64,000 bases of DNA from NCBI GenBank assembly GCA_022482815.1, contig JAKVOM010000001.1, positions 2,810,946 through 2,874,945 of the forward strand. Direction: 5' to 3'. Each line of letters opens with the position of its first letter. Within the stretch, counting starts at the first letter, position 1. The DNA is from Acidaminococcus sp. GTDB taxonomy: Bacteria; Bacillota; Negativicutes; Acidaminococcales; Acidaminococcaceae. The notes below the pieces were generated by a model. That model did no database searches. It saw nothing but the letters and a program-made list of their open reading frames with translations, and was not told the origin of the DNA. The position numbers and the translations under genes are program-made. Shown here piece by piece: positions 1 to 64,000 of this stretch.

Positions 1-881
1 CTTTTCGCGGCCGCGTTGTACTTTGTTTTGAACGCGGTGAAGAAAACAACGGAGATATCGTCAATCTTTTGCCCTGGATTGTCCGCAAATCCGGCCTTTC
101 CATCGATGGATGCTACGCAACCCACGTACGCTGGGATATGCCCGCCGGCAAGGTTTCCATCATGCCGGGCGGTGTCATGGCCGGCGGCTGCTCCTTCATT
201 GTAGATATCTATGGTACTCCCGGGCACGGTGCCCGTCCGGACCTTGCAAACAGTCCTATTGACTGCTTCCATACATTCTATGACGAAATGAATGCCTTCC
301 GAATGCGCCGCGTGGCCCCCTTTGAATGCCTGACTTTCTCTCTCGGCTACGTGCACGCCGGCGGCGATAAATACAACATTATTCCGGACAGTCTGCGCTT
401 TGGCGGTACCGCCCGTTTCTTCGATTACGATAAGGCCGGCAAACCTTTCGAGGATTATTTCAAGAAGACGCTGGATCACGTGACGGCCCTGCATGGATGC
501 ACGTATAAAATCCTGCAGATGCCGCTGGCTCTCTATGAAGCCCGCAACAATGAAGCTTGTGCCCAGATTGGCCGCGAAGCGCTTATTAAAGATTTCGGAG
601 CCGATGTCATCTATGATCCGGAGCCATGGATGGCTTCCGAAAGCTTTGCGCTTTTCCTCCGCCTTTACCCCGGTGTTCTCGCCTTCACCGGCATCGGCAA
701 TCCCGAAAAAGGCTGCGGTGCCAACCACCATACGCCGGAATTTGATATCGATGAAAAAGGTATGATTACCGGTTCCGCCATGGCCGTCAGCTATGCCCTC
801 GCATTCCTGAACACGGAATTCGATACACACTTTACGCCGACACAGGAACCGGTAGAAGAACTGGTTAAGAGAAATCTATAA
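1..881 (+). CDS. M20-family amidohydrolase/peptidase, 3' part (5' end outside window)
   Basis: The reading frame is open from the left edge (frame of base 3) to a TAA at 879-881, so the first residues lie outside the window. The visible part contains the inserted dimerisation domain (GTPGHGARPD, then NIIPDSLRFGGTARFF) and the C-terminal metal-site segment with HHTPEFDID, typical of M20D amidohydrolases that remove acyl groups from amino acids or act on N-acyl-aminobenzoate-like substrates. The N-terminal metal ligands are not visible. The substrate is unknown. The adjacent amidohydrolase and GntP permease (opposite strand) suggest, by inference only, a district for acylated amino acid use. 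Confidence 0.85.
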   Translation, partial: FRGRVVLCFERGEENNGDIVNLLPWIVRKSGLSIDGCYATHVRWDMPAGKVSIMPGGVMAGGCSFIVDIYGTPGHGARPDLANSPIDCFHTFYDEMNAFRMRRVAPFECLTFSLGYVHAGGDKYNIIPDSLRFGGTARFFDYDKAGKPFEDYFKKTLDHVTALHGCTYKILQMPLALYEARNNEACAQIGREALIKDFGADVIYDPEPWMASESFALFLRLYPGVLAFTGIGNPEKGCGANHHTPEFDIDEKGMITGSAMAVSYALAFLNTEFDTHFTPTQEPVEELVKRNL

Positions 882-940
882 AAAACGCTGCAAGACTCTC
901 AAGCTTTTAATGCTGCCTACAATAAGAAATTGCAAAAAGA

Positions 941-983
941 ATGTTGGGATGAGAAAAGCCAAAATTTTTCATCATCCCAACAT
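941..983 (+). terminator. Hairpin after the M20 gene
   Basis: Perfect 12-bp arms (941-952 and 972-983) lie about 60 bases past the stop of the M20 gene and are followed by a T-rich stretch. It is a probable intrinsic terminator for the plus strand. Confidence 0.55.
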
Positions 984-999
984 TTATTATTAAGCTTAA

Positions 1000-1036
1000 A
1001 AAATTCCTCTTCCCTGTTTTTGGGAAGAGGAATTTT
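1000..1036 (-). terminator. Terminator of the amidohydrolase/GntP unit
   Basis: Perfect 15-bp arms (1000-1014 and 1022-1036) with a 7-nt loop, followed on the minus strand by a T run. It lies 16 bases after the amidohydrolase stop. Confidence 0.8.
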
Positions 1037-1052
1037 AGTTTATTTCACAAAA

Positions 1053-2222
1053 TCAAATGTAAAAATCCGGCTTGCAATATGCAATAGCTCCTGAAATCAT
1101 CACTAATTGAGGCACCAAAACTTTATGACAAGTAATCTTATCATCACAGAAATCCTTCTGGGTATATTCAATATCCTTTTCATCAAAGACAGCTACATCG
1201 GCAAAGGCACCCGCCTTCAAGGTTCCAATCTTGCCGGCAAGTCCCATGATTGCTGCCGGAGTTTCTGTCACTGCTTTGATGATTGTCGGGAGATCAAGCC
1301 CCAGTTCCCTGTATTTTCCCATTACATGAAGCAAATTTTTATCATAGGGAGGCATATTGAACTTATCGGTTGTCAAATCACTGGAAATGATATCCGGCAG
1401 GAAGCCTTCCCGAAGTGCGTCCCTAGCAGTCTGGAGGCCAAAGTTACCTTTCCCGTTAGCCGCATCGAAAATGACGCCCCTTTCGCGCGCCTTCAGAATA
1501 TCCTCCTCAATTTTCCCGGACTTTGAAATAATGGTATTTCCCGCACCTTGATAGCAGTGGCAATAAATATCCCCGCTTCTCAAACAGTTAGCAAGCTCTC
1601 CAGCCGGCACCGGTGAATTCGTAGTATGAATGCAAAGTCTGACAGCTTGTCCTATGCGGTCTTCCAGACTCTTGCAAAGATCGATAGCTTTCTCTATGTA
1701 AGTGGTTCCCGAATCTTCAGGGACAACACCTTTAGAAAACCGAATCTTTAGTCCCAGAAGCTGATTTTTGTATTGTTCATAGACACTTTCAATCCGATCT
1801 CGATTGTACAGAGCAGGATTAAAATCTTCGCATAACTTGGGGTCAATCTGTCCGCCGCTGTAAACTTCCATGAAACTCTTGATTTTCACCATAGACTGGG
1901 AAACGACAGATTGATAAAATGCCCCAAAGTTGGCACAGCCAGCGCTGCCTGCATCAACTGTGGCCGTGGTTCCTAGAGGAATCATAAGGTCAGGCCGAAT
2001 ACAAATTGTACTTCCGCTGTAGAAAATATGCGTATGAAAGTCTATCAGACCCGGGGCAATAAGTTTGCCGGATGCATCAATAATCTGGTTGGCTCCACAT
2101 TCGACAGGTTGAGAACCGGCGTCAACGATTTTATTGTTTTTTACATATATATCCTTTATACCATCAAAATGAGCGGCTGGATCGATTACGTGTCCGTTTT
2201 TAATGATATAGTCTGCACGCAT
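1053..2222 (-). CDS. Amidohydrolase-superfamily metallohydrolase (EF_0837-like deacylase)
   Basis: Amidohydrolase-superfamily TIM-barrel enzyme of about 389 aa. Expected metal-site elements occur in order: HTH in LIDFHTHIF, a Lys that could be the carboxylated bridge (GLKIRFSKG), His in CIHTTNSP, His in CHCYQG, and the terminal Asp in SSDLTTD. Relatives are annotated as dihydroorotase-like or as N-acyl-D-amino-acid or acetyl-hydroxyacid hydrolases, so the substrate remains open. The longest frame starts upstream, but AAGGGG sits 10 bases before the ATG at 2222, giving MRADYIIKNG, the normal family N-terminus. The gene follows the GntP permease by 28 bp, so the pair probably imports and hydrolyses one substrate. 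Confidence 0.8.
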   Translation of the reverse strand: MRADYIIKNGHVIDPAAHFDGIKDIYVKNNKIVDAGSQPVECGANQIIDASGKLIAPGLIDFHTHIFYSGSTICIRPDLMIPLGTTATVDAGSAGCANFGAFYQSVVSQSMVKIKSFMEVYSGGQIDPKLCEDFNPALYNRDRIESVYEQYKNQLLGLKIRFSKGVVPEDSGTTYIEKAIDLCKSLEDRIGQAVRLCIHTTNSPVPAGELANCLRSGDIYCHCYQGAGNTIISKSGKIEEDILKARERGVIFDAANGKGNFGLQTARDALREGFLPDIISSDLTTDKFNMPPYDKNLLHVMGKYRELGLDLPTIIKAVTETPAAIMGLAGKIGTLKAGAFADVAVFDEKDIEYTQKDFCDDKITCHKVLVPQLVMISGAIAYCKPDFYI

Positions 2223-2250
2223 AATGACCATTCCCCTTTCCAAATTTCAA

Positions 2251-3564
2251 TCAAACAATGCCAAACTTGCCCATGATGCAAGCCAATATTGCACAAAGGA
2301 ATGGCATCACAGCGCAGGTGATGAACACATACTTATAAGTATCCCGCTGGGAAGTCTTAGCAATCTGGTTGCATACAACCATCCCGGAGGCATGCGGCAT
2401 AGCATCGAAACCGGAAGAAGCAATGCAGACAACTCTGTGAAGCATGGAAAGGTTAAGTCCCGATGCAGCAAGATAGTTACCCATGGAACTCAGGAAAATA
2501 TTCAAACCACCTGCCGAAGAACCGGTAATAGCGGCAATCACGTTGATAGAAATCAATGCCGTGATTAAAGGATCCGCCTGCATATTGACCAGAGCTTCCG
2601 TAATGCGGCTATATGCTGGGGAAACAGAAACAACAGCACCGAATCCCATGATGGACGACGTTGCAATGAGGGAACCCAGGCCTCCGCCTGCTCCATCACA
2701 AATAGCCTTTTTAGGATTGATGAAGTCCCGATACAGATAGCAGCCAACTAAAACAGCAACAGCCATAGCGATAGCAACTGCATACGCGGAAGGAATTTTG
2801 GTAAAGAACTGCAGCCCGAACATAAGGGCCAAAAGAATGATGATAGGAATAAAGCAGTTCGTAATAGAAGGCACTTTTCCCTGGTTAACTGCATCCAGTG
2901 CAGACAGGTCTTCTCCCTCGCTCGGTTCAAAATGTTCTCCATTGGCCTTAGCCTTACGAATCTCCCAGTTGAGGTAAACATAAGCAGACACAAACATGAT
3001 AATGGAGCAAATGATACCAATCGTAGGGCCGGCGTATGCAGTCGTCCCAAAATACGTGGTAGGAATAAGGTTCTGTGTGGAAGGAGAGCCCGGAAGCATC
3101 GCCATGCACACCGTAACCGGGCATACCATAATCGTTGCAACAATCAGCTTTTTAGGAATATCAGCCTTTTGGAACAATGCAACAGCAATTGGATAAAGAG
3201 AAAAAGCAATGATAAATGTCCCGATGCCGCCGTAAGAAAGAACTAATCCGGTAAGCATAATGACAAGAACAACTGACTTTTCTCCGATAAGTTTAAGCAT
3301 GCGGTTCGCAATTCCGACAGAAGCACCGCTGTCTCCCATCACTTTGCCGAAGATTGCTCCCAGCATGAACAAAAGGTACCAGTTACCTGCAAAACCAGCC
3401 ATGCCCTTCATGAAGTTATCCTTTAGAGCCATGACAGGATCCATTCCGTTAAATAAAATAACAACCAACGCGCCCACGAGGGAAACAACGGCCATATGCC
3501 AGTTCTTCCAAATGAGTGCTACGACACAGATAATGGCAACAATAAGACCTAGAATACCAATCAT
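2251..3564 (-). CDS. GntP-family permease
   Basis: Polytopic inner-membrane carrier of about 437 aa, the usual length for the gluconate/H+ symporter (GntP) family, with hydrophobic segments throughout and a TSSIMGFGAVVSVSPAY segment in the C-terminal half. GntP members carry gluconate and other organic or hydroxy acids; the cargo here is unknown. The reading frame extends 55 codons upstream, but AAAGGGG lies 9 bases before the ATG at 3564 (MIGILGLIVA) and no ribosome site precedes the longer start. It forms a unit with the downstream amidohydrolase, whose substrate it may import. Confidence 0.85.
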   Translation of the reverse strand: MIGILGLIVAIICVVALIWKNWHMAVVSLVGALVVILFNGMDPVMALKDNFMKGMAGFAGNWYLLFMLGAIFGKVMGDSGASVGIANRMLKLIGEKSVVLVIMLTGLVLSYGGIGTFIIAFSLYPIAVALFQKADIPKKLIVATIMVCPVTVCMAMLPGSPSTQNLIPTTYFGTTAYAGPTIGIICSIIMFVSAYVYLNWEIRKAKANGEHFEPSEGEDLSALDAVNQGKVPSITNCFIPIIILLALMFGLQFFTKIPSAYAVAIAMAVAVLVGCYLYRDFINPKKAICDGAGGGLGSLIATSSIMGFGAVVSVSPAYSRITEALVNMQADPLITALISINVIAAITGSSAGGLNIFLSSMGNYLAASGLNLSMLHRVVCIASSGFDAMPHASGMVVCNQIAKTSQRDTYKYVFITCAVMPFLCAILACIMGKFGIV

Positions 3565-3625
3565 CTCAATGATCCCCTTTCCATTAAATTTTGTAGCTGC
3601 AAAGTTTTCGTAACTTTCTGATTTT

Positions 3626-3654
3626 ATTGTATCTGTAGTTCCATTATTAGTAAA
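3626..3654 (-). promoter_or_regulatory. Candidate promoter for the GntP/amidohydrolase unit
   Basis: On the minus strand TTTACT (3649-3654), a 17-base spacer and TACAAT (3626-3631) match sigma-70 elements about 60 bases upstream of the GntP start. This supports the short start, because the longer reading frame would begin upstream of the promoter. Confidence 0.5.
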
Positions 3655-3761
3655 CTTGAATATATCGATGATTGTTCTAAGTAAAATTACTAACATGAAA
3701 ATAACAATTATGGTACCGAAAAAAGGCATAGTAACGCGGTTTTTTAAGCTTTTACACGAAT

Positions 3762-3805
3762 AAAAAAGGACTGTGAAAGCAATTTTTTCACAATCCTTAA
3801 AAATT
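3762..3805 (-). terminator. Second terminator downstream of argH
   Basis: An imperfect hairpin with an AAGGACTGTGAAA arm, flanked by A and T runs on both sides, about 180 bases past argH. It resembles the terminator end of the dispersed repeat described elsewhere in this window. It separates the arg operon from the GntP unit; nothing else was recognised between 3806 and 3936. Confidence 0.6.
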
Positions 3806-3936
3806 TAGATAGCTGCTGACAATAAAAATATAAAAAGGATTTTAGCCGAAATTTAAGACACTACTTTTACAAATTTAGCGTAAGATTGCTTGGAAATTTT
3901 GCCTCCATTGGGGGCATGCGGACTGCAGAAGGCATC

Positions 3937-3982
3937 AAAAAAGCTGTGAAGAAATGGCTTTTCATTCCTTCACAGCTTTTTC
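3937..3982 (-). terminator. argH terminator
   Basis: A hairpin with arms of about 15 bp (AAAAAGCTGTGAAGG type), starting 2 bases after the argH stop and ending in a T run on the minus strand. Confidence 0.8.
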
Positions 3983-3984
3983 AC

Positions 3985-5397
3985 TTACAGTTTTTCTTTA
4001 AGCTCAGCCAAAACCTTCTTCTGAGCATTAACTTTTTCATGTCCCTTTTTCAGCTGGACTTCGTTCTGGCTGTAAGCCGGTCCGCCGTAACTGGTACGGG
4101 CCGCCACGCAGTTCTCCGGTTTAATGGCCTCGAGGAGGTCTTTTTCAAAAAGCGGGCAGAATTGTTTGAATTCGTCCATCGTAAAATCAGCAAGGAATTT
4201 ATGATGAGCAATGCCGTATGCCACTGCTTCACCGACCACTTTGTGAGCCTTGCGGAAAGGCATGCCTTTCTTCACGAGATAATCGGCCAGATCCGTCGCA
4301 TTGGAATAATCCTTATGAACGGCTTCCGCCATTCTTTCCTTGTTGACTTTCATCGTAAGGATCATGTCCCTGTAGACCTGAAGCGAGAACTTCACCGTAT
4401 CAATCGTATCAAAGAAACCTTCCTTATCTTCCTGCAGGTCTTTGTTGTAGGCCAGCGGCAGTCCTTTGATGGTCGAGAAGAAGCCCATCATATTGCCGTA
4501 GACGCGTCCTGTCTTGCCTCTTACAAGTTCGGCAATATCCGGATTCTTTTTCTGCGGCATCATGGAGGATCCCGTTGCAAAGGCGTCATCCAGGTCAATG
4601 AACCCGAATTCCGTCGAAGACCACAGGCAGATTTCTTCACTTAAGCGAGAAAGATGCATCATGCAGATCGAAGCGAAAGACAGGAATTCAAGAATGTAAT
4701 CCCGGTCACTGACAGCATCCATGCTGTTGCCGTACACTTCGGAAAAATGCAGTTCTTCCGCCACCTGGAAACGATCGATGGGAAGCGTCGTACCGGCAAC
4801 TGCACCGGCACCGAGCGGCATCATGTCGGCGCCCTTCCAGACGCCTTCCAACCTGCGGAAATCACGCAGGAACATATTAAAGTAAGCCAGCATATGATGG
4901 CAGAACGTAATGGGCTGCGCACGCTGCAGATGGGTATACCCGGGCATCAGCGTCTTCTGATGCTGCTCTGCCACGGTAAGGAGTGCCTCCTCAAACTTGA
5001 TGAGCAGCTCCATAACTTCCGTGATTTCGCGCTTGGTGTACATATGCATATCCAGAGCTACCTGGTCATTGCGGCTTCTTGCCGTATGCATGCGTGCACC
5101 CGGATCTCCGACGAGATCCGTCACAGCCGCTTCCACGTTCATATGGATATCTTCGAGTTCGGTTTTGAACTCAAATTTTCCGTCTTCCATCTCCTGGAGC
5201 ACCTTTTTCAGCCCGGCAACGACTTTTTCGGCGTCGTCTGTGGAAATGATTCCGGTTTTAGCCAGCATATGCACGTGGGCAATGCTGCCGCGGATATCTT
5301 CCCGATACAGGCGCTGGTCATAGCTGATGGACGCGTTAAACTCATCAACCAGGGCGTTGGTGTCCTTACTGAATCTTCCACCCCATAACTTAGCCAT
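3985..5397 (-). CDS. argH: Argininosuccinate lyase
   Basis: Splits argininosuccinate into arginine and fumarate, the last step of arginine synthesis, in the cytoplasm. It is 470 aa, a normal length. The fumarase/aspartase superfamily signature GSSMMPQKKNPD holds the catalytic-loop Ser, and HTARSRNDQ and the TxLQ segment (YTHLQRAQP) match the substrate site. Its ATG overlaps the argG stop codon by one base (TAATG), which implies translational coupling. It is the last gene of the operon. Confidence 0.97.
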   Translation of the reverse strand: MAKLWGGRFSKDTNALVDEFNASISYDQRLYREDIRGSIAHVHMLAKTGIISTDDAEKVVAGLKKVLQEMEDGKFEFKTELEDIHMNVEAAVTDLVGDPGARMHTARSRNDQVALDMHMYTKREITEVMELLIKFEEALLTVAEQHQKTLMPGYTHLQRAQPITFCHHMLAYFNMFLRDFRRLEGVWKGADMMPLGAGAVAGTTLPIDRFQVAEELHFSEVYGNSMDAVSDRDYILEFLSFASICMMHLSRLSEEICLWSSTEFGFIDLDDAFATGSSMMPQKKNPDIAELVRGKTGRVYGNMMGFFSTIKGLPLAYNKDLQEDKEGFFDTIDTVKFSLQVYRDMILTMKVNKERMAEAVHKDYSNATDLADYLVKKGMPFRKAHKVVGEAVAYGIAHHKFLADFTMDEFKQFCPLFEKDLLEAIKPENCVAARTSYGGPAYSQNEVQLKKGHEKVNAQKKVLAELKEKL

Positions 5398-6620
5398 TAT
5401 TTCAACTTTCCTTGTTTCATCAGAGCTCTGACAGTCAGAGGCAAGCCGAACAGGGTAATGAAGCCCTTGGCGTCGGTCTGATCATAAACGTCATCTTCAC
5501 CGAAGGTTACATATTCCTTGCTGTACAGGGAGTACGGGCTCGTTACGCCGGCAGAAATAATGTTGCCTTTGTACAATTTTACTCTTACCTTACCGGTTAC
5601 GGTCTTCTGGGTTTCATCAATGAATGCCTGCAGGGCTTCTCTCAGCTGGGAGAACCACATGCCGTCATAGACGAGTTCAGCGTAACGCAGGGCAATCTGT
5701 TCCTTGTAGTTGTAAGTAGCTCTGTCGAGGCAGATATTTTCCAGTTCATTATGGGCATAGTAAATGATGGAACCGCCAGGCGTTTCATAAACGCCGCGAT
5801 CCTTCATGCCGACGAGACGGTTTTCTACCATGTCGGCAATACCAATGCCGTTGCGCTTGCCAATTTCATTCAGCGTGGTCAGGAGTTCAACCGGTTCCAT
5901 CTTCTTGCCGTTAACGGCAACAGGAACGCCCTGTTCAAATTCCAGTTCCACGTATTCATCCTTATCCGGAGCTTGTTCCGGAGTACCGGAGAAGACGAAG
6001 ATATCGGGTTTCGGTTCATTGGACGGATCTTCCAGGTCGCTGCCTTCATGAGACAGATGCCAGATGTTCCAGTCCATGCTGTAATCCTTCTTCTTCGTTA
6101 CAGGAACGGGAATATTATGAGCTGCTGCATAATCGATAGCATCTTCACGGGATTTGATTTTCCATTCTCTCCAGGGAGCGATGACCTGCAGCTGAGGTGC
6201 CAGTGCTTTGATACCCAGTTCGAAACGAACCTGGTCGTTGCCCTTACCTGTAGCACCGTGGCAGATAGCATCGGCATTTTCCTTCAGTGCCACATCAACC
6301 AGATGCTTGGCAATAACAGGACGGGCAATGGAAGTACCCAGCAAATATTTCTTTTCATAGACAGCGCCGGACTTTACCATTTCCCAGGCATAGTCACGGA
6401 GGAATTCATCACGCAGGTCCAGCACATACGCTTTGCTGGCGCCGGATTTCAGAGCTTTATCATGGACAAAGGACATATCGTCGCCCTGGCCCAGGTCAGC
6501 TGTTACGGTAATAACTTCGCAGTTATTGTAGTTTTCTTTCAGCCAGGGAATGATGCAGGACGTATCCAGTCCGCCGGAATAAGCAAGAACAACTTTCTTG
6601 ATTTTGGATTTATCTAACAT
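5397..6620 (-). CDS. argG: Argininosuccinate synthase
   Basis: Condenses citrulline and aspartate with ATP to argininosuccinate. It is 407 aa with the N-type ATP pyrophosphatase loop AYSGGLDTS near residue 14 and the family segments [14 protein letters not shown] and [11 protein letters not shown]. It lies 35 bases downstream of argF and is coupled to argH by a one-base overlap. Confidence 0.97.
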
Positions 6621-6655
6621 GTCGCTTCAATCTCCTTTGTCAAATTGTGATACTT

Positions 6656-7597
6656 TTATAATACTTCGTCACTCATGAGCAGCGCCATAATGGCCTTCTG
6701 GACATGAAGACGATTTTCAGCTTCGTCAAATACGGCAGAATGAGGTCCTTCAATGACTTCGTCCGTAATTTCTTCGCCTCTGTGTGCGGGCAGGCAGTGC
6801 AGCACCATACAGTCAGGACGTGCTACTTCGAGCATTTCCTTATTGATCTGATAGCCCTGGAATGCCTTGCAACGAACTTCACGTTCTGCTTCTTCACCCA
6901 TGGAAGCCCAGACATCCGTATAGAGAACGTCGGCACCTCTGGCTGCCTCCATCGGGTCTTCCATCACTTCAATCGTAGCACCGGTCAGTTTGGCATCTTC
7001 CTGAGCCTCGGCCACAATCTTCTCATTAGGCTTGTATCCTTTCGGGCTGGCGCAGACCATATTCATGCCGACCTTCGCGCAGGCGTACATCAAAGAATGA
7101 GCCATGTTGTTGCCGTCACCGATAAAGACAAGCTTACGGCCCTGGAGTACTTCCTTGTATTCCATGACTGTAAACATATCGGTCAGTGCCTGACAGGGAT
7201 GAAGCAGATCCGTCAATCCGTTGATGACAGGAACTGTTGCATATTTAGCCAGTTCAATAACAGCATCATGGGAAAACGTACGGATCATGATGCCATCGAC
7301 GAAACGCGACAAGACACGAGCCGTATCTCTGACCGGTTCCCCGCGGCCGATCTGAGAAGTCGATTCCGTCATATAAATCGGATGTCCACCCAGTTGATGG
7401 AATCCCGTTTCAAAGGAAACACGCGTACGCGTGGAGGCTTTAGAGAAAATCATTGCCAGGGTTTTCCCCTTCAGGTATTCATGGGGTTCACCCATCTTTT
7501 GTTTCTTTTTTAATTTCTTGCTGACATCCAAAATCGTGGCAACTTCGCCCACGGATAAATCATGAATGGAAATCAGATCCTTGTTTTTTAAAGCCAT
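6656..7597 (-). CDS. argF: Ornithine carbamoyltransferase
   Basis: Transfers the carbamoyl group from carbamoyl phosphate to ornithine, giving citrulline. It is 313 aa. The carbamoyl-phosphate loop STRTR is at residues 55-59, followed by HPCQALTD and the C-terminal HCLPAHRGEE motif carrying the catalytic Cys. A catabolic role cannot be excluded from sequence, but the position between argD and argG argues for biosynthesis. AGAGGG precedes the ATG. Confidence 0.95.
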   Translation of the reverse strand: MALKNKDLISIHDLSVGEVATILDVSKKLKKKQKMGEPHEYLKGKTLAMIFSKASTRTRVSFETGFHQLGGHPIYMTESTSQIGRGEPVRDTARVLSRFVDGIMIRTFSHDAVIELAKYATVPVINGLTDLLHPCQALTDMFTVMEYKEVLQGRKLVFIGDGNNMAHSLMYACAKVGMNMVCASPKGYKPNEKIVAEAQEDAKLTGATIEVMEDPMEAARGADVLYTDVWASMGEEAEREVRCKAFQGYQINKEMLEVARPDCMVLHCLPAHRGEEITDEVIEGPHSAVFDEAENRLHVQKAIMALLMSDEVL

Positions 7598-7614
7598 TTT
7601 ATCCCTCTTTTTTC

Positions 7615-8805
7615 TTAGAATTCCGCCAAAATCTCATCTAATGCCTTAAGCAGTGCATCAATTTCCTTTTCACTGATAATGAGCGGCGGTACAAAACGCA
7701 GCACATTGCCAGCCGTGCAGTTGATGATGAAGCCTTTCTTGAGTGCTTCTGTCACAACGCTGCCGCCGGGACGATAAAGTTCAGCTCCGAGGAGCAGCCC
7801 TCTGCCGCGAACTTCCTTGATCTTATCCGGATGTTTCTTCTGAAGCGCCTCAAGCCCTTTCTTGAAGTAGTCGCCCGTCTTGGCAGCGACTTCATCCAGA
7901 TGCATTTCCTTCATTGTGCTGATAGCTGCATAGCAGGCCGCGCAGGACAGTGGATTGCCGCCGAACGTAGAACCGTGGTCACCCGGTTTGAAGACGTGGG
8001 CCAAACGTTCCTGAACGAGGAAAGCCCCCATCGGGAATCCGCAGCCAATAGCCTTTGCCAGACTCATGGCATCAGGCTTAACGCCTTCATGCATATAAGC
8101 AAACCACTTGCCGGTGCGGCAAACACCGCTCTGTACTTCATCAAAGAGCAGCAGGGCATCATACTTTTTGCACAGGTCCTGTACGCCCTTCAGATAACCT
8201 GCCGGAGGCACATGAACGCCGCCTTCGCCCTGAATCGGTTCAAGCAGGACGCCGCAGACATCCTCGTCCATAACCTTTTCCACAGCGGAAAGATCGCCAA
8301 ACGGCACATAAACGAAACCTTCCGGCAGCGGTTCCAGGCCTTCATGGTAATTTTCCTGTCCTGTAGCGGTCAGGGTTTCCATCGTACGGCCGTGGAAAGA
8401 ATCGATTGCCGTAATGATTTTATATTTCTTCGGGCTCTTGGCACTGCCATATTTACGAGCCAGCTTAATCAGGCCTTCATTGGCTTCTGCACCGCTGTTA
8501 GCGAAGAACACGCGGTCCATCCGAGCCACTTCGCACAATTGCTTAGCAGCCTTTGCCTGGATCTCATAGTAGAAAATATTGGAGGCATGGGCAATTTTTG
8601 CTGCCTGGTCACTGATTGCCTTGACAATGGCCGGATGAGCGTAGCCCAAAGCATTTACGGCAATACCGGCGAGAAAATCCGTGTAGGCTTTGCCGTCTGC
8701 ATCATAGAGCGTGCAGCCTTCCCCGTGGTCCAGCGCAATAGGCGGCCGGCCAAAAACAGGAAGGTAATATTTTTCAGTAGTATCTATGATTTCTTTTGTA
8801 TTCAT
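7615..8805 (-). CDS. argD: Acetylornithine aminotransferase
   Basis: PLP enzyme that converts N-acetylglutamate semialdehyde to N-acetylornithine with glutamate as donor. It is about 396 aa. Class-III aminotransferase features are visible: FANSGAEANE, LLFDEVQSGVCRTG and the PLP-lysine segment SLAKAIGCG. Two ATGs are adjacent (8808 and 8805); GAGGGGG stands 7 bases from the second, which was chosen. It lies between argB and argF with short gaps. Confidence 0.93.
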   Translation of the reverse strand: MNTKEIIDTTEKYYLPVFGRPPIALDHGEGCTLYDADGKAYTDFLAGIAVNALGYAHPAIVKAISDQAAKIAHASNIFYYEIQAKAAKQLCEVARMDRVFFANSGAEANEGLIKLARKYGSAKSPKKYKIITAIDSFHGRTMETLTATGQENYHEGLEPLPEGFVYVPFGDLSAVEKVMDEDVCGVLLEPIQGEGGVHVPPAGYLKGVQDLCKKYDALLLFDEVQSGVCRTGKWFAYMHEGVKPDAMSLAKAIGCGFPMGAFLVQERLAHVFKPGDHGSTFGGNPLSCAACYAAISTMKEMHLDEVAAKTGDYFKKGLEALQKKHPDKIKEVRGRGLLLGAELYRPGGSVVTEALKKGFIINCTAGNVLRFVPPLIISEKEIDALLKALDEILAEF

Positions 8806-8836
8806 CATTCATCCCCCTCATGGTTCAAAGGCTTAT

Positions 8837-9724
8837 TCAGCCCTTGACAACTTCCGTGCCGACGCCTTCATCCGAGAAGATTTCCTGCAGGATGGAGTGT
8901 TCGCGGCGCCCATCGATGATATGGGTCTTGACAGCACCGCCGGAAAGAGCCGTGATGCAGGCCTTGACTTTCGGAATCATGCCGCCGTCGATGCTGCCCT
9001 TCAGGATCAGTTCATGAGCTTTTTCAAAGGTCAGCGTAGAGATGAATGTCGATTCATCTTTATGATCTTCATAAATGCCCTTTACATCCGTCAGCATCAG
9101 CAGTTTTTCTGCTTTCAGCGCACCGGCCACTTCACCGGCTACACTGTCGGCATTGATGTTGTAGGTTTCACCGTTGGCGCCGATACCAATCGGAGCGATG
9201 ACCGGAATGTATTCGTTATTAATGAGCAGATTCAGGAATTCCGTGTTGATTTTATCGACGGTTCCTACATAACCGATATCGACGAGATTGACCTGACCAT
9301 TTTCGTAAACATCGGCAAGATGTTTCTTGGCTTCCAGCAGTTTGGCATCCTTACCATTCAGACCCACGGCCTTACCGCCGAGCATATTGAGGCGGCAGAC
9401 TAGGTCCGTATTGGTACGGCCCACCAGTGCCAGTTCAGCAATTTTAACCGTTTCTTCATCCGTGACACGCAGTCCGCTGACAAAGTGAGAATGCTTGCCG
9501 GCCTGTTTCAGCATGGCAGTAATTTCCGGGCCGCCACCATGGACAACAACAGGCCGCATGCCAGCCAGCTGCAGGAAAACGATATCTTGAAGAACCTTGT
9601 TCTTCAAGTCATCATTCAGCATTGCATTGCCACCATATTTAACAACTACGGTCTTCCCTTTGAAAGCGCTTAAATACGGCAAAGCCTCAACTAGAATGTT
9701 CATTTCATTGCCTTTAATCTGCAT
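8837..9724 (-). CDS. argB: Acetylglutamate kinase
   Basis: Phosphorylates N-acetylglutamate, usually the arginine-feedback step. It is 295 aa, with the amino-acid-kinase N-terminus VVKYGGNAM near residue 29, VVHGGGPEI and the C-terminal GGMIPKV segment. AGGAGG lies 7 bases before the ATG. It is the first gene of the operon visible here; argC and argJ are absent from the window, so acetylglutamate synthesis and its reduction must be encoded elsewhere. Confidence 0.95.
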   Translation of the reverse strand: MQIKGNEMNILVEALPYLSAFKGKTVVVKYGGNAMLNDDLKNKVLQDIVFLQLAGMRPVVVHGGGPEITAMLKQAGKHSHFVSGLRVTDEETVKIAELALVGRTNTDLVCRLNMLGGKAVGLNGKDAKLLEAKKHLADVYENGQVNLVDIGYVGTVDKINTEFLNLLINNEYIPVIAPIGIGANGETYNINADSVAGEVAGALKAEKLLMLTDVKGIYEDHKDESTFISTLTFEKAHELILKGSIDGGMIPKVKACITALSGGAVKTHIIDGRREHSILQEIFSDEGVGTEVVKG

Positions 9725-9745
9725 CTCATTTCCTCCTCATGAGTG

Positions 9746-9781
9746 GTTTCCTGTGCATATATATTGGTTTTTACAGGAAAC
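9746..9781 (-). promoter_or_regulatory. Hairpin in the argB leader next to the ribosome site
   Basis: Perfect 9-bp inverted repeat (arms 9746-9754 and 9773-9781) with an 18-nt AT-rich loop, ending about 8 bases upstream of the argB Shine-Dalgarno. There is no T run, so it is not a plain terminator; an effect on translation is an inference. A smaller GATAAA...TTTATC hairpin lies just upstream (near 9791-9806). Confidence 0.45.
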
Positions 9782-9900
9782 ATAGCTTTGATAAAACGCT
9801 TTATCAGTAAAGTTTCGGATGACCGCCCGCTTATGTAATGTCATCTGCTTAAAACGGCTTCCCCTCATCGCTGTAAAGCGGCTGCCTTACGGTGCCTTAT

Positions 9901-9938
9901 GTTGCAATATTATACATCTGTATGCATATTATTGCAAC
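9901..9938 (-). promoter_or_regulatory. argB-argH promoter embedded in an inverted repeat
   Basis: On the minus strand TTGCAA (9932-9937), a 17-base spacer and TATAAT (9909-9914) form a near-consensus sigma-70 promoter. The same stretch is bounded by perfect 9-bp inverted arms (9901-9909 and 9930-9938), and the centre has further ATGCATA/TATACAT dyad character. An operator for an arginine repressor is likely but inferred. The leader to argB is about 180 nt. Confidence 0.65.
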
Positions 9939-10111
9939 CTTTTCTTTTCAATTTCTCCTCTACTGATAGTCCTTTTATTATAGTACGAAAAACGCTAAAT
10001 CTACTATATATTTTTGGAAAAAGTACGGAATTTTTCACGATTTTCTTTTGAGGAATGGTATTTTCGCCATATTTCGAGTAGAATGGGGATGTATCAGGAA
10101 GGAGGATGCCC

Positions 10112-10903
10112 ATGAAAAAACTGCTGTTCATTCTCGTCCTTCTGTCTGCGGGGCTCTGCTGGTACGTAACCAGGCCGGAAACAATCAAGGCACCGGCGTC
10201 AGCTGCCTTCAAGGAATGGGAAACGATGACGGAAATACCTTCCTCCTCTTCTCTGGTGGCAAAAATTCCGCGTCCGCTTCGCCTCATCTATAAGGCGGCG
10301 TGCCTTAAAGAAATAGCCCAGGGAGCTATTCCGAAGGAAAACTGGACGCCCCTGTCCAAAATGCCACCTGCCCTGCCTAAAGCACTCGTCGCGATTGAAG
10401 ACCGCCGTTTCTATTCCCATCACGGCATCGATCCGGATGGAATTATGCGGGCCATTCTGGTCAACATCCAGGAAAATGAAGTGGTAGAAGGCGGCAGTAC
10501 CCTGACCCAGCAGCTCGTAAAAAATACACTGCTCACTTCGGAGCGTTCCATGGGCCGCAAACTCTGGGAGGCAGTCCTTGCTCTTATCGTGGAAGCAAGG
10601 TACACAAAAGAAGAAATTCTGGAAATGTATTTAAATACGACCTTCTTTGGAAATAATTCCGTCGGCGTCCGTCAGGCAGCGCGCGGCTACTTCGGTGTAG
10701 AACCGCTGCAGCTGTCGCTTGATGAATGTGCCGTTATTGCCGGACTTCCCAACGCACCGACAGCACTGAACCCCTACCTCGACCGGAAAGCCTGTAAGGA
10801 AAGACGGGATCTTGTCCTGACAAAAATGCAGGAAGAAGGATATATCGATAAAGGCCAGATGGAAAGAGCTCAGAAGAAAAAAATCGTCCTGGCGCATGAA
10901 TGA
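10112..10903 (+). CDS. Monofunctional peptidoglycan glycosyltransferase (GT51)
   Basis: Polymerises lipid II into glycan strands on the outer face of the inner membrane. It is about 263 aa with one N-terminal membrane anchor (residues 1-20). The GT51 catalytic motif EDRRFYSHHG begins at residue 96 and the second motif GGSTLTQQL at 127; there is no transpeptidase domain, so it is an MtgA-like enzyme or a relative of truncated class A PBPs. AAGGAGG precedes two close ATGs; the second (10112) has the better spacing. The divergent arg promoter lies upstream, and a repeat-borne terminator follows. Confidence 0.9.
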   Translation: MKKLLFILVLLSAGLCWYVTRPETIKAPASAAFKEWETMTEIPSSSSLVAKIPRPLRLIYKAACLKEIAQGAIPKENWTPLSKMPPALPKALVAIEDRRFYSHHGIDPDGIMRAILVNIQENEVVEGGSTLTQQLVKNTLLTSERSMGRKLWEAVLALIVEARYTKEEILEMYLNTTFFGNNSVGVRQAARGYFGVEPLQLSLDECAVIAGLPNAPTALNPYLDRKACKERRDLVLTKMQEEGYIDKGQMERAQKKKIVLAHE

Positions 10904-10946
10904 AGGCCATGAGGCTAAAGCTGAAAATTTTTGGAGCCAAATAAAC

Positions 10947-11222
10947 AACAGGGGCTGTGAAATATGCGTGTGCATTATTTCACAGCCCCTGTTTTACGCT
11001 TTCCGCAGCCCGCCGTCCGCTTTCCGCCCGTGGAAGCAAAATGACCAAAGCATTTTGCTTTGAACTTATAAAAATAAAACATGAAGTTTAGGTTACCTGC
11101 TAAATTTCAGCTTTTATATAAATTTATTTGAGTTAAAAGCCTTAACACACGGCTGCAGGCGAAGCTAAATGCCATAGGCCAAAAACCAAAAGCGCTTTCT
11201 TTATTTTTCTTAGTCCATTTTT
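10947..11222 (+). repeat. Dispersed terminator-MITE, copy A (near full length)
   Basis: Starts with a 17-bp perfect hairpin (arms 10947-10963 and 10977-10993, GGGGCTGTGAAAT type) that also serves as terminator of the GT51 gene. Then come a GC-rich block (near 10996-11030), a hairpin GCAAAATG...CATTTTGC (11036-11060), an AT-rich block with a TAAATTTCAG segment, and an AAGCTAAATGCCATAGGCC...AAAAGCGC block. The far end (TTCTTAGTCC) is a decayed form of the TTCACAGTCC terminus seen in copies B and C. The rest of the gap to 11483 shows no gene. Confidence 0.75.
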
Positions 11223-11483
11223 CGGATTGTCACTCTCATAAACCTGAGTATGTCATCCGCTCTGAAAACGATAATGGCGAATCTGTTTACGATAACTTTT
11301 CCTACGATTATGGAAGTAAAAATTACAAATCTCTATAAATCAGAGAAAGTGTTTTAATTGTTAACCTATGTATTGTAACGGTGAGACAATTTAGACTAAA
11401 ATACATCTGAATGTATGAGGAAAACACGGGACTTTTATAGAAGATTTGCTGCGTTAACTATTTATAACAAAGGAGGAACAAAA

Positions 11484-11936
11484 ATGAGCGATGTCAAAAC
11501 GGCCATGGAAAGAATTGCACCTTGTGGACTGCATTGCGGAAAATGCTTTGCCTTTACGAATGGAGATATTCACGAAGCAGCAGGAAAACTGCAGAAAAAT
11601 CTGGGAGATTTCGCACCCTACGCAAAACGTTTCACAACCGCACTGGATCCTGTATTTGAAAAATATCCGGAGTTTGCACAGCTGCTCGATTATATCGCAA
11701 AGGCACAGTGTGGCGGATGCAGGAAAGAAAAATGCAAGTTCTATAAGAATTGCAAAGTTCGCTCTTGTGCTGAAGCAAAAGGTGTGGATTTCTGTTTCCA
11801 GTGCGATGAATTCCCTTGCAATCACACCGGTTTAGATCAAAATCTTTACAACCGTTCTGTTGAAATAAATCGGCGGATCAAAAAAATTGGCATTACTGCT
11901 TACTATGACGAGATTAAAGATAAACCAAGATATTGA
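11484..11936 (+). CDS. DUF3795 Cys-rich protein
   Basis: Small soluble protein of about 150 aa of unknown function. Cysteines are grouped as in DUF3795 proteins: CGLHCGKC near the N-terminus, then CGGCRKEKC, CKVRSC and CFQCDEFPC in the second half, suggesting a zinc or Fe-S site. AAAGGAGG 7 bases before the ATG at 11484 decides against the longer frame from 11415. It appears monocistronic with its own terminator. Product name by family resemblance only. Confidence 0.75.
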   Translation: MSDVKTAMERIAPCGLHCGKCFAFTNGDIHEAAGKLQKNLGDFAPYAKRFTTALDPVFEKYPEFAQLLDYIAKAQCGGCRKEKCKFYKNCKVRSCAEAKGVDFCFQCDEFPCNHTGLDQNLYNRSVEINRRIKKIGITAYYDEIKDKPRY

Positions 11937-11990
11937 TTGCAGAAGATTTCCTGACTTGTTCTGTACTTTGTAACTTAATTTCTTAGTCAA

Positions 11991-12030
11991 AAAATCTGCA
12001 AGTGGCCCCCGCTACCGGCGGATTTTTAGT
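11991..12030 (+). terminator. Terminator of the DUF3795 gene
   Basis: Arms AAAATCTGC (11991-11999) and GCGGATTTT (12018-12026) with an inner GTGGC/GCTAC pairing, then T residues, about 55 bases past the stop. Confidence 0.65.
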
Positions 12031-12042
12031 TACCATTTTTTA

Positions 12043-12072
12043 TTGTCTTACCGACAAAGAACGTACTATAAT
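12043..12072 (+). promoter_or_regulatory. Orphan plus-strand promoter ahead of the structured region
   Basis: TTGTCT (12043-12048), 18-base spacer, TATAAT (12067-12072). A short dyad TTGTC...GACAA overlaps the -35. No gene follows on this strand before 14376, so the transcript would run into the structured region at 12294-12551. Confidence 0.5.
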
Positions 12073-12293
12073 TTCATGGTTTTTTGTTTTAATATCCATT
12101 ATTTTCAGTGAATCATTAGCACAAAATCTATAAGGTTGCACTCTACATTCCTTAAGTAAAAATTTACAAATACCCTATCGTAACTTGCCTTCTCTTTTGC
12201 AAAAAAGTTAGATGATATCTGCTTCTTGAAACATAAACACTCAGTATGCACATACTATTTTTCTTTGTTTCTGGTGGACTCTGCTGCAAGACA

Positions 12294-12551
12294 GCCGCAA
12301 ATACGCGAAAGGCGGGCGCGGGGCCCAGAAGATGTACACAAATAGTACCTCGATGGGTCACGCGTCCGCCTGACAAAGTAGATGCGGCAGGGAACCAATG
12401 ATTCAATTAACGGCTTCAGATACATGCGGATGTGCCAGCTACGCAAGAAAACAATCCGGAGGGTTACCGGGTGTAACTCGAGGAATTGTTGACACAGCGT
12501 AACTGGCACAGACACATGTAGATGAAGTTGCGAACGAATCACTGGTTCCCT
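12294..12551. ncRNA. Candidate structured non-coding RNA, unknown family
   Basis: Two adjoining hairpin domains were seen by hand. Domain 1: 12294-12299 pairs 12383-12388 and encloses 12310-12319 with 12362-12371, 12322-12327 with 12354-12359, and 12334-12337 with 12345-12348. Domain 2 starts on the next base: 12389-12404 pairs 12536-12551 (15 of 16), and the rod continues through 12411-12444 with 12497-12530, broken by small internal loops, to an apical part that folds further (ACAAT/ATTGT, GTTAC/GTAAC). No plausible protein is encoded. Domain 1 has its G-U pairs on the plus strand, while the rod is ambiguous. Signatures of tmRNA, RNase P and SRP RNA were not seen. A rod-like 6S RNA, an ornate orphan RNA or a decayed palindromic mobile element remain possible. 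Confidence 0.55.
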
Positions 12552-12583
12552 AATTCTGCAGAGGACATCAGAAACTCCCTTAG

Positions 12584-12638
12584 AAAAAACTCTGCCCCAC
12601 GATGCGTGCGAGACTTGTCGAACACCATCGTGAGGCAG
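12584..12638 (-). terminator. pgi terminator
   Basis: A 13-bp stem (12592-12604 with 12626-12638, one G-U on the minus strand) and a 21-nt loop, followed on the minus strand by a run of six T. Confidence 0.8.
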
Positions 12639-12651
12639 GTGCCTTTCAACT

Positions 12652-14103
12652 TTACCGGTTTACATTGACCTTACCCTTCATAATTCTCTTATACACTTCC
12701 ACACCTGGCTGGTCGAAAGCATCCACATCAGCCAGTTCGCCTTCATAGGCAATGCTGAGCATCAGGAAGTAGAAAATCTGGCCGAGATAGTACTCGTCAA
12801 GCGACGGCAGCACGTAGAGAGCATTCATCCGGTGATCACCGGCAAGCGCTTCTTCATTGGCTTCCATAGCAGCATTCAGGGCCGTTCCAAGATCCAGGCC
12901 TTCATATCCATTAAGAGATGCCATCTGCGGGAATGGATTGTGAACGGTCATCTTGTTCAGACGATTCTTTACAAAGAGGAACTGTACAACCTTATCCCGG
13001 ATGCCGTCTTGATGGAGCTGCGTCTGGGAGTGCATGTCCGTCGTTCCGATGGCAAGGACAGGCGTACGGCCGTAGAACACGGTGTTGCCTTCGCGGTCCT
13101 TGCGTTTGCCCAGCGATTCGGCAAGGAGCTGCACATACCATTCACCCAACGCTTTGAGGCGCATTGCATAAGGCATAAAGACTTCAATCGTGCAGCCGTG
13201 ATTCTTGCGGGCCAGATATTTCAGCGTCGCATTTAACAGTGCCGGGTTCTTCCATACATCATCCCCCAGGCACGCTTTGTCCATATCACGGGCACCCGTA
13301 AGCAGTTTATCAATGTCCATACCCAATGCCGCGGCTACGATAAGGCCCGGCGTGGAAAGCACGCTGAACCGTCCGCCTACACCGTGCGGAACCTGGAAGA
13401 CCGGCCAATTATACTGTGCAGCCAGCTGAATCAGCGGACAGGTCTTGAGCGTGCGGTCGGAAACTACGGTCACCCCTACATCAATCGACTTGCCTTCTTC
13501 TGTCAGTGTTCCGTAGAAATAGAGAAATGCGGACATGGCTTCAAGGGTCGTCCCGGATTTACTGATAGGAACCAGCATGACTTTAAGGTTCCGTTTTTCC
13601 TTTGCGCGCACGTCGGCCGCCATCTTCATAATGGCTTCTTCCGTCTCGCTGGCAGCTTCAGGATCGAGGTTGTTGCCTGCAAAGAAGATTTGAGGTCTCT
13701 TAGCCGCTGCATCCTTCGGCCAATACAGGCTTTCGAAGCAGTCATAGAGGACTTTGCCGCCGAGGAAAGATCCGCCGATACCGCAGAAAATAGCGGCATC
13801 ATAATGGGAACGGACGTCCTCACCAAATTTTTTCAAATCTGCTATCACAGAAGGAGAGTTCGGATACCCTTCTTTGATATAAGGCAGTCTTGGGAAATAA
13901 ACAGCTTCGGGAGCACCATCTTTGGACAGGTGATTTTTGGCTACACCATCCGTACGGATTTTCTGCACGGCCGCGGCAGCCGCAGCAATCTGCGGTGCAA
14001 AAGCCTCTACTTCTTCTTTTTGTACGGTTTCAGGTCCAACCACATTGTGGTAGTCGAAAGTAAACCCTGAATCAAGAGTTAATTTAAGCTCATCTTCCTT
14101 CAT
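12652..14103 (-). CDS. pgi: Glucose-6-phosphate isomerase
   Basis: Interconverts glucose-6-phosphate and fructose-6-phosphate in glycolysis and gluconeogenesis. It is 483 aa. The sugar-phosphate (SIS) segments are visible as CGIGGSFLGGKVL and PISKSGTTLE, with HGVGGRFSVLS and the late DMHSQTQLHQDG active-site region. AGAGGG lies 6 bases before the ATG. It is transcribed alone, divergently from the WYL regulator, from an extended -10 promoter. Confidence 0.95.
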   Translation of the reverse strand: MKEDELKLTLDSGFTFDYHNVVGPETVQKEEVEAFAPQIAAAAAAVQKIRTDGVAKNHLSKDGAPEAVYFPRLPYIKEGYPNSPSVIADLKKFGEDVRSHYDAAIFCGIGGSFLGGKVLYDCFESLYWPKDAAAKRPQIFFAGNNLDPEAASETEEAIMKMAADVRAKEKRNLKVMLVPISKSGTTLEAMSAFLYFYGTLTEEGKSIDVGVTVVSDRTLKTCPLIQLAAQYNWPVFQVPHGVGGRFSVLSTPGLIVAAALGMDIDKLLTGARDMDKACLGDDVWKNPALLNATLKYLARKNHGCTIEVFMPYAMRLKALGEWYVQLLAESLGKRKDREGNTVFYGRTPVLAIGTTDMHSQTQLHQDGIRDKVVQFLFVKNRLNKMTVHNPFPQMASLNGYEGLDLGTALNAAMEANEEALAGDHRMNALYVLPSLDEYYLGQIFYFLMLSIAYEGELADVDAFDQPGVEVYKRIMKGKVNVNR

Positions 14104-14164
14104 CTTGAATCCCTCTTTTACACTAAAATTTCAACAGAGTATTCACTCTATTCCCACTTTTGTT

Positions 14165-14180
14165 AACTTAATTATAGCAT
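14165..14180 (-). promoter_or_regulatory. Extended -10 promoter for pgi
   Basis: On the minus strand ATGCTATAAT places TATAAT at 14171-14176 with the TGn extension; the -35 is weak. It lies about 70 bases upstream of pgi. Confidence 0.5.
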
Positions 14181-14241
14181 AATCTGTCCCGCCGTGAGGA
14201 CATAATTTAATAAATTAGGTGAAACTTACTTCCATAAATTC

Positions 14242-14286
14242 GTACAAATTTTACAAATAGGGAAATATATGTCCGAAAATTTGTAC
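14242..14286. promoter_or_regulatory. Perfect 11-bp inverted repeat between pgi and the WYL gene
   Basis: GTACAAATTTT (14242-14252) and its exact complement AAAATTTGTAC (14276-14286) are separated by 23 bases, close to two helical turns between dyad arms. It sits in the only shared promoter region of pgi and the regulator and could be the operator of the WYL protein (inference). Confidence 0.5.
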
Positions 14287-14375
14287 TTTTTTTGAAAAAA
14301 TTGTCCTATTTTTCAATATTTATGATATGCTAAAGATGTAAGATTGTGTATCCGGATGAAAGGGGAGGGATGTTC

Positions 14376-15386
14376 GTGGCAAACGGAGTAAACCAGAAGC
14401 TGAAAATGCTTTATCTTAAAAAGATCTTCGAAGAAGAAACGGACGACAAGCATAGCTTGACTCTGCAAAACATCATTGATCGCTTGAACAGTTATGGAGT
14501 GAATGCCGATCGTAAGACACTGTATCAGGATTTCAAGGAACTAAAGCGGTTCGGGCTTGATATCATTGCCCTCCAGGAAGGCAGGACCTGGACCTACCAC
14601 ATTGGTTCCCGTCTCTTCGAGCTTCCGGAGGTAAAACTTCTTGTAGACTCCGTGCAGGCTTCCAAATTTATCAACGATCATAAATCCCAGATGCTCATCA
14701 GCAAGCTCGAACGCCTCGTCAGCAAAAAAGAGGCTGAGCAGCTGTCTCGTCAGGTCTACATCTTTGGACGGAGTAAGACCAGCAACAAAAAAACCTATTA
14801 CACAATCGACAGGATTTATGAAGCGCTCAATACCAATCGTCAGATTTCCTTCCATTACTTCCAGTGGAACATCAAGAAAGAAATGGAAAAGCGCAGAGAT
14901 GGGGCTTCTTACACTGTCAGCCCCTGGTGCCTTATCTGGGATGATGAAAATTACTATCTCGTAGGTTACGACGCACCGGTCAAAAAACTGAAACATTATC
15001 GTGTGGACAAGATGCTGGACATCGAAGTCCTTGACAAGCAGCGTCTGGGGCGCGAGGAGTATCGCAAGTACGACATCCCTACTTATACACAATGCCACTT
15101 CGGCATGTACGACGGTGAGATTGAAGACGTAACGATTGAAGTAGAAAATGACCTGGTAGGCATCTTGATTGATCGTTTTGGCAAAAAGATTACCCTGACT
15201 CCTACCGATGAAAATCACGTGGCGACAACAGTAAAAGTGGCTGTCAGCCCTCAGTTCTTCGGGTGGATCATGGCACTGGGTTCCGGTGTCAGAATCACGT
15301 CGCCGCAGCAGGTTGTTTCTCAGATGAGAAAGGAAGCTGAACGTCTGCTGAAACAATATGATAGTTCAGCAGCTCAAAAAGCATAA
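14376..15386 (+). CDS. WYL-domain transcriptional regulator
   Basis: About 336 aa. The N-terminal 75 residues form a winged helix-turn-helix (LQNIIDRLNSYGVNADRKT). The middle holds a WYL ligand-sensing domain (ISFHYFQWN, then YTVSPWCLIWDDENYYLVGYD), followed by a WCX-like C-terminal extension. GGAGG lies 7 bases before a GTG at 14376, whereas the ATG at 14370 is too close to it, so GTG is preferred. Such proteins usually bind DNA near their own gene and respond to nucleotides or other small ligands; the target here may be the dyad at 14242-14286. Confidence 0.85.
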   Translation: MANGVNQKLKMLYLKKIFEEETDDKHSLTLQNIIDRLNSYGVNADRKTLYQDFKELKRFGLDIIALQEGRTWTYHIGSRLFELPEVKLLVDSVQASKFINDHKSQMLISKLERLVSKKEAEQLSRQVYIFGRSKTSNKKTYYTIDRIYEALNTNRQISFHYFQWNIKKEMEKRRDGASYTVSPWCLIWDDENYYLVGYDAPVKKLKHYRVDKMLDIEVLDKQRLGREEYRKYDIPTYTQCHFGMYDGEIEDVTIEVENDLVGILIDRFGKKITLTPTDENHVATTVKVAVSPQFFGWIMALGSGVRITSPQQVVSQMRKEAERLLKQYDSSAAQKA

Positions 15387-15393
15387 AATGATT

Positions 15394-15428
15394 AAAAAGA
15401 CCGCGAAATCATGTTTTCGCGGTCTTTT
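15394..15428 (+). terminator. Terminator of the WYL gene
   Basis: Stem AAAAAGACCGCGAAA with TTTTCGCGGTCTTTTT and a loop of about 5 nt. The flanking A and T runs allow it to work in both directions. Confidence 0.8.
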
Positions 15429-15494
15429 TTGCATGTTGCTGATTAAAGACCACCCGCGTTTTAACTTTTGCAAGGCAGAACACTGCTGCTTTCT

Positions 15495-15791
15495 TTATTT
15501 TTCCAGGAACTCGCAGATAACGCCTTTTTCCGTAATATAGGCCACACGCCCCGCTGCTTTCTTTTTGAATTTGTCATAAAGCCGCCCGGCGCTGTAGCTT
15601 TTACCAAGGACAGTGCGAACACTGTTTGCGACGTATCCGACAATTCCGAGTCCCGGAAGCTCCACGGCAATAGCCTCGTGGTCATATTCGTTGTGCTTGT
15701 CTTTTTTCAAGTATACTTTCTGGCGGCGTTTAAATACCTCCGCACCCAGGTGAAAGTCTGTGGCAGTAATGGTAAAGTAAATCTTTTTCAT
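15495..15791 (-). CDS. Small HIRAN-domain protein
   Basis: A stand-alone protein of 98 aa. The segment KVYLKKDKHNEYDHEAIAV followed by GYVANSVRTV matches the HIRAN fold, found fused to helicases and restriction-type enzymes and thought to sense damaged or stalled DNA ends. No partner domain is present. GAGGAGG 7 bases before the ATG at 15791 fixes the start. It is separated from the next minus-strand gene by repeat copy H. Function unknown. Confidence 0.75.
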   Translation of the reverse strand: MKKIYFTITATDFHLGAEVFKRRQKVYLKKDKHNEYDHEAIAVELPGLGIVGYVANSVRTVLGKSYSAGRLYDKFKKKAAGRVAYITEKGVICEFLEK

Positions 15792-15850
15792 GATATTTCC
15801 TCCTCTCACCTACTAGTATACACGGTGAGCTGTCCAAAATGGCGCCCACT

Positions 15851-16045
15851 AAAAAATGTGGCTTTGAAGAAATGGAATATCATTTCTTCAAAGCCACATT
15901 TTTCGCGAGTCACCGGTCGCAGGCCGCACTGTAGGCAGCAAACCGGCAATTAGTTTGTACTGGATAAAAAACTCACTGCCATCCGTACTTTTTAGTAAGA
16001 GTCCGCTAAACATCTTCCCGCACGACTATATTAACCACTGAGTTT
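15851..16045. repeat. Dispersed repeat fragment, copy H, with a 23-bp terminator stem
   Basis: A perfect 23-bp hairpin (15852-15874 with 15881-15903; GTGGCTTTGAAGAAATG core) is followed by CGAGTCACCGGTCGCAGGCCGCACTGTAGG and a GCAAACCGG block also seen at 27061-27120, then a degenerate stretch sharing CCGCACGA with copy G. The hairpin probably ends transcripts of the downstream hydrolase on the minus strand. Confidence 0.65.
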
Positions 16046-16048
16046 TAC

Positions 16049-17236
16049 TTAGTCCTCACAATCCAAAATCTTCAACGCCTCATAAAGAACAATACCGGCA
16101 TTCTTCACGTCCTGCGGTTCCGTCCATTCTGCCCCATTGTGACTGATACCGTCTTTACTCGGTACGAAGATCATGCCCATAGGCACGCGCCGGGCCATGG
16201 CATGGGCATCATGGCTCGCACCGGAAGGCATGACAACATGAGGAATCCCTGCTTTTTCGGCAGCTTGTTCAAAGACCTTCATAATCTCCGGACTGCTGTA
16301 AACGCCTGGTTTTTCCTCCAGCGCCGTAAATTCAAACTTCACACGGTCAATGCGGGATGCATAATCCTTTATTTCGTGTATGAGTGCGTCTGTCTTTGCC
16401 TTATCAAGGTGACGCATTTCAAAAGTGCATTCCACCTTACCCGGTACTACGTTGGCTGAATTGGGCCAGCAGGCAATCGTCCCGGCCGTAAAAACGAGAT
16501 GGTCGTCTATGCGGCGGCAGGCCTCATCCCCAAAGACAATGAGTTTAGCCATGCCCACCATGGCATCATGACGACTCGGCATCATGGTCGTCCCGCCGTG
16601 ATTGCTCTGTCCCATACAAGTCACGCGATAGCGATACACACCGGCAATCCCGCTGACAACGCCCAGCGGAATATGATGAGCATCCAGTTCCGGTCCCTGT
16701 TCGATATGAGCCTCCAGATAGCACTTTACATCCGAAAAATCTCTCCGGCAGCCCTTGATTTCTTCCGGCGTATGACCGTGAGAGGCCAGGGCCTCTTTCA
16801 TTCCCGGCCGGTCCGGATCAAACAGTCCGGTCAGCACACGACTTCCGTAGAGCCCTCCCAGTGCGTTGAATTCCTCTCCGTTAAATCCATAGACTTCGAC
16901 GGGGTGCCGCAGCCTGGTTCCGGATTCCTGCAAACGGTGCAGAGCAGCCAAAGCAGCGGATACGCCGAGGGCACCGTCAAACAGACCTCCCGAAGGCACA
17001 GTATCAAGATGTGAACCCATGACAATATGCTTCAGTCCCGGTTCTGTTCCCGGCAAAATTCCGTGAATGGAACCTGTGGCATCCTGGCTGACCGTCATTT
17101 TCAGTGCTTCCATTTCCTTCCGCACAATCGCTGCTGCGGCAAAAAATTCAGGACTGTAGCAGCGCCGAGTATAAGAACCATCCGGATTTTTCCCGGTTGT
17201 ACCGATTTTCCGGAGAATCGTCCAGGCATCCTGCAT
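16049..17236 (-). CDS. Zn-dependent N-carbamoyl-amino-acid hydrolase / allantoate-type amidohydrolase (M20)
   Basis: About 395 aa, of the peptidase-M20 subgroup that includes N-carbamoyl-L-amino-acid hydrolase, beta-ureidopropionase and allantoate deiminase. Metal-site segments are in order: GSHLDTVPSGG, FDGALGV, FNGEEFNALGGLYGSR and EAHIEQGPELD, with SGASHDAHAMA near the C-terminus. The exact substrate cannot be told from the sequence. AAGGAGGG lies 7 bases before the ATG. It begins 21 bases after the autotransporter gene on the same strand, probably co-transcribed by position rather than linked in function. Confidence 0.88.
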   Translation of the reverse strand: MQDAWTILRKIGTTGKNPDGSYTRRCYSPEFFAAAAIVRKEMEALKMTVSQDATGSIHGILPGTEPGLKHIVMGSHLDTVPSGGLFDGALGVSAALAALHRLQESGTRLRHPVEVYGFNGEEFNALGGLYGSRVLTGLFDPDRPGMKEALASHGHTPEEIKGCRRDFSDVKCYLEAHIEQGPELDAHHIPLGVVSGIAGVYRYRVTCMGQSNHGGTTMMPSRHDAMVGMAKLIVFGDEACRRIDDHLVFTAGTIACWPNSANVVPGKVECTFEMRHLDKAKTDALIHEIKDYASRIDRVKFEFTALEEKPGVYSSPEIMKVFEQAAEKAGIPHVVMPSGASHDAHAMARRVPMGMIFVPSKDGISHNGAEWTEPQDVKNAGIVLYEALKILDCED

Positions 17237-17257
17237 CTTACATCCCTCCTTAATTCA

Positions 17258-19762
17258 TTAAAAATGCCACTGGAATCCGGCGTTAAAGGACCAGCCTTTG
17301 ACATCGGAGCCAAACGTTCTTTCTGCATCAAGGGACAGGGATGTCTGGTCACTAAGCCTGCATACTGTCCCTATACCGATATCATACCATGTACCGCGTC
17401 CTTTTACATCATAATTGACACGGTGCCCCATACGGTCCGTCAGAGACACATCCTGTCCACCAGCTCATTCATGCAGCGCATCCGCTTTGAAATAGACCTG
17501 ACGGTAGGCATTTTCCTGCCCCAGCCGAAACCCGAGACGGCCTATCAGACTGTGGGTTCCATCTATCTGGCCGCGGTATCCGTTTTCCGTACGGTAGTCC
17601 GCACTGCCAAGTTTGGCGTACTGCAGCTGAACCTGAGGTTCAAAGAAGCTGCCGTTTTTCAAGTCAAAAGGATGCCCGTATTCGGCACTTACAGCAGCCA
17701 TATGATTATCATATTCCCCGGAAAGATGCCGTCCGTCATCCCGATAGGCTTTGAAATCGTGGTTCAATTTGCCGCAGCGGGCCACCAGATCCACATAGGA
17801 ACCGGCATCATCCAGGCGAATCGTATCATATAAAAGAACTTCACGCCGCCGGTTTTCACCATATCCGCCATGACCATCCAGGGTATAGTTTCCTTTTTTG
17901 TAGTCATAGGCCAGACCGAGACGGTGATGACCGCCGTCAAGCAGGTAATCGTACCCAATCTGTCCCATTGTGGAAGTGCCGTCAGTCAAATCATCCCGTT
18001 CGCTGCTGCTTCGTTCCAGACGGACCCAGAGGCCGTCTTTCCTCTCATCCAGATACTGGGCCTTCCCCTGCCGCTTATTCAGCCGGTCCATATCAAGAGC
18101 AAAATCATAGGCTCCGACAGCGGTTTTTGCCAACCGATGAACAACAGGTTTTACGGTATGTGTTGTACCATAAAGATACCAGTTCGTCCCGCCCGCAAAA
18201 GTCTCGTCCAATTTGGATAAAAAGCCCTGAAACCAAGAAGATGATTTAGTGTCCCCCGGATTACCGCTGCCGCCGACCTTACTGTTATAGATTGTATTCT
18301 CGCTGTCGTCGGCGCTGTAAGTACTCGTTCCTACAAGCGCCTGATAATCATACAGACTGTCATCAAAGGAAGGCGTGTCATAAACAAAGGAAACTCCGGA
18401 CGCATTCGCTGCCGTTGTAGCAAAACGCAGCGTATTCGTACCGGAAAGCTGCGTGAGGTTTTCCTCCGAAAGCGGTGCGGAAATATGATGCGTACCGGGC
18501 TGCGTGGAATTTTCCACATAAATCATATCGCTGTCTTTTTTGTCCTGCACATTAAGATCCATCTTGAATACGCCGTTATCGCCGCGAAGATCCCCGATGG
18601 TGACAAAATCATGCTTGATTTCCTTAAGTTTGGGATAGACATCGGTCAAGCCCTCTACAGAAGAAAGTTTCTGCTGAATATCCGCATCCTGAAGATTTAC
18701 AATCCCCCCATCTTCCAGGGTAATCGCAGAAATATACTTGGCCCGAGCCACAGGCATCGTCTGAAGTCCAAAGAAGGGCACCCTCTTTTCATAATAACAG
18801 TCATCTCCGAAATAAAACCATTCGGCTCCGTTGCGGAACGTAAAGTCAAGAGTTCCCAGTTGTTTCAAACCAGTAAGAAGACCAATAAAGCCCTCCTTCC
18901 AGAATGGCACATAATTTTGTTCATCGCCCCACCAGTACGAATCAGTTCCGTCAAAAACGGCTGTTACGGTACCGCCGTCAGCCAGCTTCAAGCCGCCCGG
19001 AGCATCAATAAAGCTTATATTGCCGACAACCTTATTTTCTTTGCTTTGTAACGTAATCGTACTCGCTCCCTTGGCCGTAATGGCATCGGGATTGCTTGCA
19101 ATGGCATAGAGTTCTGTCGTGTCTCCATTTACCGTAATCGAGGCGCCGTTATTGGCATAGAGCACATTGGCACCGCTTGTCTCCCCTGTCACTTCTTCCG
19201 TCATTCGGTTATATAGGTACAGGTTTCCGTTTACGGTCACATTCGTATTTTTGCCGAAAGCTGTTATGAGCGACATCGAGCTGTCAGCTTTCTTCATTGT
19301 ATTTTTCATCGTAAGGTCACCGGCAACCGTAAGAGCAGTCGCTGCCGTTCCGGATGAACTGCCAACGATAAGCAGATTGCCTGAATTTGTGCTGACTTCC
19401 GTATTATCCACATCATACGTAAGATTGCCGTTTACAGCTACTTTGCCGCGAATGCCATTTCCGCCATCCAAAAGATTCTTCCCTGCCACGTCAACGTTTC
19501 CGTTGACAACGGTTTCTCCGCCTGTAACTGCAAAAAGCACCAGTGTTGACGCTTCATTGGTAAGATGCAGCGTATTATCCGAATTCTTGATATCATATGT
19601 CCCCGCTGCCGCAATCACAGTTTTACCTGCAGGCACGGAAAGTATTCCTTCTTCGGTGTATTCACCGGGAGCAAGCGGCAGCGAAGCTGCCAGAACAGGA
19701 ACCGGTGCTGCAGCCGATAATGCCAGCGCAAGTAAGATTCGAGCAGCGAGATTTTTTCTCAT
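17258..19762 (-). pseudogene. Autotransporter with an in-frame TGA 68 codons before its C-terminus
   Basis: The start at 19762 has AAAGGAAAG 6 bases upstream and gives a signal peptide (MRKNLAARILLALALSAAAP, cleavage near residue 25). The passenger is rich in short repeated strands (NVTVNGNLYLY, ITVNGDTTEL), as in beta-helical adhesins. A C-terminal beta-barrel begins near residue 560. At 17465-17467 a TGA follows ...FKADALHE. The same frame then continues for 68 codons (AGGQDVSLTDRMGHRVNYD...) to NAGFQWHF, a canonical outer-membrane barrel end with terminal Phe. As written, the 765-aa product lacks the last strands and would not insert. It may be a recent nonsense mutation, a sequence error or, less likely, readthrough. 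The locus shows that the host has an outer membrane. Confidence 0.8.
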
Positions 19763-20029
19763 CGCACACTTTCCTTTCATCACAAAGTAATTTCAGTTGA
19801 TTTGAATCTATTAATAATAATTATTGTATCATATAAAGATGCATTTCTTAAATAAAGTTAACAGTAAATTTATTTAGAGTAAAAAGAAATATCGGTACCA
19901 TCGTGAGGGAATTACCTTGACTAATTTTTACAGGCTGACAGCAGCGTGCAGCTAGCTCCCGTTAATAAGAAAAAATGCACAATCAACGGCTTGCGACAGT
20001 ACGGCAGACCACATCTGTCAATACCAAAA

Positions 20030-20055
20030 AAGACCGCTGCCGAAGCAGTGGTCTT
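20030..20055 (-). terminator. Second terminator after the tRNA-Leu pair
   Basis: A perfect 11-bp stem (20030-20040, 20045-20055) with a CGAA/TTCG tetraloop, and a T run on the minus strand. Confidence 0.75.
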
Positions 20056-20064
20056 ATAAAATCA

Positions 20065-20091
20065 AAAAACCGCCGGGATATTTCCCGACGG
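20065..20091 (-). terminator. First terminator after the tRNA-Leu pair
   Basis: A 9-bp stem (20070-20078 with 20083-20091, one G-U) followed on the minus strand by TTTTTT, 17 bases after the CCA of the downstream tRNA. Confidence 0.75.
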
Positions 20092-20107
20092 CTCAATTCA
20101 CATGTTA

Positions 20108-20193
20108 TGGTGCGGTTGGGGGGACTTGAACCCCCATGAGGTTGCCCTCACCAGCCCCTCAAGCTGACGCGTCTGCCATTCCGCCACAACCGC
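20108..20193 (-). tRNA. tRNA-Leu (GAG)
   Basis: 86 nt including an encoded CCA (20108-20110). The acceptor stem GCGGTTG pairs with CAACCGC, there is a long class-II variable arm, the T-loop is GTTCAAGTC, and the anticodon loop TTGAGGG gives anticodon GAG. It reads CUC and CUU codons. Confidence 0.95.
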
Positions 20194-20231
20194 ATGTATA
20201 TCAATTCTGTGAAGTTTTATGGACAAAAAAA

Positions 20232-20318
20232 TGGTGCGGCCAAGAGGAATTGAACCTCCACGGGGTTGCCCCCACTAGCTCCTGAAGCTAGCGCGTCTGC
20301 CAGTTCCGCCATGGCCGC
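20232..20318 (-). tRNA. tRNA-Leu (CAG)
   Basis: 87 nt with encoded CCA (20232-20234). The acceptor stem GCGGCCA pairs with TGGCCGC, the variable arm is long, the T-loop is GTTCAATTC, and the anticodon loop TTCAGGA between CTAGC and GCTAG gives CAG. It reads CUG and lies 38 bases upstream of the GAG isoacceptor, so the two are probably one transcript. Confidence 0.95.
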
Positions 20319-20376
20319 GTTGTCATCAACAACAATGCTATTCTAGCACAGTGAAAATTCGGAGTCAACCCTTTTT

Positions 20377-20976
20377 TTAAATATTTTTAAAAGAGTTTTT
20401 ATATAACCGCTCATAACTTTCCCTGTCGTTTAATACTTTGCGGACATAATTTCTTGTATCGTCAAAGGGAATCTGCGAAATATCGCTGAAGTCAAATCCC
20501 CATCCATATTCTTCCATCCAATCCTTTACAACACCGCGCCCGGCATTGTAAGCAGCCAGCATAAGAATTTCATTGCTGTGAAACTCTTCTTCCAGCTCTT
20601 TCAGGTACCAGCAGCCAAACTTGATATTCAGCTCCGGCAGATTCAGCATCTTCGCTTTAAAATTAGGAAAATCCGTTGATTTGGCAATCCACGCCCCTGT
20701 TTCGGGCATGATCTGCATGAGTCCCAAGGCCCCCGTTTTGGACTCTGCGTCCGGTTTAAAACCACTTTCGTTTTTAATCACGGCAACCGCCAAAAAAGGA
20801 TCTACGCGATACTGGGCACTATACTGATGGATTTCCTTCGCATAGGGCCACGTATACACAAATCGCTTCTGAGCAAAATCCGTGCGCCAGAACAAGTAGC
20901 CGGCAACACAAAGTATAAGCAAAACGAAAATAAAGGGCAGGCAACCAGAACGTTTTTTCTGCTGTCTCTTTGTCAC
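20377..20976 (-). CDS. Membrane-anchored lytic transglycosylase (SLT domain)
   Basis: About 199 aa: a basic N-terminus, one membrane segment (roughly residues 13-29), then a goose-lysozyme-like SLT domain. The catalytic Glu is in VIKNESGFKPDAES, followed by GALGLMQIMPETG and AYNAGRGVV. It cleaves peptidoglycan to 1,6-anhydro ends in the periplasm. The start is a GTG with GAGGG about 6 bases upstream. It lies between the tRNA pair and coaE as a single gene. Confidence 0.9.
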   Translation of the reverse strand: MTKRQQKKRSGCLPFIFVLLILCVAGYLFWRTDFAQKRFVYTWPYAKEIHQYSAQYRVDPFLAVAVIKNESGFKPDAESKTGALGLMQIMPETGAWIAKSTDFPNFKAKMLNLPELNIKFGCWYLKELEEEFHSNEILMLAAYNAGRGVVKDWMEEYGWGFDFSDISQIPFDDTRNYVRKVLNDRESYERLYKNSFKNI

Positions 20977-21143
20977 TTCTATCCCTCACTGTATATAGTC
21001 AACGCTCTGAAAAAATCAGAGCCAATCATTTCTATTCACTCTTTCATCTATTCTAACAAAAAATAGGAGCCTGTGACAACTTCCTTCTTTTGTTTTCAAG
21101 ATATTCACAAAAATTCTCTGTATCATACTACATAATTAGAGAT

Positions 21144-21169
21144 TTGTCCACTGCAGCTGCAGTGGACAA
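21144..21169. repeat. Perfect 26-bp palindrome
   Basis: TTGTCCACTGCAG is followed directly by its exact reverse complement CTGCAGTGGACAA, with no spacer. It lies in the gap between the SLT gene and coaE, just upstream of a fragment of the dispersed repeat. It could be a site for a dimeric DNA-binding protein or a cruciform; no T run follows. Confidence 0.85.
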
Positions 21170-21218
21170 TGGTAAACCTAAGACAGTTAGCTAAAGGACG
21201 CTTTCAGCGTTTTATCTG

Positions 21219-21300
21219 AAGTTCAAACACCGTTTTTATCAATTCACAGCAAAATCACTAAAGCAGTTTTGCTTTCTACGATGCGGCCAGTGACGTGCGC
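21219..21300. repeat. Dispersed repeat fragment, copy J
   Basis: Contains AAGTTCAAAC, the AGCAAAATC...GTTTTGCT hairpin block and a GCGGCCAGTGACGTGCG GC-rich block found in the longer copies, in inverted orientation relative to copy A. The terminal TGTGAAA hairpin is missing. It lies immediately past coaE. Confidence 0.5.
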
Positions 21301-21317
21301 TCTAGAGGTCAGCGTCT

Positions 21318-21902
21318 TTACACCAGTCGTGCCAGAGCCTTATCGACCTGGCGATACAGCTCCTCCAGCGTACCGCTGTTATCGATCACTACCTGCGCAT
21401 GCTTTTTCTTTTCGGAAAGCGGCATCTGGTGCTTCATCCGTGTTATGACTTCTTCCCTTGTCATCGGGGAACGGGCCATGGCGCGGCGAATCTGTTCTTC
21501 TTCGGGGATATAGACTACCCATACTTCGTCCACGTACTTGTCCCAGCCGCCTTCCAGAAGAAGCGGTGCGTCAATGACAGCTACCGGATCTTTTCCATGT
21601 TCTGCCAGAAACTGGTCACGAAGTTCAGAAATGGAAGTGCGTACCAAATGATTCAATACATCCAGTTTTTCAGGATTGGAGAAAACGAGAGACGCAACCT
21701 GGCGGCGGTCCATTCTTCCGTCCGGGGTCAGGATACCCGGACCAAATGCCTGTATCACCGCGTTCAGACAGGGCGTTCCGGGCTCTACTACATCATGGCA
21801 GGCCTGGTCCGAATCAAAAATCGGGATTCCCTTCGTCCGCAGGTAGCTGCTCACCGTACTTTTTCCCGAGGCAATGCCCCCCGTCAATCCGATTATCGTC
21901 AT
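21318..21902 (-). CDS. coaE: Dephospho-CoA kinase
   Basis: Last step of coenzyme A synthesis, phosphorylating the ribose 3'-OH of dephospho-CoA. It is 194 aa with the Walker A loop GLTGGIASGKST at the N-terminus, DSDQACHDVV, and the VIDAPLLLEGG and VWVVYIPEEEQIRR segments. It follows mutM by 8 bases, in a polA-mutM-coaE order common in Firmicutes. Confidence 0.95.
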   Translation of the reverse strand: MTIIGLTGGIASGKSTVSSYLRTKGIPIFDSDQACHDVVEPGTPCLNAVIQAFGPGILTPDGRMDRRQVASLVFSNPEKLDVLNHLVRTSISELRDQFLAEHGKDPVAVIDAPLLLEGGWDKYVDEVWVVYIPEEEQIRRAMARSPMTREEVITRMKHQMPLSEKKKHAQVVIDNSGTLEELYRQVDKALARLV

Positions 21903-21910
21903 ATCATCAC

Positions 21911-22732
21911 CTACTTCTGGCAGTGCGGGCAGAACACGCTGCCCCGGCCGCCGACTTTAATTTGTTTCAAAGGCATACCGCAGCGTTTACACGGTTCGCC
22001 CTTGCGATGATACACATTGAGATACAAAAGATTGTCTCCCATATGTCCATCCGCATCCTGATAATTACGGAACGTTGTCCCATGATGCCGAAGTCCCTGG
22101 GCAATCACACGGTTGATGGCTTCCACCAGAACAGGCCAATCCTTCTTTCTCATACGGTTCACGCGCTTCTGCGGGCGCAGCCCTGCTTCAAAAAGAGCTT
22201 CGTCCGCGTAAATGTTGCCCAGTCCCGCAATGACGCTCTGGTCCAGAATAAAGGATTTCAGCTGACACGTCTTATGAGCAGCTTTCTCCCGCAGGTAATC
22301 CGCCGTCAGTGCTTCCGAGAGCGGTTCCGGTCCCAAAGCGGCATATCCAGGATCCGGGGTCTCGCCGGGATGGTACAGTCCTACCGTGCCAAACTTACGG
22401 ATGTCACTCATCCACAAGTCTTCATCCCCGGAAAGAACCATGCCCCAGCGCGTATAAGGCGGTTTTTCACTGCCCTTGGCAGCGGCGAGAAGCGCTCCTG
22501 TCATGCGCAGATGAATCAGAAGATAATCGCCTGACTGCAAATTAACGCGCAGATACTTTCCGGTACGCCCCACGCTCACAATGGTCTGCCCTGCTGCCTC
22601 TTGGCAAAACACCTCAGGCCCCGGGTGTTTTACCATTTTGGGGACGTAGATTTCCACCTTTTCAATTTTCTTTCCTATTATATGGCGCTCCAGCGAGAGC
22701 CTTACTTGTTCAACTTCCGGAAGTTCCGGCAC
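21911..22732 (-). CDS. mutM: Formamidopyrimidine-DNA glycosylase
   Basis: Removes 8-oxoguanine and related lesions and nicks the strand. The catalytic N-terminal Pro and Glu appear as PELPEVEQV directly after the initiator, so the start must be the GTG at 22732 (a longer frame from 22789 would block the Pro nucleophile). It is about 273 aa and ends in the zinc finger CKRCGMPL...CPHCQK. It lies 22 bases after polA, which fills repaired gaps. Confidence 0.95.
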   Translation of the reverse strand: MPELPEVEQVRLSLERHIIGKKIEKVEIYVPKMVKHPGPEVFCQEAAGQTIVSVGRTGKYLRVNLQSGDYLLIHLRMTGALLAAAKGSEKPPYTRWGMVLSGDEDLWMSDIRKFGTVGLYHPGETPDPGYAALGPEPLSEALTADYLREKAAHKTCQLKSFILDQSVIAGLGNIYADEALFEAGLRPQKRVNRMRKKDWPVLVEAINRVIAQGLRHHGTTFRNYQDADGHMGDNLLYLNVYHRKGEPCKRCGMPLKQIKVGGRGSVFCPHCQK

Positions 22733-22754
22733 TTCCTTCACCCCGCTTATGCAA

Positions 22755-25379
22755 TCATTTTGCTTCTGCCCACGTTTTTCCGACGGCAATATCGGCGACT
22801 AGCGGTACAGAAAGCTTTACGGCATTTTCCATGGCTCCCTTTACGATGGCGCTGACCTTTTCTTGTTCTTCCGCCGGTACTTCAAGCACGAGTTCATCGT
22901 GTATCTGAAGAAGCACCCGGCTCTTCACACCGGCAGCCTTCAGTTCATCGCGGACATGGAGCATGGCAATCTTGATGATATCGGCCGCTGTCCCCTGAAT
23001 CGGAGTGTTAATAGCCGTCCGTTCTGCGAAATTATGCAGATTATGATTAGCGGAATTGATATCAGGCAGGTAACGACGTCTGCCAAAAAGCGTCTCCACA
23101 TAACCTTGTTTCTGCGCCTTCTCTATCTCCCGTTTCATATAGGCCTTCACACCGGTGTAGCGGGCAAAATAACTGTTGATGTAGAGTTTAGCTTCATCTC
23201 GCGACACGCCAAGACGACTGCCGAGCCCATAATCGCTGATACCATAAATGATACCAAAGTTGACGGTCTTTGCTTTTCTTCTCATTGCAGGCGTCACATT
23301 TTCAAGAGGCACACCAAAAATTTCCGAAGCCGTGCGGGCGTGAATATCCTGTCCATGCTTAAAGGCGTCGATAAGAACTTCATCCTGGGACACACTTGCC
23401 ATCACGCGCAGTTCCACCTGGGAATAGTCGCAGGACATCAGCATATCATAGCCTTCTCCCGGCACAAACATTTTGCGCATCTGCCGGCCGACTTTCGTCC
23501 GCGTCGGAATGTTCTGCAGGTTCGGGTCCGTACTGGAAAGCCGCCCTGTCACTGTAGCCATCTGATTGAAATGGGTATGAATCCGCCCCGTAACGGGATT
23601 AATCAGAGGATGCAGGGCAACAAGGTACGTTGAAAGCAGCTTGGAAAGCTGCCGGTATTCAAGAATTGCTTCAACAATGGGATGTGTTTCCCTGAGCTGT
23701 TCTAACGCGGATACATTAGTCGAATATCCGCCACTCTTCGTCTTTTTCGCATCTCTAGGGATAGGAAGCCCCAATTTTCCATAAAGAAGGTCGCTGAGCT
23801 GTTTAGGAGAATTGAGGTTGATGTCCTCGCCTGCGAGCTCTTTGGCCTCGGCCTCAATCTCGCTCACGGCAGCGCTCATGCTCTTTGTGACTTCTTCAAG
23901 CATGTCCTTATCGACAGTAATCCCCGTAAATTCCATTTCTGCCAGGACTTCCGTCAGCGGCAGCTCAATCTCACGGTAGAGTTTCGTCAGTTTCCGTTCT
24001 TCCAGTCTTTCAGTCAGTACCGGAACAAGTTCCTTCACATCCTGGGCATTGCCGCCATTAGAGGGCTGAAGGTACGTTTCGCTGATAGTTTTGAGGTCAT
24101 AATGAGTAGAGCCGGGGTCATAGAGATACGCGGCCAGGGCAGGGTCTTCCTGAACCCCGCGAAGTTCGCGCTTCTGGCCCATCATATATTTGTAAAGTTC
24201 CTTCGGGTCGGCAATGGCCTTCGGAATTGCGGCGTTTTCAAGGAAGCCGAGCAGTGCCTCCTTGCCGGCCAGCTCGGGATGGCATTCATAGCATTGATGA
24301 TCCCATACAATATCGAGTTCGGAGAGCTTCATCACAGGCAGGGGGCCCTCAACTTTGTAGGTCAGTGCCACAGGTTCCTTTGCAGCGGCAAGCTGCTCCG
24401 CCAGATGCTCCGCCTCACGCGTGTCGCTGATGATCACTTTTTTCAGTTCCGGTTTCACGGCAGGTTCTGCAAAAAGACTCATGGGATCATCATTATCCGA
24501 GCCCGATTCCATTCCCAGGACGGGCACGAAACGTTTCCACATATTCTTGAATTCCAGGTCATCCATCAGCTGCCGCCCCCGGTCACTCATACCTTTGAGG
24601 CGATAGTTATCGAGCGTCGTGTCTACCGGTGCTGTGAGGCAGATTGTGGCCAGATCCTTGGAAAGAAGTGCCTTATCTTTATTGGCAGTCAGTTTTTCCT
24701 TAAGGCTTTTTCCCTTGACTTCATCAATATGATCCAGCACATTCTCCACGCTTTGATACTGAAGAATCAGCTTCATTGCCGTTTTAGGGCCTACGCCGGG
24801 CACGCCGGGAATATTATCACTCGTATCCCCCATGAGCCCCTTCAAGTCAATAATCTGTTTGGGAACAAGGCCGCTGTATTCCTCGCCAAAAGCCTTTTCG
24901 TCATAGTCAGCAATCTGGGTAATCCCCTTTTTGGTGAAGTAGACGTGAACATTATCCTTAATCAGCTGGAATTCATCGCGGTCACCGGTCACGATAATGA
25001 CGTCTGTCGTTTCCGGAGCTGCCTGCGACAGGGTTCCGATGATATCATCGGCTTCGTAATTGTCCAGCTCCAGCGTGGTAATTCCCATTGCCGAGAGCAG
25101 GTCAATGGCAAGAGGAAATTGTTCCTTCAATTCGGGCGGCGTTTCACTCCGCTGCCCTTTGTAATCCGCGAATTTTTCCGTGCGGAAGCTCTTTCTCGAT
25201 TTATCAAAAGCAACAACCATATATGCAGGCTGCTCTTCGGTTAGTAACTTAAGAAGCATATTGCACAAGCCATAAACGGCGCCTGTGTTAATTCCTTTAT
25301 GATTGGTAAATGAAGGCAGCGCAAAAAACGCCCGGTGAATCAGGCTGCTGCCGTCAATGATCAAGAATTTTTCTCTCAT
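22755..25379 (-). CDS. polA: DNA polymerase I
   Basis: About 874 aa. The 5'-3' exonuclease domain occupies roughly residues 1-290 (LIIDGSSLIHRAFFA; HhH at GVPGVGPKTA). The middle domain lacks the acidic DxE of an active proofreader (PVALTYKVEG where VAFDTET would be expected), as in Bacillus Pol I. The polymerase domain has DYSQVELR, RRKAKTVNFGIIYG (O helix) and IHDELVLEV. AAAGGGG lies 6 bases before the ATG at 25379; the longer frame lacks family similarity. It fills gaps and removes RNA primers, and heads the polA-mutM-coaE unit. Confidence 0.95.
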   Translation of the reverse strand: MREKFLIIDGSSLIHRAFFALPSFTNHKGINTGAVYGLCNMLLKLLTEEQPAYMVVAFDKSRKSFRTEKFADYKGQRSETPPELKEQFPLAIDLLSAMGITTLELDNYEADDIIGTLSQAAPETTDVIIVTGDRDEFQLIKDNVHVYFTKKGITQIADYDEKAFGEEYSGLVPKQIIDLKGLMGDTSDNIPGVPGVGPKTAMKLILQYQSVENVLDHIDEVKGKSLKEKLTANKDKALLSKDLATICLTAPVDTTLDNYRLKGMSDRGRQLMDDLEFKNMWKRFVPVLGMESGSDNDDPMSLFAEPAVKPELKKVIISDTREAEHLAEQLAAAKEPVALTYKVEGPLPVMKLSELDIVWDHQCYECHPELAGKEALLGFLENAAIPKAIADPKELYKYMMGQKRELRGVQEDPALAAYLYDPGSTHYDLKTISETYLQPSNGGNAQDVKELVPVLTERLEERKLTKLYREIELPLTEVLAEMEFTGITVDKDMLEEVTKSMSAAVSEIEAEAKELAGEDINLNSPKQLSDLLYGKLGLPIPRDAKKTKSGGYSTNVSALEQLRETHPIVEAILEYRQLSKLLSTYLVALHPLINPVTGRIHTHFNQMATVTGRLSSTDPNLQNIPTRTKVGRQMRKMFVPGEGYDMLMSCDYSQVELRVMASVSQDEVLIDAFKHGQDIHARTASEIFGVPLENVTPAMRRKAKTVNFGIIYGISDYGLGSRLGVSRDEAKLYINSYFARYTGVKAYMKREIEKAQKQGYVETLFGRRRYLPDINSANHNLHNFAERTAINTPIQGTAADIIKIAMLHVRDELKAAGVKSRVLLQIHDELVLEVPAEEQEKVSAIVKGAMENAVKLSVPLVADIAVGKTWAEAK

Positions 25380-25816
25380 AAGAAACCCCTTTCTGCATGA
25401 TTTCTTACCTATTATATCATCTTTATCTTTATTTTCGGGGAAGAAAGTACCACCCGGCATCAGACTTTCAGGTTAAGTTCATCCTGCATTAGTCAAAGTT
25501 TCATTATTTACAGAACTGTCTGAATTTTTCTTTTTGTTATTTCTTGTTTATGCATTTGGCATGTGCATTTGTCTTTTTCCAAAAAGACTTTTTAAAATTT
25601 ATTATTCTGCTGCAATTCCGCCACGGGTAGTAATTTTTTATTAAATTTGTCGATTTTTTAACATTTTTTGTATTTTCCGTTACAGATTCAAGGTAAACTT
25701 TTGTAAAATCTTGACGATTGTACAGCAAGGTGATAGAGTATATTCACTATATTTAATGAGGGTGTAGACACAGTGTGTGTACATAAGTCCCGTATATATC
25801 AGGAGGTTGTCAAATT
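25380..25816. other. Divergent intergenic region polA / aminotransferase
   Basis: 437 bases, AT-rich, with no credible gene. A TATAAT reading toward polA lies near 25415-25420, and the promoter of the aminotransferase is listed separately. No riboswitch or terminator pattern was recognised. Confidence 0.6.
25711..25739 (+). promoter_or_regulatory. Promoter of the aminotransferase gene
   Basis: TTGACG (25711-25716), 17-base spacer, TAGAGT (25734-25739). Another TATATT overlaps just downstream. The leader is about 70 nt. Confidence 0.5.
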
Positions 25817-27010
25817 ATGGAGTATCGTTTAGCCAATCGAATGAAAGGTATGCAGGCTTCTGCCGTAAGAGAAATTCTTAAAGTTACTCAACGTCCGGAA
25901 GTCATTTCTTTTGCCGGCGGTCTGCCTGCCCCTGAACTTTTCCCTGTAGATGAAATTGCCAAAGTCAGTCAGGAAGTCTGCGCTAAAGAAGGCCGCAAAG
26001 TCCTGCAGTATTCCACGACTGAAGGCCGTCCCACCCTGCGCCAGAAGATTGCTGACCGCATGAACCGCATTTATAAATCTTCCCTGACCAAGGACAACAT
26101 TCTGATTACCACCGGTTCCCAGCAGAACCTTGATATGGCCGGTAAAGTTTTTCTGAACCCGGGCGATTACGTCCTGATGGAAGCTCCGACCTATCTGGCT
26201 GCTATCAACGCTTTCAAAGCTTATGAATGCCAGTTCAAGGAAGTACCGACCGATGATAAAGGCATGATTCCGGAAGAACTCGATAAGATTCTGGCTTCCA
26301 CGCCGAATGCAAAACTGATTTACGTCATCACCGACTTCCAGAACCCGACCGGTATCTGCTGGAGCCTGGAACGCCGTAAACAGTTCATGGAAGTTGTAAA
26401 GAAATATGACGTAGCTGTACTGGAAGATAACCCTTACGGTGAACTGCGTTATGAAGGCACTACGCTGCCGTCCCTGCTCAGCATGGATAAGCGCGGTCAG
26501 GTCATGGGCATGGGCACTTTCTCCAAGACCTTCTGCCCTGGACTGCGTGTTGGCTGGCTGTCTGCCGATCCGAAGATCATGACCGAATTTGTCAAAGTAA
26601 AACAAAGTGCTGACCTGCACTCCTCTGCTTTTGACCAGGCCATCATTGATTATTACATGGATGAATTCAGCCTGGATGACCATGTAAAGCAAATCAACGA
26701 CCTGTACAGACATCGCCGTGATGTCATCATCAAGGCTATGGAAAAAGAATTCACTGACGGCACCACCTGGACCCATCCTGAAGGCGGCCTGTTCCTGTGG
26801 CTGACCTTCCCGAAAGGTGTAAGTGCACGCAAGGTATTCGATAAGTGCATCGAACAGAACGTTGCCGGTGTACTGGGCGAATTCTTCTATCCGACCCAGA
26901 AGACCGACTCTCATATGAGAATCAACTTCTCCAACATGCCGGATGACCGCATCGAAGAAGGTATCCGCCGCATGGGCAAGGCTCTGAGAGAAGTTGCCGC
27001 AGGTAAGTAA
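25817..27010 (+). CDS. PLP-dependent class I aminotransferase
   Basis: 397 aa, fold type I. Motifs: FAGGLPAPELFP at residues 34-45, the ITTGSQQNLDM helix, DFQNPTG, and the PLP lysine in GTFSKTFCPGLRVGW. It resembles the LysN/ARO8/MocR-C group (2-aminoadipate, aromatic or broad 2-oxoglutarate-linked transaminases). Codon choice looks more biased than in most neighbours, suggesting high expression in an amino-acid fermenter (inference). AGGAGG lies 9 bases before the ATG. It is monocistronic with a strong terminator. Confidence 0.88.
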   Translation: MEYRLANRMKGMQASAVREILKVTQRPEVISFAGGLPAPELFPVDEIAKVSQEVCAKEGRKVLQYSTTEGRPTLRQKIADRMNRIYKSSLTKDNILITTGSQQNLDMAGKVFLNPGDYVLMEAPTYLAAINAFKAYECQFKEVPTDDKGMIPEELDKILASTPNAKLIYVITDFQNPTGICWSLERRKQFMEVVKKYDVAVLEDNPYGELRYEGTTLPSLLSMDKRGQVMGMGTFSKTFCPGLRVGWLSADPKIMTEFVKVKQSADLHSSAFDQAIIDYYMDEFSLDDHVKQINDLYRHRRDVIIKAMEKEFTDGTTWTHPEGGLFLWLTFPKGVSARKVFDKCIEQNVAGVLGEFFYPTQKTDSHMRINFSNMPDDRIEEGIRRMGKALREVAAGK

Positions 27011-27014
27011 AAAT

Positions 27015-27233
27015 AAAAAAGACTGTGAAACAGTGCAATCATTGTTTCACAGTCTTTTTTTCGCGGGTCGCTGGCCGCAGGGCGCAGGTCGCACTGTAGG
27101 AAGCAAACCGGGAGGCGGTTTGCAGTGAATAAAACTACCTGCAGCTGTAATCTTTATCAAAATACGCTATGAATCTGCTCGCACGATTGAACTAGATACT
27201 AATCACTGTTTTCCGCTATTAGCTATCAACTTT
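27015..27233. repeat. Dispersed repeat fragment, copy G
   Basis: Begins with the aminotransferase terminator (17-bp arms, AAAAAAGACTGTGAAAC with GTTTCACAGTCTTTTTT, 27015-27060). Then follow GCGGGTCGCTGGCCGCAGG, CGCACTGTAGG and an AAACCGGGAGGCGGTTT hairpin, then a decayed tail with CGCACGATTGAACTA shared with copy H and with 40803-40815 in reverse. It abuts copy B. Confidence 0.65.
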
Positions 27234-27497
27234 GGGGACTGTGAAAAAACAAAAAGCGCTTTTGGCATTTGGCCTATAGCATTTAGCCTCGTCTGCAATA
27301 GTGTATTAAAGCTTTTGATTAAAGTAAAACATGATATAAAACCTGAAATTTTGCAGTTAACCTAAATTTCAGGTTTTATTTTTATAAGTTCAAAGAAAAA
27401 TGCCCTGGCAATTTTTCTTCCACAGGCGACCCGCGGCCAGCGACCTGCGAAGGGGCTGTGAAAAAATGCACGTGCATATTTCACAGCCCCCTTCTTT
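27234..27497 (-). repeat. Dispersed terminator-MITE, copy B (full length, inverted)
   Basis: Bounded by GGGGACTGTGAAA (27234 on) and TTTCACAGCCCC (to 27490), which are inverted repeats. Inside, read from the left: AAAAAGCGCTTTTGGCATTTGG, AGCATTTAGCCTCG, a hairpin with CCTGAAATTT/AAATTTCAGG, AAGTTCAAAG, AAAAATGCC...GGCAATTTTT, a GC-rich GACCCGCGGCCAGCGACC block, and a complete terminator hairpin at the right end. Same orientation as copy C, opposite to A and D. No open reading frame of note. Confidence 0.8.
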
Positions 27498-27551
27498 ATT
27501 CTAAAAAATTGTTTTACAATAAGAGCACATTCCATCATTGAGGTGCCTTTT

Positions 27552-28307
27552 ATGCGTTATGCTCTCATCGATTCCCTTCGGGGATTTTCCCTGGTATCCA
27601 TGGTACTGTACCATTACTGCTGGGATCTGGTCTATCTCAGCGGCCGCTATCTGCCGGGATATACGAGTACACCGGGGTACATCTGGCAGCAGAGTATCTG
27701 CTGGGCCTTTATCTTTATCAGCGGTTTTTCCCTGACCCTCGCTCAACGTGGTAAAAAAAGAACCGCAGCCCTCAAAAAGGCGCTGCTCCTGACGGCTCTT
27801 GGTATGATGATTACTGCGGTAACAACCCTCTTCATGCCTGAAGATCCGATTTGGTTCGGCGTGCTCTTTTTTCTGGGCGCAGCGACACTCATTATGCCTG
27901 CATTCGGAAACAGGACTTCTCTCTCTGCGGGAACTGCTTTTTTCCTGTCACTGCTTTTATTTGCCGTTTCAAGAAATGTTCCCTTCGGCCTTCTGGGCTT
28001 CGAACGCCTTACCGGCCCCGTTCTGCCGCCTTCTCTTTACACGCATGGACTTTGGGGAGCCTTCCTGGGATTTCCGTATAAAAACTTTATCTCGGCCGAT
28101 TACTTTCCGCTGATTCCGTGGATTTTCTTATTCTCAGCCGGTTATTTTCTGGGACGGGCGCTCCTGAAAGAAAACGAACTGCCTGCCATTTTTACTGCGG
28201 ACTGTCCTCCTCTCAGTGTAATCGGGAAACACTCCCTTCTCATTTATCTTATCCATCAGCCGGTATTATTACTAGTGGTACCCGGATATTCGCCATTTGT
28301 TTCGTAA
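27552..28307 (+). CDS. DUF1624 (heparan-alpha-glucosaminide N-acetyltransferase-like) membrane protein
   Basis: About 251 aa with seven or so hydrophobic segments. The opening RYALIDSLRGFSLVSMVLYHY and FIFISGFSLTLAQRG are typical of the DUF1624/acyltransferase-3-like integral membrane family, which is proposed to move acyl groups across the membrane. The C-terminal LLIYLIHQPVLLLV matches the last helix of that fold. GAGGTG precedes the ATG at 27552. Substrate unknown. It is monocistronic and follows repeat copy B. Confidence 0.75.
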   Translation: MRYALIDSLRGFSLVSMVLYHYCWDLVYLSGRYLPGYTSTPGYIWQQSICWAFIFISGFSLTLAQRGKKRTAALKKALLLTALGMMITAVTTLFMPEDPIWFGVLFFLGAATLIMPAFGNRTSLSAGTAFFLSLLLFAVSRNVPFGLLGFERLTGPVLPPSLYTHGLWGAFLGFPYKNFISADYFPLIPWIFLFSAGYFLGRALLKENELPAIFTADCPPLSVIGKHSLLIYLIHQPVLLLVVPGYSPFVS

Positions 28308-28331
28308 TGTAAAATAAGTGAAAAATACAGC

Positions 28332-28374
28332 AAAGGAGCCGTGAAGCAAAAACACATTGTTTCACGGCTCCTTT
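28332..28374. terminator. Bidirectional terminator between the DUF1624 and AGCS genes
   Basis: 14-bp perfect arms (28332-28345, 28361-28374; AAAGGAGCCGTGAA core) with a T run to the right. It is related in sequence to the hairpin of the dispersed repeat and lies between convergent genes. Confidence 0.75.
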
Positions 28375-28426
28375 TTAATTTTTACAATCCGACCAAACTT
28401 CAAATAGGTTTCAGTCTGTCAAAATC

Positions 28427-29953
28427 TTACTTTTCCTTCGGCCAGCACGGCAACTCGCGTCCAATCAGCTTGCCGTCGAAAGGTTCTTCCGAACCGCTGA
28501 CGAAATGTTCCTTCGCCTTCAGTACATACTTGAAGCCGAGGTACAGCAGCGGAATGTTGGCATAGCACATAATAATATTGGCCAAGTCGGAGAACGCCCA
28601 CAGGTTGCCGAGGTCATAGCCTGCAATATTGACGAGAACACCGAAGACAGCGACCACGAGGCAGAGAATCCGGATAACCGTAATAAAAGCGGAACTCTTG
28701 CTGATACGAGCCGATGCGATTTCAGGGAAGGTAATCATACCGACAAGGCAGGTATAAGCAAAGAGGCAGAAGCAGAGTGTCAGCACGAAGTTGATGACTG
28801 CGTTCATAGTCGGATCCGGAGTCAGCTGAGACAGCGACATAATATATTTCGGCAATTTGCCGGCGGCTTTCCAGGCAGCCGGATCTACCGTCCAGACGTG
28901 AGCCATGACGACGATAAAGCCTGTCATCGTGCAGATGATGTGCGTATCCAGGAAAACGCCGAGGGCGGACAGCAGGCCCTGTTCACAAGGATGATCCGTA
29001 TCGGCAGAAGCGGCGGACATCGTAATGGTGCCCTGACCAGCTTCGTTAGACATCAGGCCGCGCTTAACGCCCTGCACAATAGCAATCCCGATCAGGCCGC
29101 CGAAGACAGCGTCAGGATGAAATGCACCTTCAAATACAGCCTGGAAGAAATACGGTACGGTCTGTACGTTTAACGCAATAAGAACAACCGTAGCCGCCAC
29201 ATAAACAATGGCCATGACAGGCACCATCTTATCCGTGACAGCGGTGACCTTGCGAATACCGCCGAATGTCATGACAGCCGTAAACGTAAGAACGATAGCA
29301 GCAACCACATAGTAGAAAGCAGAGTTAGTGGCAATCTTGGAACCGGTGGCAATTTCAGCCATCATACCAATCGAGGAAACGACGTTGAAACCCTGTGCCG
29401 GCAGGCACCCCAGTGCATAGAAAATATACAGCAGGGACAGAAGGACACCGGCCACGTGGGTGGAATTGAGGATAGCGCCCCCGTAGAAAGGAAGACCGCC
29501 GACAAAGGTATTACCGTTCTTTTCCTTAAAGAGCTGAGCCAGCGTAGCTTCGACAAAGGCCGTTGCCATACCAAAAAAGCCGGAGACCCACATCCAGAAT
29601 ATGGCACCCGGGCCACCTACCGAGATAGCACCGGTTACTCCCAGGATATTGCCGGGACCTACACGCATAGCCGAGCTGAGCATGAAAGCAGCAAAAGGCG
29701 AAATCCCCGTTTTTGCCTTTCTTTTGTTCACCATAAGCGAAATGGCGTGCGGCAAATGCGTCAGCTGGATAAAATGCAGCCGCAGGGTAAAATAAATACC
29801 GCTGCCAATAAGCACAATAATTGCCAGGGAAAAGCTCCCCAGGATCGGAATGGACTTATAGGCGGGCACCATGGTAGGTACGTCCCAGAAGAAGTCTGAG
29901 AGTGGACCTACGAACTTCAGGATCGAGTTGATCCATGCAAATAAACTTTCCAT
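28427..29953 (-). CDS. Alanine/glycine:cation symporter family (AGCS) transporter
   Basis: About 508 aa, polytopic, importing alanine, glycine or a related amino acid with Na+ or H+. The family signature MRVGPGNILGVTGAISVGGPGAIFWMW is present in part as GPGNILGVTGAI, followed by LPFYGGAILN and MSNEAGQGT. The start is uncertain: a TTG at 29971 or the ATG at 29953; the ATG gives the usual N-terminus. It is divergent from the NhaC antiporter, which could replenish the Na+ gradient that such symporters use. Confidence 0.9.
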   Translation of the reverse strand: MESLFAWINSILKFVGPLSDFFWDVPTMVPAYKSIPILGSFSLAIIVLIGSGIYFTLRLHFIQLTHLPHAISLMVNKRKAKTGISPFAAFMLSSAMRVGPGNILGVTGAISVGGPGAIFWMWVSGFFGMATAFVEATLAQLFKEKNGNTFVGGLPFYGGAILNSTHVAGVLLSLLYIFYALGCLPAQGFNVVSSIGMMAEIATGSKIATNSAFYYVVAAIVLTFTAVMTFGGIRKVTAVTDKMVPVMAIVYVAATVVLIALNVQTVPYFFQAVFEGAFHPDAVFGGLIGIAIVQGVKRGLMSNEAGQGTITMSAASADTDHPCEQGLLSALGVFLDTHIICTMTGFIVVMAHVWTVDPAAWKAAGKLPKYIMSLSQLTPDPTMNAVINFVLTLCFCLFAYTCLVGMITFPEIASARISKSSAFITVIRILCLVVAVFGVLVNIAGYDLGNLWAFSDLANIIMCYANIPLLYLGFKYVLKAKEHFVSGSEEPFDGKLIGRELPCWPKEK

Positions 29954-29985
29954 CTCCTCATCACTTCCCAAAAAATAATAGTTAG

Positions 29986-30009
29986 TATAGATTTTCTATA
30001 AAATCTATA
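29986..30009. promoter_or_regulatory. Perfect palindrome between the AGCS and NhaC genes
   Basis: TATAGATTTT (29986-29995) and AAAATCTATA (30000-30009) are exact inverted copies with a 4-base centre. They overlap the probable -10 region of the minus-strand transporter and could be an operator shared by both genes. Confidence 0.5.
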
Positions 30010-30030
30010 TGAGAAAATAATAACAAATTT

Positions 30031-30061
30031 TTGAAGATTTTTCCAGAAAATATGGTAAAAT
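30031..30061 (+). promoter_or_regulatory. Candidate promoter of the NhaC gene
   Basis: TTGAAG (30031-30036) and TAAAAT (30056-30061) with a long 19-base spacer; a TG extension precedes the -10. Confidence 0.35.
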
Positions 30062-30108
30062 GTACGCATATATGTGAATAAAGTCGTAAAAGTAAAGGAG
30101 TTTTGTTT

Positions 30109-31656
30109 ATGAATGTACAACCTGTCGATGTTGGTATCCTATCTTTGGTCCCGCCTGTCATTGCAATTACCCTGGCACTCCTCACCAAAGAAGTCATTTC
30201 TTCACTGGTACTGGGAATTCTTTCCGGCGGATTGATATACTCCCTGGCAACCGGTGCCAGCCTTGTGGAAATTGCCGCCTTCCCTTTTGAAGTAATGGCT
30301 AAAACAGTAGGCACGCCTGACAAATTTAACATTATTCTGTTTCTCGCGCTTCTGGGCGCACTTGTCTGCGTCGTAACGCGTGCCGGCGGTTCCCAGGCTT
30401 ACGGGCAATGGGCCACCAAGCACATTAAATCCAAACGTTCGGCTGAACTGGCAACAAGTTTTCTTGGCATCTTAATTTTCATCGATGATTATTTTAACTG
30501 CCTGACAGTCGGTACGGTCATGAAGCCGGTAACGGATAAATACAGAATTTCCCGGGCTAAGCTGGCTTATATCATTGATACGACGGCAGCGCCGGTCTGC
30601 ATCATTGCCCCGGTTTCCAGCTGGGCTGCAGCTGTCGGCTCCACCCTTTATGAAACGGGTGCTTTCTCCAACGAACTGTCTGCTTTCTTTGCAACAATCC
30701 CTTACAACATGTATGCCATTCTTTCTATTTTCATGGTCATGGCGCTTTCTTTTACCGATCTGGAATTCGGTCCTATGGCTGACGCAGAATGGGAAGCCGA
30801 ACAGACAGGGAATGTCGGTGCCGTGGATCAGGGTACAGATACAAAAAATCCGATGATTTCCTCCAAAGGTACGGTCTGGGATTTGATTATTCCAATCGGC
30901 GGTCTGATTGTCTTCACGATTCTCGCCATGATCTATAACGGCGGCTACTGGGCTAAAGACATCACACTGCAGGAAGCTATCGGCAACTGCAACTCTTCCG
31001 CCGCTCTCGTACTTGGCGGTTTCCTGGCACTGGTACTTGCTTTTCTGATGTTCGTACCGCGCAAACTGATTGGGTTCCGTGATTTCATGAGCAACATTGG
31101 GGCCGGTATCAACACGATGGTACCTGCTTATATCATTTTGTGCCTTGCCTGGACCATTGGTTCCCTCTGCCAGAATTACCTCGGTACCGGCAAATACATC
31201 GGTATGCTGGTTCAGACGAGCCATCTGCCGATTCAGCTCATCCCTGCCATCGTATTTCTGGTTGCTGCAGGACTTTCCTTCTCCATCGGAACAGCCTGGG
31301 GCACGTTCGGCATTTTCATTCCAATTGTTGTCTTCATCTGCAAGGCCGCTCCTGCTCAGATTATGACGGTTACCCTCGCTGCTACCCTGGCAGGTTCCGT
31401 ATTCGGCGACCATTGTTCCCCGATTTCCGATACGACGATTCTTTCGTCTTCCGGAGCCGGATGTGAACATATCAAGCACGTCAGCACCCAGATTCCTTAC
31501 GCTGTTGTCGTAGCCTTCTGCTGCCTTATCAGCTACCTCGTAGCCGGTTTCTCCGGCGGCAGCGCGGTTCTGACGATTGCTGCAGGCATCATCATGCTGC
31601 TTGTCACGCTGACCATTCTCCACAAGAGAGCACGCGCCCGTCTTGTAAAGAAATAA
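30109..31656 (+). CDS. NhaC-family Na+/H+ antiporter
   Basis: About 515 aa, polytopic, of the ion-transporter superfamily NhaC group. Segments IFIDDYFNCLTVGTVMKPVTD, APVCIIAPVSSWAA, FSIGTAWGTFGIFIPI and GSVFGDHCSPISDTTILSS are characteristic. It probably exchanges Na+ for H+ (or a related organic cation exchange, as seen in this superfamily). AAAGGAG lies 8 bases before the ATG at 30109. Its terminator is supplied by repeat copy E. Confidence 0.9.
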   Translation: MNVQPVDVGILSLVPPVIAITLALLTKEVISSLVLGILSGGLIYSLATGASLVEIAAFPFEVMAKTVGTPDKFNIILFLALLGALVCVVTRAGGSQAYGQWATKHIKSKRSAELATSFLGILIFIDDYFNCLTVGTVMKPVTDKYRISRAKLAYIIDTTAAPVCIIAPVSSWAAAVGSTLYETGAFSNELSAFFATIPYNMYAILSIFMVMALSFTDLEFGPMADAEWEAEQTGNVGAVDQGTDTKNPMISSKGTVWDLIIPIGGLIVFTILAMIYNGGYWAKDITLQEAIGNCNSSAALVLGGFLALVLAFLMFVPRKLIGFRDFMSNIGAGINTMVPAYIILCLAWTIGSLCQNYLGTGKYIGMLVQTSHLPIQLIPAIVFLVAAGLSFSIGTAWGTFGIFIPIVVFICKAAPAQIMTVTLAATLAGSVFGDHCSPISDTTILSSSGAGCEHIKHVSTQIPYAVVVAFCCLISYLVAGFSGGSAVLTIAAGIIMLLVTLTILHKRARARLVKK

Positions 31657-31662
31657 TAATTA

Positions 31663-31769
31663 AAAAAGGGGCTGTGAAATAATGCACATGCATTATCTCA
31701 CAGTCCCTTTTACGCAGGTCGCTGGCCGCGGGTCGCCCGTGGAAGCAAAATCGCTTCAGCAATTTTGCA
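31663..31769 (+). repeat. Dispersed repeat fragment, copy E, with terminator
   Basis: The terminator hairpin (AAAAAAGGGGCTGTGAAATAATGC arm, 31663-31711) is followed by ACGCAGGTCGCTGGCCGCGGGTCGCCCGTGGAAG and the GCAAAATCG...CAATTTTGC hairpin. It matches the first 100 bases of copy A and then stops. It ends the NhaC transcript. Confidence 0.75.
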
Positions 31770-31822
31770 TAAAAAAGGAAACAAGACAGAAGCATGCTCC
31801 CGCACTTAAGGCCAAAAACTCG

Positions 31823-31861
31823 GAAAGCCGGTTCCCGGATGAATCTTGGGAACCGGCTTTC
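31823..31861. terminator. Hairpin between the NhaC gene and the Usp cluster
   Basis: Perfect 14-bp arms (31823-31836, 31848-31861; GAAAGCCGGTTCCC). It lies 50 bases past the last Usp gene on the minus strand, though the T tail is poor. Confidence 0.55.
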
Positions 31862-31911
31862 ACTATGTAACCGTAAAATGGGAAGTACGCTTATGTACTC
31901 ACCGTAAAGCC

Positions 31912-32352
31912 TTACTTCACGACTACAACAGGAACATCCGAATACTCTACGACCCTGCTGCTGACGCTGCCGAGCAGGAATTCTTCCACACCGGAAAGGC
32001 CGCGGCGGCCAATAACGATGACGGAAGCGTCTTTTTCTTTTGCTTTTTCAATGACCGTCTCAGCCGGGTTGCCAAATTCCATTTCGTATTCAACTTTCCC
32101 GGTAAATCCTGCCAGTTTGTCTTTAGCCGTATCGATAATCATCTTACCAATCTTGGAAGCACTGACGTTCGGACTTTCTGTCTGAATGGATGCGTTATTG
32201 GCGCTCAGAACAAGGCCCGTCATGCTCATTTTTTGAATAACGTGGAGCACAATCAAATCTCCATGATATGTTTTTGCCAGATCTTCTGCGGTTGCAAGTG
32301 CCCTCCAGGCAGGCTCAGAACCATCAACTGGAACAAGAATCTTTTTAAACAT
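31912..32352 (-). CDS. Universal stress protein, UspA family (fifth in transcription order)
   Basis: 146 aa, one Usp domain: MFKKILVPVDGSEP at the start and the C-terminal nucleotide-site pattern GRRGLSGVEEFLLGSVSSRV (G-2x-G-9x-GS). Such proteins bind ATP or related nucleotides and support survival under stress; the specific role is unknown. AAAGGAGGGG precedes the ATG. It is 31 bases downstream of the next Usp gene, with no terminator between. Confidence 0.92.
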   Translation of the reverse strand: MFKKILVPVDGSEPAWRALATAEDLAKTYHGDLIVLHVIQKMSMTGLVLSANNASIQTESPNVSASKIGKMIIDTAKDKLAGFTGKVEYEMEFGNPAETVIEKAKEKDASVIVIGRRGLSGVEEFLLGSVSSRVVEYSDVPVVVVK

Positions 32353-32383
32353 ATACGACCCCTCCTTTTACGAAAAGCCGATA

Positions 32384-32821
32384 TTATTTTACAATCAATA
32401 CCGGCACTGCAGCATACTGAGATACTTTCGAGCTCACACTGCCGAGGAAGAATTCCGCAATACCTGACAGGCCGCGGCTGCCGATGACGATATCCGTCAC
32501 GCCCTTTTCCTTGGCAACTTCGACAATCCGATCCGCCGGATGACCTACTTCCAGAGCAAAGTCAGCCTTCCCTGTAAATCCCTGCAATTTTGCTTTGGCC
32601 GTCTCCAAAATGCGGCTGCCAATCATCGTAATCTGATTATTTTCTGCTGAGAGCGTTCCCGCTTCCAGGCCGTTTACGTAGAGTTCAGCACTGTTATAGG
32701 TCTGGACCACGTGAACAACAAGCAGCTCACCCTTAAATGTCTGCGCCAATTTTTCCGCTGTTTCAAGCGCTTTCCAGGATGTTGCGGAACCATCTACAGG
32801 AACCAGGATCTTCTTAAACAT
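32384..32821 (-). CDS. Universal stress protein, UspA family (fourth)
   Basis: 145 aa starting MFKKILVPVDGSATSW, with the ATP-site segment GSRGLSGIAEFFLGSVSSKV. GGAGG lies 8 bases before the ATG at 32821, so the three extra codons of the longer frame are not used. It is very similar to the copies at 33409 and 34262, suggesting local duplication. Confidence 0.92.
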   Translation of the reverse strand: MFKKILVPVDGSATSWKALETAEKLAQTFKGELLVVHVVQTYNSAELYVNGLEAGTLSAENNQITMIGSRILETAKAKLQGFTGKADFALEVGHPADRIVEVAKEKGVTDIVIGSRGLSGIAEFFLGSVSSKVSQYAAVPVLIVK

Positions 32822-32942
32822 ACAATCCACCTCCGATTACTGACAAAAAGGGAGAAGCCGATACGGTACTCCAGTTCCGCTGCGACTTCCCCCTCCTTTC
32901 CAAAGGCGGCTCATCCCGCTTTTCAATTGTTCATTAATGCTC

Positions 32943-33371
32943 TTACTTCACAATCGTAACCGGGCAAGGTGCACTTTGGGAAACCTTTGTGCTGACACTG
33001 CCCAGGAAGAAACCGGCCAGCACGCCCATGCCGCGGTTACCCATCACAATCAGGTCCACATCGTTCTTTTGAGCGGCTTCCACGATTTTTTCCGCCGGGT
33101 CGATATCGACGTACTTCTTGAAGGAAATCCGGTCATATCCGCTCTTTTTAGCTCTCTTTTCAGCTGCTTCCAGCGGAGAAAGCTGTGCGGATTCCACTAC
33201 GTTGCCGTCTTTATCCTTCAGCGGAGGTTTAATCCGGCTGAGATCGTACGGAATATCTACGTTGAGTACAATAATCTGGGAATTAAACTTACTGCCCATC
33301 TCAATTGCGAAATCCATGGCTCTCATTGCAATCTCAGAACCATCAATAGGAACCAAAATCTTGTTAATCAT
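32943..33371 (-). CDS. Universal stress protein, UspA family, divergent member (third)
   Basis: 142 aa, starting MINKILVPIDGSEIAMRA. It differs from its neighbours in the middle (SRIKPPLKDKDGNVVES, Lys-rich) but keeps the nucleotide pattern GNRGMGVLAGFFLGSVSTKV. The ATG at 33371 aligns with the other copies, although AGGAGG is a little far (11 bases); a GTG 6 bases upstream is possible. It is probably an older paralogue rather than a recent duplicate. Confidence 0.9.
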   Translation of the reverse strand: MINKILVPIDGSEIAMRAMDFAIEMGSKFNSQIIVLNVDIPYDLSRIKPPLKDKDGNVVESAQLSPLEAAEKRAKKSGYDRISFKKYVDIDPAEKIVEAAQKNDVDLIVMGNRGMGVLAGFFLGSVSTKVSQSAPCPVTIVK

Positions 33372-33408
33372 AGACACATACACCTCCTGCTTTCTCAGCC
33401 CGCACCTT

Positions 33409-33846
33409 TTACTTCACAATCAGGACTGGTACGGTTGCATACTGAGAAACCTTCGAGCTGACACTGCCTAAGAAGAACTCTGCTATGCCAGAAAGGCCGC
33501 GGCTGCCGATGACGATAGCCGTGCAGTTCTTGTCCTTGCTGACTGCGAGGATTCTCTCGGAAGGATGTCCCACTTCCAGGATAAATTCAACCTTGCCCTT
33601 GAAGTCCTTCATCTTTTCTTTTGCCGTTTCAAGCACACTGTTGCCCAGTTTGGTTAACTCGGCATTTCCCTGGCTGATTGTCGCCTGATCCAGAGGAACT
33701 ACCAGCAGAGCTGCATTGTTATAGGGCTGAACTACGTTGATTACAACCAACTCGCCCTTAAAGGCTTCTGCCAGCTGTCTTGCTTCTTCCATGGCACGCC
33801 AGGAAGTTTCGGACCCATCAACCGGTACGAGAATCTTTTCGAACAT
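33409..33846 (-). CDS. Universal stress protein, UspA family (second)
   Basis: 145 aa starting MFEKILVPVDGSETSW, with GSRGLSGIAEFFLGSVSSKV near the C-terminus. GGGAGG lies 9 bases before the ATG at 33846. It probably heads a four-gene transcript running to 31912, from a promoter near 33953-33980. Confidence 0.92.
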   Translation of the reverse strand: MFEKILVPVDGSETSWRAMEEARQLAEAFKGELVVINVVQPYNNAALLVVPLDQATISQGNAELTKLGNSVLETAKEKMKDFKGKVEFILEVGHPSERILAVSKDKNCTAIVIGSRGLSGIAEFFLGSVSSKVSQYATVPVLIVK

Positions 33847-33952
33847 ATACAACCACCTCCCAAAATAGATTTACGGTCACATCTCGTTATTTTCTTTCTT
33901 CTCCATGACCCGCATAAAACCCTTTAATTTTTTATGAAAATTTTGAAAAAAT

Positions 33953-33980
33953 TTTATAAAGTATTATTTTCGTTTCACAA
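33953..33980 (-). promoter_or_regulatory. Candidate promoter for the four-gene Usp run
   Basis: On the minus strand TTGTGA (33975-33980), 16-base spacer, TATAAA (33953-33958). The leader of about 100 nt is AT-rich. The rest of the gap 33981-34206 holds no recognisable gene. Confidence 0.4.
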
Positions 33981-34206
33981 GAGGCACTGCAACACATTGG
34001 AAACATAGCCAAAATCCCCGATAATCTGCCATTGTAAGCAAAATTTCAACGACTTTGGCTGTGCCGGTCAGAAATGGGTCAAAAAATTTTTATATCTGAC
34101 AAAATTGAACCTTTTCAATTCTTTTTCTGTCGCTTTTCTATGCCCGACATGAACTGTCTCTTTTTCCGCGCCTAGTCCATCAGGGGCCCTAACGGCGTCA
34201 AAACAC

Positions 34207-34256
34207 AAAAAGACCGAAACAGTGAAGCAAATCACCTCAGCTATTTCGGTCCTTCT
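34207..34256 (-). terminator. Terminator of the first Usp gene
   Basis: Arms built on GACCGAAA (34212-34219) and TTTCGGTC (34244-34251), with T residues on the minus strand, just after the stop of the upstream Usp gene. It separates that gene from the four-gene run. Confidence 0.65.
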
Positions 34257-34261
34257 CGTTT

Positions 34262-34699
34262 TTATTTTATGATAAATACAGGTACGTCTGCATACTGGGA
34301 AACTTTTGAGCTGACGCTGCCCAGGAAGAATTCTTCCACGCCGGACAGGCCGCGGCTGCCGATAACGACAGCATCGCACTTCTCGGCACTGACAATATCA
34401 AGGATGGTTTCGGCAGCATTACCGGATTCCTTTTCAAATGTCACATGGCCCTTGAAGTCCTGCATCTTCTCTCTGGCCGTCTGCAGAATCGCGTCGCCCG
34501 CCTCATCAATTCTCTCGTTGTTGCGGTCGATGACATCCTGGTCCATAGCGACCTGCAGCAGGCTGACACTGCTGTAAGGCACGGTCACAGTCAAAACAAC
34601 CATTTCGCCGCTAAACTTATCTGCCAATACGCGGGCCGCTTCCAAAGCTTTCCAGGAAGTTTCAGATCCATCGACCGGTACCAGAATCTTTTTAAACAT
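34262..34699 (-). CDS. Universal stress protein, UspA family (first)
   Basis: 145 aa starting MFKKILVPVDGSETSW, with GSRGLSGVEEFFLGSVSSKV. GGGGGTG lies 5 to 6 bases before the ATG. It lies 64 bases downstream of the small membrane-protein gene and has its own terminator, so it may be regulated apart from the other four copies. Confidence 0.92.
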   Translation of the reverse strand: MFKKILVPVDGSETSWKALEAARVLADKFSGEMVVLTVTVPYSSVSLLQVAMDQDVIDRNNERIDEAGDAILQTAREKMQDFKGHVTFEKESGNAAETILDIVSAEKCDAVVIGSRGLSGVEEFFLGSVSSKVSQYADVPVFIIK

Positions 34700-34763
34700 A
34701 ATAACACCCCCGTCTTTTTTTCTTCCTCAGTGAATATTATTCGTGCTGCCTTCATACTTCCCT

Positions 34764-35165
34764 TTATTTCTTTGTTTTTTCAAGCCGCCGGGCAATTTCT
34801 TCCTGGCGTTTTGCTTCGCGCTGACGCACTTTTTCAGCGTGTTTCAGGGATTTTTTACTCACTTTCTTCTGGGCTGCCATTTCATGGGGTTCCAGAAGGT
34901 CATCACTGCCATGGGCTATTTTGTAATAAAGAACCAAACCGGCAACGGCAGCAACAGGAATAAGCGAAAGCACGATACGGGAAACACCCTGACGCGCAAG
35001 CAGCATAAAATCATAGCTGATGACGATTAGTGGGATCAGCACCCAGGGAGCAATCTTGCCAAAAAGAGTTCTCATGCCGAAAACTTTCAGGCAGAAACCA
35101 TAGACAATAATTGCCAGGGCAAACGACGTCAGTGACAACATCAAAACAAGTACATAAAATTCCAT
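34764..35165 (-). CDS. Small membrane protein of unknown function
   Basis: About 133 aa. Three or so hydrophobic segments (roughly residues 3-25, 38-55 and 62-82) are followed by a highly charged Lys/Arg/Glu-rich tail (from about residue 95) that is probably cytoplasmic and helical. AAGGA 4 bases before the ATG at 35165 sets the start. No family was recognised. It lies upstream of the first Usp gene, but a functional link is not evident. Confidence 0.65.
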   Translation of the reverse strand: MEFYVLVLMLSLTSFALAIIVYGFCLKVFGMRTLFGKIAPWVLIPLIVISYDFMLLARQGVSRIVLSLIPVAAVAGLVLYYKIAHGSDDLLEPHEMAAQKKVSKKSLKHAEKVRQREAKRQEEIARRLEKTKK

Positions 35166-35300
35166 AATTTCCTTCTCCAGCATTCCTTAGTTTAACGGAA
35201 ACATTATAACATATCAGGTAGAAAGATGGTGAAAAATCAATTACAGCTGCAAATAAGCACAGGCCCACAAGCTGCTGACACTATTCATTCTACAAAAATA

Positions 35301-35337
35301 AATCCGTCAGAATTTCCATAGGAGATTCTGACGGATT
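35301..35337 (-). terminator. Terminator of the SLC13 transporter gene
   Basis: Perfect 13-bp arms (35301-35313, 35325-35337; AATCCGTCAGAAT) between the SLC13 and the small membrane-protein genes; the minus-strand tail is T-rich. Confidence 0.75.
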
Positions 35338-35363
35338 ACGCTGTCACCGCAAAATTCAGCGTG

Positions 35364-36821
35364 TCAGCCGATAATTACGGAGGCCAGCGGATAACCTACA
35401 AAGCTCATGACAAGAAGGGCCAGAATGGAAAATACGCCGCCCCAGACGAACATATCCCGGGCCGTTGTCCACCCCGAACTGATGGCTACCGTATTAATGG
35501 TAGATTGCCCTGCCGGAGTCATATTGCAGATTGCCGCACCAAAACCGATGAGACAGATGACTGCGCCGATGGCCACCGTTCCCGCAGGCAGTGCCTGCAG
35601 CACAGAAAGTGCCACGGCCGTAACGACTGTCGTCGTCACGATATTGGACGAGAAGTTCGTTTCGAGGATACACCAGGTAAAGAAGAACAGAATGACGCCC
35701 TGCACGGAAAGTCCCGCGGCTACAGGTCCCAGCATGGCGCTCAGCCAGGCTTTAATGCCCATCGTATTGTTGGTAAGGGCACTGCCCAGCATAGTAGCAG
35801 AGCCCGTCATCAGGATAGCAGCCCACAGGATGCCCTTGGAAACAGCTTCCTGGAAGTTCAGAATCGGTTTTCCGTCGTCTTTCAATACAAAGAATAAAAT
35901 ACAGCCCAAAAGCGGCGGCATAGCCGTCGTCCATTTACTTACCACTTTGTAAAAGCCGGGTGCGATACCCTTCACAAGGCTCGGGCCGACCCAGAGAAGT
36001 ACTGTAAGTGCCAGCACGCTGAGCACCATGACCTCTTTCTTCGTCGTTTTCGGCACCATATCGCGCAGCGCCATTGCTTTCTTGAGGTCCATATCATGGA
36101 TATCGGAAGGACGGTAAATCCACCTGAAAACGGCCAGGAGAAGAAGTACCAGCAGGATGCCCGTCGGAATGCCGACAGCCATATACTGGAACTGATTTAC
36201 ATCTATCCCGGTGGCAGCCTTGTAGTACCCGATGGCGAGGGTCGGCCACACATGTCCGATGGCCGTCATCCCGGAAGAAAGGCTGATGCAGAAAGCCGTG
36301 CCCAGCATCAGCATGTTGCCGGTCGGACTGCCCTTCTCTATCTCAAGAACTTTATAGATATCTTCGAGAAAAGGCATAAACGCCACAAACAGCACGGACG
36401 GGGAAATGAAAAGTCCCATGAACGTGACGGAAAACAGCAGAAATGCCACAAAATACCAGGGACCCCTCCGGGCTATGCTGTTCGTGATAAAGGCCACGGT
36501 ACAGCGCCGGACAAAATTTGTCTTGGACAAAGGATACACCAGGACAAAAGTAAAGAGCAGAAACGCGACCGTAACGTTCCCGAAAGCACCTTTAAACACG
36601 GCAGGGAACCCGATATGCGGAAGAAATCCCAGAAGCAGCAGTGTGATAAGACTCGGCCAGCTGATGGAAATCGTGATCCACATCATGAGGGACGACAGGA
36701 AAATGCCCAGCACACACATACCTTCCTGCGTCAGCGGTGCCTGAGCCGGAATTTGTGAAACTGCAAACCCGGCGGCGAGGGAAATCAGCATCCATAAGGT
36801 ATCTTTCTTCGACTTTGTCAT
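35364..36821 (-). CDS. SLC13 (DASS) family anion transporter
   Basis: 485 aa with about twelve hydrophobic segments. The N-terminal half has LTQEGMCVLGIFLSSLMMWIT and the C-terminal half NFSSNIVTTTVVTAVAL and TPAGQSTINT, in the positions of the SNT-type Na+/substrate motifs of divalent anion:Na+ symporters (citrate, malate, succinate, tartrate, sulfate). Its ATG overlaps the TGA of the chorismate mutase-ACT gene (ATGA), so the two are translationally coupled. Cargo unknown; a dicarboxylate would fit the dehydrogenase encoded upstream. Confidence 0.88.
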   Translation of the reverse strand: MTKSKKDTLWMLISLAAGFAVSQIPAQAPLTQEGMCVLGIFLSSLMMWITISISWPSLITLLLLGFLPHIGFPAVFKGAFGNVTVAFLLFTFVLVYPLSKTNFVRRCTVAFITNSIARRGPWYFVAFLLFSVTFMGLFISPSVLFVAFMPFLEDIYKVLEIEKGSPTGNMLMLGTAFCISLSSGMTAIGHVWPTLAIGYYKAATGIDVNQFQYMAVGIPTGILLVLLLLAVFRWIYRPSDIHDMDLKKAMALRDMVPKTTKKEVMVLSVLALTVLLWVGPSLVKGIAPGFYKVVSKWTTAMPPLLGCILFFVLKDDGKPILNFQEAVSKGILWAAILMTGSATMLGSALTNNTMGIKAWLSAMLGPVAAGLSVQGVILFFFTWCILETNFSSNIVTTTVVTAVALSVLQALPAGTVAIGAVICLIGFGAAICNMTPAGQSTINTVAISSGWTTARDMFVWGGVFSILALLVMSFVGYPLASVIIG

Positions 36822-37408
36822 GCCTCAGACCCCTCTTTTCTCTCGTTCGCCAGGATTTTAAATTCCTGACTTTCCCTGGAGAGCTGGAACATCAGTTTTT
36901 TCATGTGAGTCTCACTCAAATCACCCAATATGGTTAGGTCAAACGTCACTGTACGCTCATTATTATTGAAGCTCAAAAGCTCCATATACTGCATGTTATA
37001 GCCATAATCGCCCACCATACTGAGAATGCTGCTCATGGCGTTCGGCTGATTTGGACGGGTCAGACGGACTTTGACGCGGTATCCGCCCGGCGTTACATCG
37101 ATTCCTTCGGCAAGCTCATCGAAAAGCCCCGGATTCCAATCAAAAAGCAGACCGTACTGATACATGCGGCTCGTTTCCATAATCTTTTTTACGACTGCCA
37201 GATATTCGGCAAGACGGTCTTCGGGAACGCCTTCGGACAAACGATCCAGGATGGCTTTTTCCCGATCAGCACGATAGATTGTAGTCTCCCCTTTTGCCTG
37301 TTTGGCTTTGGCTACTTCCAAAGAACAGTCCATGCGCTCCATAATGAGCTTTTTCAGCTGCGGGTCAATGGCATCGATCTTTTTTCTTGCTTCTTCCAAA
37401 TTCATCAT
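36818..37408 (-). CDS. Chorismate mutase (AroQ) fused to an ACT domain, no prephenate dehydratase
   Basis: 196 aa. Residues 1-90 resemble the AroQ chorismate mutase of P-proteins (ARKKIDAIDPQLKKLIMERM, then IYRADREKAILDRL). Residues about 108-175 look like an ACT regulatory domain (VRLTRPNQPNAMSSILSMV). The prephenate dehydratase domain that normally lies between them is absent, and the joint is only about 15 residues. It may be a regulated chorismate mutase for Phe/Tyr synthesis or a repurposed regulator. AGGAAG precedes tandem ATGs. It is translationally coupled to the SLC13 transporter. Confidence 0.8.
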   Translation of the reverse strand: MMNLEEARKKIDAIDPQLKKLIMERMDCSLEVAKAKQAKGETTIYRADREKAILDRLSEGVPEDRLAEYLAVVKKIMETSRMYQYGLLFDWNPGLFDELAEGIDVTPGGYRVKVRLTRPNQPNAMSSILSMVGDYGYNMQYMELLSFNNNERTVTFDLTILGDLSETHMKKLMFQLSRESQEFKILANERKEGSEA

Positions 37409-37449
37409 GCATTCTTCCTTTCTACCTTACTTCAATGCTTTTATAAAAT

Positions 37450-37486
37450 AAGAGGCAGAAACAGGTTCAGCCCGTTTCTGCCTCTT
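37450..37486. terminator. Hairpin between the dehydrogenase and chorismate mutase genes
   Basis: Perfect 12-bp arms (37451-37462, 37474-37485; AGAGGCAGAAAC). The minus-strand tail is only moderately T-rich, so readthrough into the next gene is possible. Confidence 0.6.
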
Positions 37487-37513
37487 TCAGTCAACAAAGA
37501 TGCCATCAGAAAT

Positions 37514-38584
37514 TCAGCTTTCCAGCTTTCTGACAGCTTCATCACCCACTTCGCAGGTAGAAGCCGTGCCGCCCAGATCCGGCGTCAATACGCGCTTCTC
37601 CACGAGCATTTCTTCAATCACATTCAGGAGCTTGCTGCCCCATTTCTTCTTGCCGAAGAAATCAAGCATCTGACTGGCCGACCAAATCGAAGCCAGCGGA
37701 TTTGCCTTGCCCTGTCCGGCAATATCCGGCGCACTGCCATGAATCGGTTCAAACATGGACGGATACTTCCGTTCCGGATTCAGGTTTGCCCCGGCCGCAA
37801 GTCCCATTCCGCCGGAAATGGCAGCACCCAGGTCAGTCAGGATATCCCCGAACAAATTGGAGCAGACGACAATCTGGTACCGCTTAGGGTCCTTGACCAT
37901 AAACATACTTGCTGCGTCTACAAGGTAAGAGTGCGTTTCCACATCAGGATACTGCTCGCCCAGTTCCTTGAAGATCTGATCCCAGAATACCATGGAATAG
38001 TTCAAGGCATTTCCCTTGCTGATACTCGTCAGCGTTTTATGTTCACGGCGTGCCATTTCATAGGCATACCGCATGATGCGTTCACATCCAAAGCGGGAGA
38101 ACACGCTGTCCTGGATAACCGTTTCCCGCGGCGTTCCCGGGTACAGCCAGCTGCCGGCGCCTGCATATTCGCCTTCGCTGTTTTCACGGATAAAGACCAT
38201 ATCAATGTCGCCTTCCCTGACACCGGCAAGCGGGCAAGGAGCGCCCTTGAGGAGCTTCACCGGACGCAGGTTGACGTACTCGTCAAAGTCATGACGAATG
38301 CGGAGCAGCAGCCCGCGCAGGGAAATGTGATCCGGTACGCCGGGATACCCCACGGCACCCAGATAAATCGCATCGAAATGACTCAGCGTTTCAATACCAT
38401 CATCGGGAAGCATCTTCCCCGTCTTCAGGTAATATTCACAGCCCCAGGGAAAATACGTAAAATCGAATTCAAACGTACCATCCAGCGCTGCAACTGCCTT
38501 GAGAACCTTGACACCTTCTGCCAGCACTTCGGGGCCAATCCCGTCACCGGCAATCACGGCAATCTTAAAACGTTCTTTTTCCAT
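37514..38584 (-). CDS. Tartrate/D-malate-type isocitrate-isopropylmalate dehydrogenase family protein
   Basis: 356 aa, beta-decarboxylating dehydrogenase fold. It has IAGDGIGPEVLAEG at the N-terminus, the substrate loop SLRGLLLRIR and NLRPVKLL, FIRENSEGEYAG, and the NAD-site region GSAPDIAGQGKANPLA. The pattern fits the tartrate dehydrogenase/D-malate dehydrogenase (DmlA) branch better than LeuB, and no leu or ilv genes are near. AAAGGAGGG precedes the ATG at 38584. It follows the radical SAM gene by 34 bases. Confidence 0.82.
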   Translation of the reverse strand: MEKERFKIAVIAGDGIGPEVLAEGVKVLKAVAALDGTFEFDFTYFPWGCEYYLKTGKMLPDDGIETLSHFDAIYLGAVGYPGVPDHISLRGLLLRIRHDFDEYVNLRPVKLLKGAPCPLAGVREGDIDMVFIRENSEGEYAGAGSWLYPGTPRETVIQDSVFSRFGCERIMRYAYEMARREHKTLTSISKGNALNYSMVFWDQIFKELGEQYPDVETHSYLVDAASMFMVKDPKRYQIVVCSNLFGDILTDLGAAISGGMGLAAGANLNPERKYPSMFEPIHGSAPDIAGQGKANPLASIWSASQMLDFFGKKKWGSKLLNVIEEMLVEKRVLTPDLGGTASTCEVGDEAVRKLES

Positions 38585-38618
38585 GATGCATTCCCTCCTT
38601 TGGAGAGTTTTTTTCGTC

Positions 38619-39608
38619 TCAGGATGCGGAGCAGGCAGCCCCTTCAAAGATAACGCTCTCTTCCGCTTCTTCCATCTGCTTTCTGGGGACTCTTTCGAGC
38701 CACTTCAGATCATACGGTTCGAAGGTAACATGAGCATACTTGTCGACATCCATGACAGTGCCATCCCAGTCGGAATCAATACGGCCGGTTTGTTTAATCA
38801 GGATATCATACAGAATGGCATACATCGTGCCATTTTCATCCTTTTCAAAAATCGTGCTGTACGGCAGTGTCTTGTGGTAAACCAGTTCCAGATCCTTATA
38901 GCGGAAATGGAAACCACAGCGCATACGGCAGCCGTCAAGGCCCGTATAATCGGCGACTTTCTTCAGGCTGTGCAGAATTTTGTCTCCTGCCTGATCATAG
39001 AGGTTATCCGGCGTAGTTTCCGTGTAGTCAAAACGGAACTGAATAGAAGGTGCATGCACCTTGCGGAACCGTTCCATAAACGGAATCAACTGATCTTCCG
39101 GATAGTTCTTGTACAGGACGCAGTTGATACGGAATTTAACCGGCAGCTTGGCCAGCAGGCTGTCGTTGGATTCCTGTACAAAATGCTGCATATGACGGGA
39201 AATATTGACACAGCTGATCTTGTGTGCATTCCGTCTCATAAAATCAAGAACCTCTTCTTCCGTCTGGTCCTTGGAAACCGGCAGCGTCGTATTGATGTAG
39301 ATATGGTGCGTCTCAGGCACATGATCCAGCATCTTCTGCAGGCTCTTCAGATTGGCCAGCGGTTCGCCGCCTGTAAACACAAAATCACAGTACGGGGTCA
39401 GTGCATTCATGCGGTCAATACTCTTGCAGATAGCATCCAGAGAAAATCCGGTGCAGTCTGCATATTCTTCCTTATTCACGCAGAAGGGGCAATTGTTCTT
39501 GCAGTCATACGGCACAAACACCGTAACCGTAGCTCCGCCGGCGCGCGTCTTATAAGGAAAATTCTTAGAAGCTTCCATTAAGTCACGATCTGAATTTCTA
39601 ACTATCAT
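38619..39608 (-). CDS. Radical SAM protein of unknown function
   Basis: About 329 aa. The [4Fe-4S]/SAM motif CKNNCPFC has Cys at residues 36, 40 and 43, and FTGGEPLANL follows, as in the GGE motif. The C-terminal part contains CRMRC and no obvious SPASM or B12 domain. It resembles radical SAM proteins annotated as pyruvate-formate-lyase-activase-like or MoaA-like, but no specific family was recognised. GAGG lies 5 bases before the ATG at 39608. It heads a minus-strand cluster with a dehydrogenase, a CM-ACT protein and a carrier. Confidence 0.82.
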   Translation of the reverse strand: MIVRNSDRDLMEASKNFPYKTRAGGATVTVFVPYDCKNNCPFCVNKEEYADCTGFSLDAICKSIDRMNALTPYCDFVFTGGEPLANLKSLQKMLDHVPETHHIYINTTLPVSKDQTEEEVLDFMRRNAHKISCVNISRHMQHFVQESNDSLLAKLPVKFRINCVLYKNYPEDQLIPFMERFRKVHAPSIQFRFDYTETTPDNLYDQAGDKILHSLKKVADYTGLDGCRMRCGFHFRYKDLELVYHKTLPYSTIFEKDENGTMYAILYDILIKQTGRIDSDWDGTVMDVDKYAHVTFEPYDLKWLERVPRKQMEEAEESVIFEGAACSAS

Positions 39609-39899
39609 AAAATCCTCACACTCCAAGTTCCCTACCCTCAAGGAACAAAAAACAAAAAATTTAATCAACGTTTATTTTACCATGATGCTCCCGCAATAAC
39701 AACAAAAAATCGTATCTTTTGCAGGTACATTCTAATACATTTTACGCCATTTTTAACCATTTCGCACGTAATTTTTTTACTTTTTTTAAAGATTTCAGGA
39801 AAACTGTCCGCAAGAACAAATTCAGCATGGCATTCCTTGTCATTTGCCCCATGAACCTGTAGTATAATGAAGCAAATATCCTAAAAGAGAGGTACGACT

Positions 39900-40787
39900 A
39901 TGATTTCCATCATTCCCGACGGTTTTAATGACTTTGTATGCAAAGCCGGAAACTGCCGCCACACGTGCTGCCAGACCTGGGAAATCGATATCGACGATGA
40001 CACGGCTGCTTATTATCTTTCCCTCAAGGGCGACTTGGGAAAACGTTTGAAAAAGGCCATCGGCAAAAACGAAGATGGCTGCTATTTTAAGCTGAATCGT
40101 GAAGGCTTCTGTCATTTTTTAAGAAAAGACGGCCTCTGCGAAATCATTTTGGAACTCGGCGAAGATAAGCTATGTGACATCTGCACAGTCCATCCTCGCT
40201 TTTTTACCTATGTGGAAGACTATATTCTCTGCGGCACCGGTCTTTGCTGTGAAGAAACCTGTGAAATCCTTGCCGGCTTAGAAGGCCCTCTGCAGTTTAC
40301 CGAAGAAGATACGGGACGCCGCCTTTCCTTCGAAGCGCTGCTCCAAGATATGGATCTGGACCTATCGCCGGAAAGCTGTCATTATATACCGGAAATCGGC
40401 ACGGACTACTATAAGGCACTGCTTTCCCGCCTTGCCGCCACGGAACCGATTGACACGGCCTGGACAGAGGAAATGAAATCGCTGCCCCAAATGGGAGCTC
40501 AGCTAACGGACAAAGCGAAAAAGTATAAGACATCCTATGATAAGAGTCTTTTTGACCGGCTCTACCAATTTATTCTGTACCGCCAACTCGATAAATGTTT
40601 GGTTTACGAGCCCGAAGATGTCGCCCGGTATGCTAAGGAAAGCACGGACTATATCTTCCTGAAAGCTGCCTTGACAGGAAATCCGCTGGAAGCCATGCGC
40701 CGCTGGTCCGAGCAGATTGAGTATGATACGGAGAACGTGGATATACTCCTGCAGGCACTGGAGAATAATAAAATGGATAGCGATTAG
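39900..40787 (+). CDS. FliB-like Cys-rich protein (flagellin lysine-N-methylase family)
   Basis: 295 aa. Cysteine clusters CKAGNCRHTCCQTW (Cys 14, 19, 23, 24), CHFLRKDGLCEI, LCDICTVHPRF and CGTGLCCEETCEIL follow the FliB pattern, expected to hold an Fe-S or zinc site. FliB methylates flagellin lysines in Salmonella, but this family is widespread in non-flagellated anaerobes and no flagellar gene is present here, so the substrate is open. AGAGAGG lies 7 bases before the ATG. It is monocistronic and ends at repeat copy C. Confidence 0.8.
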   Translation: MISIIPDGFNDFVCKAGNCRHTCCQTWEIDIDDDTAAYYLSLKGDLGKRLKKAIGKNEDGCYFKLNREGFCHFLRKDGLCEIILELGEDKLCDICTVHPRFFTYVEDYILCGTGLCCEETCEILAGLEGPLQFTEEDTGRRLSFEALLQDMDLDLSPESCHYIPEIGTDYYKALLSRLAATEPIDTAWTEEMKSLPQMGAQLTDKAKKYKTSYDKSLFDRLYQFILYRQLDKCLVYEPEDVARYAKESTDYIFLKAALTGNPLEAMRRWSEQIEYDTENVDILLQALENNKMDSD

Positions 40788-40841
40788 TGAACAGCGGATA
40801 GTACAATCGTGCGGGTATCCGTCTTGATTCAAACAATAAAA

Positions 40842-41104
40842 GGGACTGTGAAAAATAAAAAGCGCTTTTGGCATTTGGCTTATGGCATTTAGCCTCGCCT
40901 GCAAGAGTGTGTTAAAGCTTTTGATTCAAATAAAATATGATATAAAGGCTGAAATTTAGCAGGTACCCTAAATTTTTATAAGTTTGTAGAAAAAAGCTTT
41001 GTCATTTTTCGTCCACAGGCGGAATGCGGGCTGCAGACGGCGGAAATAGGAAAGCGACAAGGGGCTGTGAAATAATGTGTGTGCATTATTTCACAGCCCC
41101 TTGT
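40842..41104 (-). repeat. Dispersed terminator-MITE, copy C (full length)
   Basis: Left end GGGACTGTGAAA (40842 on), right end TTTCACAGCCCC (to 41100). The internal order equals copy B: AAAAAGCGCTTTTGGCATTTGG, GCATTTAGCCTCGCCTGCAA, TGAAATTTAGCAGG, a GC-rich block, then a perfect 21-bp hairpin (41057-41077, 41084-41104) with T residues on both sides. It ends comEB (minus) and could also end the FliB gene (plus). Upstream bases 40796-40815 share CAATCGTGCGGG with the tails of copies G and H. Confidence 0.8.
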
Positions 41105-41106
41105 TA

Positions 41107-41571
41107 CTATTTCTTATTTTCCTTGGGAGTGAAGATTTCCAATTTCAGCTGCTTGTCACTTGCCAGCATTTCCTGAGCCAGCTTGTCCGGATACGGATGC
41201 GCATAGACAATCCGCTTGATTCCTGCGTTAATCAGGATTTTTGAACAAACTACGCAGGGCTGGTGCGTACAGTACAGCGTGGCACCGAGCGTCGATACTC
41301 CGTTCACAGCAGCCTGGATGACAGCATTCTGTTCCGCATGGATGCCGCGGCAGAGTTCGTGGTTCTGCCCGCTGGGCACATGCAGCTTTTCCCGCAGGCA
41401 CCCGACTTCCTCGCAGTGAGGCAGCCCTTTCGGTGTCCCGTTATAACCGGTAGCCAGAATCTGACGATCCTTGACCAGCACGGCACCGACTTTGCGCCGC
41501 AGACAGGTGGAACGCTTGGAAACGACTTCGGCAATTTCCATAAAATATGAGTCCCAGTCAGGTCTATCCAT
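41107..41571 (-). CDS. dCMP deaminase (ComEB-like)
   Basis: 154 aa zinc cytidine/deoxycytidylate deaminase. The catalytic HAE is in [11 protein letters not shown] and the zinc Cys pair in [12 protein letters not shown]; an upstream [11 protein letters not shown] fits the extra zinc site of dCMP deaminases. It produces dUMP for thymidylate synthesis. It is the last gene of the rpmE-upp transcript, 5 bases after upp, and ends at a repeat-borne terminator. Confidence 0.92.
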
Positions 41572-41576
41572 AAATT

Positions 41577-42203
41577 TTACTCCAATGTACCAAATACCCG
41601 GTCACCGGCATCGCCCAGTCCCGGTACGATGTAGCCATCTTCATTCAGATGATCATCAAGGGCAGCCGTATAGATCGGCACTTCCGGATGTTTTTTATTG
41701 ACGAGTTCCACACCTTCTGGAGCTGCTACGAGGCACATGAAACGGAAATGCTTGTAGCCTTCCTGCTTCAGCATCGTAATAGCTGCTTCGGCACTGCCGC
41801 CCGTCGCAAGCATCGGGTCAATGAGGATGATTTCAGCATCCTTGTCCTTCGGAATCTTGCAGTAATACTTAATCGGTTCCAGGGTCTTCTCATCACGGGT
41901 CAGACCGATATGCCCCACTTTTGCTTCCGGGATAAGGTCCATCACGGCATCCAGGAAACCAAGACCGGCACGTAAAATCGGCACCACCGTGATGCCGGAT
42001 ACGGCCAGTTCATACCCGGTCGTTTCGGCGAGAGGAGTCTCTACTTTCGTACGGCGGACAGGAATGTCCTTCGTCACTTCAAAAAGCAGCAGCTGTGCAA
42101 TCTGGTCAAGCAGCTGACGAAAGTCTTTCGGGGCGGTATTCTTATCACGCAGACGGGTCATTTTTTCCTTGATGAGCGGGTGATCTACAACGCGAATTTG
42201 CAT
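41577..42203 (-). CDS. upp: Uracil phosphoribosyltransferase
   Basis: 208 aa. It makes UMP from uracil and PRPP (pyrimidine salvage). The PRPP loop [13 protein letters not shown] and the C-terminal uracil-binding [10 protein letters not shown] are present. Its position after ywlG is the same as in Bacillus, where glyA intervenes; glyA is missing here. Confidence 0.96.
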
Positions 42204-42262
42204 TTTCGTTTTCTCCTTTATGCTTATCTCGAACTATACTGCATCAAAATATGATTGGAATT

Positions 42263-42820
42263 TTATTTTTCTTTCTTATCAGGATATACGGCACGGGCAC
42301 CGCCAATCAGAGGCGGACGCGTATAAGCAGCCGTCAGTACAGCCTTTCCAAGTGTTTTGCGGGAAAGGCGCACCGGTACCGCTACCCGCTTCAGGTGCAT
42401 CCCAATCAAGGTCTGGCCGATATCAAGGCCCAAATCAGCTTTGATTTCTTCCACGACGACCGGATGGGACAGCTGTTCATAGGCCTGTGTTGCCCAGGCA
42501 CCGCCGGCGTGTTCCACCGGACGCACTGTCACTTGCTGCCAGCCGAATTTCTCCATGGCCTTTTCTTCCACGACAAGGGCCCGGTTCAGATGTTCGCAGC
42601 ACTGCGCTGCCAGAATGATCTTGTGTTTTTTGGTTACTTTGCGAACCACGGAATATAATTCATGGGCCAGCTTCATGGAACCGCCGGTCCCGATACGGTT
42701 CCCCAGAATTTCACTGGTCGAGCACCCAACAACAAGAACCATGCCGGCCTTCCCATTTCCTCTGCGGATCAGCTCTTCCACCGATTCTTCTAATTCCTGA
42801 GCGATTTCTTCCAGTTCCAT
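42263..42820 (-). CDS. TIGR01440/UPF0340 family protein (YwlG-like)
   Basis: 185 aa conserved protein of unknown function. VVGCSTSEILGNRIGTGGS and HAGGAWATQAYEQL fit the YwlG family, which is almost always found beside rpiB and upp in Firmicutes. It starts 15 bases after rpiB. There is no membrane segment. Confidence 0.88.
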   Translation of the reverse strand: MELEEIAQELEESVEELIRRGNGKAGMVLVVGCSTSEILGNRIGTGGSMKLAHELYSVVRKVTKKHKIILAAQCCEHLNRALVVEEKAMEKFGWQQVTVRPVEHAGGAWATQAYEQLSHPVVVEEIKADLGLDIGQTLIGMHLKRVAVPVRLSRKTLGKAVLTAAYTRPPLIGGARAVYPDKKEK

Positions 42821-42835
42821 TACACAATCTCTCCT

Positions 42836-43273
42836 TTATTTTTCGAGTGCCATAATCTTGCGTACTCTTTCGGCGTGATAGCTGCCGAGGAAAGAAGCAC
42901 CCAGATAGGCATCCACAATCTGTTCTGCCAGACCGCTGCCGAGTACACGGCCGCCGAGGCAGAGAACATTGGCATTATTATGTTCACGGGCTTTAGCTGC
43001 CGAGTAGCAGTCGCAGCAAAGCGCGGCACGGACTCCCTTGACCTTGTTGGCCGCAATAGACATACCGATACCGGTACCGCAGACCAGGATGCCCTGATCG
43101 GCTTTGCCGGCGGCAACAGCCTCGCCCACTTTCTGGGCATAGTCAGGATAGTCCACCCGTTCGTATTGATGAATCCCGTAGTCTTCTACTTCATAACCTT
43201 TGTCGGTCAAATACTTCTTCAGGATTTCTTTAAGTTCAAAACCGCCGTGATCACAGCCGATGATGATTTTCAT
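42836..43273 (-). CDS. rpiB: Ribose-5-phosphate isomerase B
   Basis: 145 aa RpiB/LacAB fold. GCDHGGFELKE at the N-terminus, the active-site Cys region VCGTGIGMSIAANK, and NVLCLGGRV are seen. It interconverts ribose-5-phosphate and ribulose-5-phosphate, feeding PRPP for the nucleotide genes of the same operon. Confidence 0.95.
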   Translation of the reverse strand: MKIIIGCDHGGFELKEILKKYLTDKGYEVEDYGIHQYERVDYPDYAQKVGEAVAAGKADQGILVCGTGIGMSIAANKVKGVRAALCCDCYSAAKAREHNNANVLCLGGRVLGSGLAEQIVDAYLGASFLGSYHAERVRKIMALEK

Positions 43274-43302
43274 GATACTCCTCCTATCTTTTACTCTGTT
43301 TT

Positions 43303-44409
43303 TTATTGTATCACAAAGTTCTGCAAATATTCAGGAACCTGCCCACTTTTTCTCCGCAAAAGGCCGCCTTCGGCCCAGATAATATTGTGTCCGGCCGATT
43401 TTCGCATCCGGTTCATGATGGCAAGGCCCAGATTTTCGTCGCCCACGCCCTCGCCGATGATGGCATCGACATTTTCACGGTCAAACATGCGAAGTTCACG
43501 GAACAGATTTTCGGCCAGTTCTTCCTGACTTTTACCGCCATTATGAACCACAAGATGTTCGGATTTCGGCAGGTGCTTCACCGTCTCATCCAGTGCAAGG
43601 ACACCGATTTTAAGTCCCGAAGCCTCTGCCATGATGGCTGCGCGGATAACACCCTGGGAAGCTTCCGGTCCCTCGATAAGCACCATCGGGGCCTTCGGTG
43701 CATAATGACGATATTTCATGCCCGGTGCTTTCGGCGTTTCGTTAGCCTTCACAAGACCCGGGTCAATTTCTACTTTGCCCATGACATCGGCAATCATTTC
43801 GCGGGTAATGCCGCCCGGGCGCAGGATGACAGCTTCTTCTCCGGTCGTATCAATAATGGTCGACTCCACACCGATATTGCAGTCACCGCCGTCCACAATG
43901 CCGGCGATGACGCCTTCCATATCCTGCAGCACATCCTGGGCATTGGTCGGGCTGGGTTTGCCGGATTTATTGGCCGAAGGAGCAGCGATAGGCGTGCCGG
44001 CAAGCCGAATCAGCTCCCGTGCCACTTTGTGCACCGGGAAACGAACAGCCACCGTATCAAGACCGGCAGTCACCACATCCGGAATAATGTCGGATTTATG
44101 GACGATGAGCGTCATCGGTCCCGGCCAGAAGGCCTCCATCAGCTTCTTGGCAATCGGAGTCAGCCCGCTTGTCAGCTGAAGGATCTGGTCCATTTCACAA
44201 ATATGAAGAATCAAGGGATTATCAGCCGGACGACCCTTAGCCGCAAAAATCTTCCGGCAGGCATCCGGATTCAGTCCGTCTGCCCCGAGCCCGTAGACCG
44301 TTTCCGTCGGAAATGCCACAACCTGCCCTTTGGCAAGCAGCGCGGCCGCTTCCGTCAGCTGCGGCTTCAGCGGTTCATTCGGATTTAATTTCCATAACTT
44401 TGTTTCCAT
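43303..44409 (-). CDS. L-threonylcarbamoyladenylate synthase, Sua5 type
   Basis: About 368 aa: YrdC domain (VAFPTETVYGLGAD, KGRPADNPLI, STIIDTT), then the C-terminal Sua5 domain (YRHYAPKAPMVLIEG). It makes threonylcarbamoyl-AMP for the t6A37 modification of ANN-reading tRNAs. AAGGAAGGG 7 bases before the ATG at 44409 selects this start. The gene overlaps the end of prmC by about 35 bases. Confidence 0.93.
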   Translation of the reverse strand: METKLWKLNPNEPLKPQLTEAAALLAKGQVVAFPTETVYGLGADGLNPDACRKIFAAKGRPADNPLILHICEMDQILQLTSGLTPIAKKLMEAFWPGPMTLIVHKSDIIPDVVTAGLDTVAVRFPVHKVARELIRLAGTPIAAPSANKSGKPSPTNAQDVLQDMEGVIAGIVDGGDCNIGVESTIIDTTGEEAVILRPGGITREMIADVMGKVEIDPGLVKANETPKAPGMKYRHYAPKAPMVLIEGPEASQGVIRAAIMAEASGLKIGVLALDETVKHLPKSEHLVVHNGGKSQEELAENLFRELRMFDRENVDAIIGEGVGDENLGLAIMNRMRKSAGHNIIWAEGGLLRRKSGQVPEYLQNFVIQ

Positions 44410-45277
44410 AATCTGTCCCTTCCTTAGCTGCAAATACCATACGTTCTATATGACCATAATCACGGCAGATCCGCACGCAGTTAAACCCAATCTGCCGGCA
44501 TAAAGCTGATACAGCTTCCGCTTCACCGATACCAATTTCAAAAGCAAACATGCCATCTTCTTCCAGATACTTTGTGCCGTCCCGAAGAATCCGGCGGTAA
44601 AAATCCAGGCCGTCACTGCCGCCGTCCAGTGCCTGCCGCGGCTCCATCTGTACTTCTTTCTGCAGTCCTGCCAAATCTCTCGTTGGGATATAGGGAGGAT
44701 TGGAAACGATGACGTTAAACCGGGAGCCTTCAGGAACGGCCGCAAACAGGTCAGAAACGAAAAGCTGACACCGGTCAGCCACGCCGATGCTCTCAGCATT
44801 TTCACGAGCTACAGCGACCGCGCCGCTGCTGATATCGACGCCCATACCCTCCGCTGCCGGAAGGCCGTCCAGAAGTGAAAGTAAAATGGCTCCGCTCCCG
44901 CACCCGATATCAAGAATCCGGCACGGGGCCTGGCCGGCGCAGATTTTGAGGAGATTTTCCACCAGAAGTTCCGTCTCCGGCCGCGGTACAAGGGTATCCT
45001 TCGTAACCTTGAAATCATGGTTCATGAATCCCTTTTTGCCCAGGATATAGGCAACCGGTTCCCGATTGGCACGACGCGCCACATACTCCCGGTAAGCTGC
45101 CAGTTCTGCCGGTTCAAGCGGTTTGTCAAAATTTGTATAAAGCTGGATGCGCTCGCACTTTAAAACAGCACAAAGCAGCACTTCCGCATCAAGGCGCGGA
45201 TTTTCCACGCCTTTTTTGCTGAAGTACTGCTTTGTCCAGTTCAGGATTTTTAAAATTGTCCATATATTCTGCTGCAT
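44375..45277 (-). CDS. prmC: Peptide chain release factor N5-glutamine methyltransferase
   Basis: 300 aa SAM-dependent methyltransferase: N-terminal helical domain, then LDIGCGSGAILLSL (SAM site) and the substrate-binding VSNPPYIPTRD. It methylates the Gln of the GGQ motif in release factors. It begins in a TAATG overlap with the prfA stop, so it is coupled to its own substrate gene. Confidence 0.95.
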   Translation of the reverse strand: MQQNIWTILKILNWTKQYFSKKGVENPRLDAEVLLCAVLKCERIQLYTNFDKPLEPAELAAYREYVARRANREPVAYILGKKGFMNHDFKVTKDTLVPRPETELLVENLLKICAGQAPCRILDIGCGSGAILLSLLDGLPAAEGMGVDISSGAVAVARENAESIGVADRCQLFVSDLFAAVPEGSRFNVIVSNPPYIPTRDLAGLQKEVQMEPRQALDGGSDGLDFYRRILRDGTKYLEEDGMFAFEIGIGEAEAVSALCRQIGFNCVRICRDYGHIERMVFAAKEGTDYGNKVMEIKSE

Positions 45278-46353
45278 TATTTCACCTGCTGTAACCGTTT
45301 GCTCTGTTCTTCTGTCATCAGGGCATCAAGCAGTTCGTCCAGATGACCATCCAGCACGTCACTTAATTTATGGAGGGTGAGACCGATGCGGTGGTCTGTC
45401 ACTCTTCCCTGCGGGAAATTATAGGTCCGGATGCGCTCACTGCGGTCACCGGTTCCTACCTGACTGCGCCGTTCCGACGCTTCGGCTGCACGTTGTTTCT
45501 CCTGGGCCGCTTCATAGATACGGGCACGGAGAACACGCATACATTTTTCGCGGTTCTTTGCCTGAGACTTTTCGTCCTGGCACTGCGCCACGATGCCCGT
45601 CGGAATATGGGTCATACGCACAGCGGATTCTGTCTTATTGACATACTGTCCTCCGGCCCCGCCGGCGCGGTAGGTATCAATACGAATGTCGGCAGGATTG
45701 ATTTCCACGTCCACTTCCTGCGCTTCCGGCATAACGGCAACCGTCGCCGTAGAAGTATGGATCCGGCCCTGCGCCTCCGTTTCCGGAACACGCTGTACGC
45801 GATGCACACCACTTTCAAATTTCATGTGACTGTATACATCTTCCCCGGACACCATAAAAACAACTTCCTTAAAGCCACCCAGCCCGGTCGGACTGGAATC
45901 CATCAGTTCTACTTTCCAGCCTTTGGATTCGGCGTAACGGGTGTACATACGGAAAAGATCGCCGGCAAAGAGGGCCGCTTCATCGCCGCCGGCACCGGCA
46001 CGGATTTCCATGATGATATTGCGTTCATCATTGGGATCTTTAGGCAGCAGCAGGATTGTCAATTTTTTCTCGTAATCTTCGAGCTGCGGCTTCAGTTCCT
46101 TGAGCTCGGCCTCCGCCATGGCGGAAAGCTCGGCGTCTTCCTTGTCTTCAGCCAGCTTCTCATCGTCCTTGTAAGTCTCAGCCAGCGCTTTATATTCTCT
46201 AAAAACGGTTACCACTTCCGTCAGTTTGGCGTGGGCCCGTGTATATTTCTGCCATTCGTCCTGTTTTGCAATCACGGAAGGATCGCTGATTTTCGCTTCC
46301 AGGTCCAGATAGCGGTCTTCCAGGGCCTGAAGCTTATCCATATTTTCAAACAT
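45277..46353 (-). CDS. prfA: Peptide chain release factor 1
   Basis: 358 aa. It recognises UAA/UAG stop codons. The peptidyl-hydrolysis motif is [18 protein letters not shown], and the stop-recognition region [15 protein letters not shown] is of RF1 type (P-x-T) rather than RF2 (SPF). It follows the DUF1385 gene by one base. Confidence 0.97.
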
Positions 46354-46354
46354 G

Positions 46355-47248
46355 TTACTGCTCCTCTTCCGTCGTTTTAATTTCTTCCGGCGGCAGCACT
46401 GCTTTTAAGGAAGCAATCGCCACCTCAATCTGATCATCATCCGGCTCCCGTGTTGTCAGTTTCTGCAGGAGCAGTCCGGGCAAGATTGCCTTTCTGACCC
46501 AGGGATGGTCGATATGCTGCCCTGCATAACGAATCACTTCATAACTGATTCCGGCAACAACCGGCATCAGAAGTACACGGCTCAAAATTCTGAGCCAGAA
46601 ATTCGGCCAGCCCAGAAAAGCGAAAATAAAGATACTGATGATCATGACAATCATCAGGAAATTCGTGCCGCAGCGGGGATGCAGCGTCGAAAAAGGACGC
46701 ACATTCTCCACCACGAGCGGCAAATCATGCTCATAGGTATAGATAGTCTTATGTTCCGCTCCATGATACTGAAACACGCGCTGAATATCCTTCTGCATGG
46801 AAATCACCGCAATATAAGTCAGAAAAATGGCAAGACGAAGCAGACCTTCGGCAAGGTTCAAGAAGAGCGAACTCATACCGAGCATCTGAAAAAGCTTCAT
46901 CGCACCCGTAGGAATGACGATAAAAAGGCCGACAGCAAGCAAAACAGAAACAGCAATAGAACCTGCCATTTCCTTATTGGAGAGCTGTTCGTCGTCATCC
47001 CCGGAGGCCTGGGCTGAATAGGCCAGTGCCTTCATCCCATAAGCCAGAGACTCAATCAGGGACACCACACCGCGTAAAAAAGGCAGCTTGAGGATGGGAT
47101 ACTTATCACTGATGCTTGAAACAGGATTGCAGTCTACAGAAATCTGCCCATCAGGCTGGCGCACCGCTACCGCAATTTTCCCCGGTCCCCTCATCATCAC
47201 ACCTTCAATGACGGCTTGTCCGCCGACACTTAGTTTCTTACGCATCAT
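46355..47248 (-). CDS. DUF1385 membrane protein (YqhQ-like)
   Basis: About 297 aa, with five or so hydrophobic segments and the family-defining opening [17 protein letters not shown], then [15 protein letters not shown] and [10 protein letters not shown]. It is a conserved Firmicutes integral membrane protein without firm function, regularly found beside rpmE and prfA. GGAG lies 6 bases before the ATG at 47248; upstream codons of the longer frame run into the rpmE-side hairpin. Confidence 0.88.
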
Positions 47249-47268
47249 ACTTTTCTCCATATAGCAAT

Positions 47269-47292
47269 ACAGCAGAGCCAAGGCTCTGCTGT
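47269..47292 (-). promoter_or_regulatory. Strong hairpin between rpmE and the DUF1385 gene
   Basis: Perfect 11-bp arms ACAGCAGAGCC (47269-47279) and GGCTCTGCTGT (47282-47292) with a 2-base centre, and no clear T run on the minus strand. It lies just upstream of the DUF1385 ribosome site, so it may reduce readthrough, stabilise the rpmE 3' end or mark an RNA-processing site (inference). Confidence 0.55.
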
Positions 47293-47308
47293 GTAATCGC
47301 TTTGCTTT

Positions 47309-47515
47309 TTATTTGGAATCCTTGCCGTATCTCTTGTTGAACTTTTCAATGCGGCCTCTAGCGGACATATCGCGCTGCTTGCCCGTAAAGAACGGATGGC
47401 ACTTGGAGCAAACATCAACGCGGAGTTCCTTCTTTACGCTGCCGGTCTTGAAAGTATTGCCACAGGCACAAATAACGGTGCATTCACCGTAGTTAGGATG
47501 AATTCCTTTTTTCAT
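47309..47515 (-). CDS. rpmE: Ribosomal protein L31, zinc-binding form
   Basis: 68 aa. Four Cys (residues 16, 18, 36 and 39: CACGNTF and CSKCHPF) form the zinc ribbon of the C+ type, which can be replaced under zinc limitation. AGAGGTG precedes the ATG. It is the first gene of the long operon. Confidence 0.96.
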
Positions 47516-47571
47516 TTGTAAGACACCTCTTTCTAAATTACATCAATATATCCAGACATTAATGCCTGACT

Positions 47572-47600
47572 ATTGTACCACATACAGAAAGAGCGTGCAA
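47572..47600 (-). promoter_or_regulatory. rpmE operon promoter
   Basis: On the minus strand TTGCAC (47595-47600), 17-base spacer, TACAAT (47572-47577). A CAGACAT/ATGCCTG dyad (47553-47568) lies at the probable transcription start and could be an operator. Confidence 0.65.
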
Positions 47601-47634
47601 GGGAAAACTCGAAACGGCAGGCACTACGGCCCGC

Positions 47635-48516
47635 TCAGACGATACCCTTATCGACAAGTCCCAGAAAGGCTTTCATCCCCGACGTCAGCCACTTATTCTT
47701 ATGATAGAAAAGCTGACGGTACATGGACATGTGGAAATTCGGTACATTGACAATCTTCAGTTTGGACCGGTACATTGAATTTTCGACTACATATTTAGGA
47801 AGGAAAGAGAACCCCAGATTCTTCTGAACCATTTTCAGAATGAATCCCGTATCGCTGACTTCAAGGAAAGGATTAATTTCCTTACCAATAGAAGCCAGAT
47901 ACTGGTCGAGACTGTGCCGGTAGTTATCCTCTTTTTCCGTCATGAAGAACGGCTGCTGAAGCAGTTCATCCATCGAAACTTCATTTCTATACACCAGTGG
48001 AGAGTCCACAGATCCGACGAAAACAATATCTTCCTTTTTCTCCAGGACTTTTTCCCATTTCGTATCGTAAATGGGTTCATCCAGAATGTACACAATATCT
48101 ACCAGATTATGGTCCATCTTATCCAGCAGGACACCGGGAGAATCAATCGTAATTGTAATCTTGATGTCGGGATAATACTTCCGGAAATATTCAATGACAG
48201 CCGGCATCTTCGCCTTGCAGAGTGACTCGATCATGCCCAGATTGAGCGTCTCTGCCGGCGGATTCTCCTGCATGACACGACGAATTTCCTTCAATTGATT
48301 GAGGACGGGAACAATCCTGTGATACAATTCCTGTCCCGGCTGCGTCATAGCTACCTGTTTCCCCATCCGGTCAAAAAGACGCACACCCAGTTCTTGTTCG
48401 AGGCTATGAATTTGTACACTCAGGGCGGACTGTGAGTATCCTAAGTCCTTCGCCGCTTTTGAAAAACTTTGCATTTCTACTATTTTCAGAAAGCTTCTAA
48501 GCTGTCTTAATTCCAT
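47635..48516 (-). CDS. LysR-family transcriptional regulator
   Basis: 293 aa. The N-terminal winged HTH (FLKIVEMQSFSKAAKDLGYSQSALSVQIHSLE, residues about 9-40) is followed by a periplasmic-binding-like effector domain. GAGGAGGCAGGGAGA precedes the ATG. Being divergent from sstT-sdaAB-sdaAA, it probably controls that serine module in response to serine or a product (inference from the usual LysR arrangement). Confidence 0.92.
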   Translation of the reverse strand: MELRQLRSFLKIVEMQSFSKAAKDLGYSQSALSVQIHSLEQELGVRLFDRMGKQVAMTQPGQELYHRIVPVLNQLKEIRRVMQENPPAETLNLGMIESLCKAKMPAVIEYFRKYYPDIKITITIDSPGVLLDKMDHNLVDIVYILDEPIYDTKWEKVLEKKEDIVFVGSVDSPLVYRNEVSMDELLQQPFFMTEKEDNYRHSLDQYLASIGKEINPFLEVSDTGFILKMVQKNLGFSFLPKYVVENSMYRSKLKIVNVPNFHMSMYRQLFYHKNKWLTSGMKAFLGLVDKGIV

Positions 48517-48554
48517 TCTCCCTGCCTCCTCGCCTATTTTTTATATTTTTTCAT

Positions 48555-48605
48555 CAAATTGTTCTATTTTATTAATTTGCTTTATATCTATCCATATAGT
48601 ATATT
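48555..48605 (+). promoter_or_regulatory. sstT promoter with a LysR-type dyad
   Basis: TTGCTT (48577-48582), 17-base spacer, TATATT (48600-48605). An inverted repeat CAAATT (48555-48560) / AATTTG (48574-48579) with a 13-base gap overlaps the -35, a plausible site for the divergent LysR protein. Confidence 0.55.
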
Positions 48606-48682
48606 GAATGTACAGAAAAGTCAAACAGAATGTTCGCTGCGTGACGGACAGTTTGACACGATTTTAAGGGGAGGTTTTTTCT

Positions 48683-49873
48683 ATGAAACTTGGTCTCGTG
48701 CCAAAAATTATCATCGGTATTATCCTCGGTATTCTGATTGGACAATACCTGCCGACAGACGTCTGCCGCTTCGTGGTTACCTTGTCCGGCATCTTCAGTA
48801 ATTTCCTGAAGTTTGTTATCCCTCTGATGATCCTTGCCTATGTTACCATGGGTATTGCTGATCTGACCCAGGGCGCCGGCAAACTCCTGCTGATTACTGC
48901 TCTTATTGCCTATGGTTCCACCCTGGTCGGCGGCACATTCTCTTTCACTGTTGCTGAAGCACTGTTCCCGTCTTTCATCAGCTCCAACGTAACTGAACAG
49001 CTTGCAAAAGTTGCCGGTGTTTCGCTGAAGCCCTTCATTTCCATCGCAATTCCGCCTATTCTTGATACCATTTCTGCAGTGGTTCTGGCATTCGTCCTTG
49101 GCCTGTGCCTGTCCGCTCTGAGAGGCAAGACAATCGGCGACACCCTGTACAATGGCCTGAAAGATTTCTCCGGTGTCATCGATGCCGTACTGAAACATGC
49201 TATCATTCCTTTCCTTCCGCTGTACGTCTGCGGTACGTTCGTAGATATGACGAAATCCGGTAAGACTTTCGTTATCCTCGGCGTTCTCTGGAAAGTATTC
49301 CTCGTTGTTATCGCTATGCACTTCATCCTGCTCTTTGTTCAGTTCATGGTTGCAGGTTCCATCAGCGGCAAGAACCCCTTCACTCTGATGAAGAACCAGA
49401 TTCCTGGTTACACCACGGCTCTTGGTACCCAGTCTTCCGCAGCTACCATTCCTGTAAACCTGGAATGCTCTAAAGCAGATGGCGTCAGCGAACAGATCAG
49501 AAACTTCGTTATTCCTCTGTGCGCAAACATCCATATGTGCGGTTCCATGATTACCATCACGGCCTGCGCAACGGCTGTCTGCATGATGAACCAGATTCCT
49601 ATCACGCTGGGCACGGTAATTCCTTTCATCATGACCCTCGGTGTTGCCATGGTTGCTTCTCCGGGTGCTCCTGGTGGTTCCATCATGACGGCTCTGCCTT
49701 TCCTGTGGATGATTTTCGGTAAGGAAGCCGGCGATCCGAACGGCCCGATCTGTGCACTGATGGTTGCCCTGTATATTACTCAGGACTCCTTCGGTACCGC
49801 CTGCAACGTATCCGGCGATAACGCTATTGCCGTTGTAGTCGACAAGATCTACAAGACTTGGATTGCCAAATAA
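48683..49873 (+). CDS. sstT: Serine/threonine:Na+ symporter
   Basis: 396 aa of the dicarboxylate/amino acid:cation symporter (DAACS) family. The start KLGLVPKIIIGIILGILIG and the segments TQSSAATIPVNLECSK and MCGSMITITACAT fit SstT. It imports serine and threonine with Na+ at the inner membrane. AAGGGGAGG precedes the ATG. It is followed by the two subunits of serine dehydratase. Confidence 0.92.
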   Translation: MKLGLVPKIIIGIILGILIGQYLPTDVCRFVVTLSGIFSNFLKFVIPLMILAYVTMGIADLTQGAGKLLLITALIAYGSTLVGGTFSFTVAEALFPSFISSNVTEQLAKVAGVSLKPFISIAIPPILDTISAVVLAFVLGLCLSALRGKTIGDTLYNGLKDFSGVIDAVLKHAIIPFLPLYVCGTFVDMTKSGKTFVILGVLWKVFLVVIAMHFILLFVQFMVAGSISGKNPFTLMKNQIPGYTTALGTQSSAATIPVNLECSKADGVSEQIRNFVIPLCANIHMCGSMITITACATAVCMMNQIPITLGTVIPFIMTLGVAMVASPGAPGGSIMTALPFLWMIFGKEAGDPNGPICALMVALYITQDSFGTACNVSGDNAIAVVVDKIYKTWIAK

Positions 49874-49898
49874 TACATACTATACTTGTCAATTCTAA

Positions 49899-49949
49899 AA
49901 GGGTGTCGGGAGATTTCTATAACGGGAAGGAATTTCTTACGACGCCCTT
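49899..49949 (+). promoter_or_regulatory. Long hairpin between sstT and sdaAB
   Basis: AAGGGTGTCG (49899-49908) pairs with CGACGCCCTT (49940-49949), with one G-U. It lies 13 bases before the sdaAB Shine-Dalgarno. The T run is short, so it may act as a partial terminator or attenuator tuning enzyme against carrier. Confidence 0.45.
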
Positions 49950-49970
49950 CCTTTATCAGGAGGCACAAAA

Positions 49971-50639
49971 ATGAACGTATTTGACATCATTGGACCTGTC
50001 ATGATTGGTCCGTCCAGCTCCCACACAGCCGGTGCTGTTCGTCTCGGCCGCGTAGCAAACAAGGTACTGAATCAGGAAGAACCCAAAGACATTATGGTTG
50101 AACTTTCCGGTTCCTTTGCCACTACCTACAAAGGTCATGGTACCGACAAAGCACTGCTCGCCGGAATCATGGGATATCACAGCTATTCCGAAGAAATCCG
50201 CGATATTTTCAATATTGCCGACAAACGGGGCATCACGTATAAATTCGTGCCGACGGAAATTCCGAATTCCCATCCGAACACGGCCCGCATCCATGTAACC
50301 GGTGTAAAAGGCACCCCTGTCACGGTTCAGGGCGCCAGCATCGGCGGCGGCAATATCCGCGTTGACTATATCAATGGCATGAAAGTGGACTTCAACGGGG
50401 AACACAACACAATCCTTGTTCCGCACTATGACCGTCCGGGCTGCATCGCCGAAGTTACGAACATCATGTGGCAGAAATACAAGAAAGTCAATATCGGTAA
50501 CTTCAAGCTGTCTCGTCCAGTCAAGGGCGGCGTTGCCATGATGACGATCGAAATCGACGGTATGCCTCCGGAAGGCATGATTGAAGATATCCGCACCGTC
50601 AAAAACGTGCTTAATGTATTCCTGATTCGTGCCATTTAA
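49971..50639 (+). CDS. sdaAB: L-serine dehydratase, beta subunit
   Basis: 222 aa. GPSSSHTAGAVRLG near the N-terminus is the serine dehydratase beta-type signature, and an ACT-like domain closes the C-terminus. With the alpha subunit it deaminates serine to pyruvate and ammonia. AGGAGG lies 8 bases before the ATG. It is 15 bases upstream of sdaAA. Confidence 0.95.
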   Translation: MNVFDIIGPVMIGPSSSHTAGAVRLGRVANKVLNQEEPKDIMVELSGSFATTYKGHGTDKALLAGIMGYHSYSEEIRDIFNIADKRGITYKFVPTEIPNSHPNTARIHVTGVKGTPVTVQGASIGGGNIRVDYINGMKVDFNGEHNTILVPHYDRPGCIAEVTNIMWQKYKKVNIGNFKLSRPVKGGVAMMTIEIDGMPPEGMIEDIRTVKNVLNVFLIRAI

Positions 50640-50654
50640 TAAAGGAGAACTGCT

Positions 50655-51539
50655 ATGCTAAGTTATCAATCCATTGCGGAACTTGTAGAAGCCGCAGAAA
50701 AAGAACATAAAAAGATCAGTGAGATTGTCCTGCCGGATCAGGCCCAAAATATGGGGAAAACCGAGCAGGAAGTCTATGATCAGATGAATCACGACATTGA
50801 TGTCATGCTCGAAGCTGTCGAATACGGCAAGCGTAAGGATCAGAAATCCACGTCCGGCCTGACGGGCGGTGAAGGATTCCGTATGGAAACCTACAGCCAG
50901 AAGACCAAAGGCGGTCTTTCCGGGGATACGGTTTCCCACGCCATGATGCGCGCCCTTGCCGTAGCCGGCTGCAATGCTTCCATGGGCCGTATTGTTGCGT
51001 CCCCGACGGCAGGAAGCTGTGGCATTATGCCGGGCTGCCTGCTGACGCTCATGCAGGAAAAAGGTTATGACCGCAAAGATGTCGTCATGAGCATGTTCAC
51101 GGCTGCTGCTTTTGGTATCGTCATTGCCACCAACGCATCCATTGCCGGTGCCCAGGGTGGCTGCCAGGCAGAATGCGGCAGTGCTTCCGGCATGACCGCT
51201 GCTGCCATGGTTGAACTGGCCGGCGGTACACCGCAGCAGTGCGCTGACGCCTGCGCCATTGCTATTGCCAACCAGCTCGGCCTTGTCTGCGACCCTGTAG
51301 CCGGACTCGTTGAAATTCCCTGCATCAAGAGAAACGCCAGCGGTGTTGTCATCGCTTTCTCCTCTGCCGATATGGCGCTGGCAGGCATCAAAGCCTACGT
51401 GCCTATTGACGAATGCATCGCTGCCATGAACAGTGTCGGAAACTCCATGCCTACGGCGCTGCGCGAAACGGCAAAAGGCGGACTTGCCGTAACTCCGACC
51501 GGTCTTGCCTTAAAGGAAAAAGTCTTCGGAAAAGAATAA
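50655..51539 (+). CDS. sdaAA: L-serine dehydratase, alpha subunit (Fe-S)
   Basis: 294 aa. It carries the catalytic [4Fe-4S] cysteines within SPTAGSCGIMPG, AECGSASGMTA and VEIPCIKRN. This oxygen-sensitive two-subunit enzyme is typical of anaerobic Firmicutes. With SstT it forms a serine uptake and fermentation unit yielding pyruvate. Transcription ends at repeat copy D. Confidence 0.95.
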   Translation: MLSYQSIAELVEAAEKEHKKISEIVLPDQAQNMGKTEQEVYDQMNHDIDVMLEAVEYGKRKDQKSTSGLTGGEGFRMETYSQKTKGGLSGDTVSHAMMRALAVAGCNASMGRIVASPTAGSCGIMPGCLLTLMQEKGYDRKDVVMSMFTAAAFGIVIATNASIAGAQGGCQAECGSASGMTAAAMVELAGGTPQQCADACAIAIANQLGLVCDPVAGLVEIPCIKRNASGVVIAFSSADMALAGIKAYVPIDECIAAMNSVGNSMPTALRETAKGGLAVTPTGLALKEKVFGKE

Positions 51540-51551
51540 ATCGAAAAAGTA

Positions 51552-51820
51552 AAAAAGGGACTGTGAAATATGCGCGTGCATTATTTCACAGCCCCTTTTT
51601 TACGCTTTCCGCAGCCCGCTGTCCGCATCCCGCCCGTGGAAGAAAAATGCTCTTTCATTAAACCAAACCGTCAGGTTGGGTATTATTCCTTTGGGGCCTC
51701 CTTCCACGCAGTCGGAAGGAGGCCACGAAGTGACGGAAAATAGTACCAATCTGTCGAAGGCCATGGCTATATGCCATATGCCAAAAGCCAAAGGCGCCTT
51801 TTATTTTTTCACATCCTCTT
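51552..51820 (+). repeat. Dispersed terminator-MITE, copy D (rearranged centre)
   Basis: Starts with the sdaAA terminator hairpin (51552-51602, GGGACTGTGAAAT with ATTTCACAGCCCC). Next are ACGCTTTCCGCAGCCCGCTGTCCGC, as in copy A, and GTGGAAGAAAAATGC. The AT-rich centre is replaced by different sequence that includes a perfect 11-bp hairpin GGCCTCCTTCC (51695-51705) / GGAAGGAGGCC (51714-51724). The right end returns to ATATGCCAAAAGCC...GGCGCC and TTTTTTCACATCCTC, a degenerate terminus. No gene between 51540 and 51839. Confidence 0.7.
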
Positions 51821-51839
51821 TTACTACTGCCAGACAACC

Positions 51840-52451
51840 TCACAGCGTCTCTTTATTCTCTGTCTGAGCCGTTTTCTTCGGTGCCTTTACATTATATTTA
51901 GAGGCTAATTCATTGACCGTACTGCCGTGCATCCAGTCCTCTACGACATCCGCCGCCTTCCTGACAAGGTTTTCTATCGTTTCCTTATCCTCGCCTTCGA
52001 ACCGGTGAAGCACGTGAGAAATGACGGCCTGCTCTTCGTGAACCGGATGTCCGATGCCGATTTTGATACGGGGATACTCCTGGCTGCCCAAAGCCCTTTC
52101 GATGGATTTAAGGCCATTATGACCACCGCTCGTCCCCTTACGGCGGATACGCAGCGTCCCTACGGGCAAATCCATATCATCCTGGATGACCAGGACATCT
52201 TCCGGCACAATATGGTAGAAGCTGACAAAATCCCATACAGCTCCGCCGCTGCGGTTCATGTATGTCGTCGGTTTGATGAGAAAGACCTTTTCCGGGGCAC
52301 GCTGCTCCAGATACCAGGCATTATCAGCCTTTCTCCAGTCTTCCGAAGCATTCCACCGGCGTGCCAGTTCATCGGCCACCATGAAGCCGATATTATGGCG
52401 TGTGCCCTCGTATTCGGGACCGATATTACCGAGTCCAACAACTAGTTTCAA
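51840..52451 (-). CDS. pth: Peptidyl-tRNA hydrolase
   Basis: About 203 aa. It recycles tRNA from peptidyl-tRNA that drops off ribosomes. KLVVGLGNIGPEYEGTRHNIGF carries the catalytic His, and MNRSGGAV, DDMDLPVG and GHNGLKSI complete the site. The start is a TTG at 52451 with GAGGAG 8 bases upstream; the much longer frame extends into prs and is spurious. It follows prs, as in Bacillus (spoVC). Confidence 0.94.
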   Translation of the reverse strand: MKLVVGLGNIGPEYEGTRHNIGFMVADELARRWNASEDWRKADNAWYLEQRAPEKVFLIKPTTYMNRSGGAVWDFVSFYHIVPEDVLVIQDDMDLPVGTLRIRRKGTSGGHNGLKSIERALGSQEYPRIKIGIGHPVHEEQAVISHVLHRFEGEDKETIENLVRKAADVVEDWMHGSTVNELASKYNVKAPKKTAQTENKETL

Positions 52452-52484
52452 TGCTTTCACTCCTCGTTTATTCTGCCTCAAAAG

Positions 52485-52524
52485 AAATGGGCTGCAACAG
52501 AGCAAAATCTGTTCCAGCCCATTT
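52485..52524 (-). terminator. Hairpin between prs and pth
   Basis: Stem AAATGGGCTG (52485-52494) with CAGCCCATTT (52515-52524), plus an inner ACAGA/TCTGT pairing. A partial terminator just upstream of pth. Confidence 0.6.
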
Positions 52525-52539
52525 TGTTTACTAATGGAA

Positions 52540-53505
52540 TTACTCTTCAAACAGCTGGCTGATGGACAGCTGGTTGTGAATACGCAGAATCGTTTCTGCC
52601 AGAATCGGAGCCACGGACAGCACCGTGATCTTCGGATGCTTCTTGTTAGGAGGCAGCGGAATCGTGTTCGTAACAATCAATTCCTTGATGCTGGATTTTG
52701 CAATCCGGCTCAGTGCTGGATTCGTCAGAATCGGATGCGTGCAGCAAGCATAGATTTCCTTGGCACCGAACTTTTCCAGAGCCTTGGCACCTTCGGTCAG
52801 GGAACCAGCCGTATCGACAATATCGTCTACCATGATAGCAATCTTGCCTTCGACGTTGCCGATGAGGTTCATGACTTCGGCAACACCCGGTTCAGGACGG
52901 CGCTTATCAATGATAGCAATACCGCAGTCCAGACGGGTAGCAATCTTACGGGCACGGCTTACACCACCCAGGTCAGGAGAAACGACAATCATATCTTTCG
53001 GGTCGAAGCCTTTTTCCTTGACATAGTCTGCCAGGATAGGGCCGCCAGGCATATGATCCACAGGAATATCGAAGAAGCCCTGAATCTGAGCCGCATGCAG
53101 GTCGATGGTGACCAGTCTGGTAATACCGGCCGTTTCCATCAAATCGGCCATCAGTTTTGCCGTAATCGGTTCACGGCCGCGGGCCTTGCGGTCCTGACGA
53201 GCATACCCGTAGAACGGAACTACAGCCGTAATATGTCTTGCGCTGGCGCGTTTGAAGGCGTCGCACATGATCAGGAGCTCCATGACGTTATCGTTAACGG
53301 CAGGGCCGCAGGTCGGTTGGATGACAAATACATCCTTACCACGTACACTCTCATTGATCATAACCTGAACTTCACCATTGTTGAAGCGGTTGATGACAGC
53401 GTCGCCTACCTGCGTTCCCAAATAAGCGGCAATTTCACGGGCCAGATCCGGATTGGCGTTTCCGGAAAAGATGATCATATCTTCGCCTGTCTTTTCACCC
53501 AGCAT
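52540..53505 (-). CDS. prs: Ribose-phosphate pyrophosphokinase
   Basis: 321 aa. It makes PRPP from ribose-5-phosphate and ATP. RQDRKARGREPITAK, DLHAAQIQGFFDIPVDH, SPDLGGVSRARKIA and the PRPP loop MVDDIVDTAGS are intact. It lies between glmU and pth, a conserved Firmicutes order, and supplies upp, purine and pyrimidine synthesis. Confidence 0.97.
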   Translation of the reverse strand: MLGEKTGEDMIIFSGNANPDLAREIAAYLGTQVGDAVINRFNNGEVQVMINESVRGKDVFVIQPTCGPAVNDNVMELLIMCDAFKRASARHITAVVPFYGYARQDRKARGREPITAKLMADLMETAGITRLVTIDLHAAQIQGFFDIPVDHMPGGPILADYVKEKGFDPKDMIVVSPDLGGVSRARKIATRLDCGIAIIDKRRPEPGVAEVMNLIGNVEGKIAIMVDDIVDTAGSLTEGAKALEKFGAKEIYACCTHPILTNPALSRIAKSSIKELIVTNTIPLPPNKKHPKITVLSVAPILAETILRIHNQLSISQLFEE

Positions 53506-53585
53506 TTTTATACCCCCACAAATTCTTGAAAATTAAAACACCATAACAATATGAGTATACAACTCAAAACACGTTGTGACAACCT

Positions 53586-54956
53586 TTATTTTTCGCGGTG
53601 CTTCTTCGCCCATCCCGCGAGGTTGATCTGCTTGCTCCGGCCGACTGCCAGTGCGTCTTCCGGCACATTCTTGGTAATAGTGGATCCGGCAGCTACATAA
53701 CTGCCCTTGCCAATCGTCACAGGAGCCACGAGGTTGCTGTTGCAGCCGACGAAAGCGTTATCCTCAATGGTCGTGCGGTGTTTCGTCTTGCCGTCGTAAT
53801 TGACAGTAATCGTGCCGCAGCCCATGTTGACGCCGCTGCCGATATCGCTGTCGCCGATATACTGCAGATGCGGCAGCTTCGTTCCTTCACCGACGTTGGA
53901 ATTTTTCACTTCGACAAAGTTGCCGACCTTTACGCCGTCATGAATGACCGTATTGGGACGGAGATGATCATAAGGTCCCATCTTGACATCATTACCCACT
54001 TTGGCATCGTGAGCATACACAAACTGGATATGCGTTCCGTCTCCCACTGTTACATTGGTGAAACGAACTTCCGGTCCGATTTCGCAGTCTTCCCCGATAA
54101 CCGTATTTCCTTCCAGCATCGTAAAAGGCTGGATAATGGTATCACGGCCAATCTTGACACCCTTTTCGATAAAGGTACTGGCGGGATCGATGATGGTCAC
54201 GCCTTCATCCATCAGATGGCCCAGGATTCGTTCGTTCATAACTTTCTGCGCCACAGCGAGCTGACGGCGGGAATTAACACCCATGACCATATCAAAGTCC
54301 TGGGTTTTGATGCCGGCCACAGCACGGCCCTTGTGCAGGCATTCCGTCAGAATATCTGTCAGATAGTACTCATGCTGGGCATTATCATCAGAAAGATTTT
54401 CAAGCAGTTCGAACAAGAGCGGCATCTCTACACAATAGATGCCGGTGTTGATTTCATGGATGTGACGCTGCTCTTCCGTAGCATCCTTTTCCTCTACAAT
54501 ACCCGTTACGCGTCCTGCCGTATCACGCAGGATACGTCCGTACCCGAAAGGATTGGGGGCATCGGCCGTGAGGACACTCACGCCGGCACCGCTCTGAAGA
54601 TGCCTCTCGTAGAATTTCTTCAGTTCGGAGCCTTCCAGGAGCGGAGTATCTCCGCAGAGAATCAAAGCGGTTCCGGACTGACCGCCTAACAGGTCACGAG
54701 CCTGCAGTACAGCATGACCCGTACCGAGCTGTTCTTTTTGAATCGCAACTCTTGCCCGTTCTCCTAAAAATTCCGTCACTTTTTCGGAACCAAAACCAAC
54801 GATGACAATCTCGTCATCGGCTCCCGCTTCATCCGCCGCATCAAGCACATGTTCGAGCATGGGCTTGCCGGAAAGTTTATGAAGCACCTTAGGGAGTTTG
54901 GATTTCATCCGTGTTCCCTTTCCGGCTGCTAAGATGATGGCAGCTAATTCAGACAT
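53586..54956 (-). CDS. glmU: Bifunctional UDP-N-acetylglucosamine pyrophosphorylase / glucosamine-1-phosphate acetyltransferase
   Basis: About 456 aa. The N-terminal uridyltransferase has LAAGKGTRMKSKLPKVLH. The C-terminal left-handed beta-helix has hexapeptide repeats and ends with the active-site region NYDGKTKHRTTIEDNAFVG. It produces UDP-GlcNAc for peptidoglycan and lipopolysaccharide. AGGAGG lies 8 bases before the ATG at 54956, trimming ten codons from the long frame. Confidence 0.96.
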   Translation of the reverse strand: MSELAAIILAAGKGTRMKSKLPKVLHKLSGKPMLEHVLDAADEAGADDEIVIVGFGSEKVTEFLGERARVAIQKEQLGTGHAVLQARDLLGGQSGTALILCGDTPLLEGSELKKFYERHLQSGAGVSVLTADAPNPFGYGRILRDTAGRVTGIVEEKDATEEQRHIHEINTGIYCVEMPLLFELLENLSDDNAQHEYYLTDILTECLHKGRAVAGIKTQDFDMVMGVNSRRQLAVAQKVMNERILGHLMDEGVTIIDPASTFIEKGVKIGRDTIIQPFTMLEGNTVIGEDCEIGPEVRFTNVTVGDGTHIQFVYAHDAKVGNDVKMGPYDHLRPNTVIHDGVKVGNFVEVKNSNVGEGTKLPHLQYIGDSDIGSGVNMGCGTITVNYDGKTKHRTTIEDNAFVGCNSNLVAPVTIGKGSYVAAGSTITKNVPEDALAVGRSKQINLAGWAKKHREK

Positions 54957-55060
54957 ATTATGGACGCCTCCTATTTTTCTTACCACTCAGTTGCAAACTT
55001 TATTTCTGCCGCAGCAGAACAAAACAATAGCTCTGCCCTGTCTCCGGCGCTAGTTTTTTG

Positions 55061-55089
55061 AGTTTACCACGTCTGTCCGTTCATATCAA
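55061..55089 (-). promoter_or_regulatory. glmU promoter
   Basis: On the minus strand TTGATA (55084-55089), 17-base spacer, TAAACT (55061-55066). It is bracketed by a perfect 11-bp inverted repeat, AAAACAATAGC (55021-55031) and GCTATTGTTTT (55107-55117), which would allow looping or control. Confidence 0.55.
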
Positions 55090-55174
55090 GTTTTTCTTTG
55101 CGGGCTGCTATTGTTTTTCCACCGCCATACCTATCTGAAAATGGCAGATGGAAAGCCTTTCGCACCGGTTCCCA

Positions 55175-55987
55175 TCAAAGGACTTCCGGCACAATATCAA
55201 TGGCCTTTGTCACTTCATCCACGCCCTTCAGGGTAAGCAGCGAAGCGTAATCCTTTACGAGCTTCTTCGCAGGCTCTTTGGCGGCAATGAAGAGGTATAC
55301 ACCGACGACCTTGGCACCCACTTCTTCTGCCAGTTCGCACAATCCGCTGACTGTTCCGCCGGCACGCATAAAATCGTCTACGACAAGGACTCTTGCACCG
55401 TCCGGCAGAGCCTTCTTAGGCAGGGACATGGACTGGATTTTCTTCGTAGAACCACTGAGGTAGCTGATGCTGACAGCCGGGCCTTCGGTGATCCGGGCTT
55501 CCTTGCGGGCCATGACCATCGGAATATTAAAAGCCTTTGCCGTACTGAGAGCCAAAGGAATTCCCTTGGTTTCAACCGTCATGACGTACTCCGGTTTCAG
55601 CTCAATGGAGCGCTGCATAATGATTTCCCCCAGTCTTGAAACAATCTGAGGGTTCAGGATGATATCATTCATATAAATCATACCGCCCGGCAGCACTCTT
55701 TCCGGCACGTTAAGCCGCTCAGCCAGGTCTGTCAGAAACTGGGTATCGGACTTTGCCGTATGATAAGGAATGAAGCGAACGCCGCCGCTTGCGCCGGCTA
55801 CCGTTTCGATAATACCCAGATCGTACGCGGCAAGACCGTTCCTCACGGTCTGCACATCTTCACTCAGCGTGGACTTTGCCACGGTAAACTTCTCACAGAA
55901 ATAGGAAAAGGGAAAAAGCTGAAAAGGCTTATCCGTCAATTCCTTGGTTAATGCGACTATACGTTCCAACCTCTTTATTCTTGCCAT
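55175..55987 (-). CDS. purR: Pur operon repressor, PurR (Bacillus type)
   Basis: About 270 aa. N-terminal winged helix (residues 1-75), then a phosphoribosyltransferase-like effector domain with the PRPP loop VLVVDDFMRAGGT. In Bacillus it represses purine genes and is relieved by PRPP. The start at 55987 gives MARIKRLERI. It follows the GntR gene by 5 bases. No PurBox was recognised in the window. Confidence 0.93.
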   Translation of the reverse strand: MARIKRLERIVALTKELTDKPFQLFPFSYFCEKFTVAKSTLSEDVQTVRNGLAAYDLGIIETVAGASGGVRFIPYHTAKSDTQFLTDLAERLNVPERVLPGGMIYMNDIILNPQIVSRLGEIIMQRSIELKPEYVMTVETKGIPLALSTAKAFNIPMVMARKEARITEGPAVSISYLSGSTKKIQSMSLPKKALPDGARVLVVDDFMRAGGTVSGLCELAEEVGAKVVGVYLFIAAKEPAKKLVKDYASLLTLKGVDEVTKAIDIVPEVL

Positions 55988-55992
55988 ATCCT

Positions 55993-56709
55993 TCACTCTT
56001 TCCCGTTTACTTTGGCCTTCTTATCAGGGCTCTTATATTGCTCCTCAATAATTCGTAATACCGTTCTTTCCGCATTTTCCATATGAGTCCGGACCGCGCG
56101 CTGTGCTTTTTCTACATCCCGCTGTGCAATTGCATCTACAATAGCCCGATGCTCCAGCAGCATTTCGTCCAGACGGCCGGGGTACGGCAGCGAACGGGCA
56201 CGGATGCTCGTGATCTGCTGACGCAGGGTACTGATGATATTCATGCACCGCTTGTTGCGGCTGGCTTTATAAATCACGTCGTGGAACTGCGTATCCAGTT
56301 CTACGATTTTCTGGTAATCGAGTTTTGCCACGGCATCTTTCATGGCAATGAGATACTTGTCCATTTCCTCAATTTCCGGTTTCTCGATACGCTCTGCCGC
56401 GAGACCTGCCGCCAGTGCCTCCAGGGCTGAACGGATCTCGTACACCTCGTTGATATCCTGGATAGAAATATCCGCTACATAAGCGCCGCGGCGCGGAATC
56501 ATAACCACAAGCCCCTCCTGCTCGAGGTTACGGATAGCTTCCCGAATCGGTGTCCGGCTGACGCCCAGTTCCGATGCCAGATGGGATTCCATCAGCCGCA
56601 TGCCGGCTGGGAAATCCCCTTTCAAAATTGCTTCCCGAATGTTTTCTATTACTACATCCCGCAGAGGCTTATACGTATCCAAGGGAATCTGCCTCAACTG
56701 CTTAACCAT
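55993..56709 (-). CDS. GntR-family regulator with FCD domain
   Basis: 238 aa. N-terminal winged HTH (LMESHLASELGVSRTPIREAIRNLEQEGLV), then an all-helical FCD ligand domain (FadR group) with metal- or acid-binding His residues (FHDVIYKAS, LLEHRAIVDAI). It overlaps ispE by 8 bases and precedes purR, so it is inserted in an otherwise conserved ispE-purR order. Its targets are unknown; organic or amino acid catabolism is usual for the family. Confidence 0.9.
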   Translation of the reverse strand: MVKQLRQIPLDTYKPLRDVVIENIREAILKGDFPAGMRLMESHLASELGVSRTPIREAIRNLEQEGLVVMIPRRGAYVADISIQDINEVYEIRSALEALAAGLAAERIEKPEIEEMDKYLIAMKDAVAKLDYQKIVELDTQFHDVIYKASRNKRCMNIISTLRQQITSIRARSLPYPGRLDEMLLEHRAIVDAIAQRDVEKAQRAVRTHMENAERTVLRIIEEQYKSPDKKAKVNGKE

Positions 56710-57565
56710 AGTATTCCTCCTCCGTATGTGCTGTTTCCACCTGTGCTCCAGGATATTCTTTACTCAGGATTTGTTTGATACCCTCCGCTGCTTTTTCCGA
56801 TTCGGCCAGTCCGAATAAAGTCGGGCCGCTGCCGCTCATCAGCACTTTTTCGCAGCCTGCTGCCAGAAGAGATTCCTTCATTTGCTGCAGGATACCGTAC
56901 TTTCTGAGTGTTACATCTTCCAAATCATTTTGCAGTGCTTCTACAAGTGCCCTACGGGAATGCTTCCCGATAGCCTCCACGCAGGCCTCTACGTCCGTCT
57001 GCCTGCGATTCGGCACACTGTCTATGGCCTTGTAGACCGCGGCCGTCGAAACCGCCAGGTCAGCCGGCTTGACAAGCGTCAGCCAAAGTTGCGGTGCAGC
57101 AGGGAGAACTTCCATCTTCTCTCCCCTGCCTCTGGCACGCTGGGTACCTCCCGCAATGCAGAACGGCACGTCGCTGCCAATTTCCGCAGCTGCTTCTTCC
57201 AATGCTTTCCGCGATAAAGGACAATCAAACATACGATTCAGTCCCCGCAGGGCAGCTGCCGCGTCCGTACTGCCCCCGGCAAGACCAGCTGCCACAAAGA
57301 TTTTCTTATCCAAAGCAATCTTTACATCAGGCTTGATTCCTGTCCGCTCCCGGAAAACGACAGCTGCTTTATAAATCAGGTTGTCTTTGCCGCAGGAAAG
57401 TACCGTATCATTCGAAGTCAGTTCAAAATGGTCCGCCGGTTCGAATGTGAGCACATCTGCCAGGGAAATGCTCTGCATGACCATATCGACTTCATGAAAC
57501 CCATCACTGCGGCGATTCATTACACGCAGGGCCAAATTGATTTTGCCGCGGGCAATTTCCTTCAT
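56702..57565 (-). CDS. ispE: 4-diphosphocytidyl-2-C-methyl-D-erythritol kinase
   Basis: About 287 aa GHMP kinase of the MEP isoprenoid pathway. The start segment ARGKINLALRV, the ATP loop GLAGGSTDAAAALRGLN and the C-terminal MSGSGPTLFGL are diagnostic. GGAGG lies 6 bases before the ATG at 57565. It is the first gene of the ispE-gntR-purR run. Confidence 0.95.
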   Translation of the reverse strand: MKEIARGKINLALRVMNRRSDGFHEVDMVMQSISLADVLTFEPADHFELTSNDTVLSCGKDNLIYKAAVVFRERTGIKPDVKIALDKKIFVAAGLAGGSTDAAAALRGLNRMFDCPLSRKALEEAAAEIGSDVPFCIAGGTQRARGRGEKMEVLPAAPQLWLTLVKPADLAVSTAAVYKAIDSVPNRRQTDVEACVEAIGKHSRRALVEALQNDLEDVTLRKYGILQQMKESLLAAGCEKVLMSGSGPTLFGLAESEKAAEGIKQILSKEYPGAQVETAHTEEEYYG

Positions 57566-57720
57566 CATGAGCCTCCAGCGCTGATACACTGCCCATGTCC
57601 CGTTTTTCATAAGAAACAGACCGCACCCCCTGCAGCCTGTTCTTTTTTAAACAAATACTTTTGAATTTTCAAACAGGTTCGTATGAACAGTCAGCACATC
57701 CTTAATTGTATTATGTATTC

Positions 57721-57749
57721 ATTGTACATTGAAAATGACTGCTTAGCAA
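57721..57749 (-). promoter_or_regulatory. ispE promoter
   Basis: On the minus strand TTGCTA (57744-57749), 17-base spacer, TACAAT (57721-57726). Toward the YitT gene, an inverted repeat TGAACAAT (57758-57765) / ATTGTTCA (57785-57792) may be an operator. The gap 57566-57867 holds nothing else recognised. Confidence 0.6.
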
Positions 57750-57867
57750 GAGAAAACTGAACAATTATTGAATTTTTTCATCCAATTGTTCAATTCATTT
57801 TGTCCACCTGTCATAGTACAAAAAATATGATACAATGAGGAGAACATCTCGAAAGCTGGTGATAGCA

Positions 57868-58740
57868 ATGAAGAACAATTTTATTAAGTATTTCAACCTG
57901 GTGCTCGGCTGTTTCCTCATGGCAATTTCCATTAACTGCTTTCTCATACAAGATCATTTTCTATCCGGAGGTCTGGCGGGATTATGCATGATTTTCTATT
58001 ATCTCTTCGGCTGGCCCGTCGGTATTTTAAGCTTGGTTTTAAATATTCCGCTCTTTCTCCTTGCGTATCGTTTCATGAGCAAGCGGTTTCTTGTGGACAG
58101 CTTCATTGGAACTGTCTTCTTTTCTGTCATACTGGATGCAACTGCCTTTCTCTCCCAAACTACCTACGTCGATAATCCCCTGCTTGCCTGCATTGCCGGC
58201 GGCGTGACCGAAGGGATTGGTGCAGCCCTCATTTACCGTGTGGACGGGTCGACGGGCGGTATCGATATTCTGGGATTTCTTTTTAAAAAATATAAGAATA
58301 TCAGTATCAGTACGACTGTCTTTATTTTCAATGCCATTGTCGTTGCCGCAGCCATTGTCTTTGTAGGGCTGGAACCTGTTCTCTACAGTATGGTCATCTT
58401 CTATATATCCTTTAAAGCGACGAACTTTGTCATGGTCGGCTTTGATTACAAAAAGAGTGTGATTATCATCAGTCAGCATAATGATGTCATCGGGCAGCGC
58501 ATCATGGATGAAGTCAACCGCGGCATCACGCTGCTGCACGGTCAGGGCGGTTATACAAAAAGACATACGAGGATTATCCTTGTTGTAGTCAAGCTGACAC
58601 AGCTGAACCGTCTCACACGTATTGTGAATGAAGTGGATCCGGCGGCCTTTGTGCTCGTGCAGGATGCCAACGATGTTTTCGGGCGCGGCTTTACGCAGCC
58701 TGATTTGATTCTCCCCATGCCGGAAGAAAAGGAAAAATAA
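57868..58740 (+). CDS. YitT-family membrane protein (DUF161/DUF2179)
   Basis: About 290 aa: five or six N-terminal hydrophobic segments with FLSGGLAGLCMI and GSTGGIDILGFL repeats, then a cytoplasmic DUF2179 domain (roughly residues 210-280; RGITLLHGQGGYTKRHTRII). The family is widespread in Firmicutes; a transport role is suspected but not established. The start is uncertain: ATG 57868 gives the usual N-terminus, with only a weak GGTGA ahead of it. It ends at repeat copy F. Confidence 0.82.
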   Translation: MKNNFIKYFNLVLGCFLMAISINCFLIQDHFLSGGLAGLCMIFYYLFGWPVGILSLVLNIPLFLLAYRFMSKRFLVDSFIGTVFFSVILDATAFLSQTTYVDNPLLACIAGGVTEGIGAALIYRVDGSTGGIDILGFLFKKYKNISISTTVFIFNAIVVAAAIVFVGLEPVLYSMVIFYISFKATNFVMVGFDYKKSVIIISQHNDVIGQRIMDEVNRGITLLHGQGGYTKRHTRIILVVVKLTQLNRLTRIVNEVDPAAFVLVQDANDVFGRGFTQPDLILPMPEEKEK

Positions 58741-58742
58741 AT

Positions 58743-58860
58743 AAAAGTGGCTGTGAAATCATGCGTACACATTATTTCACAGCCACTTTTACGCAGGTCG
58801 CCGGTTGATATGGCCGCGGGTCGCCTAAGAGAACAAAATCGTTATGGCAATTTTGAAAAA
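58743..58860 (+). repeat. Dispersed repeat fragment, copy F, with terminator
   Basis: Terminator hairpin AAAAGTGGCTGTGAAAT...ATTTCACAGCCACTTTT (58743-58790), then ACGCAGGTCGCCGGTTGATATGGCCGCGGGTCGCC, with a short insertion relative to copy E, and AACAAAATCG...CAATTTTG. The remainder of the element is missing. It ends the YitT transcript. Confidence 0.7.
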
Positions 58861-58895
58861 TAAAAGCTTAACTTGCCTGACAAATAATAAAAAGA

Positions 58896-58950
58896 AAAAC
58901 AGGAGCTCTGAAGAAATACATAGTGAAATTTCTTCATAGCTCCCGTTTTA
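58896..58950. terminator. Second hairpin between the YitT gene and gltS
   Basis: Arms AAAAC-AGGAGCT-TGAAGAAAT and ATTTCTTCA-AGCTCC-GTTTT, imperfect, with T residues to the right. Related in style to the TGAAGAAAT stems at 15852 and 3937. Confidence 0.6.
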
Positions 58951-58979
58951 TTTTCTCAGCGCATTGCTTGAGGGCCTAA

Positions 58980-59010
58980 AAAAAGCTGCCGCATGCCGCG
59001 GCAGCTTTTT
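58980..59010 (-). terminator. gltS terminator
   Basis: Perfect 13-bp arms (58980-58992, 58998-59010; AAAAAGCTGCCGC) with a 5-base loop, 10 bases past the gltS stop. Confidence 0.85.
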
Positions 59011-59020
59011 GCCCGATTTA

Positions 59021-60223
59021 TTATTTGAAGATGTTTACGAAGACCATGATGATACTGGAGTTTACGAAATCGATGAACATAGCCCCGACCAGTGGCACAC
59101 AGAAAAATGCGCGGGTAGAAGGACCAAACACGCTCGTAACAGCACTCATGTTGGCCATAGCGTTCGGCGTAGCGCCCATACCGAAACCGCAGACTGCGGA
59201 AACTTCAACGGCGGCATCGTAGTTGCGGCCCATGGCGTTGAAGACCACGTAGTACGTGAAGAGAGCCATCAGTACAATCTGAGCTACGGCAATCATGGAG
59301 AGGGCACCGGCAATATCGAACAGTTCCCAAATTCTCATACTCATGAGAGCCATGGACAGGAAAATGTTCAGCCCGACGTCACCGACAGTCTGGATTTCAG
59401 GAAGCGGTACTTCGATGTTTTTATTGATATCGGAGAGGTTACGAATAATTGCTGCAATAATCATGGAGCTGATGTACCCAGGGAATACCAGACCTACACT
59501 CTTAAAGAAGTTAGCCAAAATTGTTCCGACACCCATGGCCAGCAGGATTTCGCCGGTAGCTGCCATGAATTTTTCCGGAACCATCGGGATGACGGCTTTT
59601 TCTTCCATACTGGAAGCCTGTTCCTGAACTTCCACGACTTCTTCTTCGTGACTCTTCAGGTTGTACTTACGAATCAGTTTCGTAGCAATCGGCCCGCCCA
59701 TGAGAGATCCGGCAATCAGGCCGAACGTTGCCATAGCAATAGCCACCGTGTTGGCACGGGCCACACCCATGGATTCAAACAAAGGTCCGAAAGCCCCGGA
59801 AGTACCATGACCGCCGACCAGTGGAATAGAACCGGCGCACAAGCCAAGCAGCGGATGCAGTCCGAATACCTTGGCAAGAGAGGTACCGATGATATCCTGG
59901 CAAATAATCAGAATGGCACAGATGATTGTCAGAATCAATACGTCACGCCCGCCTTTTTTCAGGAGTGCAATACTTGCCGTAAAGCCGATGCTCGTAAAGA
60001 ACATATTCATAAAAAAGCTTTGCTGAGCCGTGTCGAGCTTCACCACGCCGATGCCGGATTGATGCAGGGCGAGGTTAAGCAACGCAAAAATGAGACCACC
60101 AATAACAGGGTTAGGAATGCAATAAGTCCGAAATGGTTTGATACGTGCTTTTAAATATTTTCCGAGATAGTACAGGAAAATACCTACAGCCATTGTTTGG
60201 TACGAATTTAACGCAAGTGTCAT
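59021..60223 (-). CDS. gltS: Sodium/glutamate symporter
   Basis: 400 aa, ESS family. Two inverted halves contain the re-entrant signatures GSIPLVGGHGTSGAFGP and, in the C-terminal half, GFGMGATPNAMANM. It imports glutamate with Na+, which fits a glutamate-fermenting lifestyle. GGGAGG is 12 bases from the ATG, rather far. It is monocistronic. Confidence 0.96.
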   Translation of the reverse strand: MTLALNSYQTMAVGIFLYYLGKYLKARIKPFRTYCIPNPVIGGLIFALLNLALHQSGIGVVKLDTAQQSFFMNMFFTSIGFTASIALLKKGGRDVLILTIICAILIICQDIIGTSLAKVFGLHPLLGLCAGSIPLVGGHGTSGAFGPLFESMGVARANTVAIAMATFGLIAGSLMGGPIATKLIRKYNLKSHEEEVVEVQEQASSMEEKAVIPMVPEKFMAATGEILLAMGVGTILANFFKSVGLVFPGYISSMIIAAIIRNLSDINKNIEVPLPEIQTVGDVGLNIFLSMALMSMRIWELFDIAGALSMIAVAQIVLMALFTYYVVFNAMGRNYDAAVEVSAVCGFGMGATPNAMANMSAVTSVFGPSTRAFFCVPLVGAMFIDFVNSSIIMVFVNIFK

Positions 60224-60343
60224 GTTGGAAAAATCCTCCCTTTCCTTCGGGAACTTTTGTTTCAGTAAACTGTTTCGAATTCATTCAAATCAGTGTCTTT
60301 CCCAGCATGGGACCACTGAAACAAGAATGTGTTTCCTTAAATC

Positions 60344-61423
60344 TTAAGATTTTCCTACAAGACAGATGAGAATCTCCTCCAGGCGTTCCCAGTCTCTTCC
60401 GTTCTTCCGGGAATCCATCTGCATATGAGCAAGATCCACCAGCCACTTTTCCAATGCCTCCGGCTGATACCGCCGCGTGTCTTCAATAGCAAGTTTTGCT
60501 ACGTAAGGGTTCAGTTTAAGACGCGAAGCAATCGTATCCTGCCGGGCTCCCTGGCTCATCATTTCCCTCACTTGAAGCAGCCGCTTCACTTCGTTGTAGA
60601 CTAGACCTACACTCAGTGGGAAAAGCGCTCTGCCGTGACTCCGCACTTTTTTCTGCTGTACCGTCAATGCTTCCAGCACCTGAGGCAGATTTCTCTTACC
60701 CACCGCGTTGCTCAGGGCAAAATTAGAAATCTCAGGAAGCTGCGAGAACATCTGATTGACATCGTCAGCTGTCCAGATTTTACGTTTTCCTGCATACAGG
60801 GCTATCTTCCCAATTTCCTGCTGCAGAAAAAGGAGAGGCACGTCACCGGAAAGTGCAGCATACTGTTCTATGAGGTCCTGTGCCTGGGCGTCAAACCGGG
60901 CTCCATAGCGGTCAGCCTGCTCCGCAAGCCACGGGCGAAGGCGGTACGATTTGAGTGAGGCGCACTCAACCGTCACTGCGGTTTTGCTCATGTTTTTGTA
61001 GAAAGCAGACCGCTTATCCAGTTTGGCACACTGACAAAGGACGTAAGAATAGGCCGGCACATCCGTCAAAAGAGAGACGAATTCCTGTAGTTCTTTGGAG
61101 CTGCGCTTATGAGGCGCCTCCTTATCCGTCTTGATCTCAGCCTTTTTCTTCTCTAAAATTTTTGGACTATCTATCACAATCCAGTTCAAACCGCCAAAAA
61201 AAGAAGAGGAATTGACTGCCTCCCGTAAGTCCGTTACATTAAAAGCCCCCTGAAATGGCCACGAATTCAGTTCCTCGCCTTCGTGTTCGGCGAGAATCTT
61301 CTCCTTCATCGCTGTTTCGATGGCTTTTTTGTAATATTCCTCATCCCCCCAGGCCACCACGACATGTGGACAGGGAGTTTTTTTATGCAGTTCTTTTAAG
61401 AATTGTTCTGCTGTGATATTCAT
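60344..61423 (-). CDS. holA: DNA polymerase III, delta subunit
   Basis: 359 aa clamp-loader subunit that opens the sliding clamp. The N-terminal PHVVVAWGDEEYYKKAIE segment, the central FVSLLTDVPAYSYVLC and the helical C-terminus match HolA. It follows comEC by 11 bases, the standard comEA-comEC-holA arrangement. Confidence 0.9.
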   Translation of the reverse strand: MNITAEQFLKELHKKTPCPHVVVAWGDEEYYKKAIETAMKEKILAEHEGEELNSWPFQGAFNVTDLREAVNSSSFFGGLNWIVIDSPKILEKKKAEIKTDKEAPHKRSSKELQEFVSLLTDVPAYSYVLCQCAKLDKRSAFYKNMSKTAVTVECASLKSYRLRPWLAEQADRYGARFDAQAQDLIEQYAALSGDVPLLFLQQEIGKIALYAGKRKIWTADDVNQMFSQLPEISNFALSNAVGKRNLPQVLEALTVQQKKVRSHGRALFPLSVGLVYNEVKRLLQVREMMSQGARQDTIASRLKLNPYVAKLAIEDTRRYQPEALEKWLVDLAHMQMDSRKNGRDWERLEEILICLVGKS

Positions 61424-61434
61424 CCAAATAACTC

Positions 61435-63753
61435 CTAAGAAGAAATAGCTTGCCGTTGATAATTATACCATGCTAAAGTACTCGTGTCAAAGACTATTTT
61501 TACGGCTCCTTTACAATCTGTCCTTTCCACGTGGACATTTAAGCTATTTAATCGGTCCAGCACCTCCTTATGAGGATGCCCGAAACGATTATATCTGCCA
61601 ACGGAAATGACAGCCAGAGAGGGGCTTGCTTTTCGAAGAAAAGCCATTTCTGAAGAGGTCCCTGATCCATGGTGAGAAATTTTCAGCACATCACAACGAA
61701 TATCCTCCATAGCTGCCTGTAATTCGATTTCACTTGTCGCGTCCCCCGTAAAAAGTACTCTATTTTTTGGGGTGCTGACCATGACGACAGCGGAGCTTTC
61801 GTTGCCGTCCTCGCCTATTCCTTCGCTGCGCGGGGCACAGATGACTGTAAGTTTCGCTCCGTTAAGATGCAGAGTACTGTGCGGCCGCATAGTCTCTACG
61901 GAACAAGACCTATCATTGTAAGAAAGCTGACGGAGCAGCCTCTCTACATCAGGGCTCGGCGGTTCATTGGGGAGCAGTATTTTTTTAATGGGCATACAGG
62001 CTGCCACACCGGCAGCCCCTCCGGCATGATCGTGATGACCGTGACTTAAGAGCAGTACGTCGACATGGGAAAATCCCAGTCCCCGCAGTACCGGAACAAG
62101 GATTCTCTCACCGGTATCGAAACGTCCCGGCAGACCGCCCGTATCAATCAATATGGTCTCTCGTTCCGGCGTTACGACAAGGGCACAGTCCCCCTGCCCC
62201 ACATCCAGGAAATAAACGGTAAAAGGCTGCGGACGAAAATGAGGCCAGAGAAAAGCTGCGGCAAGCCCAAGAAGAGCCGCTGCAAGAATGCGCTGCCGGT
62301 ACTTCCTGTCAGTAAAAGGTCCGAAATACGGATAGAAAAATAAAAAAAGCAGGATGCCATAACAGGGCAGCGCCCAAAAAGCCGGCTGGCCCGTTATCCA
62401 GAGGCCTCCGGGAATGGCGGCCAGTTTTTCCGCGCCCCACATGGCAGCGCCGGAAAGCTGTGCCACGAGAGCAAGTACAATCTGTCCTGCAGCAGTACTC
62501 ACCAAAGAAATAACCGTGCCAAGCATTGTTCCGACAAGACAAAGACCCAGAAGCGGCGTAATGAGGAGATTAGCCAGAAGAGACGTCAGGGACAGCAGGT
62601 GAAAATTCCGAATCAATATGGGCATTGTCAGCACCTGGGCCGAGAGCGTTACAGAAAAAGCAGCAGCCAGTTTCTCCGGCATGAAGCGACAAAGCCGTCC
62701 GGCGATTGGCTTCCGACAAAGCATGAGCCCGGCAGCCGCCCCAAAGGAAAGCTGCATCCCGAGGTCAAGAATCCAGTAAGGGTTCACCGTAAGAAGAACC
62801 AGGCCCGCCAGTCCTAAAAAGGACGTACCCCCGGCACGGCGGCGTAGCACCTGTCCCCAGGCCGCACCGCAGCCCAGCATGGCTGCGCGGCATACGGGTG
62901 CCCGCAGTCCGCAGATGACGGCATAAGCAATCAGTCCGGCGCAGACAAGAACAGCCATAAGAGGTTTCGGCATTCTACCAACCTTAAAAAGGAAAAAGAA
63001 AATACCGAGAAGGAGCGCCACGTGGCTCCCGGATACGGAAAGCATATGGGACAGTCCGCACTCGGAAAAAATTCGTACTGTCTGGGGCGGCATTCCCTGC
63101 TGCCCGCCAAAGAGCATGCCTTCCAGAATTGCTCTGTCTGTTTCCGGTACAGCCTTTCGCAGTGGTTTGCGGCAAGCCATCCCCCAGTCATGAATGCGTT
63201 CCCACAGCGTAAGCTTTGAAGGTATTTTTTTCGCCAGCCATCCCTCCGTCCGGATCATACCGCCGATGCCTGCGGAGGCCGCCTTTGCCTCGGGAGGAGG
63301 CATACCCGGATTATAAAAACCGGAAGGTTCCAGCAAGGTTCCCTGCACCTGCACTTTACCGTAAGGTATGCTCCAGGCTGCTGCCTTAAGCAGATTGACA
63401 CGAATTTTGCCATGCGATGTGTCAAGCAAAAACGCGGCATACCGCGTATCGGAATCGTACATGTAACTGCCCGGTACAATACGCCCGGTGACCGTGATTT
63501 TCTTCCCGAAATAGGGTCTCATTTGCCGAGGGGCACTTTCACGCAGCCGGGGAACAATACCTCCCAAAAAGAAAAAGCTAAGGCAAAAACAGGCAATAAG
63601 CATTTTTCTGTCCTTCCGGACGTAAAAGCAGAAGCAAAGAGCAGCCGCTGCCAAAGTAAGAAGCAATATCCAATAAATAAGACCAATACGCAGATAAATC
63701 CCTGCAAAAATACCCAAGGCATAAAAGAGACCGGCTCCAAAAAGCGGCGTCAT
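61435..63753 (-). CDS. comEC: ComEC/Rec2 DNA-uptake channel protein
   Basis: About 772 aa. An N-terminal DUF4131/OB-like region is followed by a polytopic competence domain (roughly residues 215-480, starting GGQQGMPPQTVRIFSECGLSH) and a C-terminal metallo-beta-lactamase domain with LLSHGHHDHAGG and SHHGSGTSSE. It forms the inner-membrane channel for single-stranded DNA. GGAG lies upstream of the ATG at 63753, one base after the comEA stop. Natural transformation would also need genes not in this window. Confidence 0.92.
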   Translation of the reverse strand: MTPLFGAGLFYALGIFAGIYLRIGLIYWILLLTLAAAALCFCFYVRKDRKMLIACFCLSFFFLGGIVPRLRESAPRQMRPYFGKKITVTGRIVPGSYMYDSDTRYAAFLLDTSHGKIRVNLLKAAAWSIPYGKVQVQGTLLEPSGFYNPGMPPPEAKAASAGIGGMIRTEGWLAKKIPSKLTLWERIHDWGMACRKPLRKAVPETDRAILEGMLFGGQQGMPPQTVRIFSECGLSHMLSVSGSHVALLLGIFFFLFKVGRMPKPLMAVLVCAGLIAYAVICGLRAPVCRAAMLGCGAAWGQVLRRRAGGTSFLGLAGLVLLTVNPYWILDLGMQLSFGAAAGLMLCRKPIAGRLCRFMPEKLAAAFSVTLSAQVLTMPILIRNFHLLSLTSLLANLLITPLLGLCLVGTMLGTVISLVSTAAGQIVLALVAQLSGAAMWGAEKLAAIPGGLWITGQPAFWALPCYGILLFLFFYPYFGPFTDRKYRQRILAAALLGLAAAFLWPHFRPQPFTVYFLDVGQGDCALVVTPERETILIDTGGLPGRFDTGERILVPVLRGLGFSHVDVLLLSHGHHDHAGGAAGVAACMPIKKILLPNEPPSPDVERLLRQLSYNDRSCSVETMRPHSTLHLNGAKLTVICAPRSEGIGEDGNESSAVVMVSTPKNRVLFTGDATSEIELQAAMEDIRCDVLKISHHGSGTSSEMAFLRKASPSLAVISVGRYNRFGHPHKEVLDRLNSLNVHVERTDCKGAVKIVFDTSTLAWYNYQRQAISS

Positions 63754-63754
63754 G

Positions 63755-64000
63755 TCACACTCCGGCACGGCCGCGAAAACGGCTCAGCGTAGCAGGACCG
63801 ATGCCCTTTACTTCCAGCAGATCATCCAGACTTTGGAATGTACGCTGCTGACGAGCCTCCACGATTCTGCGGGCCAGGGCCGGTCCGACACCGGGCAGCC
63901 GAGTCAGTTCTGTTTCATCCGCCGTGTTGACATTGATGATACCCTGCTGCGCAGTCTCCTGTACCGCAGTTTCCCGGGCAGGCATTTCACCCGATGTGTC
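63755..64000 (-). CDS. comEA: ComEA-like helix-hairpin-helix protein, C-terminal part (5' end outside window)
   Basis: The reading frame is open to the right edge. The visible 81 residues are a tandem HhH DNA-binding domain: INVNTADETELTRLPGVGPALA, then VKGIGPATLSRFRG. The membrane anchor and any SLBB domain would lie beyond the window. It binds incoming double-stranded DNA and passes it to ComEC. Confidence 0.9.
   Translation of the reverse strand, partial: DTSGEMPARETAVQETAQQGIINVNTADETELTRLPGVGPALARRIVEARQQRTFQSLDDLLEVKGIGPATLSRFRGRAGV

Follow-up and report, generated by a model that had tools for sequence, protein, structure and literature searches.

Folding of the structured locus next to pgi

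The region between the DUF3795 gene and pgi of Acidaminococcus sp. raises the question of whether it harbors an undescribed structured RNA, possibly a relative of 6S RNA, or a palindromic element. It is part of a 64,000-nucleotide stretch of DNA that was analyzed as a whole (referred to as the window), and positions refer to the window unless stated otherwise. The original prediction placed two abutting hairpin domains in this region, downstream of a plus-strand promoter. When positions 12080 to 12650 were folded and compared with 100 shuffled sequences, the plus strand reached -215.1 kcal/mol (z = -10.7) and the minus strand a z value of -8.6; none of the 100 shuffles was as good in either case. 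The minimum-energy fold contains both hairpin domains, which confirms their existence, but not their abutting layout: residues 12267 to 12284 pair with residues 12557 to 12575, both in the fold of the window and in the short copies described below, so that the outer helix of the first domain encloses the second domain, a long rod. The outer arms of the rod (12389 to 12404 and 12536 to 12551) pair at 15 of 16 positions (94%), as predicted. According to the consensus of the short copies, a third hairpin at positions 12591 to 12638 is also part of the element.

The presumed promoter at positions 12043 to 12072 proved to be at chance level, as two promoter-like sites were present between positions 11900 and 12750 where 1.5 ± 1.2 are expected, and it falls outside the sequence common to the copies. 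A search with the Rfam models, likewise suggested as a check, returned no family over the region at the gathering threshold, and up to an E value of 10 just two chance matches to eukaryotic families were obtained. A known family was therefore not found over the element, and the earlier judgment that tmRNA, RNase P, and SRP are absent agrees with the lack of any Rfam match to them.

A dispersed repeat family in the Acidaminococcus genome

BLAST analysis of positions 12250 to 12640 against the genome of origin, which consists of one contig of 3,057,042 bases, yielded 64 matching pieces, and 36 stretches around these pieces were retrieved for comparison of the copies. A covariance model built from own-genome copies only (R1) gave 47 matches in this 3.06-Mb genome, the model-building copies included. 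The copy number rules out a single orphan RNA gene. Together with the chance-level promoter and the lack of any match behind pgi in eight congeners, it also speaks against an orphan RNA gene with a promoter of its own, and a 6S-like RNA, for which one or a few genes would be expected, had to be abandoned in view of the same 47 matches, the missing Rfam match, and the promoter result. The proposed palindromic element came close, and a structured element without an Rfam match was indeed confirmed. Scattered copies with target duplications had been named as a finding that would speak against a new RNA; the scatter was observed, but target duplications were not, a repeat search at the window copy for lengths of at least 12 revealing no direct repeat around it. 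Empty sites of the element, hereafter termed EL, are not clean insertions. A MITE of a DNA transposon would have terminal inverted repeats accompanied by a target duplication, and a duplication shorter than 12 may be present at EL.

Most copies in the own genome represent a short form of approximately 225 nucleotides that lacks the counterpart of residues 12388 to 12552, i.e., the rod, which is present in about ten own-genome copies. The short form comprises helix P1, the core hairpin P2-P4, and the right-hand hairpin P5. These modules are combined in a mosaic manner, with one P5 or tip variant being found beside differing neighbors. In copies from five stretches (L012, L013, L017, L041, and L043), the apical hairpin contains an additional insert (GGAACTGAGCGCCAACGAT...) that seems to be a third module. 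Upstream of many own copies (L009 to L044), there is a further common hairpin (GGCATACG...CGTATGCC) with a T run behind it, along with other shared intergenic modules, and the intergenic regions of this genome resemble a patchwork of repeat families. The copies in L015, L019, L020, and L034 adjoin open reading frames of 450 amino acids; two of these, at L020 and L034, have nearly identical 3' ends, perhaps indicating an insertion sequence.

Architecture of the window copy and the rod

The window copy of EL spans positions 12267 to 12646. Its outer helix P1, corresponding to helices 1 and 2 in the consensus of 24 short copies, is formed on the plus strand by the 5' segment 12267 to 12284 and the 3' segment 12557 to 12575. 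The core hairpin P2-P4 (12292 to 12388, plus strand) is supported by covariation and by a match of covariance model R2, described below, at positions 12267 to 12411 with 97.8 bits. Its conserved internal loop consists of CAAAUACGCGAAAG (12298 to 12311) and CUGACAAAGUAGAUG (12370 to 12384) on the plus strand and is accompanied by a covarying stem and a tip with a GUAC helix. Close likeness of the P2-P4 core was found in congeners, in members of the class, and in metagenome-assembled genomes (MAGs) labelled Acidobacteria and Patescibacteria. An A run at positions 12584 to 12589 forms, when read on the minus strand, the T tract behind P5 and, as judged from the terminator scan, an intrinsic-terminator-like end for pgi. 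P5 itself (12591 to 12638, no strand assigned) represents the right edge of the element and corresponds to helix 7, which shows two-sided changes in 13 of 18 pairs. The right end GGTGCCTTT (12638 to 12646, plus strand), which is common to many own copies, is 5 nucleotides away from the stop codon of pgi (12652 to 12654, minus strand).

The rod (12389 to 12551, plus strand) is an inverted repeat whose helix extends inward through 59 predicted pairs in nine paralogues. Two-sided changes occur in 3 of these 59 pairs, the covariation being thin because the rods are approximately 90% identical. With the filters switched off and 701 bases searched, R2 assigned 31.6 bits (E = 3.4e-8) to the rod stretch 12419 to 12522. 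Note that the same search gave 31.9 bits for the first copy in reverse and 5.4 bits for the rod in reverse; with the former value being as high, the rod score alone is no proof of kinship. By eye, the rod strands ACGCAAGAAA ... GACACAGCG resemble the AAGGAAG/GACACAG variant of the internal loop. Judging from the R2 score and these loop letters, the rod probably represents another, diverged EL that lies within the first one, and such nesting would explain why the locus looked like two abutting RNA domains. A pattern scan of a genome contig collection, from which records near the own genome may be missing, gave no match to the rod core.

Covariation and the folded strand

Within the alignment of the 24 short copies, 96.4% of the cells were paired and two-sided changes were found in 42 of 64 pairs, these pair counts being taken without correction for relatedness. 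The covariation score was 0.478, compared with 0.170 for shuffled and at most 0.083 for slid controls, so that the covariation test put forward in the original prediction was passed by the paralogues. The fold of EL is under selection: pairing is kept by compensatory changes among the paralogues, and the core recurs across species.

The two strands behaved differently. On the plus strand, G-U pairs occupied 78 cells in 19 columns and A-C combinations 15 cells in 10 columns; two columns supply 37 of the 78 G-U cells, and without them the ratio is 41 to 15. The folding energy of the plus strand was lower in 39 of 41 own copies and in 36 of 37 copies of relatives (75 of 78), ten reverse-strand matches and one fragment having been removed before this test, and the plus strand also folded better in all 23 more distant copies. 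The better folding of the plus strand and the prevalence of G-U over A-C both indicate that one strand is the folded one. This folded strand would be either RNA or single-stranded DNA, and the strand tests fit both alike.

Position behind stop codons and a terminator-like end

The location of EL relative to genes was determined with gene ends derived from a home-made codon score rather than from annotation. Among 40 own copies, the right-hand gene is antisense to EL in 37, and its stop codon lies -3 to 34 nucleotides from the EL edge in 33; the left-hand gene is on the plus strand in 20 cases, on the minus strand in 17, and missing in 3. This count leaves out truncated, extra, or P5-only copies (the first copies of L037 and L041, L042b, L044b, two in L010, and one in L028) as well as nine R1 matches whose stretches were not retrieved. 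In four congeners, the right-hand gene is antisense in 24 of 25 copies, with the stop codon -9 to 34 nucleotides away in 22 of 25, and the left-hand gene is on the minus strand in 24 of 25 as well. As both flanking genes are thus oriented in the minus direction, EL is placed between two genes in tandem and belongs to their template strand. Ten further copies, in which no clear pattern was apparent, were excluded because no codon model could be fitted. In the distant set (L117 to L136, L151, L154, and L155), an antisense open reading frame of at least 80 codons ends near the 3' end of EL in 17 of 23 copies and a sense open reading frame ends near the 5' end in 8 of 23, both being raw counts without a chance level. 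The edge found in congeners, GTTATGCGTTAGCC, holds stop codons in gene sense, and at L092:8284 a gene terminates on a TAA inside the EL edge. One copy (L134:1501-1645, minus strand) is located in sense orientation in a 16S-23S rRNA spacer, 3 nucleotides before the 23S match.

The terminator scan of the window identified positions 12614 to 12594 on the minus strand, followed by AGAGTTTTTT, as one of three such sites, with 1.0 being expected. An A run of at least four residues is present in 20 of the 24 short own copies, and in these P5 and the T run of the opposite strand read as a putative intrinsic terminator on the gene-sense strand. The congener copies examined in sequence have neither P5 nor a T run of the own type; a GC-rich hairpin with a T run behind the stop codon, as expected of an intrinsic terminator, was therefore found only in the P5 part of own copies.

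Distribution across bacteria and the conserved core

BLAST did not detect the repeat in 40 relatives, the own genome being the only positive one among 41. The resulting impression of a restriction to one species was wrong, as the covariance models match widely. R1 matched 15 of 61 genomes. R2, a model derived from 46 aligned matches of 11 genomes with one row being a reverse-strand match, was positive in 77 of 300 genomes of the class, representing 37 of 97 genera (E ≤ 1e-5; about 10 candidates scored per genome). Eleven of the 77 positive genomes had supplied sequences to the model; outside the model-building genomes, 66 of 289 were positive. Neither R1 nor R2 detected EL in the congeners G001 and G008. 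Exact core patterns were found in Acidaminococcus fermentans and A. massiliensis and also in MAGs labelled Acidaminococcaceae, Acholeplasmataceae, Acidobacteria, and Patescibacteria, labels that are quoted as given and may be wrong. R2 matched 26 times in the MAG labelled Acidobacteria and twice in one labelled Patescibacteria, and R2 was also positive (E ≤ 1e-5) in 8 of the 60 genomes surrounding the MAG labelled Acidobacteria, which is counted among them, with up to 20 copies each. In one genome (G032), the ten listed EL matches are all on the plus strand at 1.16 to 1.62 Mb and all on the minus strand at 2.94 to 3.61 Mb, as if the strand followed the replichore.

With few exceptions, the core consists of CAGAUGC, a short loop, a variable stem, a GUAC tip, and then UGACANNGCAGAUG, its two strands being written CAGAUGC...GACAAAGCAGAUG. 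The short loop is mostly GC, GA, AA, or UA, followed by GAAA or GGAA. Within 127 copies, the two sides of the loop are coupled: 5' UA occurs with 3' AC in 14 of 14 cases, 5' AA with CA or CC in 15 of 20, and 5' GC or GA with 3' AA in 76 of 87, as tabulated from a pattern match that includes some wrong picks and is uncorrected for relatedness. The conserved core of the EL hairpin is non-Watson-Crick.

Turnover between related species

Comparison of related species revealed that the order of several EL-bearing genes is preserved, with ELs appearing and disappearing independently of the gene. At the end of gene F18, EL is present in G002 only, at those of F19 and F20 in G006 only, and at that of F21 in both. 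G002 lacks EL at F20, where the stop codon is followed after 20 nucleotides by the next start codon and no hairpin is discernible by eye; at the same F20 border in G006, a complete EL is preceded by two 5' half-copies that end at the tip. F3 is 97.5% identical over 400 nucleotides in G006 and G002, and the ELs behind it differ in their stems. The EL behind F1, a GMP synthase gene according to Pfam, is common to four species, and a module of F2 plus EL occurs at three different places in four species (G002/G007, G006, and G004). At the 3' end of pgi, no model match was obtained at any of nine loci in eight congeners, several of which show by eye an ordinary terminator hairpin behind pgi instead.

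Search for a mobilizing enzyme and a carrier

Integron integrase (TIGR02249) did not exceed the cut-off in any of 61 genomes, and an integron was rejected on this ground; matches below the cut-off, i.e., other tyrosine recombinases, were present in 60 of 61 relatives and in all 14 control genomes. Y1 transposase (PF01797) was not found in the EL-bearing genomes G002, G006, G023, and G024, nor reverse transcriptase (PF00078) in the EL-bearing genomes G002 and G007 (both E ≤ 1e-6). Mobilization by Y1 enzymes (IS200/IS605, REP/RAYT) was rejected because of this phyletic mismatch, and mobilization by group II introns or reverse transcriptase because of the mismatch and the lack of an Rfam intron match over EL; both tests address resident genes and would miss an enzyme that has been lost or comes from elsewhere. 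Upstream of position 2450 in L044, just upstream of an EL copy, there is a domain V-like sequence that resembles the end of a group II intron. A reverse transcriptase gene is located at G000:C1:1887267, approximately 2.5 kb from another EL copy. Plasmid and phage collections gave no match for the queries used and the exact EL pattern was absent from viral contigs; carriage by phages or plasmids was rejected on this lack of any match.

Comparison with known systems

No description of EL was found in open-access papers, searched without their supplements. Among published motifs, MRSC-65-2 is described as a long single stem with covariation, occurring in many phyla with dozens of copies per genome, and is thought to be selfish and possibly active as DNA; the accessible text of the same paper regards inconsistent orientation to neighboring genes as a mark of mobile or repeat sequences among candidate motifs (PMC11109978). 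EL is similar in copy number, covariation, and possible action at the DNA level, but MRSC-65-2 has the conserved repeat UYCCGG instead of the EL core and the orientation of EL is nearly fixed; judged from the published description, as far as accessible, the two appear distinct but may still be identical. OTH-22-1 is portrayed in the accessible text of PMC8632094 as an attC-like structured motif of several phyla outside the known attC classes.

The attC sites of integrons lie directly behind a stop codon, are folded from the bottom strand, and have a variable terminal structure. EL has the folded bottom strand in common with them and likewise follows immediately upon the stop codon, in 33 of 40 own copies and 22 of 25 copies from congeners. 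It differs in that integron integrase never exceeded the cut-off, and it may also lack the RYYYAAC...GTTRRRY boxes, which were not seen by eye; the ends of own copies read GTTTC...GAAAC, by eye only, which is the reverse order to RYYYAAC/GTTRRRY. As far as the sources were accessible, EL appears to differ from MRSC-65-2, OTH-22-1, and attC in its core, in facing almost always the same way behind stop codons, and in the missing integron integrase.

Group IIC introns insert at gene ends or close to terminators in a fixed orientation. EL resembles them in gene-end insertion in one orientation, but no intron model matched and reverse transcriptase was not found in two EL-bearing genomes. BOX, RUP, ERIC/IRU, REP/BIME, and bcr1 are, like EL, short, gene-less, dispersed, structured, and modular or mosaic (in part after the accessible text of PMC2267715). 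Compared with these repeats, the fold of EL is kept across the class and beyond, and its strand and its position relative to stop codons are nearly fixed. The repeats described for Geobacter in the accessible text of PMC2996986 are other than EL.

Possible nature of EL

Overall, EL looks like an undescribed small mobile element. We lean, with moderate confidence, toward reading the locus as a member of a dispersed family of probably selfish elements that have no gene, insert at the 3' ends of genes in a strand-specific manner and, in the own genome, mostly bring a terminator. The folded strand, be it RNA or single-stranded DNA, would be recognized by a protein, and a new copy would be laid down at a gene 3' end, where harm is least; the terminator and the stop codons in the EL edge may soften the insertion, and stems may be swapped between copies. 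The window copy would then have arisen by insertion behind pgi in this lineage, with the rod as a second EL nested there. Several observations speak against this reading: the searches for reverse transcriptase, Y1 transposase, and integron integrase revealed no mobilizing protein; no target duplication was seen at the one copy inspected for repeats of at least 12, and the empty sites are not clean; neither a plasmid or phage match nor an exact pattern match in viral contigs was obtained; and, at the own locus, no promoter above chance is available for the folded strand. Moreover, the positions behind F1 and F3 that are common to several species would suit a host function, too. Such a function, in which the hairpin terminates transcription or shields the 3' ends of mRNAs, as REP/BIME stabilizers or bidirectional terminators do, and spreads by gene conversion rather than transposition, appears unlikely to us as the nature of EL, even though the shared positions behind F1, the GMP synthase gene, and F3 point to it. 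EL lies as far from the stop codon as a terminator does, P5 with a T run is present in 20 of the 24 short copies, and by eye ordinary terminator hairpins occupy the same place behind pgi in several congeners. However, the better-folding strand is the antisense and not the mRNA strand, the congener copies examined have no P5 and no own-type T run, a conserved internal loop would be superfluous in an ordinary terminator, and by eye the empty F20 site of G002, with its start codon 20 nucleotides behind the stop codon, manages without a hairpin.

The geometry of gene, stop codon, and site with a folded template or bottom strand is that of integron cassettes, and a hypervariable covarying stem above a conserved core would also befit an attC-like recombination site that is folded as bottom-strand DNA and combines with genes into cassettes, the recombinase being other than the integron integrase. 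This is improbable in our view, although the F2 plus EL module at different places in G002/G007, G006, and G004, the other tyrosine recombinases (subthreshold integrase matches) in 60 of 61 relatives, and the precedent of OTH-22-1, placed outside the known attC classes in the accessible text of PMC8632094, are in line with it. It conflicts with the absence of integron integrase above the cut-off in all 61 relatives, with several EL-bearing genes that stay in order between species where ELs appear and disappear on their own, and with the copy in the rRNA spacer. The latter copy, being in sense orientation, places the respective EL strand in the transcribed strand and, like the RNA-like core with its tandem G-A pairs and coupled loop variants, would suit a family of noncoding RNA genes whose plus-strand transcripts act in trans together with a protein. 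Yet this reading is the least probable one: no promoter above chance was found in the scan of the window locus, the flanking genes both run opposite to EL in 24 of the 25 copies from congeners, so that the folded strand would be transcribed only from a promoter of its own, and about 50 copies with mosaic stems are unlike a noncoding RNA gene.

Returning to the selfish element, a more far-reaching version, which we propose only tentatively, is that EL represents a new type of mobile element that has no gene and no recognized transposon ends, is read via a folded single strand, and is placed on a defined strand downstream of stop codons by a machinery other than integron integrase, Y1 transposase, or a group II intron. 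Such an element would have spread through a bacterial class and into one or more further lineages, and genes lying ahead of it may be moved as well. If EL is mobile, its recognition form would be the folded strand and its target the gene end, a target that would make insertion nearly harmless, which raises the question of which protein reads the EL core; if it is a host 3'-end element, it would add an undescribed layer to the gene-end architecture of Negativicutes. In either case, an abundant conserved fold that is absent from Rfam 15 follows the stop codons of everyday genes across many bacteria. Mobility is made testable by Acidaminococcus species with and without EL behind the same gene.

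Elsewhere in the window, two neighboring tRNA-Leu genes with the anticodons GAG and CAG are located on the minus strand at positions 20108 to 20318.
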